From the IMG/VR virus record IMGVR_UViG_3300043410_000321, positions 1-48,237 of that record: 48,237 nucleotides of DNA; one strand, given 5' to 3'. Under the pieces are notes generated by a model, which had not been told where the DNA came from, searched no databases, and saw only the letters and a list, made by a program, of their open reading frames with translations. Source of the stretch: a virus. Numbering within the stretch: the stretch's first letter is position 1; each line of letters starts with the position of its first letter. Shown here piece after piece: positions 1 through 48,237 of this stretch. A program made the translations under genes and the position numbers.

Positions 1-583
1 CAGTAATTTCAGAATTTAAATTCTGAGTCACAACGCTTTCAACCATTGTAGCAGCACGTTTAACAAATGCTTCTTTTACCTTCTTGATTTCTTGACGTCC
101 TTCACGGATCAACTTAACCTTGGTTTCAGCTAAGTCCTTCTTGTCTTTGAAGAATTCTGTAATTTCTTGAGCCAATGCCTCAACAACAAATTGTTCTAAT
201 GCACCAAATTTAGTTGCCATAGCAACTTGATCTTCATGCAATTCTTTAACTTCTGATGCTAAACGACGAGTAACGAATTCCTTCATTACGTATGCGTTTT
301 GCTTCATAGCCTTAGCATACTTTACTTTCATTTCTGCTAATTGCTTACGATCATCTGCAAACTCAACAAGCTCAGATGCTAGTTGCTCGCTGATCATACG
401 ATCTACGGCTTCAACCATTGTCTGCTTGTCATGTTCATACTTTTGTGCGAACTCTTCGCGTAATTGAAGTGCAACTTGTTCCTTGTTCTCGTTTACACGA
501 GCTTCCCAAGCTTCTTCAATTTGGCCTTTGATCTCTTCAGAAACCACATTGTTTTCAAATAACTGTTTTAACGCATCCAACAT
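1..583 (-). CDS. 22: Prohead core scaffold protein gp22 (C-terminus cut by window edge)
   Basis: Partial gene: 194 codons are present from the ATG at 583 and the frame is open to base 1. The translation begins MLDALKQLFENNVVSEEI and is almost entirely charged helix (many K, E, Q, A), with no enzymatic motif, as expected for the coiled-coil scaffold that fills the T4 prohead and is later degraded. The start has a strong Shine-Dalgarno (AAGGAG, 8 nt before ATG). It follows the gp21 protease by 13 bp, the T4 order 20-(67/68)-21-22-23, so the major capsid gene 23 should lie just beyond the left edge. The assignment rests on gene order plus composition and the family-like N-terminus. It should be expressed late with the upstream head genes, since no promoter box is seen in the short gap. 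Confidence 0.85.
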   Translation of the reverse strand, partial: MLDALKQLFENNVVSEEIKGQIEEAWEARVNENKEQVALQLREEFAQKYEHDKQTMVEAVDRMISEQLASELVEFADDRKQLAEMKVKYAKAMKQNAYVMKEFVTRRLASEVKELHEDQVAMATKFGALEQFVVEALAQEITEFFKDKKDLAETKVKLIREGRQEIKKVKEAFVKRAATMVESVVTQNLNSEIT

Positions 584-596
584 GTGATTCTCCTTG

Positions 597-1226
597 TTAT
601 TGGAGTTTGCCAATTATTGCTAATAGGCTCTCTTTGAGATATTTTTGTGCTTTAGGATCACCCTTAACCTCTTGCGCTATGCGTAAGGCATTATAACCAC
701 CACGACTGTTCATCAAGTGTTCATAAATTGGTGTAGGATATGCTCCTGGAGCACTAGGTTGAGCTACCATATCTACTGTGATAATCTCAAAATCTGAAAC
801 TTCACCGGAACCGTCATCTTTGACGTTTCCGGATCCGCGTGACGAAACACCTAATTTAACTCCGCTTTCCAGCATTGTGCGGATTAGTTGTCCCATAGGG
901 GTTGGTAAAATTTTCAGTTTACCGTAACCATTAGGACCATCCATCCACATATTAACAATCATATGCGACACACGGTCCAGGTTAATTTTTAGATCATCTG
1001 GATGATCCACTTCTCCGAGAACTGAATAGCCGTTCTGAATCTGATCGTTTAAGGTTTTGACAGCCTTGCCAATCTCATTAACAGGATATACACGCTGGTT
1101 AGCGTTTCTTATACCGCCCTGGATACAAATCCCGGACATGTATAAGTTTTTTCCTTCTTTGTCATCAGATTCAACGACCATTTTGGCTTCGTTGAAACTG
1201 AGATTCTCTCGGAGGTATAAAGACAT
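597..1226 (-). CDS. 21: Prohead core protein protease gp21
   Basis: A 209-aa serine protease of the T4 gp21 family. It assembles inside the prohead, cleaves the scaffold, core proteins and capsid N-terminus, and then digests itself. The expected motifs are visible: GEVDHP with His75 as the likely catalytic His, GVSSRGSG with Ser128/129 as nucleophile, and a conserved stretch IITVDMVAQPSAPGA around Asp152. Length matches T4 gp21 (about 212 aa). It lies between the acidic core protein and gp22, as in T4. The start at 1226 is the only ATG ahead of the conserved N-terminus. Its Shine-Dalgarno is weak (no GGAG within 12 nt), so translation may be partly coupled to the upstream gene, which ends 19 bp before. 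Confidence 0.93.
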   Translation of the reverse strand: MSLYLRENLSFNEAKMVVESDDKEGKNLYMSGICIQGGIRNANQRVYPVNEIGKAVKTLNDQIQNGYSVLGEVDHPDDLKINLDRVSHMIVNMWMDGPNGYGKLKILPTPMGQLIRTMLESGVKLGVSSRGSGNVKDDGSGEVSDFEIITVDMVAQPSAPGAYPTPIYEHLMNSRGGYNALRIAQEVKGDPKAQKYLKESLLAIIGKLQ

Positions 1227-1245
1227 AATTTAGTTAGTCTCTGTA

Positions 1246-2139
1246 TTATTTTGCACGTTTTGGTGCGCCGTTGATCATGCTGTTTTTGTTATCAGCTTTC
1301 TCGCTTGCACCTTTCTTCTCTGGACCGTGTCCTGGTTCACGCTTTGTAAAACCTGTCTTACCAGCTTTACCGCCTGGAACGTTCACGTTACCAAAGTTTT
1401 CTTCTTTAGTAGAAGGATTTAGTAAACCACCTTGTGTGCCGCCCTTCTCTGTTGAGAATGACTTAGCGATGTTAGCAGTTGTACCACCCATGTCGTTCTT
1501 GCCAGCAACGATTGACTTGGTGTTTTGACCATTGTCACCCATCTTAGCTGTTGGAACCTTGATTGTGTATTCCATCAAACCAGCAAATTCGTCCATTTCT
1601 GCGTCGCCGCCCATCTCATCACCGCCGAATTCATCACCAGCTGCATGGATAGCGTCCATATCGTGGCCACCTTCTTCTTCTTCTTGTGACAACAATTGTT
1701 CAAATTCTGCTTTTAGGTCTTCCAAAGCGTCTTCTAGATCCATTACGCGATCTTCGATAGCACCGTCTTCTTCACCTTCTTCTTCGCCGCCGAACGGATC
1801 TTCTTCACCGTCGTCTTCACCTTCTTCGTCGTCAGCGCCGAATTCATCGTCAGCACCTTCTTCGTCATCAGAACCTTCTTCTTCTTCACCTTCTTCTTCC
1901 TCTTCACCTTCTTCCTCTTCTTCAGAGTCATAAGGATTACCAGTGTCTTTTGGTGCCTTAGGTTCAAAACTCTCTTCTTCCTCTTCTTCTTGTGCTTCAG
2001 AGAAATCAGATTCTAATAATTCTTCGTAAATTTCACGAGATTTTGCTACCACGATATTGTGGAAAATCTCTTTAGCTGCATCCTGATCTTCGTTGATCAA
2101 GGCATTTAACATTGCTTCAAATTGAGCGCGGTCAGTCAT
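1246..2139 (-). CDS. Very acidic prohead core protein (gp68-like N-terminus)
   Basis: A 297-aa protein in the position where T4 has the core genes 67 and 68. Residues 1-45 (FEAMLNALINEDQDAAKEIF and following) form a helical segment resembling gp68-type core proteins. Residues about 50-155 are an extreme Glu/Asp tract with runs of five to seven Glu. The last 110 residues are Gly/Lys/Asn-rich, basic and probably disordered. T4 gp67 and gp68 are 80 and 141 aa, so this may combine both roles: an acidic filler released by gp21, and a core organiser. It has a good ribosome site (CAGGAG, 8 nt before ATG). The acidic tract makes the opposite strand look like a Ser/Pro-rich ORF, which is an artefact. 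Function is inferred from position and composition. Confidence 0.7.
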   Translation of the reverse strand: MTDRAQFEAMLNALINEDQDAAKEIFHNIVVAKSREIYEELLESDFSEAQEEEEEESFEPKAPKDTGNPYDSEEEEEGEEEEEGEEEEGSDDEEGADDEFGADDEEGEDDGEEDPFGGEEEGEEDGAIEDRVMDLEDALEDLKAEFEQLLSQEEEEGGHDMDAIHAAGDEFGGDEMGGDAEMDEFAGLMEYTIKVPTAKMGDNGQNTKSIVAGKNDMGGTTANIAKSFSTEKGGTQGGLLNPSTKEENFGNVNVPGGKAGKTGFTKREPGHGPEKKGASEKADNKNSMINGAPKRAK

Positions 2140-2197
2140 GTTTGTTCTCCTGTGATTGTATTATTACAAGGCTGTATTATATTTACTCAGATGTATA

Positions 2198-2224
2198 ATT
2201 TTTGTGCTCATATGGCACAAAAAT
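2198..2224. terminator. Perfect 10-bp inverted repeat between two head genes
   Basis: ATTTTTGTGC, 7-nt loop, GCACAAAAAT: a perfect 27-bp hairpin in the 110-bp gap between the 79-aa gene and the acidic core gene. Having A/T runs on both sides, it could terminate weakly in either direction or act as an mRNA processing or stability element that sets expression of the core protein relative to the portal. There are only four G-C pairs per stem, so strong termination is doubtful. No NATAAATA late box is seen in this gap. Confidence 0.4.
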
Positions 2225-2249
2225 GCCCTGTTTTGACTATTTTTTGTGA

Positions 2250-2489
2250 TTATTGTGGTGCTGCAGGTGGTGCAGCATACATTTTATGAATAAAACTTAG
2301 TTCGGTTTCCTGTTCTAAGATATGAGCTTCACTACTCTTGCGAAGTTCATTAATTTGTCGTAACGTGAGTCTAGTCTTGCGAGTGTCAGATCTGCTCATA
2401 ACAGAGTTATCACGTTTTGGCGTATAACGTAAGTCATTTGCCACATGACGTGTATCTGCATCAATGTAAAACAATTCTCTAAGTATCAT
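2250..2489 (-). CDS. Small conserved protein between portal and prohead core genes
   Basis: 79 aa, starting MILRELFYIDADT, with a central basic helix (SDTRKTRLTLRQINELRKSS) and an Ala/Pro C-terminus. It resembles small proteins found next to the portal gene in cyanophage-type T4-like genomes (recognised from memory, not searched). Function is unknown. The position suggests a head, neck or prohead-core role, perhaps that of T4 gp67, though it is not acidic like gp67. The ATG at 2489 has no Shine-Dalgarno. Instead a CATAAATA late box ends 5 nt before it, so translation may start from a leaderless mRNA or by coupling to gp20, whose stop is 9 bp upstream. Confidence 0.75.
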   Translation of the reverse strand: MILRELFYIDADTRHVANDLRYTPKRDNSVMSRSDTRKTRLTLRQINELRKSSEAHILEQETELSFIHKMYAAPPAAPQ

Positions 2490-2494
2490 AATAA

Positions 2495-2502
2495 TATTTA
2501 TG
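2495..2502 (-). promoter_or_regulatory. Late promoter box CATAAATA overlapping the gp20 stop
   Basis: CATAAATA on the minus strand matches the T4 late consensus TATAAATA at 7 of 8 positions. The TAA of the portal gene is inside the box. In T4 the box spans -13 to -6, which would put +1 on the A of the ATG at 2489, giving a leaderless message. Confidence 0.5.
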
Positions 2503-4237
2503 CAATTGGTGCCGGAGCAGGGGCTGCAGGTGCTGCAACATTAGGTGTTTGCCCTGCACCACCTTCTGCTCCCATATCGCCAGCAATATCATCTGGTGCT
2601 GATAAATCATCTGCTGCACCTAAATCACCTTCAATACCAGCAGCACTTAAACCAGCGCCACGCAATTCACCAGCAGCATCAGTATGTGATGGCTCGCCTT
2701 CACCGTTCTCTTCTGCCCAATAACGTTCGTTTTCTGCAACTTCTTCGTCTGTTAAACCTAAGAAACGCTTTAATGCAAAACGCTTAGACACAAATGGAAC
2801 TGCTTGAATTGTATTAAATGTGTTAATACGTTCAGCATCAATAGTAGCTTGACGGCTACTTGCAAAGTTCATTGGTGGGTTAAATGCCAATTCAAACAAG
2901 TTGCTATCAATATTCAAGCCCTTGCTATTCATGTACATCTTGAATTCTTCATCAAACACTGATGTCATCAATGCTTGTAAACGCTCACAATACTTGTTAA
3001 AGCGCAATTCTTGGATATATGCAGTACCTACTCGGCCATCGTTAAAGTTTGATTGACTATCGTCAGAACCTGTTGGCAAGTAACTACTTGGAATACGCAA
3101 ACCACGGAATAGTTTGTTTGTAAAATACTTTAAGTCATCAATTTCACCAATGTTCTTACCACCCTCAAGCATAGTGACGTCAGAGCCTTTACCATCTGCT
3201 GTCTTAGGGAAGAAATAATCTTCATTGATTGATAGTGGGTTATACGCACTGTCAATAACGTTCTGTCCGCCCCCAGTTTGACTAGGAATACGGCGTTGGT
3301 GAATTTCATTCTTAACACGTTCAACGAATGCCATGGCCAAGTGGCTTGGCATATTACCTACGTCGATGTGGAATACACGGCGCTCTGGCGCACGTTGAAT
3401 ACGATAGATTAGAATAGCATCTTCTAATAATTCTTTTTGTTTGTATGTTTTAAAAACGTTTTCTAACAAGCTATTACCAAATGGGTAATTGTTATCCAAG
3501 CCCTCTGACAAACTAATATGCACAATATGTTCTGCATCAATTGCGCTTTCTTTCTCTTGTAAACCAAACTTTGAACCACTGCCAACGTTTGGACTACCAA
3601 ATTGGCCAACGCCGCCACCGCCAGTAAAACTAGCAGTAGTAATAGAACTTCCACCGCTGTTACGTGGGTTAATATTTTGTGTAATTTGTGTAGCTACTAG
3701 ATGTTCAAAGTTTGGTGCTAAGTCTTTAACAATGTATTGTTCAGGCTTCTTACCTTCGCTCTCGTTTACGATAACTTTGGTAATTTTGCTGCTATCAATC
3801 CAAGTCCATTTTGAATTTTCAGGATCACGAATGAAGAATGCATCTCCATACTTGTATACGTTGCGTACAATACGGAAAATACGTGTATCAAAATTTTGTA
3901 ATTTGCACCATTGTTGCAAGTACTCACCAAGAATACGTATTTCTGAGTTAGTTGCTTTGTTGCGCCATTTAACTGCAAATGGGCTCTTGTTGTCTTTTAA
4001 TTTTTGTGTACAGAACTCTGCTAAAATATCCAATGCTGCGTTAACTTCTGGATCACTATCCATTACTTCATACTGTGCATAACGCTCAACACGGTTTGGA
4101 CTACCAGTATAGACATCAGGCAGGAAGCTGCTATAATTCGTTTGTGCAGGACCTGGTCGTGACGCTTGGTTTAGGCCAGAAACTGGTCCTAAACTTCCGC
4201 TAGTATCGACTGGTGTGAAATGTTTCTTCCAACTCAT
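2498..4237 (-). CDS. 20: Portal vertex protein gp20
   Basis: 579 aa, close to T4 gp20 (524 aa). This is the dodecameric portal that nucleates prohead assembly, passes DNA during packaging and joins the tail. Family hallmarks are visible: the early RVERYAQYEVMDSDPEVNAALDIL stretch (about residues 50-72), the RIVRNVYKYGDAFF segment, IYRIQRAPERRVFHIDVGN in the middle, and LRIPSSYLPTGSDDSQSN. The last 70 residues are an Ala/Gly/Pro/Asp-rich tail with no clear fold. It has a good ribosome site (AAGGA, 7 nt before ATG). It follows the probable tape-measure gene by 9 bp and precedes the small conserved gene, so it is likely read from the late promoter near 6053. Confidence 0.96.
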   Translation of the reverse strand: MSWKKHFTPVDTSGSLGPVSGLNQASRPGPAQTNYSSFLPDVYTGSPNRVERYAQYEVMDSDPEVNAALDILAEFCTQKLKDNKSPFAVKWRNKATNSEIRILGEYLQQWCKLQNFDTRIFRIVRNVYKYGDAFFIRDPENSKWTWIDSSKITKVIVNESEGKKPEQYIVKDLAPNFEHLVATQITQNINPRNSGGSSITTASFTGGGGVGQFGSPNVGSGSKFGLQEKESAIDAEHIVHISLSEGLDNNYPFGNSLLENVFKTYKQKELLEDAILIYRIQRAPERRVFHIDVGNMPSHLAMAFVERVKNEIHQRRIPSQTGGGQNVIDSAYNPLSINEDYFFPKTADGKGSDVTMLEGGKNIGEIDDLKYFTNKLFRGLRIPSSYLPTGSDDSQSNFNDGRVGTAYIQELRFNKYCERLQALMTSVFDEEFKMYMNSKGLNIDSNLFELAFNPPMNFASSRQATIDAERINTFNTIQAVPFVSKRFALKRFLGLTDEEVAENERYWAEENGEGEPSHTDAAGELRGAGLSAAGIEGDLGAADDLSAPDDIAGDMGAEGGAGQTPNVAAPAAPAPAPIA

Positions 4238-4246
4238 GTATTATCC

Positions 4247-6031
4247 TTAATTAGCAAACCTATTGTTTGATAAACTCTTTGTAGCTCTAACTTGCTTATC
4301 GCTTGCATCACTGATGTTTTCAGTGTGATTTAGCATATTAGTCATAGTGGTATTTAACTTTTCCAATTGCGACTTAATGTCGTCTAGAGTAGTTGTTGTG
4401 GCAGGAGCAGCCCCAGTGGCTGCGGGTGCGCCACCAGTTGGTAACGCATTTAATCCAGAAGTGAGACCGCGGGCAGCAACCCCTCCAACTTCCCCAAGTC
4501 CTTTAAGAGCATCAGATCCAAAGAATGAAGGGCCAGTTGGTTGGCGCATTGCTGCTTCATTTATACCACCAGTAACTGGTGTAGGACTTAAACCAGATTG
4601 TACACCAGCTTTTAATGCAGCACTAGCCGCATCTGATGTTGTCATTTTTTCACCAGTTTTGGTTATTACTTTACCACCAAGTAATCCATCATTAAATCTC
4701 TTAAGAGATGGTCCAACATGTTCGTTAATTGGTTTAATAACATGATTCGAAAACGCTGCACCCACGTCATTTGATCTTGACTCCAAGTTTACTAGAGCTT
4801 TAGTACTTTCCGCACCTGGTGCAGTAACTGGTGCTTTCGCTTGCTTTAGTGCTTCTTCATGTACAAGTCTGCGTTTCTCAGCTTCATCCTTAACCCCTGC
4901 AAATCTACCTTCCTTTTCCATTTTCAAGTAAAGGGCTTGCTCAGTTTTGTACACGTTGGTATTATCAGTCATCGACTGTTGCATTGCCTTACTTGCAACG
5001 TTGGTTGAACTCATTGAGGCAATCGTTAACTTCTGAACGTTGTTCTGGTTTTCCATCATACCAGCTTGTGCTTTTGCATTCATCTCAGCAGCCTGAGCAT
5101 AATCACCGTTTCTAGCAGCTTGTGCTTGTGCGTATGTTGCTCTTGATTGCTCACCCAACACAGCCATTTGTGTTGCTGCTTTTTCGCTTTGTACTGTACC
5201 AGTAGCAAATACTTCCTTAAACACTTGTTCATCACCACGCAACTTTGCAGCTTCGTAGTTCTTCAAATATTCATCACGGATTTTTTTCTGCTCTTCTTCA
5301 GATTTGCCCATTGTTAACAAACGAAGTTTAGCTTCCACCTGCATGTCAGCTTGTGCTTCCTTCATTTGTTCCATTTGAGCTTTACGGCTAACACCAGTTA
5401 ACTTAGCCATTGCATCCATTTCGGTTGCTAATGCAGTAGCAGATGCAATTGCTTGCGCTCTTGACTGTTGGTCGTTAGCATCCATTGTTGCATAATTTGA
5501 AACAGTTAATGCTAATACATCATTTAAATCTTTGTTTGTGTAACCGAGTTCTTTTAATGACCCAGTTACGTTACTATCAAACATTTCCTTGCTAAGAAGC
5601 GCAAATGAGTCTGCGCCTTTGCCAACGGATGTTGTTAGTCCATTAAACTTGCCTGCGTTCTTTTCAACTAAACTACTGAACTCATTTAAATCTAAACGGG
5701 CACCTTTGGCAGCAGCTGACATTGATACAATGTCTCCACCAAATGCTGAACCTGTGCTGCTCAAATTACGCCAAGTCTCTAAGTTGGGTTTGATTACACT
5801 TTCAATATCTCTATAAACTGATGCAGTTGTTCTATAAACCGCAGAAGTAGAGTCAATAGCCGCAGTTAAGGGATTGAATTTGTTAGTTACTTCCGAAACG
5901 TTTTTTCCGAAATTCCCTAAGCCGCCGTCTCCGCCAGCACTTGAGCTTGCCTTATTCGAATAGCCACCCCCACTCTCTTTGAGTGCAGCAGCAAACGCTT
6001 CTTTTAAGTCTTCTTTTGTTAAGTCAGCCAT
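4247..6031 (-). CDS. Probable tail tape measure protein (gp29-like)
   Basis: 594 aa, very close to T4 gp29 (590 aa), the tail-length ruler. The protein is almost all helix, rich in Ala, Lys, Met and Gln, with no enzymatic motif. The section around residues 105-165 (FSSLVEKNAGKFNGL, GADSFALLSKEMF, LKELGYTNKDLNDVL) and the following MAKLTGVSRKAQMEQMKEAQ stretch look like tape-measure proteins of environmental T4-like phages (from memory). The middle, 215-330, is long coiled helix; the C-terminus has Gly/Ala/Pro linkers and a final short helix. It is near gp26 and its frameshifted partner, where a tape measure is expected. A late box (CATAAATA) sits 21 nt before the ATG. It could instead be another internal virion protein. 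Confidence 0.55.
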   Translation of the reverse strand: MADLTKEDLKEAFAAALKESGGGYSNKASSSAGGDGGLGNFGKNVSEVTNKFNPLTAAIDSTSAVYRTTASVYRDIESVIKPNLETWRNLSSTGSAFGGDIVSMSAAAKGARLDLNEFSSLVEKNAGKFNGLTTSVGKGADSFALLSKEMFDSNVTGSLKELGYTNKDLNDVLALTVSNYATMDANDQQSRAQAIASATALATEMDAMAKLTGVSRKAQMEQMKEAQADMQVEAKLRLLTMGKSEEEQKKIRDEYLKNYEAAKLRGDEQVFKEVFATGTVQSEKAATQMAVLGEQSRATYAQAQAARNGDYAQAAEMNAKAQAGMMENQNNVQKLTIASMSSTNVASKAMQQSMTDNTNVYKTEQALYLKMEKEGRFAGVKDEAEKRRLVHEEALKQAKAPVTAPGAESTKALVNLESRSNDVGAAFSNHVIKPINEHVGPSLKRFNDGLLGGKVITKTGEKMTTSDAASAALKAGVQSGLSPTPVTGGINEAAMRQPTGPSFFGSDALKGLGEVGGVAARGLTSGLNALPTGGAPAATGAAPATTTTLDDIKSQLEKLNTTMTNMLNHTENISDASDKQVRATKSLSNNRFAN

Positions 6032-6052
6032 AGTAATCCAGTAGATGTACTG

Positions 6053-6060
6053 TATTTATG
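6053..6060 (-). promoter_or_regulatory. Late promoter box CATAAATA upstream of the tape-measure/portal operon
   Basis: CATAAATAC on the minus strand, in the 46-bp gap between the membrane-protein gene and the probable tape-measure gene. T4 spacing predicts +1 near 6047 and a 16-nt leader containing a weak GGA. It probably drives the tape measure, portal, core, protease and scaffold genes down to the left edge. Confidence 0.75.
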
Positions 6061-6077
6061 GTAATTCGAAATGGCTT

Positions 6078-7067
6078 TTAGTAGATGGAACCAGGCTTTC
6101 GTGGGATAGAAGCTAGTTTCTTAACGTTTGGATCGTTAGGGGTGTACTTAATTGCGTATTGTACTTTAGGATCCATATATGCATAATCGTTCAAATAACC
6201 CTGTGCGTCAGTAACGTCAATGCCGTTAATTACTACAGAATTCTTTGCACTACTTGCCACAGATAATGCATTTTGTAAATCAGCTTGCTTGTCTTTTGCT
6301 GCGGCCGCAGGATTTTTCTGCTGCTTGATTTTCTTCTCACTATCGTAGTAAGTGTCGCCCTTATTTTGCATAAAAGTGTTAATTACTGGGATTTCACTCA
6401 AGTACTTGCGTAACAAGTTCCAGCTTTCATCTGGGACTGTACCAACAGCAACTAATGCTCCGAAAAAGTTAGTTGCCATCCAATTTTCAAAAGTCTTAGT
6501 CATCATAAATGCTTGCAATGCAGTGAACACAGCTTGCTCAACAACTAAACCTGCAATAGCAGCTGGTCCAGTAAGAACACCGGAACCCAATGTCAACACA
6601 CTGAGCACTACTCTAGCAAGCAAAAGTACAAGTCTTGAGTTGGCAATCATGTGGATAAACCATGGAGTAAAGAACTGCACAGTCCAAAGACCAATGAATG
6701 CTTTTCTTGCTTTTTCAAATTGTTCTGGATTTGTTTTTCCAGTCATGTAATGCTTTTCAGCTTGGTCTAAGTTATAGTATAATTCCACACAAATAGCTAA
6801 TGAACCAAGGACACGCAAAACCCAAGACCAGTTACCAATCTTTTGTAGCAAGGATGTTTGTGCAGCAGCGCGGGCAGCAGCATTGCCATCATTTACAATA
6901 CTCTGGTATACTTTGATTAATTCAGCGTCTGCACCGGGAACTTTTTTATATGCAGCAAGAGCATCCTTTGCAGCTTTTGCAGTAGCAGCAGGATCACTCG
7001 CAGCGGCTGATTTGCCCCATGTAAGTGGATTGTACCAAACCTCGCATATAATTTCGTTGACTTTCAT
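6078..7067 (-). CDS. Membrane-active or hydrophobic virion protein, function unknown
   Basis: 330 aa from the ATG at 7067 (MKVNEIICEVWYNPLTWG). Three or four hydrophobic segments lie around residues 100-120, 145-165 and 175-220. An Ala/Lys-rich helix (about 25-80) comes before them and a soluble tail after. I do not recognise a family with certainty. Being next to the tape measure and gp26, it could be a hub, pilot or ejection protein that inserts into the host membrane. The frame is open upstream to an ATG at 7133, which would add a hydrophobic 22-residue N-terminus. I prefer 7067 because the MKVNEII start looks typical of these phages and a late box AATAAATA ends 5 nt before it. There is no Shine-Dalgarno; the upstream sequence is CTCCT. 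Confidence 0.65.
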   Translation of the reverse strand: MKVNEIICEVWYNPLTWGKSAAASDPAATAKAAKDALAAYKKVPGADAELIKVYQSIVNDGNAAARAAAQTSLLQKIGNWSWVLRVLGSLAICVELYYNLDQAEKHYMTGKTNPEQFEKARKAFIGLWTVQFFTPWFIHMIANSRLVLLLARVVLSVLTLGSGVLTGPAAIAGLVVEQAVFTALQAFMMTKTFENWMATNFFGALVAVGTVPDESWNLLRKYLSEIPVINTFMQNKGDTYYDSEKKIKQQKNPAAAAKDKQADLQNALSVASSAKNSVVINGIDVTDAQGYLNDYAYMDPKVQYAIKYTPNDPNVKKLASIPRKPGSIY

Positions 7068-7072
7068 AGGAG

Positions 7073-7080
7073 TATTTATT
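7073..7080 (-). promoter_or_regulatory. Late promoter box AATAAATA placed for a leaderless message
   Basis: AATAAATAC on the minus strand ending 5 nt before the ATG at 7067. With the T4 geometry (box -13 to -6) transcription would begin on the A of this ATG. The gene has no Shine-Dalgarno, which fits. The same arrangement occurs at 2495-2502. Confidence 0.5.
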
Positions 7081-7121
7081 CGTTTTAGTTGACTATAAAA
7101 TAAACCCACAAAAAGTGCGTA

Positions 7122-7129
7122 TATAAATA
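7122..7129 (+). promoter_or_regulatory. Late promoter box TATAAATA upstream of gp26
   Basis: An exact match to the T4 late promoter consensus. Predicted +1 is near 7135, giving an 18-nt leader with Shine-Dalgarno CGGAG before the ATG at 7153. With the minus-strand box at 7073-7080 it makes a compact divergent late promoter region. Confidence 0.85.
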
Positions 7130-7152
7130 CCATATATTGCTCGGAGTAGATA

Positions 7153-7968
7153 ATGAATCCATTACAAAAGTATTTTAGACAACCAAAAGTTTATATCAAA
7201 TTACCATCTGGCGGACTGTACAGTAAACCAGGTACGTTCTCTGGTGACGTAAGTCACATGCCAATTTACGGCATGACCGGAATGGATGAGATTATTCTTA
7301 AAACTCCAGACGCCCTGTTGAGTGGGGAAAGCACTGTTGCAGTAATGCAAAGCTGTTGCCCAGTTATTAAAGATCCATGGGAAGTTTCTGTAATCGACAT
7401 AATGATGGTCCTAACTGCTATTAGAATTGCAACCTTTGGCAATGAAATGACTATTGAGCATACTTGCTCTTGTGGTGCTGAAAACGAGTACGAAGTTGAT
7501 TTAAACAAGGTTATCGAGCATTACATGAAGTGTGTATACAATAACTCAGTTGATGTTGGTGAAATAACTATTAAATTGCAACCACTTACATATAAGCAAA
7601 GCACTGAATTTAATCTAAAGAACTTCCAATTACAACAACGTATGGCTCAAGCAGAAGTTCTCGAAGAAGTAGAACGACAACCAATTATCAATGAGTTGTT
7701 TAAAGAACTTGCTGATACTCAAACAGAGATTTTTAAGCAAGCCATTGAAAGTGTTGAGATGGGAAATCAAGTAGTTACTGAACGCAAGTATATCAATGAG
7801 TGGTTAGAGAATTGTGACAAAGCCGTATTCGATGCCATTAAGAAGCAAAACTTGATGAATAACAAAACTTGGGAAATTCCCAGATTCCCAGTTAAATGCG
7901 ATGCATGTGGAACTGAAGTAGCTCTGTCTGTTGACTTGGACGAATCTAATTTTTTCGTACAAGCCTAA
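7153..7968 (+). CDS. 26: Baseplate hub assembly protein gp26-like; zero-frame product of a probable frameshift gene
   Basis: 271 aa with the look of the T4 gp26 baseplate-hub family: KYFRQPKVYIKLPSGGLY at the start, PIYGMTGMDEIILKTPDALLSGE (about 37-59), and CCPVIKDPWEVSVIDIMMVLTAIRIATFG (68-96). Four cysteines, C105-x-C107 and C249-x2-C252, could bind zinc. T4 gp26 is 208 aa and acts in central hub assembly. The start has a CGGAG Shine-Dalgarno and a perfect late box upstream. Near the 3' end the codons AAT TTT TTC make a T TTT TTC slippery heptamer (7950-7956). It is followed by a stem that contains the stop codon, so some ribosomes probably continue in the -1 frame, giving a 345-aa fusion with the frame ending at 8189. 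Confidence 0.85.
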   Translation: MNPLQKYFRQPKVYIKLPSGGLYSKPGTFSGDVSHMPIYGMTGMDEIILKTPDALLSGESTVAVMQSCCPVIKDPWEVSVIDIMMVLTAIRIATFGNEMTIEHTCSCGAENEYEVDLNKVIEHYMKCVYNNSVDVGEITIKLQPLTYKQSTEFNLKNFQLQQRMAQAEVLEEVERQPIINELFKELADTQTEIFKQAIESVEMGNQVVTERKYINEWLENCDKAVFDAIKKQNLMNNKTWEIPRFPVKCDACGTEVALSVDLDESNFFVQA

Positions 7969-8013
7969 TTGGATTACCCGCTGATAAGATAGAAGAGCGA
8001 CTAGTTAGGCTTG
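7950..8013 (+). promoter_or_regulatory. Programmed -1 ribosomal frameshift signal: T TTT TTC plus downstream stem
   Basis: Slippery heptamer T-TTT-TTC at 7950-7956, in the zero-frame phase required (X XXY YYZ). After a 3-nt spacer, 7960-7972 (CAAGCCTAATTGG) pairs with 8001-8013 (CTAGTTAGGCTTG): nine Watson-Crick pairs, then U-G, U-A, G-U and G-C. The 28-nt loop holds a further 4-bp CGCT/AGCG helix (7979-7982 with 7996-7999). The gp26 stop TAA (7966-7968) lies inside the stem. Slippage by -1 continues exactly in the open frame to 8189, which has no ATG, GTG or TTG before its conserved-looking part. The 3-nt spacer is shorter than the usual 5-9 nt, the one unusual point. Confidence 0.8.
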
Positions 8014-8189
8014 AAAAACAAATTCGTGGTTTTAAACAAGAGCTATTCAAAATTAGCTGGTACATGCGTGGTGGTGTTACAGTTGATGATTTACTTCACT
8101 CGTACTCATTTCATGATCGTGAGATGATTTACGAAGTAATCAACGATAACATTAAAACTTCAGTTGAAGCTAAAATGCCATTGATTTAA
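7956..8189 (+). CDS. -1 frame extension of gp26 (gp51-position tail assembly partner)
   Basis: 77 codons in the -1 frame relative to gp26. The frame is closed upstream by TAA at 7945-7949 and contains no ATG, GTG or TTG until an internal ATG at 8064, which would remove half of it. The translation has a heptad-like helix (IEERLVRLEKQIRGFKQEL), then FKISWYMRGGVTVDDLLHSY, and ends VEAKMPLI. It looks conserved and is similar, from memory, to small proteins after gp26 in cyanophage-like genomes; T4 has gene 51 in this place. It is probably made only as a 345-aa gp26 fusion after slippage at 7950-7956. The alternative is initiation at the ATT that overlaps the gp26 stop (7968-7970), which has no ribosome site. 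By analogy with lambda G/GT the pair may chaperone tail assembly; that is inference. Confidence 0.75.
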   Translation, partial: RTSLIGLPADKIEERLVRLEKQIRGFKQELFKISWYMRGGVTVDDLLHSYSFHDREMIYEVINDNIKTSVEAKMPLI

Positions 8190-8190
8190 A

Positions 8191-8240
8191 AGGTTAACTG
8201 CGTTAACCTGTGTTTCACTTCGTTCAACACATTTTATTTC
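8191..8240 (+). terminator. Double hairpin with T-rich tail after the gp26 unit
   Basis: Two bases after the stop codon, AGGTTAAC-TGC-GTTAACCT (8191-8209) forms a perfect 8-bp hairpin. It is followed by TGTGTT...AACACA (8209-8231), then TTTTATTTC. The second hairpin plus T-run resembles a Rho-independent terminator for the gp26 transcript, although its stem is short (6 bp). Confidence 0.5.
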
Positions 8241-8455
8241 TTAAACATGATGGAAGTGATGACACGAAGTGTTTAGGATATTATCCAGATTAGCTAATCA
8301 CTCTTTGCCCGAAGAACGGGCAAAGATTTCTGACATTATCCGAGTTGAACATATCACTTAGTGTTACTGCATTGCAGAGGCGGTCATCCGGTACCTCGAG
8401 CAGCGTCTTTATATGACGGCGGCTTACATATACACACTAACGTATATGTAAACGT
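8241..8455 (+). other. Structured non-coding stretch, candidate RNA element
   Basis: No gene is supported here. It contains ACAC-GAA-GTGT (8262-8272), a perfect 12-bp palindrome GATTAGCTAATC (8288-8299) and a 9-bp hairpin CTTTGCCCG-aagaa-CGGGCAAAG (8303-8325). It also has CTGCA-T-TGCAG (8367-8377), a longer helix GCGGTCAT/ATGACGGC with one mismatch (8380-8387 with 8413-8420), and a perfect 10-bp hairpin TTACATATAC...GTATATGTAA (8424-8451). This density of stems, ending in a terminator at 8456-8477, suggests a folded transcript of about 220-280 nt. It matches no RNA family I recognise. Confidence 0.45.
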
Positions 8456-8477
8456 GTGGGTGTTACCCACTCTTTTT
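8456..8477 (+). terminator. Rho-independent terminator
   Basis: GTGGGT-GTT-ACCCAC followed at once by TCTTTTT: a compact GC-rich stem with a U-tract, oriented for plus-strand transcription. It is the strongest terminator in the window and closes either gp26 read-through or the candidate RNA of 8241-8455. Confidence 0.8.
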
Positions 8478-8663
8478 CCCTTTAAAATCTATTCAAACAA
8501 TCAAACCGCAGGATGTGTAGTTTCGCGATCGTGGTCCTGTTAAGGATACTGATTGAGTGCTCTTTTCAGCGAAGAGTCTTCGGTTCCCTGCGTCCCGTGG
8601 ACCAGGTTTCTTCTGTTCGCCACCCGATTTAAGCCGGTGGTAGCCATTTACTGATAATGAGCC
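8478..8663. other. Intergenic remainder, weak structure only
   Basis: 186 bp between the terminator and the 3' end of the minus-strand operon. It holds weaker stems: TCCT-gtta-AGGA (near 8533), CTCTT...AAGAG (near 8560), and CCACC...GGTGG (near 8620-8640), the last being the only candidate for ending the minus-strand operon, without a T-run. No ORF, tRNA or promoter is supported. Confidence 0.4.
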
Positions 8664-9089
8664 TTAAGATTTTAAAATGTGGGAGCCGTGTACTCTGACC
8701 TGAATATGACCATTGTAATAATCGTCTGATTCAAGTACTTTGCGAGCAAATTGTTCTCTTGCCTCTACGTATGAGCATTCTGCCTTAGATTTGCAGTAAT
8801 ATAAGATTTCCCTGGTGAAGTTGTCTGTGCCTAATGATTCAATATCTTTACTAAGAGCTGGGCTAGAGCCATAATACTCACGCCAATCCGAATCAATCTT
8901 GCCTCGAATTTTTTTCTTCTTCTTAGTGCCGTTTTTTAACTTAACTACTTTGTAGGTAGTTTTGCTGAATTTGGCTAACTTCTTGCCTATGTATTTTCGA
9001 CCAGTTTGGATGTTAGTGATGAGATAAACGAAGCCTACACAATCTTCTGGTAATTCTTCAATGATCTCGTTCTGATAAGTCCACGACAT
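8664..9089 (-). CDS. GIY-YIG-like nuclease domain protein
   Basis: 141 aa. The N-terminal third has the GIY-YIG pattern: GFVYLITN (about 19-26), then GRKYIGKK (30-37). A conserved Arg lies in DWREYYGSS and a candidate metal-binding Glu in YVEAREQF. Between them is a Lys-rich loop (KNGTKKKKK). The domain is standalone and lacks the DNA-recognition C-terminus of T4 Seg or I-Tev homing enzymes. Similar single-domain proteins occur in cyanophage-type genomes (from memory). It is the last gene of the gp55-gp47-gp46 operon, which suggests a role in DNA repair, recombination or host DNA breakdown rather than homing. Activity is inferred from motifs only. Confidence 0.65.
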   Translation of the reverse strand: MSWTYQNEIIEELPEDCVGFVYLITNIQTGRKYIGKKLAKFSKTTYKVVKLKNGTKKKKKIRGKIDSDWREYYGSSPALSKDIESLGTDNFTREILYYCKSKAECSYVEAREQFARKVLESDDYYNGHIQVRVHGSHILKS

Positions 9090-9092
9090 CCA

Positions 9093-9329
9093 CTAGTTAG
9101 TCTGATCGTTCGCCTTGCCCTTGCCTTTTTGGTTTTTCTTTCTTTCAAATTTCTCAGCGTCTAGTTCGTAGCGCCAATCCATTATATGCTTGCGGCGTGA
9201 TATACACAGTTGCTTGATTTCGTTTAAAATCGTTCTTGTGTCCATGCCTGCCCGCCTGGTGCCTTTATTAACCCAGTCTTGATTTGCCTTAAAATATGCT
9301 CTGAAAAGTTGCATGAGTTTTTCATGCAT
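9093..9329 (-). CDS. Small conserved hypothetical protein in the gp46/47 operon
   Basis: 78 aa from the ATG at 9329 (MHEKLMQLFRAYF), which has an ideal ribosome site (AAGGA, 7 nt upstream) just after the previous gene's stop. The frame is also open to GTG 9353 and ATG 9347, adding up to 8 residues; these are less well placed. The protein is helical, has a TRRAGMDTRTILNEIKQLC segment and ends in a basic tail (KNQKGKGKAND). It resembles a short hypothetical protein of T4-like cyanophages. No function can be assigned; cotranscription with recombination genes is the only clue. Confidence 0.65.
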   Translation of the reverse strand: MHEKLMQLFRAYFKANQDWVNKGTRRAGMDTRTILNEIKQLCISRRKHIMDWRYELDAEKFERKKNQKGKGKANDQTN

Positions 9330-9333
9330 CTCC

Positions 9334-9579
9334 TCATCCTTTCGCATCACCACCTTTGATAGCCTCTAATAACTGTTTGTGTTCGTAGCTCTTAATGAAC
9401 TCGTCTTCACCTTCAAATTTTTCGCACTGGGCGATTGCTTGTTCAGCCGCCCATTTTACACGATATAGATCCTGCTTGCAAAGCCATTGAGCATGTTGGT
9501 TGTAATCGTGTCTACGAGTTGCATCGCGTATGCGTCTGCACAACTCGTAAACTTGCCCAATAGTCCATTCTTTAAGCAT
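9334..9579 (-). CDS. Small conserved hypothetical protein overlapping the end of gp46
   Basis: 81 aa from the ATG at 9579 (MLKEWTIGQVYELCRRIRD), overlapping the gp46 stop by 8 nt in an ATGCTTAA junction, the same style of coupling used elsewhere in this operon. The frame continues upstream inside gp46 to 9654, but that part is only gp46 read in another frame. The protein is helical, with Trp and Cys residues (HAQWLCKQDLYRVKWAAEQA). Function is unknown. Confidence 0.65.
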   Translation of the reverse strand: MLKEWTIGQVYELCRRIRDATRRHDYNQHAQWLCKQDLYRVKWAAEQAIAQCEKFEGEDEFIKSYEHKQLLEAIKGGDAKG

Positions 9580-11362
9580 TTTCTTTATCGTCACTAATTT
9601 CCAAGTCAGTAGCATAGCTTGTAAACCCGTTCTCTTTAATAACTTTGAGAACATTGTTTACACGCCCAACCAACTCGTCCTTGTGTGAAATTAAGAATAC
9701 ATTCTTCTTACGTTCACGACTAATTTTCTTCAATGTTGCTAGCGCACCTTCAACGCCGCTTGCATCGAGTCCATTATCAATTAGTTCGTCAACAAATAAT
9801 AAACTTACCTGCTGATACAAACTTTCCCAAACATCACGGAATGCTAGACTCAAGCTCAAAATTAAGCGAGTGCGTTCACCGCGGGATAAGTTGTCAAAGT
9901 CTAAGTCCTGACCTAATTGTGTAATTTCCACATTTAAGTCGTTTAGGAATGTAACAGTGTGCGGTAAGCCCAACTTGTCCAAGTAGTATGTAAGCCTATT
10001 GTTTAGGTACGCTAGGTTTTGATCTATAATCTTTTTGCGTATGAATGAATCTTTACTTGTTAATAATTTGAGCAGGAATTCCTGATGCTCTTTATATGTT
10101 GTAAGCTCGTTTACTGGAGTCCAATCAATTTCTTGCAACGCAGCATTGCGTAGATCATCAATTTGTTCTTGATAAGGGTCTATCTCTACTGCACGGGTTT
10201 CCAACTGTTTTTCCAGTGATTTTACGTTATTTTGATGCTTAAATGCCTCTTCGACAGTGTCATAATACGTGTTAGGACGCTGTAGAATCTCCCCGATTTC
10301 ATCAATTTCGTGCAGAACTTTGTTTAAATCGTTGAGTAACTTAGTAGCATAACGCTGTGCTTCTTCTAGGTTTTCACGAGCTTTTTTAGTCATTTCTTCA
10401 TGTTTGTGGTCGTGAAGTGCTTGCTCACATGCGTGACATTGCTTGTTTCCTAGTAGTTCTAATTCAGCCAAATACTTCTTTTGGCTGCGATCTGCTTGTG
10501 AAATAGCACTTTCTAAGGTTGCTCTTTCCTTGTTCAAGCTAGTAGAACGTGCTTTTCTGCTGTCATATTCTTTAAGTTCAGCGTGTAATGCTAGCTCGTT
10601 ATCAATATTAACACTCTCTAACTCAACAATTGCGAGTGCAATTTTCTCAAGATCTGTGTTTCGTTGGCTGTTCCAAGCATTTTGTCTTACAATCAATGCA
10701 TCAATGCTTTGTTGAATCTTGTCGTTGGAACGCTTCGTAGCCTCGATATTAGCTGATTCTTGTGTAATGGCGTCCTTGGTACTCTTAATGAGTTCCTTTA
10801 GCGTGTCGGCTTTGTCTGATAGCAGGGTGACGCCTAGAAGCTGCTCGATGATAATGCGCTGATCACCAGTTCGCATACTTAGGAACGGTTCAGTATAAGT
10901 GTTTAATGCAATAATATGCTTAAACATGTCGTGCGACATGCCCAAAAGCTCGTCAATGTCCTTTTGGGTTTCACGGCTGTCGCCCTGTGCTTCGTCAGTC
11001 TCTTCTTCTTGCTCAATATCGTTAACGTAGAACTTAATTAACGTGGGTTTGCGACCACGCTCAATCCTGTACTGTGTTCCATCCTTCTCAAATGACAATG
11101 TAACAAGCATATTCTTGTTATTGATTTTATTAATCAAATTGTCTTTCTTGATATTAGTGAGCGCATTACCGAATAATGCAAAACTTAGCGCATTAACGAT
11201 TGTAGTCTTACCTGTACCATTGCGTGATCCGGAATCATCACCACCTTGGTCTAAGTTCTCACCTAGCACAAGTGTTAAATGTTCCTTGCAAAAGTCAACT
11301 GCTTGAGTTTGGTTACCCACACTCATGAAGTTTTTAACTGTTAGTTCTTTAATTTTAATCAT
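9572..11362 (-). CDS. 46: Recombination endonuclease subunit gp46 (Rad50/SbcC family)
   Basis: 596 aa, close to T4 gp46 (560 aa). This is the ATPase half of the gp46-gp47 complex that resects DNA ends for recombination-dependent replication and helps degrade host DNA. Features in order: Walker A GSRNGTGKTT (45-54), a long coiled coil (about 185-430) with a CHAC zinc-hook at 309-312, ABC signature LSRGER (492-497), and Walker B LLFVDE (521-526) followed by the D-loop and switch His (LISHKDE). It overlaps gp47 by an ATGA junction. Its early expression is expected from the sigma70 promoter ahead of gp55. Confidence 0.97.
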   Translation of the reverse strand: MIKIKELTVKNFMSVGNQTQAVDFCKEHLTLVLGENLDQGGDDSGSRNGTGKTTIVNALSFALFGNALTNIKKDNLINKINNKNMLVTLSFEKDGTQYRIERGRKPTLIKFYVNDIEQEEETDEAQGDSRETQKDIDELLGMSHDMFKHIIALNTYTEPFLSMRTGDQRIIIEQLLGVTLLSDKADTLKELIKSTKDAITQESANIEATKRSNDKIQQSIDALIVRQNAWNSQRNTDLEKIALAIVELESVNIDNELALHAELKEYDSRKARSTSLNKERATLESAISQADRSQKKYLAELELLGNKQCHACEQALHDHKHEEMTKKARENLEEAQRYATKLLNDLNKVLHEIDEIGEILQRPNTYYDTVEEAFKHQNNVKSLEKQLETRAVEIDPYQEQIDDLRNAALQEIDWTPVNELTTYKEHQEFLLKLLTSKDSFIRKKIIDQNLAYLNNRLTYYLDKLGLPHTVTFLNDLNVEITQLGQDLDFDNLSRGERTRLILSLSLAFRDVWESLYQQVSLLFVDELIDNGLDASGVEGALATLKKISRERKKNVFLISHKDELVGRVNNVLKVIKENGFTSYATDLEISDDKENA

Positions 11363-12372
11363 AGATTATTGTAAATCTCCAAGAGCGTATTTTTGTCATA
11401 CGCATCTGAGTCTATGCTCACAATTTGGCTAGCAACAATTTGGTCAACTGACTCAAATGTTTGAATATCAACATCAGTGTTGATCTCGATATCTTTACGT
11501 TCTGTGATCAACGTCAATTCTCTGATATCGTAGTTTGCCATGAAGCTTTCTTTAATAAAGCTCGCTTCTTCGTAAGTAATGTCAATGTCCAAAGTTACAC
11601 GTAGGTGTTGTTTGGGTTTGATAATGTTATCAGCATCATCAATTAACTCACTTAGTTTAACTGTTCTAAATGTTGGCTGATCTGGCCATGCAAAATATTC
11701 TGGCTCACCGCCCCACTCTAAGATCATCATACCACGAGCATCGTCCCACGCATCTGCGTAGTTGTGTGGAAAGGCATTACCAATGTAGTGCATGTTGCCT
11801 TTACTTTGGCGTTTGTGGAAGTGTCCACTAAAGCCCAACTGATAACTGTCAAAAGCATGGAGTTGGATCTCGCCATGGTCAGGCATTTGCACCATTGCGT
11901 TCATATAGAAGTGTGGTAGCTCAAAGTGTCCGAAGATGTAGTCTGCTTTTTTCTTTCCGATTTGCTTCCACTCGTCTCCGACAAGCCATGGGCAAAGTGT
12001 AACATTTCCTTCTGTAATTGGATGATGTACAACAGTAATACCAGGAATATACTTCCCAAACTCAACACTGTGAATGTCTCGTTTGTCTTTGTAATATAAA
12101 TCATGATTGCCAGGGAAGAAATAAAATTTATCGAACGCCTGACCGAGCTTTTCCAAGGCCCTAAGACTATAGTCCATAGTAGTGATATTGAGACTATTAC
12201 GATTATGGTGCCAATCACCGAGAAAAATTCCTGTGTCACAGCCTTCCTCCTTTGCCTTTGCAATGTACCAATCAACAAAGTCTAAACAATCTTGGTTGTG
12301 TGTATTGCTATTGCTTTTTAATCCAAAGTGGATGTCTGTGAAACATGCCACTTTTTTAAATAAATTACTCAT
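11359..12372 (-). CDS. 47: Recombination endonuclease subunit gp47 (Mre11/SbcD family)
   Basis: 337 aa, matching T4 gp47 (339 aa). Metallophosphoesterase motifs are all present: DIH (13-15), GDWHHNRN (about 52), GNHD (about 89), GHFE (about 146) and the SGHFHKR region. It is the nuclease partner of gp46. I place the start at the second of two adjacent ATGs (12372), in an ATGAGTAA overlap with the upstream stop. GGGGGAG lies at good distance for it and too close for the first ATG (12375). A TTG at 12387 is also in frame but would lie within the ribosome site region. Confidence 0.96.
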   Translation of the reverse strand: MSNLFKKVACFTDIHFGLKSNSNTHNQDCLDFVDWYIAKAKEEGCDTGIFLGDWHHNRNSLNITTMDYSLRALEKLGQAFDKFYFFPGNHDLYYKDKRDIHSVEFGKYIPGITVVHHPITEGNVTLCPWLVGDEWKQIGKKKADYIFGHFELPHFYMNAMVQMPDHGEIQLHAFDSYQLGFSGHFHKRQSKGNMHYIGNAFPHNYADAWDDARGMMILEWGGEPEYFAWPDQPTFRTVKLSELIDDADNIIKPKQHLRVTLDIDITYEEASFIKESFMANYDIRELTLITERKDIEINTDVDIQTFESVDQIVASQIVSIDSDAYDKNTLLEIYNNL

Positions 12373-12592
12373 CATTATCTCCCCCAAACTGGACTAAGAA
12401 CCAAGTTTGATACTTGTCCTCGGATATTTCCATATATCCAGCGGTGTGTCCTACTGGGTCGGTAGACACAATCTCACAATGGTAAACTCTTTTAAAGACT
12501 TCTTCAAGTTCTTTGGCACTAGAAGTCTTGTGAGACTCCTTAATGTGCATAAGTGCCTTACCAACCCTTGGATCGAATAAGTCGATCCTCAT
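12365..12592 (-). CDS. Small hypothetical protein between gp55 and gp47
   Basis: 75 aa (MRIDLFDPRVGKALMHIKES...). The middle (VYHCEIVSTDPVGHTAGYMEI) and the C-terminus (WFLVQFGGDNDE) suggest a small alpha/beta domain. It is locked between gp55 and gp47 by 4- and 8-bp overlaps, so it is certainly translated as part of the early operon. I recognise no family. A small regulator of transcription or recombination is possible but unsupported. Confidence 0.65.
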   Translation of the reverse strand: MRIDLFDPRVGKALMHIKESHKTSSAKELEEVFKRVYHCEIVSTDPVGHTAGYMEISEDKYQTWFLVQFGGDNDE

Positions 12593-13413
12593 TCAGATTC
12601 TCCAGCCCTCTTCATAGCAGCTTCATGTTCACCTGCGCCAGTGCGAGAATAAGATGGGTTCATTCCGTTCATCTCAAGAATATCATCTCGGATGTTTTGG
12701 TTTCGCTTTTCAATGTTGATGATACGCACGAAACTATTTGTAACAGCAGCAGTAAAATAAGCAAAAGGGTTGTCGCTCTTTGATTCATCGAATTGTAGTC
12801 CAATTTGGGTTAGCTGTAAAATAGCTTGCCCACGCATTTCGTCATTGTATGTGTAGCCACGAACGTTGCCTCGAGTAGCGTAACGCTCACACAATTTAAT
12901 CATCATTCTTGCTAGAGTGTTTGTGATTTGGCCGGCGTCTTTATCAAATGCACCCTTTTCCAAGTCACCTTTCCAATGGCTTTTTCCAACACACTCGACG
13001 ATGTCATCATCATTAAATTTCCAGTGCTGGAATGGTGGGAAATTTACTTTGTCGCGATGATCAGCTGCGCTTTTTGGGTTCTTTTTACGAGTAGTGTTTA
13101 GTGGAATATGATCGTAAGTCATAATTCTAAAGACGAGGTCGCTTTTTGCAATTTTCTTGTAATCGACTTCGCAATCTGCTTGCTTAACCTTTTCACCCGC
13201 AGCTTTGCGCCTAGCGTACTCAGCGTCACCTAGGCGTTTTGCTTGATTTCTTTTAGCTTCTGCTATTGTTCTAATGTTTATTTTATCTAGACTTGGGAGA
13301 ATTATGTCATATTGATGATATTCTGGCTTTGTAAAGCTGCAATATGAACTCTTTGATTTGTGAATCTCCGCTAACATGTCCTTGTTGTTTAAGTAATTAA
13401 CTTTTACAGTCAT
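12589..13413 (-). CDS. 55: Late transcription sigma factor gp55, with long N-terminal extension
   Basis: 274 aa against 185 in T4. The C-terminal half carries the gp55 core: MMIKLCERYATRGNVRGY, then NDEMRGQAILQLTQIGLQFD and PFAYFTAAVTNSFVRIIN, the region-2-like helices that bind RNA polymerase and the TATAAATA box. It ends in a short Ser/Arg/Glu tail. The first 120 residues (SKSSYCSFTKPEYHQYDIILPS, a basic stretch, then a Trp/His-rich HWKFNDDD segment) are extra relative to T4; I believe some other T4-like gp55 proteins have a similar extension. It is the first gene of the early operon, behind a perfect sigma70 promoter. The protein should activate the late boxes of this window, including the one divergent from its own gene. 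Confidence 0.93.
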   Translation of the reverse strand: MTVKVNYLNNKDMLAEIHKSKSSYCSFTKPEYHQYDIILPSLDKINIRTIAEAKRNQAKRLGDAEYARRKAAGEKVKQADCEVDYKKIAKSDLVFRIMTYDHIPLNTTRKKNPKSAADHRDKVNFPPFQHWKFNDDDIVECVGKSHWKGDLEKGAFDKDAGQITNTLARMMIKLCERYATRGNVRGYTYNDEMRGQAILQLTQIGLQFDESKSDNPFAYFTAAVTNSFVRIINIEKRNQNIRDDILEMNGMNPSYSRTGAGEHEAAMKRAGESE

Positions 13414-13435
13414 TATCCGTTCCTATAGTTCTAGT

Positions 13436-13464
13436 ATTATAAAGTATACACTTTATTCTGTCAA
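13436..13464 (-). promoter_or_regulatory. Perfect sigma70 early promoter for gp55 operon
   Basis: Minus strand TTGACA (13464-13459), a 17-bp spacer, and TATAAT (13441-13436): consensus at all 12 positions. Predicted +1 is near 13429 and the gp55 ATG is at 13413, with AGGA between. It should be read by unmodified host RNA polymerase immediately after infection. Its -35 box shares base 13464 with the plus-strand late box. Confidence 0.9.
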
Positions 13465-13471
13465 ATAAATA
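13464..13471 (+). promoter_or_regulatory. Late promoter box AATAAATA for the baseplate operon
   Basis: AATAAATA, 7 of 8 to the T4 late consensus. Predicted +1 is near 13477 with an 18-nt leader containing AGAGGA. It probably drives 13495-18829, since genes there overlap or abut and no other box occurs until 18853. Confidence 0.75.
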
Positions 13472-13494
13472 ATATACCGAAAGAGGATATTATT

Positions 13495-14526
13495 ATGGCA
13501 ATCGTTGGGCAAAGCGTTATTTCGAATCTATCAGCCTCACAAAACATGATTGGGGCAGGCGCATCAGCGGTTAACATTGCTGGTAACTTAGGTGCTGCCT
13601 TGAAAGAAGGGTATGCAGCTGATGGAGTTATGGGCGCAATTCGAAGCGTTGATTTACCAGCGGCTGGTGAAGCTATTGGTGACATCGTTAGTGCTGTTGC
13701 CTCTTTTGGGGGTGATGCAAATGCTAATGATTGGCGTGTCAGATTAAGTCTCCCAACATGGCCCTCTTTTAGAAAGAGCCCAGTTTTATCACCATTAAAA
13801 GACGCTGGTGGTTTGATATTCCCATATACTCCAACAATTGCTGTAACCAGTAGTGCAAAATATAACCCGATTGACGTTATTCATAGCAACTATAACTTTT
13901 ATGCATTTAGGAATAGTGATCCGGGTACAATTACAATTACTGCCCCAATGAACGTTGAAGATGCTTCACAGGGATTATATTGGATTGCCGCAGTGCATTA
14001 TTTACGAAGTCTTACAAAAATGTTCTCAGGTCTTGATCCAAAAGCTGGTAACCCACCCCCAATTGTTAAGTTGAATGGGTATGGTAATTACATGTTTAAG
14101 AATATCCCTGTGGTTGTGACAAGTTTTGCAACTACTATGCCAAATGATTGTGATTATATTAGCGTTCCAGTAGTTGGAAGTGCTGCTGGTGAGATCCAAG
14201 GTTTGGCTGACTCAGTTGGTGGACTTGCAGATACTGCTGGCGGATTAGCCGGTGGGCTTGGTAGCTCACTGGGTGTTGATATGTCAGCAGTTAGCGGTGC
14301 AATGAGTGTAGTTAGCAGTGTTGCTGGCGGCATTGGACAAGTTGCATCGTTGGCAGGATCGTTGGGCCTTGGGGGAACCACAAGTGGTGGTATTACACAC
14401 GTTCCTACAAAGAGCTCCTTTACTGTGACCTTGCAACCAATGTACAGTAGAAATAGCAACAAAAAATTCAGCTTGGATCGTTTTGTTGGCGGTGGTTACT
14501 TAAACAACTCTTTCGGATATCTATAA
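13495..14526 (+). CDS. Baseplate tail-tube initiator, gp48/gp54-like
   Basis: 343 aa, the size range of T4 gp48 (364) and gp54 (320), the two rings on which the tail tube starts to polymerise. The conserved core (about 78-225) includes NDWRVRLSLPTW, GGLIFPYTPTIAV, YNPIDVIHSNYNFYAF, GLYWIAAVHYLRSLTKMF and VKLNGYGNYMFKNIPVVV, typical of cyanophage proteins named gp48. Between it and the C-terminal KSSFTVTLQPMYSR segment is a 65-residue Gly/Ala/Ser/Val insertion (about 225-295) of near-repeats such as GLADTAGGLAGGLG, possibly an amphipathic or disordered arm. I cannot decide between gp48 and gp54. It is the first gene of a late operon. Confidence 0.75.
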   Translation: MAIVGQSVISNLSASQNMIGAGASAVNIAGNLGAALKEGYAADGVMGAIRSVDLPAAGEAIGDIVSAVASFGGDANANDWRVRLSLPTWPSFRKSPVLSPLKDAGGLIFPYTPTIAVTSSAKYNPIDVIHSNYNFYAFRNSDPGTITITAPMNVEDASQGLYWIAAVHYLRSLTKMFSGLDPKAGNPPPIVKLNGYGNYMFKNIPVVVTSFATTMPNDCDYISVPVVGSAAGEIQGLADSVGGLADTAGGLAGGLGSSLGVDMSAVSGAMSVVSSVAGGIGQVASLAGSLGLGGTTSGGITHVPTKSSFTVTLQPMYSRNSNKKFSLDRFVGGGYLNNSFGYL

Positions 14527-14527
14527 A

Positions 14528-14827
14528 ATGGCAGTATACTCAAACACAAGTCCGTGGTATAACACATCGTTTACTGGTAACCATTTGGACATTTTAACAA
14601 TCAGACCAGTGAGTGCTGAGGCTGATGACTTCTTATATACAATTCAACCACAATATGCTTATCGACCTGATTTGCTGGCATTTGATTTGTATGGAACATC
14701 TGCGTTGTGGTGGGTTTTCACACAACGCAACCTGGACGTATTACAAGATCCAATTTTAGATTTTGTACCAGGTACACAAATTTACATTTGTAAAAACAGC
14801 AGTCTCACGGCTGCATTAGGAATATAA
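14528..14827 (+). CDS. 53: Baseplate wedge subunit gp53-like
   Basis: 99 aa, shorter than T4 gp53 (196 aa). The segment YRPDLLAFDLYGTSALWWVFTQRN followed by DFVPGTQIYI is the characteristic gp53 fold, in which a LysM-like domain clamps wedges round the hub. It starts one base after the upstream stop, and its own stop overlaps the next ATG (TAATG), so translation is coupled along the operon. The N-terminal half of the T4 protein appears to be missing or very reduced. Confidence 0.8.
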   Translation: MAVYSNTSPWYNTSFTGNHLDILTIRPVSAEADDFLYTIQPQYAYRPDLLAFDLYGTSALWWVFTQRNLDVLQDPILDFVPGTQIYICKNSSLTAALGI

Positions 14828-17046
14828 TGGCTGACGAAGGCGCAACCACCTCATCCGGTTCATCATCATCTGGGTTAGATTTTTCAGGCCCAGCTGCCGC
14901 ACTGTCTGCGGTAAAAGACGGCGTTACTGGTGCATTTAGTGCGGTAGGGTCTTTCCTTGGAAAAGCGAAAGCACCAAAGTTTCCGTTACCAAACCCGTTG
15001 CTTAATTACGCATCGTATGATTATGTGTTAGGCATTGCATGTCTTTCAGATTACCAACTAGCATATCCTGATAAGACTTATATGAAGAATGTGCGCCTTC
15101 CATTAATTTGCAAGAGTGCAAACGCTGACCCAGGTAACAGAATTAAGACAGCATTTGGTAGTTTTGATTTCTACATTGACAAATTAGAAATTACTAGCAC
15201 AATTGGTCTTGAGAATGGGTGTAATACCAACATGTTAAACATGAGTTTTGAAATTACAGAACCATATAGCATGGGCATGTTTATGATTGCCTTGCAACAG
15301 GCCGCTTGGAACTCTGGGCATGACAATTATTTGGATTCACCATATTTGCTAACAATTGATTTCCGTGGTAACACTGAAACTGGTAACATGTCCAACATTG
15401 CAGGGACAAGCAGAAAAATCCCATTTAAGTTCCTCAGTAGTGAAATGACTGTGACAGAAAAAGGCGCAGTCTATAAATGCACTGCTATGCCATGTAACTC
15501 CCCTGCGCTTGGTAAAGAACACGCAGAATTAAAAACAGACGTATCTATTAAAGGAAAGACTGTTCAAGAAGTTCTCCAAACTGGCGAGAAGAGTTTACAA
15601 GCTGTTATTAATAAACGCTTGCAGACATTGAAGGAAAAGGGAATTGTTGAATACCCTGACGAAGTTGTAATCCTTTTTCCTAATAAAGTTGAGACTGCAC
15701 CAGATCCTAAAGCACAAGGCGGCAAAGACGCCGCAAAGCCACCTACTGCAACTATTGCGGTTGCTGGGAAAGACACTACTGCTGAACAACTAGCCGCAGA
15801 TTTGAATATTACAAAAAGCAAAACTAACAGCACTCTTGTTCAAGCAGAAGCTGCTTGTAATTCACTGGGCAAAGCCAACGTTATTGGTGCTGGTGAAAAC
15901 AGAAAGGGCGATGCTCCATTTGGTAAAGACAATGCAGTTTATGACTCTGTTTTAAAAACAATGGTTCGTGGTAAGAACGTTGTTGATCCTAAAACAGGGG
16001 ATTATAGATTCTCACAAAATTCTGACATTATTAATGCTATTAATCAAGTTCTTCTAACTAGTGATTATGTCAAGACAGCGTTGCGTGAGGGAAACATTTC
16101 ACCAGAAGGATATAGACAGTGGTGGAGAATTAACACTAAGCTCTATCATATCACGACTACAGTAAACAACAAGAGCACTGGTAAAAAGCCAAAACTTATT
16201 GTATACGAAGTTGTTCCATATCAAGTGCATACTAGTAAGTTGTCACCACCAAACACCAAAGCACCTGGTTTTGAGGAATTAAAAAAGAACGCAGTAAAAC
16301 ATTATAACTACATTTTTACTGGTAAAAACGTTGATGTTTTAAACTTTAATATCGCGTTTAAAACTGGCTTTACCGCAGTCATGGGCTCGGCAGCATTGTC
16401 TAGCTCACAGGACGTTAAGCGAACAGCAAAGGCGAGTGGTAGTGATCAAGGAAAGCAGGATAAAAATAAACCAATGCCTGATGGTAATGACCCATCGAAG
16501 CAACCAGGTGCAACTCCTACTAGCGTCAAGTATGTTGCAAACTATGTTGGCACTGACAACAAGGGTGGTGGTGGTTTAGAAACTAGTGAAACTAGAGCTG
16601 CTAGACTGTTTCACAATGCATTAACTTCGGGCGCAGACATGATTGGTTTGGATTTAAAAATTATTGGCGATCCATATTTTATTGCACAGAGTGGACAGGG
16701 CAATTATTCATCTAAACCAGTATCTAATAATTTAAATGCTGACGGCTCAGTTAACTATGAAGGTGGTGAAGTTGACATTGTAATTAACTTTAGAACACCT
16801 ATTGATATAAATCAAACTACTGGATTATATGACTTTGGTAAGGCATCTAAGTCTGCAAATGTTGTGCAATTTAGTGGAGTTTATCAAGTTATTAGTGTAG
16901 TAAGTAACTTTACTGGTGGGCAGTTTACACAGACGTTAACAGGCCCAAGGAGAGCTAATCAAGAGATCAAAGGTCCTGCTGATCCTAGTAAGACATTTAA
17001 CTCGTCTAAGCAAGAAGTTCCTAATAACGGCGATGGAGAAGGCTAA
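14827..17046 (+). CDS. Large baseplate hub-type structural protein
   Basis: 739 aa. It has a low-complexity Ser/Gly/Ala N-terminus (1-55), then a beta-rich domain beginning NPLLNYASYDYVLGIACLSDYQL. A middle region contains Lys/Pro/Thr linkers, and the later section VKHYNYIFTGKNVDVLNFNI is similar to hub proteins of cyanomyophages (from memory). It sits directly before gp5, where a gp27-like hub partner would be expected, so a gp27-equivalent role (hub trimer that holds the gp5 spike) is a reasonable inference. No catalytic motif is seen. The start is in a TAATG overlap with AGGA 5 nt upstream. Confidence 0.6.
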   Translation: MADEGATTSSGSSSSGLDFSGPAAALSAVKDGVTGAFSAVGSFLGKAKAPKFPLPNPLLNYASYDYVLGIACLSDYQLAYPDKTYMKNVRLPLICKSANADPGNRIKTAFGSFDFYIDKLEITSTIGLENGCNTNMLNMSFEITEPYSMGMFMIALQQAAWNSGHDNYLDSPYLLTIDFRGNTETGNMSNIAGTSRKIPFKFLSSEMTVTEKGAVYKCTAMPCNSPALGKEHAELKTDVSIKGKTVQEVLQTGEKSLQAVINKRLQTLKEKGIVEYPDEVVILFPNKVETAPDPKAQGGKDAAKPPTATIAVAGKDTTAEQLAADLNITKSKTNSTLVQAEAACNSLGKANVIGAGENRKGDAPFGKDNAVYDSVLKTMVRGKNVVDPKTGDYRFSQNSDIINAINQVLLTSDYVKTALREGNISPEGYRQWWRINTKLYHITTTVNNKSTGKKPKLIVYEVVPYQVHTSKLSPPNTKAPGFEELKKNAVKHYNYIFTGKNVDVLNFNIAFKTGFTAVMGSAALSSSQDVKRTAKASGSDQGKQDKNKPMPDGNDPSKQPGATPTSVKYVANYVGTDNKGGGGLETSETRAARLFHNALTSGADMIGLDLKIIGDPYFIAQSGQGNYSSKPVSNNLNADGSVNYEGGEVDIVINFRTPIDINQTTGLYDFGKASKSANVVQFSGVYQVISVVSNFTGGQFTQTLTGPRRANQEIKGPADPSKTFNSSKQEVPNNGDGEG

Positions 17047-18401
17047 TGGCATCGATGAATGAAGATAGTAGTCCAATAGAACAACCGGACTCGAAACCAG
17101 GCCCGTATTTGGCTACAGTAGTAAGCCACCTTGACCCATCTTATATGGGCGGGCTTGAGGTTGAAATTCTAAGACCATCTGGATCTACACAATCTGAAGG
17201 CCAACTCCATCAAGTAAAATACATGAGCCCATTCTATGGTGTGACACCCATATCACACAATGAGTCGGCCAACGATTTCACAAATACTCAGCAAAGCTAT
17301 GGTATGTGGATGGTGCCACCAGACATTGGTGCAACTGTTATTATTATCTTTATTGACGGTGACCCAAAGAGGGGATATTGGATCGGATGCGTCCCAGATG
17401 AAAACATGAACTTCATGGTTCCTGGGTATGCTGCAACTAAACAAATTGTTGATGGTGATGGTAAGCGATATCCAGCAGGTGAGTATAACAAAAACGTCAA
17501 TAACTCACCAGGTGATCCTGAACAAATTAAAAAACCAAAGCACCCATTTGCGGCCGTACTGTCTGCACAGGGATTAATTGGTGATGATATACGTGGTATT
17601 ACGTCTAGTAGCGCACGAAGAGAAGCACCAAGCGCAGTATTTGGTGTTAGCACACCAGGTCCTTTAGACAAGAGTACTGGCGCACGTCAAGGACCAGTTG
17701 GTAAAGCTGAACATAGAATACCAAATGCTTATTTGAGTAGATTGGGTGGGTCTTCGTTTGTGATGGATGACGGTGATGGCGCATTTTTACGTAAGGGGTC
17801 TGCAAGTGATAGTCCACCAGTTTATGCTGCGGTTGAACAGGGCGAATCTGGTGGCAACCCAGCTATACCACATAACGAACTAGTCCGTATTAGAACACGT
17901 ACTGGGCACCAAATCCTATTACACAATAGTGAAGATTTAATCTATATTGCAAATGCAAAAGGTACAGCGTGGATTGAATTAACTAGCAATGGAAAGATTG
18001 ACATCTATGCTGCTGATAGTATTAGTATGCACACTGGTAAAGATTTTAACGTAACAGCTGATGGTGATATTAATTTAACGTCAACTGGCGGTAACATTAA
18101 CTTGAATGCAAACAGTGCGTTTAAGGCAACAGCCGCTGGTAGTTACGAAATCAAAGCTGGTGCAGATGGAAAATTAACTGCTGGTGGAAGTACTAACATT
18201 TTATCTGGCGGTAACCACGTTGAAACAGCTGGTGCAATTCATATGAATGGTCCTGGCGCAGCAAGTGCTAGTGCAGCACCAGTTGCACCAAGAGTTCCAG
18301 ATATGGAGCCATGGGCTGGCCATGAGAATTTACATGGATCTGCGTTGAAATACACAACAACTACAGATACATTTATGAAAGATAAAGGAGCAACAAAATG
18401 A
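17046..18401 (+). CDS. 5: Baseplate central spike gp5 (OB-fold and beta-helix, no lysozyme)
   Basis: 451 aa against 575 in T4. Residues about 18-130 form the OB-fold (PGPYLATVVSHLDPSYMGGLEVEIL... and PPDIGATVIIIFIDGDPKRGYWIG), as in T4 gp5, VgrG and other spikes. From about 270 to 390 there are short alternating repeats (IELTSNGKIDIYAADSISMH, DINLTSTGGNINLNAN), typical of the triple-stranded beta-helix needle. The lysozyme domain that T4 has between them is absent: no E-x8-D-x5-T motif, and the linker is only about 130 residues of Pro/Ser/Gly-rich sequence. Excellent ribosome site (GGAGAAGG). The stop overlaps gp25 by ATGA. Confidence 0.9.
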   Translation: MASMNEDSSPIEQPDSKPGPYLATVVSHLDPSYMGGLEVEILRPSGSTQSEGQLHQVKYMSPFYGVTPISHNESANDFTNTQQSYGMWMVPPDIGATVIIIFIDGDPKRGYWIGCVPDENMNFMVPGYAATKQIVDGDGKRYPAGEYNKNVNNSPGDPEQIKKPKHPFAAVLSAQGLIGDDIRGITSSSARREAPSAVFGVSTPGPLDKSTGARQGPVGKAEHRIPNAYLSRLGGSSFVMDDGDGAFLRKGSASDSPPVYAAVEQGESGGNPAIPHNELVRIRTRTGHQILLHNSEDLIYIANAKGTAWIELTSNGKIDIYAADSISMHTGKDFNVTADGDINLTSTGGNINLNANSAFKATAAGSYEIKAGADGKLTAGGSTNILSGGNHVETAGAIHMNGPGAASASAAPVAPRVPDMEPWAGHENLHGSALKYTTTTDTFMKDKGATK

Positions 18402-18829
18402 GCGATAACATTTACGCAAGACCAAATATTCACCCTAAAAATAATACGTTGTCTCCTGCACAAATGTACAGGGGTTTTAGTACAGTTAATACTGATACAC
18501 AGAACTTCACATTATATGATTTTGAATTAATTAAACAGGATTTATTGAACCATTTTTATGTGCGTCAAGGTGAGCGTTTGATGAATCCAACGTTTGGGAC
18601 CATTATTTGGGACTTACTATTTGAGCCGTTGACTGAGGATATTAAGGATTTGATTTTACAAAATGTGAATCAGATTGTAAACTTTGATCCTAGAGTTCAA
18701 GCTAGTAACGTAATTGTCACTGGGTATGATACTGGCATTGAAATACGTGTGACCTTAACGTATCTGCCATATAATTTGTCAGAAAACTTGCAATTGCAGT
18801 TTGATCAAACAAACGGATTATCTACGTAA
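18398..18829 (+). CDS. 25: Baseplate wedge subunit gp25 (GPW/gp25 family)
   Basis: 143 aa, close to T4 gp25 (132 aa). The family signature is clear: LIKQDLLNHFYVRQGERLMNP followed by FGTIIWDLLFEPL, then LILQNVNQIVNFDPRV. gp25 joins the gp6 wedge and is related to TssE of type VI secretion. It has a strong AAAGGAG Shine-Dalgarno and an ATGA overlap with gp5. The next gene, gp6, has its own late box. Confidence 0.95.
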   Translation: MSDNIYARPNIHPKNNTLSPAQMYRGFSTVNTDTQNFTLYDFELIKQDLLNHFYVRQGERLMNPTFGTIIWDLLFEPLTEDIKDLILQNVNQIVNFDPRVQASNVIVTGYDTGIEIRVTLTYLPYNLSENLQLQFDQTNGLST

Positions 18830-18852
18830 TAAAACACATACATAATTTTTCT

Positions 18853-18860
18853 AATAAATA
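18853..18860 (+). promoter_or_regulatory. Late promoter box AATAAATA upstream of gp6
   Basis: AATAAATAC in the 49-bp gap between gp25 and gp6. Predicted +1 is near 18866, with a 13-nt leader holding AGGA. It should drive gp6, the 4455-aa gene and the following fibre gene. Confidence 0.75.
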
Positions 18861-18878
18861 CACTTATTAGGAAGAATT

Positions 18879-21800
18879 ATGAGCTCAACTGCTAGACAGA
18901 ACAACCTACTATTAACCGAAGACTGGCAAAAAATCTATCAATCGTTTAAGAATGCGGACTTCCAAAGTTACGACTTTGAGAACTTACGCCGCATTATGAT
19001 TGATTATCTCCGTACAAATTTCCCTGAAGATTTTAATGATTACATTGAAAGTTCAGAGTATTTGGCGTTGATTGATTTGATTGCGTATGTGGGTCAAAGT
19101 ATTGCTTTCCGTGTTGATTTAAACGCACGAGAAAACTTCTTGGAACTAGCAGAACGCCGTGATAGTATCCTGCGTTTAGCACGTTTGATTAGTTACAATG
19201 CCAAGCGCAACGTAGCAGCATCTGGGCTATTGAAGTTTGAAACGATCCAAACTACTGAGAATATTCTTGATAGTAACGGTAGAAACTTATCTGGACAGTT
19301 TATTACTTGGAACGACCCAAGTAACCCTAACTGGTACGACCAGTTCATCAAAGTTATGAACGGTGCCTTGCCAACTACACACCAATTCGGTAATCCAGTT
19401 GACCAAGCAAACATCTATGGTATTCCAACATCACAGTATCGTTTCAATGCAACAAATACTGATGTTCCAATTTATGGATTCAGTAAAAATATTGCTGGTA
19501 AGTCAATGGATTTTGAAATTACTAGCACAACGTTCAACGGTAAGCCTCTAATTTACGAAGAAGCTCCAAAAATTGGTAATAGCCCTGCGTGTGTGTATAC
19601 GGATGATGGATATGGTGCTGGAAGTCCAGGTACTGGGTTCTTCTTCCGCTTCACACAAGGTACATTAAACCAAGGTGTGTTCACAATGACACAGCCAAGC
19701 AGCAACGAAGTGATTGATGTATCTGCACAGAACATTAATAACTCTGATGTGTGGTTATATGGTTTAGATTCAAGCGGAATTGAGTCAACAACATGGACTC
19801 CAGTACCAGCATTAACTGGTAACAACATAATTTATAACAGCTTGAACGGCAATGTTAAGAACATTTATTCAATTATTACTAGAGTATCTGATGCTATTAG
19901 TTTGTCTTTTAGTGATGGTACTTTTGGTAACTTACCATTGGGTTCATTTAGAGTTTATTACCGCATTAGTAACAACTTAACATATACAATTAACCCGTCT
20001 GATATCCGTAACGTTAATGTTACAATCCCGTACATATCTGCACAAGGTCAGGCAGAGGTATTAACTATTGGTTTAAGTTTGGCATCGTCTGTATCTAATG
20101 CTACAACAAGTGAAACTAACGCCAGCATTAAAACTAATGCTCCGCAAACTTATTACACACAAAACCGTATGATTACTGGTGAGGATTATAACATTAGTCC
20201 ATTGGCAGTTAATCAACAAGTTGCGAAAGTAAAAGCAGTGAACAGATCAAGTAGTGGTATTAGTAGATACTTTGACTTGATTGACCCAACTGGCAAGTAT
20301 AGCAGTACTAATTTGTTTGCTGGCGACGGAGTCTTGTACAAACAAAACTCTACAGACTCAACGACATTTTCATATCTAACTAAGACAGACATCCAAGGTG
20401 TAATTTATAACACTGTGCTTGATATTTTAGATGCTCCAAACTTGCGTAACTTCTATTATGCAAACTTCGTTGATACAACAACAAGTACTGATAACATTTG
20501 GCATAACGTAACCAGCGACAGTAATTCGTCAACTGGTTATATGTACGTTACTGATGTAAACACACCGGCAGGTGTTGGTACTGGTAACACTGGTGGATTG
20601 GAATTTGTTACACCAGGCGCCTTATTAAAATTTACAGCACCAGCTGGATACTATTTTGACACAACGTCAAATAACAAACTAGTACTTGGTGATGGTACTG
20701 CTCTTGGCGCATCGACTTACATTTGGGCATCTGTTGTTTCTATTTCAGGAAACGGTACTGCTGGTGGCACTGGTGTGTTATCAACAGGCTTTGGTCCTAT
20801 TATTTTAAGCAAGGTTATTCCAAGTACCGCATACGTTTCACAAATTATACCTGAGTACTCAAGCACAATTAACTCAACAACCATCACGTCGATGATTGAT
20901 TTAATTTTCGCTAATTCACCATTTGGATTGCGTTATGATGTTGATACTCAAACATGGCAAATCATTTACGAATCAAACTTGGACACCACTGGCTTGTTTA
21001 ATCCAGGGTCTAAGGGTGATGTAACTAATACAAGATCCGACTCAAGTTGGTTAGTGTTGTTCACAACTAACAATGACTTCTACACAATCACATCACGTTC
21101 ATTGCGTTACGTATTTGAGAGTGATATGGATGTTACATTCTATTTCGATAGCAACGTAAAAATTTATGATAGCACATCAAGCAAAGTAATTTCTGATAAA
21201 ATTACAGTGTTGGGTGTTAATAACAAGCCAGGACTCACATCTGCATTTACGCAGGACATGACTTGGAAGATTGTCTCTGAGTACATTGGACAAGATGGTT
21301 ATGTTGATCCTAAGAAGATTGTTGTAACGTTTGCTGATTTAGCAGCAGATAAAATTATTGACAATCCACAGTTGTTTAACGATATTGTTATGCCAGCATC
21401 AGGTGAATCTTCATACATTGTTGAGCAGCGTTACACTATTGCAGAAGGTCAAGAAGATTACAAGTATGTTGAAAATAATCCAGCAGTTGGTCCAGTTATT
21501 ATACTACCAACTGAGACTATTTTAAACAGAGCATTATATGCTGGCAAGTATTTTTACTTTGAAGATACTGCGGTAGTTAAATTGATGGATGCTTACGGCA
21601 ACCTAAATCCGTCACTTGATTACAAAGTTTACGTTGGTCGAGGCGGTCTAAAATTCCAATACGTACACAGTGCAGATTACGACAGCCGTATTGATCCAGG
21701 CTCAAGCAACATTATGGATGTATACATCTTGACCAATGCGTATGATGTTGCATTTAGACAGTGGTTAAGTGGTGCAACTTCAGTGGAGCCTCTTCCACCA

Positions 21801-22328
21801 AGCAGTACTGAGCTTACAAACTTGCTTGGCCCTAGTTTGAACCTAATTAAATCTATCTCAGACGAAATCATTTACCACCCAGTAAGCTATAAATTGCTGT
21901 TTGGTCAAGGCGCAGATCCAAGTTTACAAGCATCATTCAACGTTATTATGAACCCAAGCTCAACAGCATCTACTGCTGACGTTACTGCTAGAATTTTAGC
22001 AGCAATGAACCAGTTCTTTGCTTTAAGCAACTGGGATTTTGGTGATACTTTCTACTTTACTGAACTTTCAACTTATGTCATGAATCAAGTTGCACCAGAT
22101 GTCACAAACTTTGTCATTGTTCCAAAGAACAGTGGTCAGTTCTTTGGTAGCTTATTTGAAATTCAATGCCCAAGCAACCAAATTTTCTTAAGTAGTGCAG
22201 TAGCCAGTGATATTAATGTTGTTTCTGGCTTAACATCTGCAAATCTTAAAACTGTTACTGGTACAGCATTGGCTTCAGTAGTAACATCACAACAAATTAC
22301 AAGCGCAAATTATGGAGCATCTAAGTAA
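18879..22328 (+). CDS. 6: Baseplate wedge subunit gp6
   Basis: 1149 aa, much longer than T4 gp6 (660 aa). The N-terminal region is the gp6/gpJ-type wedge core: YLRTNFPEDFNDYIESSEYLALIDLIAYVGQSIAFRVDLNARENFLELA, with ISYNAKRNVAASGLL after it. QNRMITGEDYNISPLAV (about 425) is another family-like stretch. A beta-rich insertion rich in Thr, Ser, Asn and Gly fills about 490-740, and the conserved C-terminal wedge part resumes after. gp6 dimers make the iris ring round the hub. The start has AGGA and the stop overlaps the next gene (TAATG). Confidence 0.9.
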   Translation: MSSTARQNNLLLTEDWQKIYQSFKNADFQSYDFENLRRIMIDYLRTNFPEDFNDYIESSEYLALIDLIAYVGQSIAFRVDLNARENFLELAERRDSILRLARLISYNAKRNVAASGLLKFETIQTTENILDSNGRNLSGQFITWNDPSNPNWYDQFIKVMNGALPTTHQFGNPVDQANIYGIPTSQYRFNATNTDVPIYGFSKNIAGKSMDFEITSTTFNGKPLIYEEAPKIGNSPACVYTDDGYGAGSPGTGFFFRFTQGTLNQGVFTMTQPSSNEVIDVSAQNINNSDVWLYGLDSSGIESTTWTPVPALTGNNIIYNSLNGNVKNIYSIITRVSDAISLSFSDGTFGNLPLGSFRVYYRISNNLTYTINPSDIRNVNVTIPYISAQGQAEVLTIGLSLASSVSNATTSETNASIKTNAPQTYYTQNRMITGEDYNISPLAVNQQVAKVKAVNRSSSGISRYFDLIDPTGKYSSTNLFAGDGVLYKQNSTDSTTFSYLTKTDIQGVIYNTVLDILDAPNLRNFYYANFVDTTTSTDNIWHNVTSDSNSSTGYMYVTDVNTPAGVGTGNTGGLEFVTPGALLKFTAPAGYYFDTTSNNKLVLGDGTALGASTYIWASVVSISGNGTAGGTGVLSTGFGPIILSKVIPSTAYVSQIIPEYSSTINSTTITSMIDLIFANSPFGLRYDVDTQTWQIIYESNLDTTGLFNPGSKGDVTNTRSDSSWLVLFTTNNDFYTITSRSLRYVFESDMDVTFYFDSNVKIYDSTSSKVISDKITVLGVNNKPGLTSAFTQDMTWKIVSEYIGQDGYVDPKKIVVTFADLAADKIIDNPQLFNDIVMPASGESSYIVEQRYTIAEGQEDYKYVENNPAVGPVIILPTETILNRALYAGKYFYFEDTAVVKLMDAYGNLNPSLDYKVYVGRGGLKFQYVHSADYDSRIDPGSSNIMDVYILTNAYDVAFRQWLSGATSVEPLPPSSTELTNLLGPSLNLIKSISDEIIYHPVSYKLLFGQGADPSLQASFNVIMNPSSTASTADVTARILAAMNQFFALSNWDFGDTFYFTELSTYVMNQVAPDVTNFVIVPKNSGQFFGSLFEIQCPSNQIFLSSAVASDINVVSGLTSANLKTVTGTALASVVTSQQITSANYGASK

Positions 22329-25300
22329 TGGCTGATAAAATCAATCCAACTGGCAACAGCGGCCTTAGCTCAAACCTATTACCAAAGTTTTATCAAACTT
22401 CTGCTAATAAAAAGTTCTTACAGTCAACTATTGACCAATTATTCCAACCTGGTGAGGTAAGAAAAGCCACTGGGTTTATTGGTCGTCAAAACGCCAAAGC
22501 AGCAACTGGCAAAGACTTATATGTTACTGCTGTTGATAGCACAAGACAGAATTATCAGTTGGAGCCTGGATTAACAATTACTGATCACTTTGGAAATATT
22601 AAGTTTTTCAAAGATTATCAGGATTATATTAACCAAATTGGGGTGTTTGGTGGTAATGTTACCAACCACTCACGCCTTAACGAGCAAGAGTTCTACAGTT
22701 GGGACCCACATATTGATTGGGATAAGTTTGTAAACTTCCAAAATTATTACTGGATGCCGTATGGTCCTGACGTAATTGATGTACATGGTCAAGGTGTTGC
22801 AATCACAAGTACATACACTGTTGATTTAGTATTATCTGGCAACGATAACGCATTTGTCTTTACACCAGATGGCTTAACATATAACCCTATCTTAAAATTA
22901 TACAGGGGGCATACTTACGTTTTTGAAATTAACAGCCCTGGAAATCCATTCAGTTTTAAGACTGTACGATCTGCTGGCGCAACTAATCGTTACGTATCAT
23001 CTGACTTGAGTGCCCAAGGTGTTGAGCAAGGAACTGTTACTTTTACAGTTCCTAGTGATGCTCCGTCAGTATTATTCTACCAAAGTGACACAGATGTTAA
23101 CGTTGGTGGAACGATTGAGATTTATGATGTAACTGAAGCAACTTACCTTGACGTTGAGAAAGACATTTTAGGTAAAAAGTCTTATGTGCTTGAAAATGGA
23201 ACCCCATTAAGCAATGGTATGCAAATTTCCTTCAGTGGAAAAGTAACTCCAGCACAGTATGCTACTGGTAACTATTACGTTGAGGGTGTTGGTACTGCCA
23301 TCAAATTAATTCCAACTTCTGTATTAGAAGTAATTGGACCATACACTGTTTCAGAAAATATTCAGTTTGATTACTTGCCATTTGACAGTAGCCCGTTTGA
23401 CGGCGCAACTGGGTATGCAGCTATTGCTGATTACATCACTATCAATCGTGCAAGTATTGACCACAATCCGTGGTCAAGATACAACCGTTGGGTTCACAAG
23501 GATGTAATCGCAGCAAGTGCAGCGTATAATGGAAACAATGTTTCTTTAGACCAAACAGTCCGTGCAACACGCCCAATTATTGAATTTGAAGCAGATTTGA
23601 AGCTATTCAACTTGGGTTCTAAAGCTATTGCTGACGTTGACTTGGTTGACAATTTTACTACAGACGTATTTTCAACAATTGAGGGATCAATTGGATACAA
23701 TATTGACGGTGTTGAACTCGTAAGCGGATACAGAGTATTGTTTACAGCAGACACTGATCCATTGGTTGCAAATAAGGTGTTTGAAGTACAAATGCTTACG
23801 ATCAATGGTGTTGATCAGTTACACTTGATTGAAAGAGAGTCACCTGTAATTGACACTGTTGCGTTGATTAGACGTGGTAAGAAGAACCAAAGTGCAATGT
23901 ATTGGTACACTGGTGCAACTTGGCAGAAGGGTCAACAGAAGACCAATGTAAACCAGCCTCCAATGTTTGATATTGTTGATGAAGCTGGTTATAGCTATGG
24001 CGATATTTCAGTATACAACGGTTCAGCATTTAAGGGAACAAGTATTTTTGAATACAAAGTTGGTACTGGTGTAAACGATTCTGTTTTAGGATTCCCATTA
24101 ACTTACAAAAACGTAAGCAACATTGGTGACATTGTTTTTAATTTCACCTTGGCTACAGATACGTTCCAATATAAAGAAATTATCACAATTTTAACTAAGA
24201 ATATTGATATTGGTTATCTAGTATCACATGATTATGCTGGCAATCTCAAGCATGTTAACGGCTGGCAGAAAGCTACCGCAACAACAACGCAAGCTGCAAT
24301 ACGTGTTTACAACAACGCAAAAACAAATAACTTTGATGTTGATATTTTTGATGATATTCAAGATCTAGACGACTTAATTGTAAGAGTATATGTTAATGGT
24401 ATTCGTTTAAGCTCTGCTGCATGGCAATTACAAACTGGTGTAGTGTATAAGCAAGTTGTGTTGAATACTGATATTGCAACTACTGACATTTTGACTATTA
24501 GAGCATTTGCAGCACAGTCAATTAATGAGAAAGGTTACTATGAAATCCCAATTAACCTACAAAATAATCCATTAAACGATGCGATTAATAACTTTACACT
24601 TGGTGAAGTTAGCGATCATGTCAACTCAATTCTAGACAATTCACCAAACTTTACTGGAAGTTTCCCAGGCGCAAGTAACTTGCGCGACTTGGGCAACGTG
24701 ACGTCGCTTGGTACTAAATTTGTACAACACAGTGGTCCATTAAGCCTTGGTATATACCACATTACTTCAGAAGATAATAACATTGTCAATGCTATTAAGA
24801 GAAGCCGTGACGATTACAATAGCTTCAAACGAACATTCATCGCTGTTGCAGAAAACTTAGGTGTTGATGCTGATCCAGAAGTTATGATTGAGCTTGTCTT
24901 GCAGAAGATGAACTTGAACAAGCCAAAGACTAGCCCATATTACCTAAGTGATATGGTTCCTTATGGCGCAAAAATAGTAACTAACTTGACTGTTGCGGAT
25001 AGTAGAATTAAGACCTATCCACTAACTACGCCGTTTACACTAACCACATTAAGCAATAAAGCAGTTGGGGTATACCTCAATGGTGTTCAGCTAGTTCATG
25101 GGCGTGATTACACGTTTGATGCACAAGGTTTTATTACTGTAACAGCAACAATCGCTATTGGTGATACTATTGCAACATACGAATATGATTCAACAGACGG
25201 TTGCTTCATGCCAGCAACACCAAGTAAGTTAGGATTGTGGCCAAAGTATGAACCAATGCTGTATTTAGACACAACATTGGTGACACACCGTTGGATGATT

Positions 25301-28300
25301 CAAGGTCATGATGGTAGCCAAATGCTTGCTTACGGTACTTATGGTGAAAATGGTGTTGCGGATTATCGTGATGGCTTGTTGGTTGAATTGGAAAAGAGAA
25401 TTTATAACAACATCAAGGTTGCATACGATACAACTATCTTTGACATTGCTGAAATCATTCCTGGTTACAATAGATCAACTGGCTATTCATTGGAAGAGTT
25501 TAACCAAGTGTTGGCTCCAAACTTTTACGAATGGGTTGGGTTTGCTGGGGTTGACTTCACAAAACCATTGAGCTACGATAGATCAAATCCGTTTACTTTT
25601 AACTACGGTGGCAACTATGCGCCTGATGGATCAGCAGTACCTGCGTACTGGAGAGGCATCTATCGTTGGATGCTTGATACTGATCGTCCACATCTTTGCC
25701 CATGGGAAATGCTTGGCTTCACTGAGGAACCAAGTTGGTGGACTCAAGTTTATGGACCATATCCATGGACAAGTGACAACTTAGTAATGTGGACAGACTT
25801 GGCAAACGGCGTCGTTAGAGAGCCAGGGGTGCCTGCTGTAAAACGTCCTAAGTATGCAAGACCTATTTTACACACTCGTGTTCCAGTGGACAGTCAAGGT
25901 GATATAATTAGTCCATTGAACTCTGGTATGACTGTTGGTTCCACAAAGCAGAGTGTTGACAATAACTACGTATTTGGTGATATTAGTCCAGTTGAAAATG
26001 CTTGGAGAAGAAGCAGTTACTATCCTTTCAGCGTACTAATTACATCAATGTTATTAACTCCAGCCAAAACATTTGGTTTGGCATTGGATCGTTCAAGAGT
26101 TACTCGTAATTTAGCTGGACAGCTAGTTTATGCTGACACTGGGCTGCGTTTAAGCCCAAGTGACATTGTGTTACCAAGTGTGTCATCAAGCACATCTCGT
26201 GTACAAACTGCGGGTATTGTTAACTATGTTGTTGACTATATCATGAACTATATCTTTAGTAACAATATGGCCTCATATAACAGTTACTTGAGCGATATGC
26301 AGTCATTGACACCACAATTGAGTTATAGACTTGGTGCATTTACTAACAAGGGCCAGTTCAATTTATTATTGGAATCTAAGACACCAGTAAGTACTGGTAA
26401 TGTTTTCATTCCACAAGAAGACTTTAGTATCTTTTTAAACAAATCTAGTGCTTTGCAAAAGTTAACATACAGTGGTATGGTTATTACAAAACTTTCAACT
26501 GGATTTGAGGTTAAAGGTTATAGCACTACCACACCTTACTTTAAGTACTACAACTATACACAATCGGGCAGCACTTTAAATGTTGGTGGTATTTCAGCAT
26601 CATACACTACTTGGACTCCAGGAAGTTACTATACAGCTGGAGACTTTGTAAAGAATGGTAATTCGTTCTATAGTGTGAAGGTTTCACATACTGCAACTGA
26701 CTTCACCGCTGAGTACTATTCAAAGCTACCATCTCTTCCAATTGTTGGTGGTGTTAATGTAACAATGCGTACAGCTTGGGATAGAAAGACTGTGATGTCA
26801 GCACCATACGGCATCACATTTAGAACAGCGCAAGAGGTTTACGATTTTATTATTGGGTACAGTGAGTACTTGAAGGATCAAGGCTTTGTATTTGATAACT
26901 TCAATGTTAAATTGAACAGCGTAACTAACTGGGAAACTAGTGCTAAAGAGTTCTTATTCTGGACCACACAAAACTGGGCTAGCGGTAAGGATAAGTGGAA
27001 AGATTGGGAACCAGGTGTTGATGTTGCGTATGCATCTATTGTTCGTTACAATGGTGATTATTACAGTGCTGCTTACAATATTCCTGCTTCAGATGTATTT
27101 GAAGAAGACAAATACCACCGTCTTGATGGATTAAGCAAGGATGGTAACAGCGTTATTAGTTTAAGTCCAGCAGCTGGCGGAGTTGTATTCAATACTAAGC
27201 ACACCGTTGTTGACAATGTAAGCAATCCATTCAACGATTATGAAATTTTTAAAGTAGATGGTACTGCTATCAAGCCTGTTGATCTAAACTCATACAGAGA
27301 AGGCAACACTGTATCTTACACAACATCAAATGGTGAAGGCATCTACAGTGCAAGCTTCTACTTGCTACAAAATGAACACGTTGTAGTTATTAATAACACA
27401 ACAATTTTCAACGATACAATCTACAGTCCAGCTACTGGATACAGACAAGAGCGTATGAGAATATCTGGATACGTAACCACAGATTGGTACGGTGGATTGG
27501 ATATTCCTGGCTTCGTCTTTGACTCAGCAGTTGTGGATAGCTGGCAAGCATGGCAAGATTATACCACTGGCGACATTGTAAATCATCAAGGATTCTATTA
27601 TAGTGCAAATGAGTTCATTGCAGGTGCGTCTGAATTTACAGCAACACAGTGGAATCGTTTAGAGAAGCGACCAACAAGCAAAGTTATTCCTAACTGGACT
27701 AACTTGGCAACTCAGTTCACTGAGATTTATGACCTTGATTCAGATAGTTTTGACTCTGCACAACAAGTTGCAGCGCAGCATTTGATTGGTTACCAAAAGC
27801 GTCAGTACTTGGAAAATATTATCCAGGATGATGTTAGTGAATTTAAATTCTTCCAGGGTATGATCCGTGAGAAGGGTACACAAAACGTATTGGACAAATT
27901 ATTCAATCCGTTAACTTCTGATAAAGTAGAGAGCTTAACCTTCTATGAAGAGTGGGCAATTCGTGTTGGACAATATGGTGCAACTGAATCGTTTGATAAC
28001 ATCGAAGTGGTGCTGGACGAGGGTGCATTTAGAAACAATCCACAGGGCATCGTGTTTACACCTGATGTTGATAAGACATTGAGTACGTTCCTAATTCAAC
28101 AAACTACGAATGACGTTTACTTGAAGCCACTTGGGTATGATTCAAAACCGTTCCCAGCACTCAAGTCTTATAATCCATACTTGCGTCCAGCTGGATACGT
28201 ACATATGGTTGACGTGGCAGTACGTTTGGGATATTTGTCAGAAATTTTAAGTCAAGATGTTACACAGTTTGCTGATGGCGACTATGTATGGTGCTCATTT

Positions 28301-31300
28301 GAAGCCCCACCAACTTACTGGAATGTATACCGTTTCACAAATACGTCTTATGTTGTGGACACCATCAGTGATGCAGACAATGTGTTAACTATTGTGGCAA
28401 CTACTGCTATGACATATTCAGTTGGTGATTACATTGGTATTACTAATATTGATGGCGTTACTGGTTTCTACCAAGTAGCAACTATTGATACAACTAACGT
28501 TACTGACGATACTATCACAATTAATTCAACAACTGCATCAGTTCCGATGAACTTCAGTGGGCAAGCAGGGGTGGTATTGAGTCGTTTCACTGTTCAACGT
28601 GTATCAAACGTTGATGCATTGGACGTAATTGCTGCACCAGTAAATGGTGAACTACTATGGACTGATGACAACGGTCAAGGTGCTTGGAACGTATGGAAAT
28701 ACTCTCCAATCTATTCAGTAGAATCACTAATCAACAGAGATACTGCAACTGAACACAGATATGGAACAATAGTTGCAATGAATAATGACACTAGTTTGTC
28801 AGCAACAGTTAACCTTGGTGGCCAAGTTATCACTCGTGAACGAATTGGTATTGCAATGCCTTGGGTAGTCCGTCAAACGATCCAACCGCCATTCCTTGCC
28901 CACCTTGAATACACTGTTGATGTAAATGCTAATAACAGAGTACCAACAGCAATTGCATTCAGTCCTGATAATACTTGGATGGCAGTTGGATTGCCATTAG
29001 CAAGCCACGTCTCAACAATTCCAAACAATGGATATTACACACAAGTAAGCCCAGATGGCACTAACTCGTCATTATCAGAGCAAGGTGTTGTATCAATTTA
29101 TAAGAAAGATATTAACAACGTTTATACAATTGTTGATACTATTGTTAGCCCATCACCAGCAGCTAATGAACACTTTGGTATGTCGTTGGCGTTTGCTGAC
29201 AATGTATTGTTAGTTGGTGCTGCTGATAAAGTATACACTATTGCATACACAACTGTTGTTCACGTAACAACATCGTACAACCCAGTTGGTAGCTCAAATG
29301 CTGACGTTGTTGTTGGATCAACTGCTGGTATTAGTGTTGGTATGTATGTACAAGGCACTGGCTTTGAAGATGGCCAGCACGTCATTAATATTGTGGACGG
29401 AACCCTATTGCAGTTAAGCGGAAGCCCAACAGCTACACCGTCTAACACATTGCAATTTGTTTCAACACAATGGGGTTATGGATTAACAGTTTACACTGGC
29501 TCTTCTGGATTTGGTAGAGAAATTAAAGTAAGCAGAGACTTGACTACTGTCCTTATTGCGGATGACACATCATACAATTTATATCATGAAACAAGTAATA
29601 CTGAATTCCAAACAGTTGTTGGCAGTTCAGTAGACATTTCAGCCAATTGTGAATACTTGGCAGTATCGTCAGGTACTGCTGTTGCAGTTTATGCGTACAA
29701 TGGTACAACTTATACTCATATTCAAGATTTAACTGGTAAACATTTGGATAACGATGGTAACTTTGGTAGCAAAGTGGCCTTTATGAATGGTTACACATCA
29801 TTGATTGTCTACAATAAAGGCGCTACTGGCAATACAATTCAAACGTATGATAGATACTTAACCAAGTGGGTCTTCAGTGAGTCAATTACAACAACGAGCG
29901 TTGTTGGTGACTACGGCTTTGCAGTTGGCACAGATCAAATTCTTTTCACTGATGTTAGTGGTAATGAAGACTCTGGAACACTACGTTTAGCTAAGAAGGC
30001 ACGTGGTACATCTGCTTGGTCAGTAATTCATGAGCAATTACCGATTGTTGATATTGCAAAGATCAAGAAAGTATTCTTGTATAACAGAAAACTTGGTGAG
30101 TTAGTAACATACGTCGATGTTATTGACCCAGCACAGGGTAAGATCCCAGGCATTGCTGATGAAGAAATCAAGTACAAGACATTCTATGATCCAGCAACAT
30201 ACTCTACTGGCAATTCTAACACAGTAACAGTTAATGCCAACTCTTATTGGTCAAAAGATCAAGTTGGATCACTGTGGTGGGATTTAAGAACAGCGAAATT
30301 TATTGATAGTTACTTTGATGATCCTGTTTACAGAACAAATACATGGAACATGTTAGCGACTGGTGCTTCAATTGACATTTACGAATGGGTTGAATCATCA
30401 ATGTTGCCTGCTGCGTGGGACGCCCAAGCAGACACTCCAGAAGGAACAGCCCTTGGTATTAGCGGCACAACATTGTATGGTAATGCATCATATAGCGTTC
30501 GTCAACGTTATGACAATATTAGTAAGAGTGTTAAGAACACTTATTACTATTGGGTCAAGAACAAGAACATTGTACCTACGGTGCCAACTCGTCACGTAAG
30601 TGCTAAACAAGTTTCTAATTTAATCAGTAATCCAAGGGGTCAAGGATATGTTTACATGTCAATGACTGGTATTGACTCGTTTAGTTTAACTAACGTAAAG
30701 CAATACTTGCAGGATGAAGATGTTGTCTTGTCAATTGAATACTGGTTAGGTGACAAAGTTGACCAAAATATTCACAGCCAATGGAAGATGATCAGTAATG
30801 ATCCTATTGTTGTATTACCTACTACTATTGAACAGAAATGGATTGATAGTTTGTGTGGTGCTGACAACCAAGGTAAGTCAGTTCCTGATATGCGTCAACC
30901 AGTTAAACTGCGTTACGGTATTGAGAACAGACCACGCCAAAGCATGTTTGTGAATAGAATTGAAGCATTGAAGGAATACATTGAGAGCGTAAACGCTATC
31001 TTAATTGATACCCAAACTGTTGAGAACTATGACATTAGCGCACTTGACGGATACGATGCAGCGCCATCAACTGTATCAGGCATGTACGACTTAACTTTAG
31101 ATACCTATGCAGAGCTATCATTAATTAATGCTAACTCTTATAAAGTTCCAACGTTGGAACCAGTTGTATCTGCTAACGGTAAAATTGAAAGTGTTAACGT
31201 CATTGATGGTGGTAAGGGGTACATCTATGCACCACCAGTTGTTGTAACAGGTGAGGGCATAAATGCCAAATTGACAACAACAATTGATGCAAGTGGACAA

Positions 31301-34300
31301 ATTATTGCAGTTAATGTGTTAAATGGTGGGGAAGGTTACATCCAAAGTACTACAGCGACTACTGTTAGAACTTATGCTGCTCTTGTAAAGAGTGATGAGC
31401 AAGCCAACGGTAACTGGAGTATCTATTCATTCTCTCCATCAACAAGTATTTGGTCTAAGATCATGACACAGGCGTATGATGTTAGAAGATATTGGTCGTA
31501 TGCTGACTGGTATGCAACTGGATACAACCAGTTTAGCGCACCTGACTTCTCTGTCAATACACTTGTTGAGCTAAATGGACTAAGTGCATCTGTTGGTGAG
31601 CTCGTAAAAGTAATTACTACTAACCGTGGCGGTTGGATGTTGTTGTACAAGTACGCAAACTCAACGGCTGTTGATTGGACACAGTCATATACTGTAGTTG
31701 GTCTCCAAAATGGTACTATCCAGTTGAGTAAGGAACTTTATAGTTTTGAAACAACGTCAGTTGGTTACGATGCAAGCACGTATGATGGTGAAGTTTATGA
31801 CGTTGTTGCATCAACTGAGTTGAGAATCATCCTTAACACGATGAAGGACAAAGTTTTAGTTGGTACATTGAAGCAAACATACTTAGATTTATTCCTTGCT
31901 AGTGTTCGTTACGCACATAGTGAGCAAGTTTACTTGGATTGGGCGTTTAAAACTAGTTTCGTGAGAGCAACTCACTTAACTGGTGAGCTTGATCAACCAG
32001 TTACATATCCAGTTGACAATTTAGCAAACTTTGAAGACTATATTGCTGAAGTTAAGCCATATAGAACACAAATTCGTGAATACATTAGTAACCACAGCAA
32101 GATGGATGCAAGTCCTGCGGCAGTTACTGACTTTGACTTGCAGCCAGTGTACGAAAACGGTCAAGTTGTTGCAGTTGACTCATATTTGATGGGTGATGAG
32201 GTAGTTGTGTACAATCCAGCTATCCAAACTTATCCATGGAAGTTTTGGTCTGACAACGTTGGCTTTAAGATCACTGAGTTACGCATTGTAAATGGTGGTT
32301 CTGGTTACACTAGCGCACCAACTGTTACAATTACTAGTGGTAGTGGCACTGGTGCTACAGCTAAAGCATACGTTGCAAACGGAAAAGTTACTCGTTTAGT
32401 ATTAGTAACACAAGGTTCGGGATATTTAACAGCGCCAACAATCAATTTTGATGGCGGGGTTGCTGTTGGTGGTACTGATGCAAGAGCAATTGCAGTTATT
32501 GGTGATGGTGTTGTAAGATCGAACTTGATTAAGATGAAGTTTGACCGTTTAACACAAACATACTTCATTACTGATTTGTCACAGGTTGAAACACTTCCAG
32601 TGGAAACTGTGACAGGCAACAGAAAGCAATTCCCACTTGTATGGGGTCCTGATGTACGCATTGGGCAAGCTTCTGTTACGATTGATAGTGTTCCAGTGCT
32701 TCGTGACACATATAAGTTGGCGATTGTTAAGTCGTCTAAGCTAGGATACACTAGTTATAGTGGATCAATCACATTTGACACTGCTCCATCTGAGGGTTCA
32801 ACAGTTATTGTTACATACCTAAAAGATATTTCGTTATTAAACGCTGCGGATCGTATTCAGTACTACTATAACCCTATGTCTGGACAACTTGGTAAAGATT
32901 TGTCACAGTTAATGACTGGAATTGACTACGGTGGTGTACAAGTTAACGGATTGGGATTTGAAATCAGTGGTGGATGGGGTAACCGTCCATATGGTGCTGA
33001 AGGATGGGACGTTTACGATAAGACATTCACTGATTATATCGAAACTGCTGGCGATGGACAACATAGTTTCACATTGAACTATGTTCCTGTTGCAGGCACT
33101 GAGCTAAACTTCTACATTACACCAGTTGGTGGTGCTTCTATTCGTTTAGATGACGTAAACTTTGGTACACCAGAACAAACAAATACTAACGCAGTGATGG
33201 CTAGTGTTGTTGCTGATGGTATTACAAATACATACACATTGCCAAATACATTAACAGTGAACTCTGGAGATGTAGTTGTTATACGTCAAAGTACAAGCGA
33301 TGGATCAATTAAGCCACAAGAAACAGACTACGATACTATTGTAACTGGTGGAGATTTGGCATATAGCACAGCAACTGGTATTGCGCCAGAGGATATCGTG
33401 CTTGATGGCGATGGTTTTAACACTACAACAAGCAGTCCAGCACCTGAAGAGGTAGTTCCTGGGCAAGTTGTTGACGCAGTTGCTATTAAGGTGTTTGATA
33501 GACCAAGTTCTGGTGCTGCAAACGTCAAGATTGACAACCATTTCGCAGATGGTATCTCTTCATCTTACAAGATAACACAACAGCCTAACACTCCATCAGC
33601 AGTTATTGTAAAACGAGGAAGTACTATCCTTACAATGACTGATGATTTTACTGTTGATTACGAGAATAATTTAGTAAATCTAGTGGTTGTTCCAACGTTG
33701 GATACTCTAGTTAGTATCTTTAGTGTAAGTTTCAGCGGTAGCAACTTGTTAGACCTTGATTATTTCATCGGTGACGGTGTTACAACTGAGTTTATTACTA
33801 GAGCACCGTACTTAACATCATTCACAACTGATGTTTACTTAGATGGTGATGCAGCAACGCCTGTGTCATTCAAGACAGACAGTACATACGCACTGGCAAA
33901 CGTTGTTGGATTTAGATTTGACACTGCACCAGCAGTTGGCCAAATTGTAAACTATGTTGTTGTTAGTGGTAACCAACCAACATTTACTATTACTAGAACT
34001 GAAAGAGTTGCTACTGATGGGTCATTAACATACGATTTACAATATCCAATTGGAAAATCGCTATTAAACGAATCAAATATGATTGTTCGTGCTGACCAAC
34101 ACATCTTACGAGCACCAAATAGCTCATATTATACAATTGGTGGCAATAGACTAACATACTTTGTTGACCAAGCTAAGGTTCAAGCCAATACTGCACGTAT
34201 TACTGATATCGTTGTATTAGCTGATGGTAACGAACTAACACTTGGCGTAGATTACACGGTTGATTTAAGTGGATTATCTATTAAATTAACACGTACTGTA

Positions 34301-35695
34301 TACAAACTCTACACTGGTAAAGCATTGTCTATCAACGTTTTAACAGATGCAGAGTACAGCTACAATGCGTCAACTGGCCAAATTACATTTACAAATGCGT
34401 ATACTAGCGGCAATGTTGTTGAAGTGTTTAGCTCTTATAGACATGACAGCTTAGATATCCAAAGAACGGAGATTAATGCAACTGATACGTTGGGATTAAC
34501 ACCTGATACTGCTGACTTCTATACATACAAGGGTATGTTTGGTGGTAAGATTATGTTGGATAGAGTTGTTAACGATGACAATTACATTTGGGTCACTAGA
34601 AACGGTACATTATTAACACCAAGCGTTGATTATAAGTTACTTGATGACCATCAGAGCATTTTGATGGCACAGAGTTCTGAAATTAATGACGTAATAGGTT
34701 TAATTACATTTGGTACAAACGTGTTGCCAGCAGGTATTGCTTACATGCAATTCAAGGATATGTTAAACCGTGTCACATACAAGCGTTTAAATGCCAACAA
34801 GCAAACTCGCTTAGTAAAAGACTCATTTATTGGTGATACATCAATTGAAGTTGAAGATGCAAGTATCCTTGGTACACCAAACCCTCTTGCAAACCGTCCA
34901 GGTGTTGTTGAGATCCGTGGTGAAAGAATTGAATACTTTGCAATAAACGGAAATACAATTTCTCAATTGCGTAGAGGAACAATGGGCACAGGATCACCAA
35001 CTAGACACAGAGCTGGCTCTTATGTTCAAGATATTGGTGGATCTGAGACTATTCCGTATTTTGATACAACTACAACTGATCAAATTACAATAACAAGTTC
35101 ATCAACCGTTGTTGATTTAACATTTACCCCTGCATCTATTGATGAGATTGAAGTATTTGTTGGTGGATACGATGATGTAACGGTTTGGGAAGCAGGCGCA
35201 ACCTATTCTGCAGGTAAGATTGTTAGAGTTGGTACATATACATACAAGTGTACATTAACACATGTCAGCGCAAGCACATTTACTCTTGACTCTGATAACT
35301 GGACATTCTTTGTTGGTAACATTCGCTTGAAGAAAGCACCGTATAAGATGTTTAACGTGAATGTTTCACCTGATAGTCCAGCTGGCGATGTTGATTTCCC
35401 TGCAGACTTCTCATTAGTTCTTGATGTTGATGGCAACCCAACAGCACAGCTTCAATTAACAAACAGCTTGGGTATTGGAACTATTGTTACAGTAGTCAAG
35501 CGTACAGGTATTGCCTGGGATAGTGCAATAAATATCCAATACGACGACACCAAAGTTGCTAGATTCTTAAAAGAGCAACCTGGTACATGGTACACTGACG
35601 GCCGTCAAGTTGCAATTGGTGAAGAACCATTCACGCTAGATAGCACAATCGCTACATTTGATAGTGATACTAACACATTTGATCGAGGAAATTAA
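22328..35695 (+). CDS. Giant baseplate/tail structural protein (gp7-position), 4455 aa
   Basis: One uninterrupted frame of 4455 codons, 28 percent of the window. It follows gp6 where T4 has gp7 (1032 aa). The N-terminus (LLPKFYQTSANKKFLQSTID; YSWDPHIDWDKFVNFQNYYW near 130) looks like large wedge-associated proteins of cyano- and pelagimyophages. Visible modules: CBM5/12-like or fibre-like WTPGSYYTAGDFVKNGN (about 1428), WQAWQDYTTGDIV (1738) and WEAGATYSAGKIV (4286); a propeller-like stretch with FSPDNTWMAVG (about 2205-2530); two NGGxGYxxAP beta-helix repeats (about 2956 and 3317); and APEDIVLDGDGF near 3686. It is probably a wedge protein enlarged by fibre-like domains that bind the host surface. 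Translation is coupled to gp6 by TAATG. Confidence 0.7.
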   Translation: MADKINPTGNSGLSSNLLPKFYQTSANKKFLQSTIDQLFQPGEVRKATGFIGRQNAKAATGKDLYVTAVDSTRQNYQLEPGLTITDHFGNIKFFKDYQDYINQIGVFGGNVTNHSRLNEQEFYSWDPHIDWDKFVNFQNYYWMPYGPDVIDVHGQGVAITSTYTVDLVLSGNDNAFVFTPDGLTYNPILKLYRGHTYVFEINSPGNPFSFKTVRSAGATNRYVSSDLSAQGVEQGTVTFTVPSDAPSVLFYQSDTDVNVGGTIEIYDVTEATYLDVEKDILGKKSYVLENGTPLSNGMQISFSGKVTPAQYATGNYYVEGVGTAIKLIPTSVLEVIGPYTVSENIQFDYLPFDSSPFDGATGYAAIADYITINRASIDHNPWSRYNRWVHKDVIAASAAYNGNNVSLDQTVRATRPIIEFEADLKLFNLGSKAIADVDLVDNFTTDVFSTIEGSIGYNIDGVELVSGYRVLFTADTDPLVANKVFEVQMLTINGVDQLHLIERESPVIDTVALIRRGKKNQSAMYWYTGATWQKGQQKTNVNQPPMFDIVDEAGYSYGDISVYNGSAFKGTSIFEYKVGTGVNDSVLGFPLTYKNVSNIGDIVFNFTLATDTFQYKEIITILTKNIDIGYLVSHDYAGNLKHVNGWQKATATTTQAAIRVYNNAKTNNFDVDIFDDIQDLDDLIVRVYVNGIRLSSAAWQLQTGVVYKQVVLNTDIATTDILTIRAFAAQSINEKGYYEIPINLQNNPLNDAINNFTLGEVSDHVNSILDNSPNFTGSFPGASNLRDLGNVTSLGTKFVQHSGPLSLGIYHITSEDNNIVNAIKRSRDDYNSFKRTFIAVAENLGVDADPEVMIELVLQKMNLNKPKTSPYYLSDMVPYGAKIVTNLTVADSRIKTYPLTTPFTLTTLSNKAVGVYLNGVQLVHGRDYTFDAQGFITVTATIAIGDTIATYEYDSTDGCFMPATPSKLGLWPKYEPMLYLDTTLVTHRWMIQGHDGSQMLAYGTYGENGVADYRDGLLVELEKRIYNNIKVAYDTTIFDIAEIIPGYNRSTGYSLEEFNQVLAPNFYEWVGFAGVDFTKPLSYDRSNPFTFNYGGNYAPDGSAVPAYWRGIYRWMLDTDRPHLCPWEMLGFTEEPSWWTQVYGPYPWTSDNLVMWTDLANGVVREPGVPAVKRPKYARPILHTRVPVDSQGDIISPLNSGMTVGSTKQSVDNNYVFGDISPVENAWRRSSYYPFSVLITSMLLTPAKTFGLALDRSRVTRNLAGQLVYADTGLRLSPSDIVLPSVSSSTSRVQTAGIVNYVVDYIMNYIFSNNMASYNSYLSDMQSLTPQLSYRLGAFTNKGQFNLLLESKTPVSTGNVFIPQEDFSIFLNKSSALQKLTYSGMVITKLSTGFEVKGYSTTTPYFKYYNYTQSGSTLNVGGISASYTTWTPGSYYTAGDFVKNGNSFYSVKVSHTATDFTAEYYSKLPSLPIVGGVNVTMRTAWDRKTVMSAPYGITFRTAQEVYDFIIGYSEYLKDQGFVFDNFNVKLNSVTNWETSAKEFLFWTTQNWASGKDKWKDWEPGVDVAYASIVRYNGDYYSAAYNIPASDVFEEDKYHRLDGLSKDGNSVISLSPAAGGVVFNTKHTVVDNVSNPFNDYEIFKVDGTAIKPVDLNSYREGNTVSYTTSNGEGIYSASFYLLQNEHVVVINNTTIFNDTIYSPATGYRQERMRISGYVTTDWYGGLDIPGFVFDSAVVDSWQAWQDYTTGDIVNHQGFYYSANEFIAGASEFTATQWNRLEKRPTSKVIPNWTNLATQFTEIYDLDSDSFDSAQQVAAQHLIGYQKRQYLENIIQDDVSEFKFFQGMIREKGTQNVLDKLFNPLTSDKVESLTFYEEWAIRVGQYGATESFDNIEVVLDEGAFRNNPQGIVFTPDVDKTLSTFLIQQTTNDVYLKPLGYDSKPFPALKSYNPYLRPAGYVHMVDVAVRLGYLSEILSQDVTQFADGDYVWCSFEAPPTYWNVYRFTNTSYVVDTISDADNVLTIVATTAMTYSVGDYIGITNIDGVTGFYQVATIDTTNVTDDTITINSTTASVPMNFSGQAGVVLSRFTVQRVSNVDALDVIAAPVNGELLWTDDNGQGAWNVWKYSPIYSVESLINRDTATEHRYGTIVAMNNDTSLSATVNLGGQVITRERIGIAMPWVVRQTIQPPFLAHLEYTVDVNANNRVPTAIAFSPDNTWMAVGLPLASHVSTIPNNGYYTQVSPDGTNSSLSEQGVVSIYKKDINNVYTIVDTIVSPSPAANEHFGMSLAFADNVLLVGAADKVYTIAYTTVVHVTTSYNPVGSSNADVVVGSTAGISVGMYVQGTGFEDGQHVINIVDGTLLQLSGSPTATPSNTLQFVSTQWGYGLTVYTGSSGFGREIKVSRDLTTVLIADDTSYNLYHETSNTEFQTVVGSSVDISANCEYLAVSSGTAVAVYAYNGTTYTHIQDLTGKHLDNDGNFGSKVAFMNGYTSLIVYNKGATGNTIQTYDRYLTKWVFSESITTTSVVGDYGFAVGTDQILFTDVSGNEDSGTLRLAKKARGTSAWSVIHEQLPIVDIAKIKKVFLYNRKLGELVTYVDVIDPAQGKIPGIADEEIKYKTFYDPATYSTGNSNTVTVNANSYWSKDQVGSLWWDLRTAKFIDSYFDDPVYRTNTWNMLATGASIDIYEWVESSMLPAAWDAQADTPEGTALGISGTTLYGNASYSVRQRYDNISKSVKNTYYYWVKNKNIVPTVPTRHVSAKQVSNLISNPRGQGYVYMSMTGIDSFSLTNVKQYLQDEDVVLSIEYWLGDKVDQNIHSQWKMISNDPIVVLPTTIEQKWIDSLCGADNQGKSVPDMRQPVKLRYGIENRPRQSMFVNRIEALKEYIESVNAILIDTQTVENYDISALDGYDAAPSTVSGMYDLTLDTYAELSLINANSYKVPTLEPVVSANGKIESVNVIDGGKGYIYAPPVVVTGEGINAKLTTTIDASGQIIAVNVLNGGEGYIQSTTATTVRTYAALVKSDEQANGNWSIYSFSPSTSIWSKIMTQAYDVRRYWSYADWYATGYNQFSAPDFSVNTLVELNGLSASVGELVKVITTNRGGWMLLYKYANSTAVDWTQSYTVVGLQNGTIQLSKELYSFETTSVGYDASTYDGEVYDVVASTELRIILNTMKDKVLVGTLKQTYLDLFLASVRYAHSEQVYLDWAFKTSFVRATHLTGELDQPVTYPVDNLANFEDYIAEVKPYRTQIREYISNHSKMDASPAAVTDFDLQPVYENGQVVAVDSYLMGDEVVVYNPAIQTYPWKFWSDNVGFKITELRIVNGGSGYTSAPTVTITSGSGTGATAKAYVANGKVTRLVLVTQGSGYLTAPTINFDGGVAVGGTDARAIAVIGDGVVRSNLIKMKFDRLTQTYFITDLSQVETLPVETVTGNRKQFPLVWGPDVRIGQASVTIDSVPVLRDTYKLAIVKSSKLGYTSYSGSITFDTAPSEGSTVIVTYLKDISLLNAADRIQYYYNPMSGQLGKDLSQLMTGIDYGGVQVNGLGFEISGGWGNRPYGAEGWDVYDKTFTDYIETAGDGQHSFTLNYVPVAGTELNFYITPVGGASIRLDDVNFGTPEQTNTNAVMASVVADGITNTYTLPNTLTVNSGDVVVIRQSTSDGSIKPQETDYDTIVTGGDLAYSTATGIAPEDIVLDGDGFNTTTSSPAPEEVVPGQVVDAVAIKVFDRPSSGAANVKIDNHFADGISSSYKITQQPNTPSAVIVKRGSTILTMTDDFTVDYENNLVNLVVVPTLDTLVSIFSVSFSGSNLLDLDYFIGDGVTTEFITRAPYLTSFTTDVYLDGDAATPVSFKTDSTYALANVVGFRFDTAPAVGQIVNYVVVSGNQPTFTITRTERVATDGSLTYDLQYPIGKSLLNESNMIVRADQHILRAPNSSYYTIGGNRLTYFVDQAKVQANTARITDIVVLADGNELTLGVDYTVDLSGLSIKLTRTVYKLYTGKALSINVLTDAEYSYNASTGQITFTNAYTSGNVVEVFSSYRHDSLDIQRTEINATDTLGLTPDTADFYTYKGMFGGKIMLDRVVNDDNYIWVTRNGTLLTPSVDYKLLDDHQSILMAQSSEINDVIGLITFGTNVLPAGIAYMQFKDMLNRVTYKRLNANKQTRLVKDSFIGDTSIEVEDASILGTPNPLANRPGVVEIRGERIEYFAINGNTISQLRRGTMGTGSPTRHRAGSYVQDIGGSETIPYFDTTTTDQITITSSSTVVDLTFTPASIDEIEVFVGGYDDVTVWEAGATYSAGKIVRVGTYTYKCTLTHVSASTFTLDSDNWTFFVGNIRLKKAPYKMFNVNVSPDSPAGDVDFPADFSLVLDVDGNPTAQLQLTNSLGIGTIVTVVKRTGIAWDSAINIQYDDTKVARFLKEQPGTWYTDGRQVAIGEEPFTLDSTIATFDSDTNTFDRGN

Positions 35696-35697
35696 AA

Positions 35698-36615
35698 ATG
35701 GCATTTGATGATACAAAAAGAATCCAGTTAGGCAGCGCACCTAACGATGGCAATGGCGAGACCTTGCGATCAGCTGGTGGAAAAATTAACAGCAACTTTG
35801 AAGAGTTGTATGGTTTAATTGGAGCAGGTGGGGGAGTGACACTTGTCAATAGTATTATTCCTGGAAATGGTATTTCGGTCGACGTCAGTTCGGGTGATGT
35901 AACAGTAACAAACACAGCACCGTATGTAAATTCGTTTACTGCGGTTGCAGTACTGGGGCAACCATCAGTGTTAGCATCAAGTAACCAAGTGCTAACACTT
36001 GTTGCTGGCAATAATATAACGCTCACCAATAATGGTAGCAATATTACAATTGCCGCTGCTACTCAACAGCAATCTAACTGGAACGCAGTTAGCGGCCCAA
36101 CAGCTATTGCGAATAAGCCATCTATTCCTGCTGCACAAATTCAAAGTGATTGGGATCAAACTAATACATCTGCGTTGGATTACGTCAAGAACAAGCCTAC
36201 TGACTTGATGAACTTCACTGATACTACTAACTTATTGGGTCGTGAATCGTATATTACTACAACGCAGACTACACTAGCTGTCAACCCAAGTGCGTCAGTA
36301 GTTGTGTGGGCAGGAGCAGTTGCTCCAACAACTGTAGCAATTAAGGCGACCGTTATTGTGTATGGCCCACGTGGTACAATGGACATTCAAACACATGCTT
36401 GCGAGATGATGATTGTTCGTTTGTTACCTGAAACTGGCTTATCTACAGTTGAACCAACAGTTTATGGTACAGTTTATACTGGTGGATCACCACTAGCATC
36501 GTTTGCAGCACAGTGGAATTCTACAACTGATTCAGTAGAAATTGTAGCAACTAACCTCAGTGCAGTTTCTGGCGATGTATTACGTGCCAAAGTTGTGGCT
36601 ACCCAATTCTTGTGA
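35698..36615 (+). CDS. Fibre-like structural protein
   Basis: 305 aa. The N-terminus (RIQLGSAPNDGNGETLRSAGGKINSNFEELYGLI) is a motif seen at the start of many phage fibre or baseplate-attached proteins. A glycine-rich, beta-prone middle follows (GNGISVDVSSGDVTVTN, then NNITLTNNGSNITIAA), and a compact beta domain from about 190 to the end. It lies 2 bp after the giant gene with GAGGAAA before its ATG, so it is in the same late unit. Role: probably a short fibre or adaptor; the partner is unknown. Confidence 0.6.
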   Translation: MAFDDTKRIQLGSAPNDGNGETLRSAGGKINSNFEELYGLIGAGGGVTLVNSIIPGNGISVDVSSGDVTVTNTAPYVNSFTAVAVLGQPSVLASSNQVLTLVAGNNITLTNNGSNITIAAATQQQSNWNAVSGPTAIANKPSIPAAQIQSDWDQTNTSALDYVKNKPTDLMNFTDTTNLLGRESYITTTQTTLAVNPSASVVVWAGAVAPTTVAIKATVIVYGPRGTMDIQTHACEMMIVRLLPETGLSTVEPTVYGTVYTGGSPLASFAAQWNSTTDSVEIVATNLSAVSGDVLRAKVVATQFL

Positions 36616-36638
36616 TAAACTAGCACATTATTACACTT

Positions 36639-36646
36639 GATAAATA
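36639..36646 (+). promoter_or_regulatory. Late promoter box GATAAATA
   Basis: GATAAATAC in a 51-bp gap. Predicted +1 is near 36652, with a 15-nt leader carrying GAGAGA. It serves the 202-aa gene and the first two paralogous fibre genes, which overlap or nearly so. Confidence 0.75.
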
Positions 36647-36666
36647 CATAATAAAGAGAGATCATT

Positions 36667-37275
36667 ATGCAACTTAAAGACGCTACAGGAATTCATATTG
36701 AAGGGCACATTCATATCCATGACCCCATTGAAAAAATTTCGTATGTAAACAAACGCAACGCTATTCACTACGAAAACATGAGTATTGGGTTGGCACAGAG
36801 CTTGTCAAATAGCGGTGGTGGATTCGTGTATCAAATGGCCTTTGGTAATGGCGGAACTAGCGTTGACCCAACTGGTATTATTACATATTTGACCCCAAAT
36901 ACATCGGGCACAAATGCAAGTTTGTACAATCAAACTTATGCAAAAGTTGTTGATCCAAATGCCAGTACGAACGTTGATCCAACACGTAATTTTACTGAAG
37001 TTAGACACGTAACTGGTACTAACTATTCAGACATTTTTGTAACTTGCTTATTGGACTACGGTGAGCCAAGTACACAAGTTGCATTTGATACTACTGCAAA
37101 TAACGAAAACACGTTTGTATTTGATGAATTGGGCTTGAGAAGTTACAGCCCATCTGGTGAAAGTCTATTATTGACACACGTTATTTTCCACCCAGTATTG
37201 AAAAGTTTAAACAGATTAATTCAGGTTGATTATACTGTACGTATCCAGAGTTTAACTGGCCTAGTTGGAGTATAA
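36667..37275 (+). CDS. Conserved virion structural protein, function unknown
   Basis: 202 aa. It begins MQLKDATGIHIEGHIHIHDP, with four His residues spaced along a beta-strand, and continues KRNAIHYENMSIGLAQSL and FGNGGTSVDPTGIITYL. This pattern recurs next to fibre genes in cyanophage-type genomes (from memory). There are no transmembrane or catalytic motifs. Its position between baseplate and fibre genes suggests an adaptor that joins fibres to the baseplate. It has its own late box. Confidence 0.6.
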   Translation: MQLKDATGIHIEGHIHIHDPIEKISYVNKRNAIHYENMSIGLAQSLSNSGGGFVYQMAFGNGGTSVDPTGIITYLTPNTSGTNASLYNQTYAKVVDPNASTNVDPTRNFTEVRHVTGTNYSDIFVTCLLDYGEPSTQVAFDTTANNENTFVFDELGLRSYSPSGESLLLTHVIFHPVLKSLNRLIQVDYTVRIQSLTGLVGV

Positions 37276-37276
37276 T

Positions 37277-39367
37277 ATGAGTTACCAAGTAACGTATACA
37301 GAATCAAATAACCCAGCAAAAACACCTATTACGGTCGCTGATGGGTCACTTAATAACCAAACAAGTTTAACATTTGTTGGTCAAGGATATAATAACTTTG
37401 CTCCAGAAATAGCAAAGGATTTCTTGCACTTACTGGAAAACTTTTCAAACTCAACAGCACCTTCACATCCAGTTGAAGGGCAGTTGTGGTATGATAACAC
37501 TAACAACGTATTAAATGTATACGACGGTACTACTTGGAGCCCAAGTGGTGCATTGCGTAAAGCAATTGCCCCTCCTACAAATGCAGTAGCTGGTGATTTG
37601 TGGACAAACACAATTACATCGCAGCTTTTTGTTTATTCTGGTTCTAACTGGCTATTAGTTGGACCACAATACAGTACTGGTACGCAGACTGGTCCAATCG
37701 TTGATGAGATTATTGACGTTGATAACGTAACGCACAGTGTTGTATCACTATATGCAAATGGTTACATTATTGGTATCATTAGTAAAGAAACATTCATCCC
37801 TAAGGCCACTATTGCTGGTTTTAGTGCTATTAACCAAGGTTACAATTTAAGTAGCGTTGATGCAAATAATACAACAGCCCCAACTCGTTTTTGGGGAACT
37901 GCATCTTCTGCAGATGCTTTATTAATCAGTAACAAGGCAATTGCTGCGACTAATTTCTTACGTAGTGATTTGCCAAGTGTTTCAAATTACCCAATCAGTA
38001 TTAAGAATGACGGTGGTATCAATATTGGTAGCACATTGGGTCTTAACATTGGTATCAGTGGCAACACAGTTGTTGCTACATCTAACGGAAACGGAAATAG
38101 TGTTGATTTTAGATTAAACAGTAATGGTAGTTATAACACAGTACTGCACTTAGCTGCTAATAACTCAGTGAGTATTGGTAAAGGTACAACACCGGCATCA
38201 ACACTTGACGTTGCTGGTGGTATTACTGGCAGTGGTGTACTAAACATCACTAACTCAACTGATTCAACATTGCTTGGTAATGGCAGTATTAAAACAGCTG
38301 GTGGTTTATCAGTTGCATTGAGATCAAACTTTGGTGGCGATGTTAAGATTGCTGGTAAGATTTATATTACTACTGACATTGGTACGTCAGCTATCATTCC
38401 AACTACTACATCACAATATGATATTGGTAGTAACTCAAATGCTTTCAGAAACGTTTATGCTGACCGCTTTGTTGGTAGCTTTACCGGAAACGTTAGTGGT
38501 GTTTTAACTGGTGCCGTTCAAGGAACAGCAACAAGTTTAGCTAGTGAAACTAGATTCTATTTGAGTGGTGACGTTTCAAGTCCAGTTAAGAGATTTGACG
38601 GATCAGGTGATGATCCGATGAACTTTGTTACTACAATTAGCCCAGACTTTATTACTGGCAAAACAGCCGCAACTGACTCTGCATGGACTGATGAATTCTT
38701 AATTTATAGACCTGGTACAACTTCAGTATTGAAGATGACAAAGGATATTTTCTTAAATCACGTTGCTACTGTACCTGCTGGCGCAATTATGCCGTATGCT
38801 GGTACAACTCCTCCACCGGGTTATGTATGGTGTGATGGTAGTGAAGTGGAGATTGCCAAATACCCAGTATTGTACCGTGTAATTGGTAACACATATAAAG
38901 CAATTCAATTGTTAGAAGGCTTAAACACTTTTGGTCTCCCAGATTTACGTGGTAGATTCCCATTAGGTCGCGATAACATGAACAATAATATCAGCGTTCC
39001 ATATAAAGATGGAAGCGGTACACTTGTTACAACAATTAATTCTGTTGCAAACAGAGTAACTGACATTACTGCTGATACATTGGGAACTGGTAGCGGACAT
39101 GAAACAACATCATTGAATGTTGCTAACCTTCCAGATCACAAACACAATTTAAACAGTGGTGCAGCACAATATTATGCTGGTGGTCCTTCAAATGCAGGCC
39201 CAGATGCTGGTGCTATCCCTGGTTACGGATTGCCAACTTCAAGTACTGGCTCTGGATTGCCAAACAGTGGTGGAGTTATTTCTTCAGCACCATTGGGCGC
39301 AGCGTTTAATACTATGAACCCATACGCAACGATCAACTACATTATCTTTACTGGCACAATATCATGA
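37277..39367 (+). CDS. Tail fibre paralogue 1, with tail collar domain
   Basis: 696 aa from the ATG at 37277, which has GGAG 7 nt upstream; a TTG 12 nt earlier is in frame but lies in the ribosome site. Residues 1-210 (SYQVTYTESN..., LTFVGQGYNNFAP, LLENFSN, GQLWYDNTNN, RFWGTASSAD) are shared with the next two proteins. About 500-570 is a phage tail collar domain (GAIMPYAGTTPPPGYVWCDG ... FGLPDLRGRFPLGRDN), as in T4 gp12 and other short fibres. The C-terminal 90 residues are Gly/Ser/Pro-rich with a DHKHNLN motif. It likely attaches to the baseplate by its N-terminus and touches the host by its C-terminus. Stop overlaps the next start (ATGA). Confidence 0.8.
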   Translation: MSYQVTYTESNNPAKTPITVADGSLNNQTSLTFVGQGYNNFAPEIAKDFLHLLENFSNSTAPSHPVEGQLWYDNTNNVLNVYDGTTWSPSGALRKAIAPPTNAVAGDLWTNTITSQLFVYSGSNWLLVGPQYSTGTQTGPIVDEIIDVDNVTHSVVSLYANGYIIGIISKETFIPKATIAGFSAINQGYNLSSVDANNTTAPTRFWGTASSADALLISNKAIAATNFLRSDLPSVSNYPISIKNDGGINIGSTLGLNIGISGNTVVATSNGNGNSVDFRLNSNGSYNTVLHLAANNSVSIGKGTTPASTLDVAGGITGSGVLNITNSTDSTLLGNGSIKTAGGLSVALRSNFGGDVKIAGKIYITTDIGTSAIIPTTTSQYDIGSNSNAFRNVYADRFVGSFTGNVSGVLTGAVQGTATSLASETRFYLSGDVSSPVKRFDGSGDDPMNFVTTISPDFITGKTAATDSAWTDEFLIYRPGTTSVLKMTKDIFLNHVATVPAGAIMPYAGTTPPPGYVWCDGSEVEIAKYPVLYRVIGNTYKAIQLLEGLNTFGLPDLRGRFPLGRDNMNNNISVPYKDGSGTLVTTINSVANRVTDITADTLGTGSGHETTSLNVANLPDHKHNLNSGAAQYYAGGPSNAGPDAGAIPGYGLPTSSTGSGLPNSGGVISSAPLGAAFNTMNPYATINYIIFTGTIS

Positions 39368-41049
39368 GCTATACAATTAATTTAACTAACGGCAATAAAT
39401 TAACAGAAATTGTTGACGGGTCTATTGACCAAACAGCATCTGATTTAACACTTGTCGGCAAAAATATTAGCAACTACGGTACATTTATTAATGATAACTT
39501 TATTTGGTTGCTGGAAAACTTCTCAAATGATACAGCCCCAGCGCAGCCGATAAAGGGCCAGTTGTGGTATGACACAAGCGTTAACCTACTTAAAGTTTAT
39601 ACTGGTGTAGGTTTTGCACCAACTGGTAATACTATTGTATCAGCATCTGCACCATCTAGCTTAAATGCTGGTGGATTATGGGTTAACTCATCTACAGAAC
39701 AGTTATTTTTTAATGACGGTACAAATACGATTCTAGCAGGACCAATATACACAACTGCACAAGGCAAATCAGGTTTTGAAGTAGTTGATGTTATTGACAC
39801 TGACCAAATTAATCACACAATTGTAAAGTTGTTTGTTGCCAATACATTAGTTGGTATCTACAGCAAAGATGCAAGATTTACACCAGTTGATGTCATTGCT
39901 GGTTATACTACAAATACAAATATTACAATCTCTCCAGGTTTTAATATTGGTTCATCTTCAGACATGACATATAACTTACAGGCCGCATCTGCGCTGGCCT
40001 TAATTGATTCTAGCGGTGTCGCTAAGTCTACAGATAGTTTTATGTCGGCAATTGATGACACTTATGCTAACGGTATTGTTTCTTTTAGAAATAACTTACC
40101 TGCAAAGTTTGGTTCTGGTGAAGAATTACAACTTGAGATTGGTGGTTCAGTTGCACAGTTGAAGTCTAACAAAGTTGATCAGGATGTGCAATTAACTACA
40201 CGTAGATCTGGTGTAGCAGTTTATGATCCAGCAGTTTACATGAAAGCTGACACACAGTCTGTTGGTATCTTTACAGACGCTCCAACAGCTACTTTAGACG
40301 TAAATGGTAATACGAGAATCCGTGGTAATTTAACTGTAGAAGGTGCAACTACTACAATTAACAGTACAACATTAACGGTTGAAGATTTGCAAGTTGTTAT
40401 TGGTAACGTTGGTACACCAACAGATATTACAGCAAATGGCGGTGGTATCCTATTAAAAGGTGCATCTGATAAAACATTAACTTGGAGTAACTCAACTACA
40501 TCATGGACTAGTTCGGAACACTTTAACTTAACTGGTACACGTTCATACAAGATTGCGAGTGATGTTGTTTTAAGCCATAGCTCATTAGGAAGTACTGTTA
40601 CAAGTGCGCCTGGTTTAACGAGCGTGGGACATTTAACTACAGTATATGCTGGTTGGATTTCTATTACAAATAGCTCTTTAAGTTACGTAAATTCAGGAAG
40701 CGCAGACGGTACAATTTATTTGGTTCCAAAAGGAACTGGTACTATTGACATGAGTTCGTCAAAAGTTACAAACGTTGCGACTCCAGATGCTGACACTGAT
40801 GCTGCAAACAAGAAGTACGTAAATGATACGGTTAAAAACGCATCATTAGCTATATCTCTCAATGTTGGCGCACTTAACGATGCCGGTATTGCAACAACTT
40901 ATTTGAATATTGTTTATCCAGTTAGTGAACACCTTGATGGTACAGTATGCCGTGTAGTTGCTACTGATAACCTTGGCGCTACTGTTATCAAGAGCTATTC
41001 AGTTGACTCAGTGAATAACACATGGGCACACCAGTTTGACTACGTATAA
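39364..41049 (+). CDS. Tail fibre paralogue 2
   Basis: 561 aa. The first 210 residues match the neighbours in pattern (SYTINLTNGN, TLVGKNISNYG, WLLENFSNDTAP, GQLWYDTSVN, IVSASAPSSLNAGGLWVNSS). Residues about 310-350 have NGNTRIRGNLTVEGATTTIN, a beta-helix type repeat common in phage fibres, followed by a GTGTIDMSSSKVTNVATP segment that often precedes a distal tip. There is no tail collar domain. The ATG overlaps the previous stop. Its own stop codon lies inside the late box that serves the third paralogue. Confidence 0.75.
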   Translation: MSYTINLTNGNKLTEIVDGSIDQTASDLTLVGKNISNYGTFINDNFIWLLENFSNDTAPAQPIKGQLWYDTSVNLLKVYTGVGFAPTGNTIVSASAPSSLNAGGLWVNSSTEQLFFNDGTNTILAGPIYTTAQGKSGFEVVDVIDTDQINHTIVKLFVANTLVGIYSKDARFTPVDVIAGYTTNTNITISPGFNIGSSSDMTYNLQAASALALIDSSGVAKSTDSFMSAIDDTYANGIVSFRNNLPAKFGSGEELQLEIGGSVAQLKSNKVDQDVQLTTRRSGVAVYDPAVYMKADTQSVGIFTDAPTATLDVNGNTRIRGNLTVEGATTTINSTTLTVEDLQVVIGNVGTPTDITANGGGILLKGASDKTLTWSNSTTSWTSSEHFNLTGTRSYKIASDVVLSHSSLGSTVTSAPGLTSVGHLTTVYAGWISITNSSLSYVNSGSADGTIYLVPKGTGTIDMSSSKVTNVATPDADTDAANKKYVNDTVKNASLAISLNVGALNDAGIATTYLNIVYPVSEHLDGTVCRVVATDNLGATVIKSYSVDSVNNTWAHQFDYV

Positions 41050-41052
41050 ATA
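41045..41052 (+). promoter_or_regulatory. Late promoter box TATAAATA overlapping a stop codon
   Basis: An exact late consensus that includes the TAA of fibre paralogue 2 (41047-41049). Predicted +1 is near 41058 with a 17-nt leader containing AAGGAA for the ATG at 41075. Confidence 0.85.
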
Positions 41053-41074
41053 TTAAATTAAGGAATTCGACAGC

Positions 41075-42556
41075 ATGTCATATAGAATCAATCATTACAA
41101 TGGATCATTAATTGCAGTAGTCAATGATGGTACTGTTGATAATACACTAGATATTACTTTAGTTGGTAAAAACTACGCTGGCTACGGTACTATTCAAAAT
41201 GATAACTTTGTGTATTTGCTCGAAAATTTCGCAAATACCACACCACCAGCTAGCCCAATAAGTGGACAAGTTTGGTTTGATAGTGGCAATAAGAAATTAA
41301 AGTTCTTTGATGGTTCTACCTTCCGTACAACTGGTGGTGCAGAAATTGGTACTACTGAACCAAGCGGTTTAACTATTGGTGATTTCTGGTGGGACACTGC
41401 AAACAACCAATTACATGCATACACTGGTAGTGGATTTACATTAATTGGTCCACAAGTTGTTGCTGGATCAGGAACTACTGAAATGTTAACTACATCAGTT
41501 AGAGATACTGATGGCACCGTTCATTCTATTATCCAAGCTATCAGTAGCGGTGAAACTGCTTTTATTATTAGCTCAGACAGTGATTATACATTAGATGATA
41601 CTTTGAATGCAATTGCTGGATTTACAACAATCCACAAGGGTATTACACTTGCGTACACTGATTCAGATTTATATCCTGGTGTAACTATTGCTGATAACAG
41701 ATTCTGGGGAACAGCAACAAACGCTGATAAATTAGGTGGTAAGGATGCTAGTAACTTCGTTCAATCAGGTGACGCATCTTTCGATAGTATCGTTAACTTT
41801 GCTGACGTTGGTTACACTGTAGGTACCTCAACACCTAAATTGCGTGTTTATAACAACGCTGCAACAACACCAACATTCTCAAATATCTCTGGCGATACAA
41901 TGGTATTCACTACCACTGTTAGTTCAACGACTGCGACAACAATGGTATTAAAGGGTGCAGATATTTTACCTGGTACTGCTGGTGTTACTAACTTGGGTTC
42001 ATCAACTGCTGCATTTAACACATTGTATGGTGCATCGTTTACTGGTATTGCTGCCAAAGCACAGCAACTACGTGTTGGATCATCTAACAGTTATGCTAGT
42101 ACTGATGCCTCTGCTACTGCTGGAACTATTCCTATAAGAGACATCAACGCTGACTTATTTGCACGTAAATTCCAGGGTACTGCGATAGCTGCACAATACG
42201 CTGACTTGGCAGAATTGTATTTGCCAGATCAAGAATATGAAGTTGGTACAGTTGTAGCTATTGGCGGTGATGCAGAAATAACACAAGCATCATTTGGAAT
42301 GGATGCAATCGGTGTTATCAGTGATAAACCAGCGTACTTGATGAATAAGGACTTGGTTGGTGGATTGCCAGTTGCACTAAAAGGTCGTGTTCCAGTAAAA
42401 GTTATTGGTCCTATTCGTAAGGGTGATTCGTTAATTGCCAGTGGCAGTGGTCACGGTCGAGCAGATAACGAATGTGCAGGCCCAAGAAGATTTGCCATCG
42501 CACTAGAAAGTGACGATGGCAAAGATGTACGCCTAATTGAGTGTTTAATTCTTTAA
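41075..42556 (+). CDS. Tail fibre paralogue 3, with a different C-terminal domain
   Basis: 493 aa. The shared N-terminus is again visible (SYRINHYNGS, DITLVGKNYAGYG, YLLENFANTTPP, GQVWFDSGNK, RFWGTATNADKLGG). From about residue 371 the domain is different from both neighbours: AAQYADLAELYLPDQEYEVG, then AIGVISDKPAYLMN and LPVALKGRVPVKVIGPIRKGD, ending RLIECLIL. This C-terminal type recurs at the ends of structural proteins of environmental T4-like phages. It may be a trimerisation or chaperone domain, but I cannot say whether it is cleaved off. It has its own late promoter, so its dose can differ from the other two. Its stop overlaps the stop of thyX on the other strand. Confidence 0.75.
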   Translation: MSYRINHYNGSLIAVVNDGTVDNTLDITLVGKNYAGYGTIQNDNFVYLLENFANTTPPASPISGQVWFDSGNKKLKFFDGSTFRTTGGAEIGTTEPSGLTIGDFWWDTANNQLHAYTGSGFTLIGPQVVAGSGTTEMLTTSVRDTDGTVHSIIQAISSGETAFIISSDSDYTLDDTLNAIAGFTTIHKGITLAYTDSDLYPGVTIADNRFWGTATNADKLGGKDASNFVQSGDASFDSIVNFADVGYTVGTSTPKLRVYNNAATTPTFSNISGDTMVFTTTVSSTTATTMVLKGADILPGTAGVTNLGSSTAAFNTLYGASFTGIAAKAQQLRVGSSNSYASTDASATAGTIPIRDINADLFARKFQGTAIAAQYADLAELYLPDQEYEVGTVVAIGGDAEITQASFGMDAIGVISDKPAYLMNKDLVGGLPVALKGRVPVKVIGPIRKGDSLIASGSGHGRADNECAGPRRFAIALESDDGKDVRLIECLIL

Positions 42557-43221
42557 TTGCTAACTAATTTGTCAGCCATTGGAAAGATGGCTGCAATAGC
42601 TTTAGCACATGCGAGCGCCACAAGTTGGTGCTCTTTTTGTGTGCCATTACCACTACGTAATTCAATAAAGTGAATCCATGAACGTAGTGTTCCGTTCATA
42701 TATAACTTACTTACTGTATTACCTTCTGGTAAAATAGCACGGGCTTGCTCTTTTGCAATGCCTTTCTCAATTGCTTCTGCATAAATGCGTTTCACAATAT
42801 CAATGACATATTTTTGTTGAGCGTCCCACCAAGCTGCTAGTTGTGCATCACTTGATTCAATACTATTTTGACGATTCTTTGTATCTTGAAGACGTGCTTC
42901 GCGAACAACAAAGTCTAAGTCTTGTGTTGGATCTGCGTAACGTTGGCTAAATTCTTGAAAACTAAAACTACGGTGACGTAGAATTTGACGAGCAATATCT
43001 CGTGTAGTCTCAATTTCAACACATGCTGAAACCATTTCCAATGGACTCCAGTGTGCATGTTTTACCAAGTAATTGATTAATTTCTCACTTGTTTCAGTGT
43101 TAAATTGGTTGCTTGGATTTGATACTCTAGCACAGAAAGCAATAAGCTCTTGTACGTTATCAATACCTTGATCAGCAAATTCGGCAGTTGGTGTTGAGTA
43201 TGATACTAATTTTACATTCAT
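42553..43221 (-). CDS. thyX: Flavin-dependent thymidylate synthase ThyX
   Basis: 222 aa, typical ThyX length (about 220). It makes dTMP from dUMP using methylene-tetrahydrofolate and FAD. The ThyX motif RHRSFSFQEFSQRY is at 82-95. RAILPEG (161-167) and LRSWIHFIELRSGNGTQKEHQ (179-199) supply substrate- and FAD-binding Arg, His and Gln residues. The gene is coupled to the upstream small gene by an ATGA overlap. It supplies thymidine nucleotides for phage DNA synthesis and is common in marine and freshwater T4-like phages in place of T4 td (ThyA). Confidence 0.96.
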   Translation of the reverse strand: MNVKLVSYSTPTAEFADQGIDNVQELIAFCARVSNPSNQFNTETSEKLINYLVKHAHWSPLEMVSACVEIETTRDIARQILRHRSFSFQEFSQRYADPTQDLDFVVREARLQDTKNRQNSIESSDAQLAAWWDAQQKYVIDIVKRIYAEAIEKGIAKEQARAILPEGNTVSKLYMNGTLRSWIHFIELRSGNGTQKEHQLVALACAKAIAAIFPMADKLVSN

Positions 43222-43538
43222 AGTTTTGATCTTTTCAGAAATTTTTCGGTTAGTTTTTCGACATCTTTCTTGACACGTTCAGTATCTAGTTTGAAATCAA
43301 GTTCTTCAATTGAATCTTCATAAGTTTTGTATAATTCTGTTAATGATTTTTCAAAAGATTTCCAACCATTCTTTTTTGTTTTTGTTGTTATACGAATTTC
43401 CCAAACCTTGCCATCCTTAAACTTAATGAGCACCATGTGCAAATAGCCAATGGGTACCACATTAAGTTTAACATCGCCAAAAACTTCTGGCCAGTGTGCG
43501 ACAACATCATTGGGAAGTAATTTCCCTTGATGTGTCAC
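43218..43538 (-). CDS. Conserved hypothetical protein upstream of thyX
   Basis: 106 aa. It starts MTHQGKLLPNDVVAHWPEVF, has a beta-rich middle (IGYLHMVLIKFKDGKVWEIRI) and a charged helical C-terminus. I recall similar small proteins beside the following genes in cyanomyophages; no function is known. It has ATGA overlaps on both sides, so it is translated with its neighbours. Confidence 0.7.
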   Translation of the reverse strand: MTHQGKLLPNDVVAHWPEVFGDVKLNVVPIGYLHMVLIKFKDGKVWEIRITTKTKKNGWKSFEKSLTELYKTYEDSIEELDFKLDTERVKKDVEKLTEKFLKRSKL

Positions 43539-44164
43539 TTTGCTTTCTTGGTAGGAACCAACTCCTCGGCTAGTCGGCGCATCTTAGCAGCGTCCTTAGC
43601 TAGTTTATCAGCTTGTGAGCGATAGAACTTTGCTTGTTCTTCTGGAGTACTGCCCATTACTGGTGGTGGTACTTCAGTATCTTCACCCATGTTGACACTA
43701 GTAGACGTTGTCTTAATTTGGTCTTCTGGATTAGGTGCTTTTGGTTCTGTCTTTAAATCTGGAGCCTTATCTGGAGCACCACGGATAGCTAAGTCATCTA
43801 CGGCAACACCGCGTTGTTCTGCAATAAGTTGATTTAACTCTGACAATACAACTGTTGTGCTAGTTGTTGGAGTCATTTCAATAGTTGACGTTGGTGCTTT
43901 AAATAAGCGACCCTGGGAGTGCAACGCTGCTAACATGACGCTGCCATCTGAGAATGTTGAACGTGCAAGAGCTTCTGCAAATTCATGTGAGCTTTGACCA
44001 GCTGGGCTTTCAACTAAGTTAATAATTGAATCATGGTAGCTATCTGGAAGGTTTTCAGTAGTAATAATTAAACAGCTACTTGAATCACCTGGTAGTGTTC
44101 TATACGCTACCACGCATTTTTTCTTGGTAGCAATGATTCTACCAACGTGTTTTAATTCAGCCAT
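43535..44164 (-). CDS. Hypothetical protein with disordered C-terminus
   Basis: 209 aa. Residues 1-95 look like a folded alpha/beta domain (VGRIIATKKKCVVAYRTLPG, SSCLIITTENLPDSYHDSI, SDGSVMLAALHSQGRL). The rest is Pro/Thr/Glu-rich linker plus a final charged helix (STPEEQAKFYRSQADKLAKDA). No catalytic motif is seen. Stop and start overlap the neighbours (ATGA and TAATG). The set of four small genes before thyX looks like one conserved block. Confidence 0.65.
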   Translation of the reverse strand: MAELKHVGRIIATKKKCVVAYRTLPGDSSSCLIITTENLPDSYHDSIINLVESPAGQSSHEFAEALARSTFSDGSVMLAALHSQGRLFKAPTSTIEMTPTTSTTVVLSELNQLIAEQRGVAVDDLAIRGAPDKAPDLKTEPKAPNPEDQIKTTSTSVNMGEDTEVPPPVMGSTPEEQAKFYRSQADKLAKDAAKMRRLAEELVPTKKAK

Positions 44165-44412
44165 TATTGGCCCCCTTGTTCCGCTTTCTTTTGCGCTTCT
44201 ACTTGTTTAGCAACATTGCTCAAGAATGTTTCTAATTTAGTATATGTTTGACCAACTGCCATCATTTCATTTGGTTTAAAAGCACCTCGTGAACTAGCGA
44301 TATCAATGATTGATTTCATTGCATTCAAGTCGTTGATGGTGAGTTCAGTTGATTGTTGATCTTGAGCAGTTTGACCAGCTGCCTCTGGAGCCTGTTGCGT
44401 TTCGTCAGCCAT
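44164..44412 (-). CDS. Small conserved hypothetical protein
   Basis: 82 aa. A Gln/Ala/Glu-rich N-terminus comes before a helical core, LTINDLNAMKSIIDIASSRG, then AFKPNEMMAVGQTYTKLETFL. This core is familiar from T4-like cyanophage genomes, function unknown. It has a strong AAGGAG ribosome site and a 30-bp gap from the gene before it, so it can be translated independently. Confidence 0.7.
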   Translation of the reverse strand: MADETQQAPEAAGQTAQDQQSTELTINDLNAMKSIIDIASSRGAFKPNEMMAVGQTYTKLETFLSNVAKQVEAQKKAEQGGQ

Positions 44413-44442
44413 ACGTATCTCCTTAGTAAAGTACGTATGTAA

Positions 44443-44730
44443 TTATCTGTTCTGTAAATGCGGACACGCAATTGTGAAAAAGCTCATCTCTTTCTCACTT
44501 TCGAAACCAATACGGGTAGTGTACACAATTGTATTAGTATTATCCAAGGCAATGCCCTGACCAATAAAATACCGATTATTGAGGTTTTTCTTAATCCAAG
44601 AATCAAGCAATTTCACTCTGGATGGATTGTAACCATCCAGAGCTGTGTACTTAAAATGTGGACAAGCAAACTCAACTCTGCGTAGATTAAAGTAATTTAG
44701 AGAGTTGGGTTTTCCGTTTTTTAGACTCAT
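44443..44730 (-). CDS. Hypothetical protein after the VWA gene
   Basis: 95 aa. Two CPH motifs (VEFACPHFKYT near residue 23 and FTIACPHLQNR at the end) flank a central segment with SWIKKNLNNRYFIGQGIAL. The paired Cys-x-His could be a metal site, but this is speculative. Its ATG overlaps the stop of the VWA gene (ATGA), so it is part of that transcript. It resembles a cyanophage hypothetical protein in its middle part. Confidence 0.6.
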   Translation of the reverse strand: MSLKNGKPNSLNYFNLRRVEFACPHFKYTALDGYNPSRVKLLDSWIKKNLNNRYFIGQGIALDNTNTIVYTTRIGFESEKEMSFFTIACPHLQNR

Positions 44731-45902
44731 TTTTTAAACTCGTAGTATCCAACTTCACCGAATGGTGGTACGATGCTAGTGGTACCGTGGATAATGAATA
44801 CTGTATCACAGTAGTCTTCATCACCCCAAGATCCACATGGATATCCATCAGTAAACATGATAAACTTTTTAGGTTGAATATCGTGTTTTTCCATGTATTC
44901 CCAATTGGCTTCAAAAGAAGTTCCGCCACCACCCATTGGTTGGTATTCGTCAAATTCGTCCATATTGTAGCCATCGAAGTCAGCTTCGTTATAAACACGG
45001 GTGTCAAAGCACCACAGTTTAATTTTGAAGTCTTTGTATTCTTCCATGATGCCCTTAATCTCAGACAAGAAGTCTTTAGCTTGGTCATCACCAATAGAAC
45101 CAGACATGTCGATAGACACACAGATGTCGATAGTTTCTTGGAATTGTGTACCAGGAAGAATTGCATTCATGTGCCAACCTTTACGGTTTGGACGCAAGAA
45201 AGAATAGTCATTCTTGATAACACTTTGGATTTGCTGGCGCAAAATTTCACGCCAGTTCATCTTAGGTTCAGTCAATTCCTTGATCATGCGTTGGATGCTT
45301 GCAGGTGTATTACCTGCGCCAGCGGCTTGGGCAGCTTGCATTACAGCTTCGCGAATTTCGTCACGAATTTGACGCATTTCTTCTTTAGAGTATTGTGGTT
45401 GACCTTCACCGTTACCGTTTTCCCAGTCAATGTGATCATCGACTAATTGACCATTTGGGCCGCCACCATTCTTTTTAGCATCTTCCATCAATTCGTCATA
45501 GATCTGTTCTGCAGACTTACCGTAATGCTTTTGATCGTGGAAAATTTTGATATCAGGAACGTTGTGATCACCAATTTTATCACGTACAAGCTGGCCGTTA
45601 ACACAGTAGTCAGCGGCAATGTTGTACATCTTTGGATCACGGCTTTCACGTCGACCCATGTGATCAAATACGTTGTGCATAATTTCGTGTGCAATAACAA
45701 ATTCCACTTGTTTAGTAGTCATTTTGTTAAAGAAATCACGATTGAAGAAAATAGTGCGACCATCAGTAGCCGCAGTTTTTACGAATGGGCCACCTTCTTC
45801 AATTTTTAGACGAGTGGCCATGTTACCAAAGAATGGGTGGCGCAATAGCAAGCCTACTCGGGCAACGATAATTTTGTCAATGACTGGATCTAGATGAGCC
45901 AT
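44727..45902 (-). CDS. VWA-domain/metallopeptidase-like protein (DUF2201 type), partner of MoxR
   Basis: 391 aa. The N-terminal half is a putative metallopeptidase domain with zinc motif HEIMH (72-76) in VIAHEIMHNVFDHMGRRE. The middle is a linker with KNGGG and Gln-rich helix. The C-terminal half is a von Willebrand A-like domain with MIDAS motif D-M-S-G-S (265-269). This architecture is usually encoded beside a MoxR-type AAA+ ATPase, as here (67 bp away, same strand). Such pairs are thought to remodel or activate protein complexes, with VWA as adaptor. The phage target is unknown. It has its own perfect sigma70 promoter and a TTAGGAAAAAAC leader almost identical to that of the ATPase gene. 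Confidence 0.85.
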   Translation of the reverse strand: MAHLDPVIDKIIVARVGLLLRHPFFGNMATRLKIEEGGPFVKTAATDGRTIFFNRDFFNKMTTKQVEFVIAHEIMHNVFDHMGRRESRDPKMYNIAADYCVNGQLVRDKIGDHNVPDIKIFHDQKHYGKSAEQIYDELMEDAKKNGGGPNGQLVDDHIDWENGNGEGQPQYSKEEMRQIRDEIREAVMQAAQAAGAGNTPASIQRMIKELTEPKMNWREILRQQIQSVIKNDYSFLRPNRKGWHMNAILPGTQFQETIDICVSIDMSGSIGDDQAKDFLSEIKGIMEEYKDFKIKLWCFDTRVYNEADFDGYNMDEFDEYQPMGGGGTSFEANWEYMEKHDIQPKKFIMFTDGYPCGSWGDEDYCDTVFIIHGTTSIVPPFGEVGYYEFKK

Positions 45903-45931
45903 GTTTTTTCCTAAGTTTTGTAAGTGTATAG

Positions 45932-45960
45932 ATTATAACAGGGACCGCAGTCCCTGTCAA
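45932..45960 (-). promoter_or_regulatory. Perfect sigma70 early promoter of the VWA gene
   Basis: Minus strand TTGACA (45960-45955), a 17-bp spacer, and TATAAT (45937-45932). Predicted +1 is near 45925 and the ATG is at 45902. It matches the consensus at all 12 bases. The spacer is filled by an inverted repeat, given separately. Confidence 0.9.
45938..45957. promoter_or_regulatory. Inverted repeat inside the promoter spacer: operator or terminator
   Basis: ACAGGGAC-CGCA-GTCCCTGT, a perfect 8-bp inverted repeat with a 4-nt loop, starting 12 bp after the moxR stop. It fills the spacer of the VWA promoter and overlaps the ACA of TTGACA. It could end the moxR transcript (weak T-run TTATAAT follows) and also act as an operator. 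Confidence 0.6.
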
Positions 45961-45969
45961 TCACTTAGC

Positions 45970-47058
45970 TTACTTTTCAGTAGCTGCTGCGATGTATTTA
46001 CCAAACTTTTGGTGGAACTCATCGAAGCACTTGATTTCATCTGGATCAAGTGGCAGTTTGTAGCTAGACAATGCCAACTTGGTGCCCATGATAACCAATT
46101 CGGTTTCGAAGTTCTTCATCATGAATTCGAAGAAGTTGTTAACTTGATCGTTCCAATCTTTAGCCTTCTTATCGCAAGAATCTTTCAATTCGTAGCACAA
46201 GCTAATAGTAAGCGAGTACATAGCTGAAATTTCCTTGTTGTCCATCTTGGTAACCTTACCAGACAAAATGTCGGTTGGGTTAGGCATCTTGCTAGCAACC
46301 TTACGGTGTGCCATGAACTTGAGTGCCAAGCCTTCACCAATCGCACCTGAGACCAAGTCTGTCAGTGTTTCAGTGTCAGTGTCGTCATCAACAAGCAATT
46401 CGCTAACAAATGACCAGCTACGTGGGGTAGCAAATGCACGGCTTGAAGACTTTGGATCAAAGTCGTACAAGTCTTTCTTGCTAAAGCTCAAGAAACCAAC
46501 AACGTCTTTGTGGATCTTGTTATCAGTAGCCCATTGGAAATAATCTTCCCAATCATACGTCATTTCCAAGTGAACGAAACGGTTTGCAAGCGGGGCAGGC
46601 ATACGATATGTAACGCCCTTGTCGCTTTCACGGTTACCAGCTGCAACGATAACAACGTTATCTGGCAAGCTATATGCACCGACACGACGGTTAAGAACCA
46701 ATTGATAAGCAGCCGCTTGTACAGCAGGTGCCGCGGAGTTCATTTCGTCCAAGAACAAGATGATCTGTTTGTGGTTTTCTGCAAATTCCTTGCTAGGCAA
46801 TTCTGCAGGAGGAGCCCACTTCATAGTCTCGTTGTTTGAATCAAAGTATGGAATACCTTTGATATCAGTAGGTTCCCAAAGTGAGAGACGGACGTCAATA
46901 ACATGGGCTTCCAATTCAGTGCCAAGTTGTTTAATGATGTCTGATTTACCAATACCAGGAGGACCCCACAAGAAGATGGGACGTTGTTTTTTAAATGCTT
47001 TACGCAAAGAACGTTTCGCACCGTTGGGGCCGACTACGCGGCTAAGAACTTCTGCCAT
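45970..47058 (-). CDS. MoxR-type AAA+ ATPase
   Basis: 362 aa. Walker A GPPGIGKS (32-39), Walker B LFLDEMNS (101-108), sensor-1 AAGNRES (139-145), and APLANRFVHLEM with a probable arginine finger R160. The C-terminal part has a helical lid (FMAHRKVASKMPNP) and a long charged helix. MoxR ATPases act with VWA proteins to assemble or activate complexes; the VWA partner follows directly. The start at 47058 has TAGGA 7 nt upstream and a sigma70 promoter, so early expression is expected. It could also be compared with gp41-type AAA+ loaders, but sensor, fold and partner fit MoxR better. Confidence 0.87.
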   Translation of the reverse strand: MAEVLSRVVGPNGAKRSLRKAFKKQRPIFLWGPPGIGKSDIIKQLGTELEAHVIDVRLSLWEPTDIKGIPYFDSNNETMKWAPPAELPSKEFAENHKQIILFLDEMNSAAPAVQAAAYQLVLNRRVGAYSLPDNVVIVAAGNRESDKGVTYRMPAPLANRFVHLEMTYDWEDYFQWATDNKIHKDVVGFLSFSKKDLYDFDPKSSSRAFATPRSWSFVSELLVDDDTDTETLTDLVSGAIGEGLALKFMAHRKVASKMPNPTDILSGKVTKMDNKEISAMYSLTISLCYELKDSCDKKAKDWNDQVNNFFEFMMKNFETELVIMGTKLALSSYKLPLDPDEIKCFDEFHQKFGKYIAAATEK

Positions 47059-47104
47059 TTTTTTTCCTATCTTGAAAAAAGTTAATCTGTGTTAATGAGT
47101 CTCT

Positions 47105-47133
47105 AGTATATGACAGAAACATCACTATGTCAA
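47105..47133 (-). promoter_or_regulatory. Sigma70 early promoter of the moxR gene
   Basis: Minus strand TTGACA (47133-47128), a 17-bp spacer, and TATACT (47110-47105), 11 of 12 consensus bases. Predicted +1 is near 47098, leaving a 40-nt leader that ends in a TAGGAAAAAA ribosome site. Confidence 0.85.
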
Positions 47134-47139
47134 TACTTT

Positions 47140-47544
47140 TTAGGAATTATTTAGATCTTTTTCTCGTTCAGACATGGCTTTTACTAGACCAAACTTTCGA
47201 ATGTCGTCCGAAAACAACATTAGCTCAAAACTTTTACGTTCTGAGAACACTGTAATGCTTTGGTTAGTTAAGAAGTATGGACAATCAACATATCGCTCTA
47301 GGAATATGATTGTTTGTGGGCTAAGTTCAATTGATTCAGTAAATGGGATTTCATACATAGTGATTTGAAGCTCTTCAGTAAGAAATTCAAAGCCATCTTC
47401 TGTCAATCGATATGCGTGTGGTTTATTAGCTCTGTTTGATTGCCACCACTTGCGACCAAACATTTTAACATTTGCCTCGTCCGTGCTTTTGCCCCATTGT
47501 TGGAGAAATATCCTTGTTAAGGCATCACGGCTAATTGCTGTCAT
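47140..47544 (-). CDS. Conserved hypothetical protein
   Basis: 134 aa. A helical N-terminus (SRDALTRIFLQQWGKSTDEAN) leads to FGRKWWQSN and a region YRLTEDGFEFL with alternating beta segments, then FLERYVDCPYFLT and SFELMLFSDDIRKFGLVKAM. I recall homologues in T4-like cyanophages but no function. Winged-helix-like content is possible. Its gene overlaps the preceding small gene (ATGA), and the stop is 7 bp before the -35 box of the moxR promoter. Confidence 0.7.
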   Translation of the reverse strand: MTAISRDALTRIFLQQWGKSTDEANVKMFGRKWWQSNRANKPHAYRLTEDGFEFLTEELQITMYEIPFTESIELSPQTIIFLERYVDCPYFLTNQSITVFSERKSFELMLFSDDIRKFGLVKAMSEREKDLNNS

Positions 47545-47825
47545 TTTACAATAGTGCCTGTAGTTAGCATAACAACTTGGAAGTCTTCAGTTCCAAAAGT
47601 CAAATTCAATTTTTTAGCCAAGTTGCGAGCATGGCCTGGATTACTAAAAGATACCTTTTTGTATTTTGGGCCAGGATAGCTTGTTAGGCTGTTAAAGCTC
47701 TTTAAATTGAAAGGAGCACCTTTATAGAATACAGCCCAGATCGCGTCGGCTTCTAAAATTTGTTCAGCCTTATACGTCTTTTTGTTTACATTCTCTAAAA
47801 GTACTTTTGGTTTTGGTCGACTCAT
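47541..47825 (-). CDS. Conserved hypothetical protein
   Basis: 94 aa (MSRPKPKVLLENVNKKTYKAE...). The core (IWAVFYKGAPFNLK, TSYPGPKYKKVSFSNPGHARNLAKKLN) resembles a small protein of cyanomyophages. It has basic and beta-rich character, so nucleic acid binding is possible but unproven. A late-type box (GATAAATA, 47856-47863) lies 30 nt upstream of the ATG. Its stop overlaps the next gene. Confidence 0.7.
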   Translation of the reverse strand: MSRPKPKVLLENVNKKTYKAEQILEADAIWAVFYKGAPFNLKSFNSLTSYPGPKYKKVSFSNPGHARNLAKKLNLTFGTEDFQVVMLTTGTIVK

Positions 47826-47855
47826 ATACGTAATCCATCTAATTAACTACGTATA

Positions 47856-47863
47856 TATTTATC
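47856..47863 (-). promoter_or_regulatory. Possible late promoter box GATAAATA
   Basis: GATAAATAT on the minus strand in the 38-bp gap before the ATG at 47825. Predicted +1 is near 47850 with a 25-nt leader, slightly longer than at the other sites. It lies next to early-looking genes, so it may let the moxR-VWA-thyX region also be read late. Confidence 0.5.
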
Positions 47864-48100
47864 CTATTTGTCGCTAAAATCGCCCCCATCTAACTCTACG
47901 GTAACTACTTCGGAGTTAGATGATTGCTTTAATTCATTAAACAGGCTTTCGTAGTCTTGATTCATCTTGTCAAGAACCTCAGCTAATGCTAGTCCTAGCA
48001 ACCTTGCTTGCTGAATTGGGATTTTAAACTCTCTCTGCTGTGCCAATTCAGTTGCTTTGAGTGCTTGGATAAATTGTGTAATTGGGGTAGTATTAATCAT
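47864..48100 (-). CDS. Small conserved hypothetical protein
   Basis: 78 aa from the ATG at 48100 (MINTTPITQFIQALKATELAQQ). A longer frame to 48118 adds six residues, but the shorter start agrees with cyanophage homologues I recall and gives a compact overlap with the gene before it (ATGATTAA). Helical protein: REFKIPIQQARLLGLALAEVL, then LNELKQSSN. Function unknown. No clear Shine-Dalgarno, so coupling to the upstream gene is likely. Confidence 0.65.
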   Translation of the reverse strand: MINTTPITQFIQALKATELAQQREFKIPIQQARLLGLALAEVLDKMNQDYESLFNELKQSSNSEVVTVELDGGDFSDK

Positions 48101-48237
48101 TGTCGTTAGTATTTGCAACTGAAAGTGCTTGTTTCATTTCAAGCTCAGTTTTAAATGGTCCTTGATAGTCGTATCGTTCAACAGTGATGAGTTTAGGGCA
48201 CATGCTTTTTAACCACAATTTGTTAAACCGAATAATG
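48093..48237 (-). CDS. C-terminal fragment of a gene running off the right edge
   Basis: A 47-codon open frame from the edge to TAA at 48093-48095 (IIRFNKLWLKSMCPKLITVE ... EMKQALSVANTNDND). It overlaps the next ATG by 8 bp, exactly the junction style used elsewhere on this strand, which supports it being real. Its reading YDYQGPFKTELEM resembles a small cyanophage protein. Its start and full length lie outside the window. Confidence 0.6.
   Translation of the reverse strand, partial: IIRFNKLWLKSMCPKLITVERYDYQGPFKTELEMKQALSVANTNDND

Follow-up and report, generated by a model that had tools for sequence, protein, structure and literature searches.

A putative frameshifting tail assembly chaperone gene at the gp26 locus of an uncultured T4-like phage, and its relation to T4 genes 26 and 51

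Many tailed phages obtain a short and a long form of a tail assembly chaperone through a ribosomal slip. In phage P2 the E/E′ pair arises in this way, by −1 frameshifting towards the 3′ end of the short chaperone gene. In phage lambda a −1 shift close to that end of the short gene likewise yields a longer second form (G/GT), and in a review of recoding from 2016 T4 was named as the exception to this conserved tail-gene frameshift (PMC5009743). The tail assembly chaperone genes of T4-like phages were identified by Vladimirov, Gautam and Davidson (Virology 2022;566:9–15); the phage Adele paper cites this work for poly-T slippery sites in the TAC-N genes of T4-like phages. The statement of a first-pass annotation of the present DNA that no gp26 frameshift had been described in T4-like phages is thus out of date. 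The central claim dates from 2022, and the locus described below is a well-supported new example of a known mechanism. To judge from papers that cite the 2022 work, what is new here are the lineages of uncultured and giant phages, the lack of a start in the second frame and the evidence for the stem; a literature search of partial coverage found no paper on a gp26 frameshift in giant phages.

The window, that is, the whole stretch of DNA analysed, is an IMG/VR fragment of 48,237 bases containing one PF12322 gene. The product of this gene, gp26 (271 aa, start ATG 7153, stop TAA 7966–7968), gave 58.1 bits with PF12322 (T4_baseplate; curated cut-off 24.5, E 1.3e-15) and matched phrog_150 (baseplate hub) with E 2.8e-18. 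The AlphaFold model of the gp26 N-domain was confident (pLDDT 87.7), and its top fold matches in BFVD (top E about 1e-19) included baseplate hub assembly proteins of T4-like phages. A PDB fold search with the N-domain returned nothing below E 0.67, and a PDB profile search nothing below E 0.13. In addition, larger uncharacterised proteins (about 440–690 aa) of giant phages such as RSF1, phiEaH2 and Special G were found in BFVD to share part of the gp26 fold, and these may be the tail chaperones of those phages. From the sequence we infer, with a probability of about 0.93, that gp26 is a frameshifting tail assembly chaperone gene, encoding a short product (TAC-N) and, through a −1 frameshift, a long one (TAC-NC). 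Tail chaperones of the TAC type are normally absent from the finished virion, and the annotation of the CBB homologue of gp26 as a "structural protein" therefore counts against a chaperone. The features of the locus are collected in Table 1.

Table 1. Features of the gp26 frameshift region in the window, and stems at the corresponding place in other phages.
Feature	Position	Strand	Arm sequences (5′/3′)	Basis
gp26 / TAC-N ORF, short product	7153..7968	+		PF12322 and phrog_150 matches, AlphaFold/BFVD
Slippery heptamer T TTT TTC, in phase	7950..7956	+		Phase check; T TTT TTN in 214/214 homologues
−1 extension (TAC-C), 77 aa + stop	7956..8189	+		Open −1 frame in all relatives; no start before 8064
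Spacer from heptamer to stem, 3 nt	7957..7959	+		Folding; relatives usually 5–6 nt
Stem 5′ arm, holds gp26 stop codon	7960..7972	+		Folding
Stem 3′ arm	8001..8013	+		Folding; pairing in 21 relatives
Atu_ph07 stem			GGCTCTTTGT/ACAAAGAGCC	
L049 stem			AGGATCTTGAC/GTCAAGGTCCT	
L050 stem			GGCTAACGAAA/TTTCGTTAGCC	
L011 stem			AAACTGTTA/TAACAGTTT	
P-SSM2 stem			AGTATGGCTCA/TGAGTCATACT	

The 3′ end of gp26 reads TTT TTC GTA CAA GCC TAA. The slippery heptamer that the first-pass annotation had located there was confirmed, its zero-frame codons being TTT TTC, which is the correct phase for an X XXY YYZ site. As a bare motif the heptamer is no rarity: the window holds 12 matches against 17 expected. 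The evidence lies in its phase, position and conservation. Conservation was scored by script in 214 gp26 sequences (182 distinct once near-duplicates were removed) from uncultured relatives, the giant phages RaK2, CBB, PA5oct, Atu_ph07, Phosso and XaC1, cyanophages, a pelagiphage, KVP40, phiM12 and Cr30. A tblastn search gave 88 phage records at about 28–30% identity, giant phages among them, and close relatives were recovered from IMG/VR both for gp26 and for the −1 frame. Profiles of gp26 from cyanophages, a pelagiphage, phiM12, Cr30 and KVP40 brought in a further 157 loci in two scans of wider reach; both scans were keyed on peptide patterns in the N-terminal part of the protein and so did not select for the junction.

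An in-phase T TTT TTN was present near the gp26 stop in every homologue (214/214, or 182/182 distinct sequences). The site was always a codon ending in T followed by TTT TTY, save in two cases with TTT TTA; the codon preceding TTT kept T as its third base throughout, while the amino acid that it encodes varied (Ser, Asn, Asp, Ala, His, Arg, Gly). Of 155 Phe-Phe pairs elsewhere in these genes, only 5 showed this form. The homologues share kinship, so that probabilities multiplied across sequences do not constitute a p-value; a chance origin of the signal is ruled out by its phase and conservation. The two frames could also be parts of an intact long gene split by an indel, through a sequencing error or gene decay, since a one-base change would join them as well. 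This explanation, whose probability is negligible, is refuted by the relatives: all 214 homologues share the arrangement, and they derive from numerous isolates and metagenomes, finished genomes included.

The −1 frame is open between 7950 and 8189, and its earliest ATG, GTG or TTG is an ATG at 8064, within the WYMRGG core, in agreement with the earlier observation that it lacks a usable start. Joined to gp26 residues 1–268, its 77 residues would give a TAC-NC of 345 aa. From the slip site the −1 frame stays open for 53–77 codons in all 214 homologues, one of them being cut at 51 by the end of its contig. The cyanophages P-SSM2, S-PM2 and Syn9 and phage KVP40 resemble the window in having T TTT TTC in phase where gp26 ends and a −1 frame that carries the C-domain. 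They bear on a rival reading, in which the −1 frame is a small gene of its own (called "gp51" in cyanophage records) and is translated from its own or a translationally coupled start near the gp26 stop. An in-frame ATG lies near the junction in 69 of 73 cyanophage-type and 23 of 71 A2 representatives, an ATGA overlap occurs there in Atu_ph07 and Phosso, and a separate gene was drawn by the annotators of the P-SSM2, Syn9 and KVP40 records; in cyanophage-type loci the usual ATG explains this. In the window the second frame lacks the ATG that many cyanophage-type loci possess. In the wider group of the window (31 distinct sequences) 18 contain no ATG, GTG or TTG before the conserved core, nine contain GTG or TTG only and four an ATG, in each case lacking a Shine-Dalgarno-like site, so that a start with such a site was found in 0 of 31; taking the relatives together, nearly all starts are without one. 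A separate gene would, besides, leave the invariant in-phase heptamer and the ever-open −1 frame unexplained, and in T4 gp51 a complete TAC-N-like domain is joined to an extension of this kind. The start survey rejects a separate gene with its own start in the lineage of the window; for cyanophages such a gene is formally conceivable as a minor route. Overall we regard it as very improbable.

The C-domain of the window (77 aa) is longer than that of the cyanophage/KVP40 type (about 57–67 aa) and weakly similar to it in sequence; in hhalign the window-type extension scored a probability of 10% and E 0.003 against the gp51/cyanophage C-domain profile. The AlphaFold model of this domain was helical, with moderate confidence, and gave no confident fold match in BFVD. 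Its assignment as the counterpart of the other C-domains would follow from its position, its frame and the shared N-domain.

Downstream of the heptamer, folding confirmed the proposed stem, which begins after the 3-nt spacer and encloses the gp26 stop: nine Watson-Crick pairs are followed by U-G, U-A, G-U and G-C, and the energy of −19.8 kcal/mol (z −5.23) was equalled by none of 200 dinucleotide shuffles. Over 21 relatives the stem positions were paired at 83.5%, as compared with 15–48% when slid. A nucleotide comparison of relatives had been proposed as a check on the frameshift, with a conserved heptamer and compensatory stem changes as support; the heptamer was kept throughout, and the compensatory changes were modest in the nearest relatives. 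Among the nearest relatives two stem pairs change on both sides, and the covariation score exceeds that of shuffles whereas the number of two-sided changes does not; covariation is modest there because the stem core, GCCTAA/TTAGGC, is nearly invariant.

The comparison between clades is the stronger evidence for the stem. In most clades a stem lies at a similar place, unrelated in sequence and mostly still paired (Table 1), and in cyanophage-type loci one stem pair appears as T-A (29 sequences), G-C (nine) or A-T (nine). The fold was stronger than in codon-preserving controls with synonymous codons, with a mean z of −2.0 for the wider group of the window, −2.3 for the cyanophages and −1.3 for the A2 set. 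No simple stem, or at best a weak one, was found in RaK2, Syn9, HTVC008M and some of the A2 sequences. In the sample, the heptamer is universal and the simple stem is common, not universal. These recurring stems, typical of ribosomal frameshifting, also bear on transcriptional slippage, in which the run of six Ts would gain a U in some mRNAs and so produce the same fusion. The site is indeed a homopolymer run, and an extra U would join the frames; six Ts are, however, short for such slippage, and the phase fits X XXY YYZ. The chances of transcriptional slippage as the source of the fusion are accordingly put as very slight.

Frameshifting on the ribosome remains the preferred reading, and T4 shows how its products may be encoded by two genes. 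Vladimirov, Gautam and Davidson reportedly found frameshifting to be a conserved trait of several groups of T4-like phages, T4 itself relying on genes 26 and 51. The separate T4 genes had been presented in the first-pass annotation as a contrast to the present locus; instead, T4 gp26 and gp51 both match PF12322 and phrog_150 and are paralogues of one family, the two-gene form of the same pair, with gp26 as TAC-N and gp51 as TAC-NC. They share with the window gp26 the protein family and the logic of a short and a long form, but T4 gp26, unlike that of the window, has no slip site. The C-terminus of T4 gp51 is about 50 residues longer than that of gp26, gp51 being a complete TAC-N-like domain followed by a C-terminal extension, and the −1 extensions of cyanophages, phiM12 and Cr30 align with this C-terminus. 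In the P-SSM2, Syn9 and KVP40 records the extension is named gp51 or "baseplate hub assembly catalyst", and the KVP40 record itself likens its small gene to gp51. Two PF12322 genes, with a gp26 lacking the slip site, were found in T4, Ac42, Riv-10, PM2, leE and EcS1 (Straboviridae), and a single one in each of 13 named phages bearing the slip signal. In this distribution the slip signal and a second PF12322 gene replace one another, in keeping with the TAC-N/TAC-NC logic. Campylobacter phage NCTC12673 (L076–L079) has a gp26-like gene that lacks the heptamer, and the gp51-like frame behind it contains an internal TAA.

The pairs of lambda (G/GT) and P2 (E/E′) follow the same −1 slip logic as is proposed for the window gp26, with no sequence relation shown; in contrast to them, the window gp26 has no recognised tape measure neighbour and no PDB fold match for its N-domain. 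The genes around it comprise one for a T4-like portal and two unassigned ones on the other strand, and no tape measure gene adjoining gp26 could be identified in the window. The two minus-strand genes (4250–6031 and 6081–7133), located between gp26 and the portal gene, had no Pfam or PHROG match. Several giant phages carry a large "structural protein" gene at this place, that of RaK2 carrying a note of similarity to a tape measure protein. In the annotated stretch of T4, genes 26 and 51 likewise do not adjoin gene 29. On the other side of gp26, a Polynucleobacter-1 RNA (RF01718, 84 bits) was found at 8495–8645 on the minus strand. It was present in all eight IMG/VR loci of the window lineage searched, always downstream of gp26 and on the opposite strand, and seems to be an RNA conserved within this group of phages. 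A gene for a SegE-like GIY-YIG homing endonuclease (PF19835, E 6e-34) lies nearby at 8667–9089, also on the minus strand.

As regards the occurrence and rate of slippage, the ratio of the products and their partners, what we infer derives from the signal, its conservation, the open frame, the stems and the number of genes, all of them features of the sequence. Most ribosomes would end at the gp26 stop and release the 271-aa TAC-N. A minority would stall at the stem and slip one base back on U UUU UUC, Phe-tRNA re-pairing to UUU UUU, and would then continue to 8189, giving the 345-aa TAC-NC with its helical C-terminal domain. By analogy with lambda gpG and gpGT, both products would cover the tape measure protein as the tail is assembled, and the recruitment of tail-tube subunits would fall to the long one. 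The earlier suggestion that gp26 and the 345-aa fusion are the T4-like equivalent of the chaperone pair is strongly supported by comparison, through the heptamer and open frame that are universal in the sample, the recurring stems and the match of the cyanophage and KVP40 extensions to the gp51 C-terminus.

It seems fairly likely that a frameshifted single gp26 is ancestral in T4-like phages and the giant T4-like phages (RaK2, PA5oct, Atu_ph07 and the window lineage), and that a duplication gave rise to gp26 and gp51 of the T4-type Straboviridae, the C-terminal extension being lost from one copy and fixed in the other. On this reading gp51, long puzzling as a "hub assembly catalyst", would be the long tail chaperone. 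Many lineages, giant phages included, are added here to those in which gp26 bears the slip signal. What the records of cyanophages and KVP40 annotate as gp51 probably encodes the second half of a fusion protein and is not an independent gene, which affects the annotation of a large and abundant group of phages.
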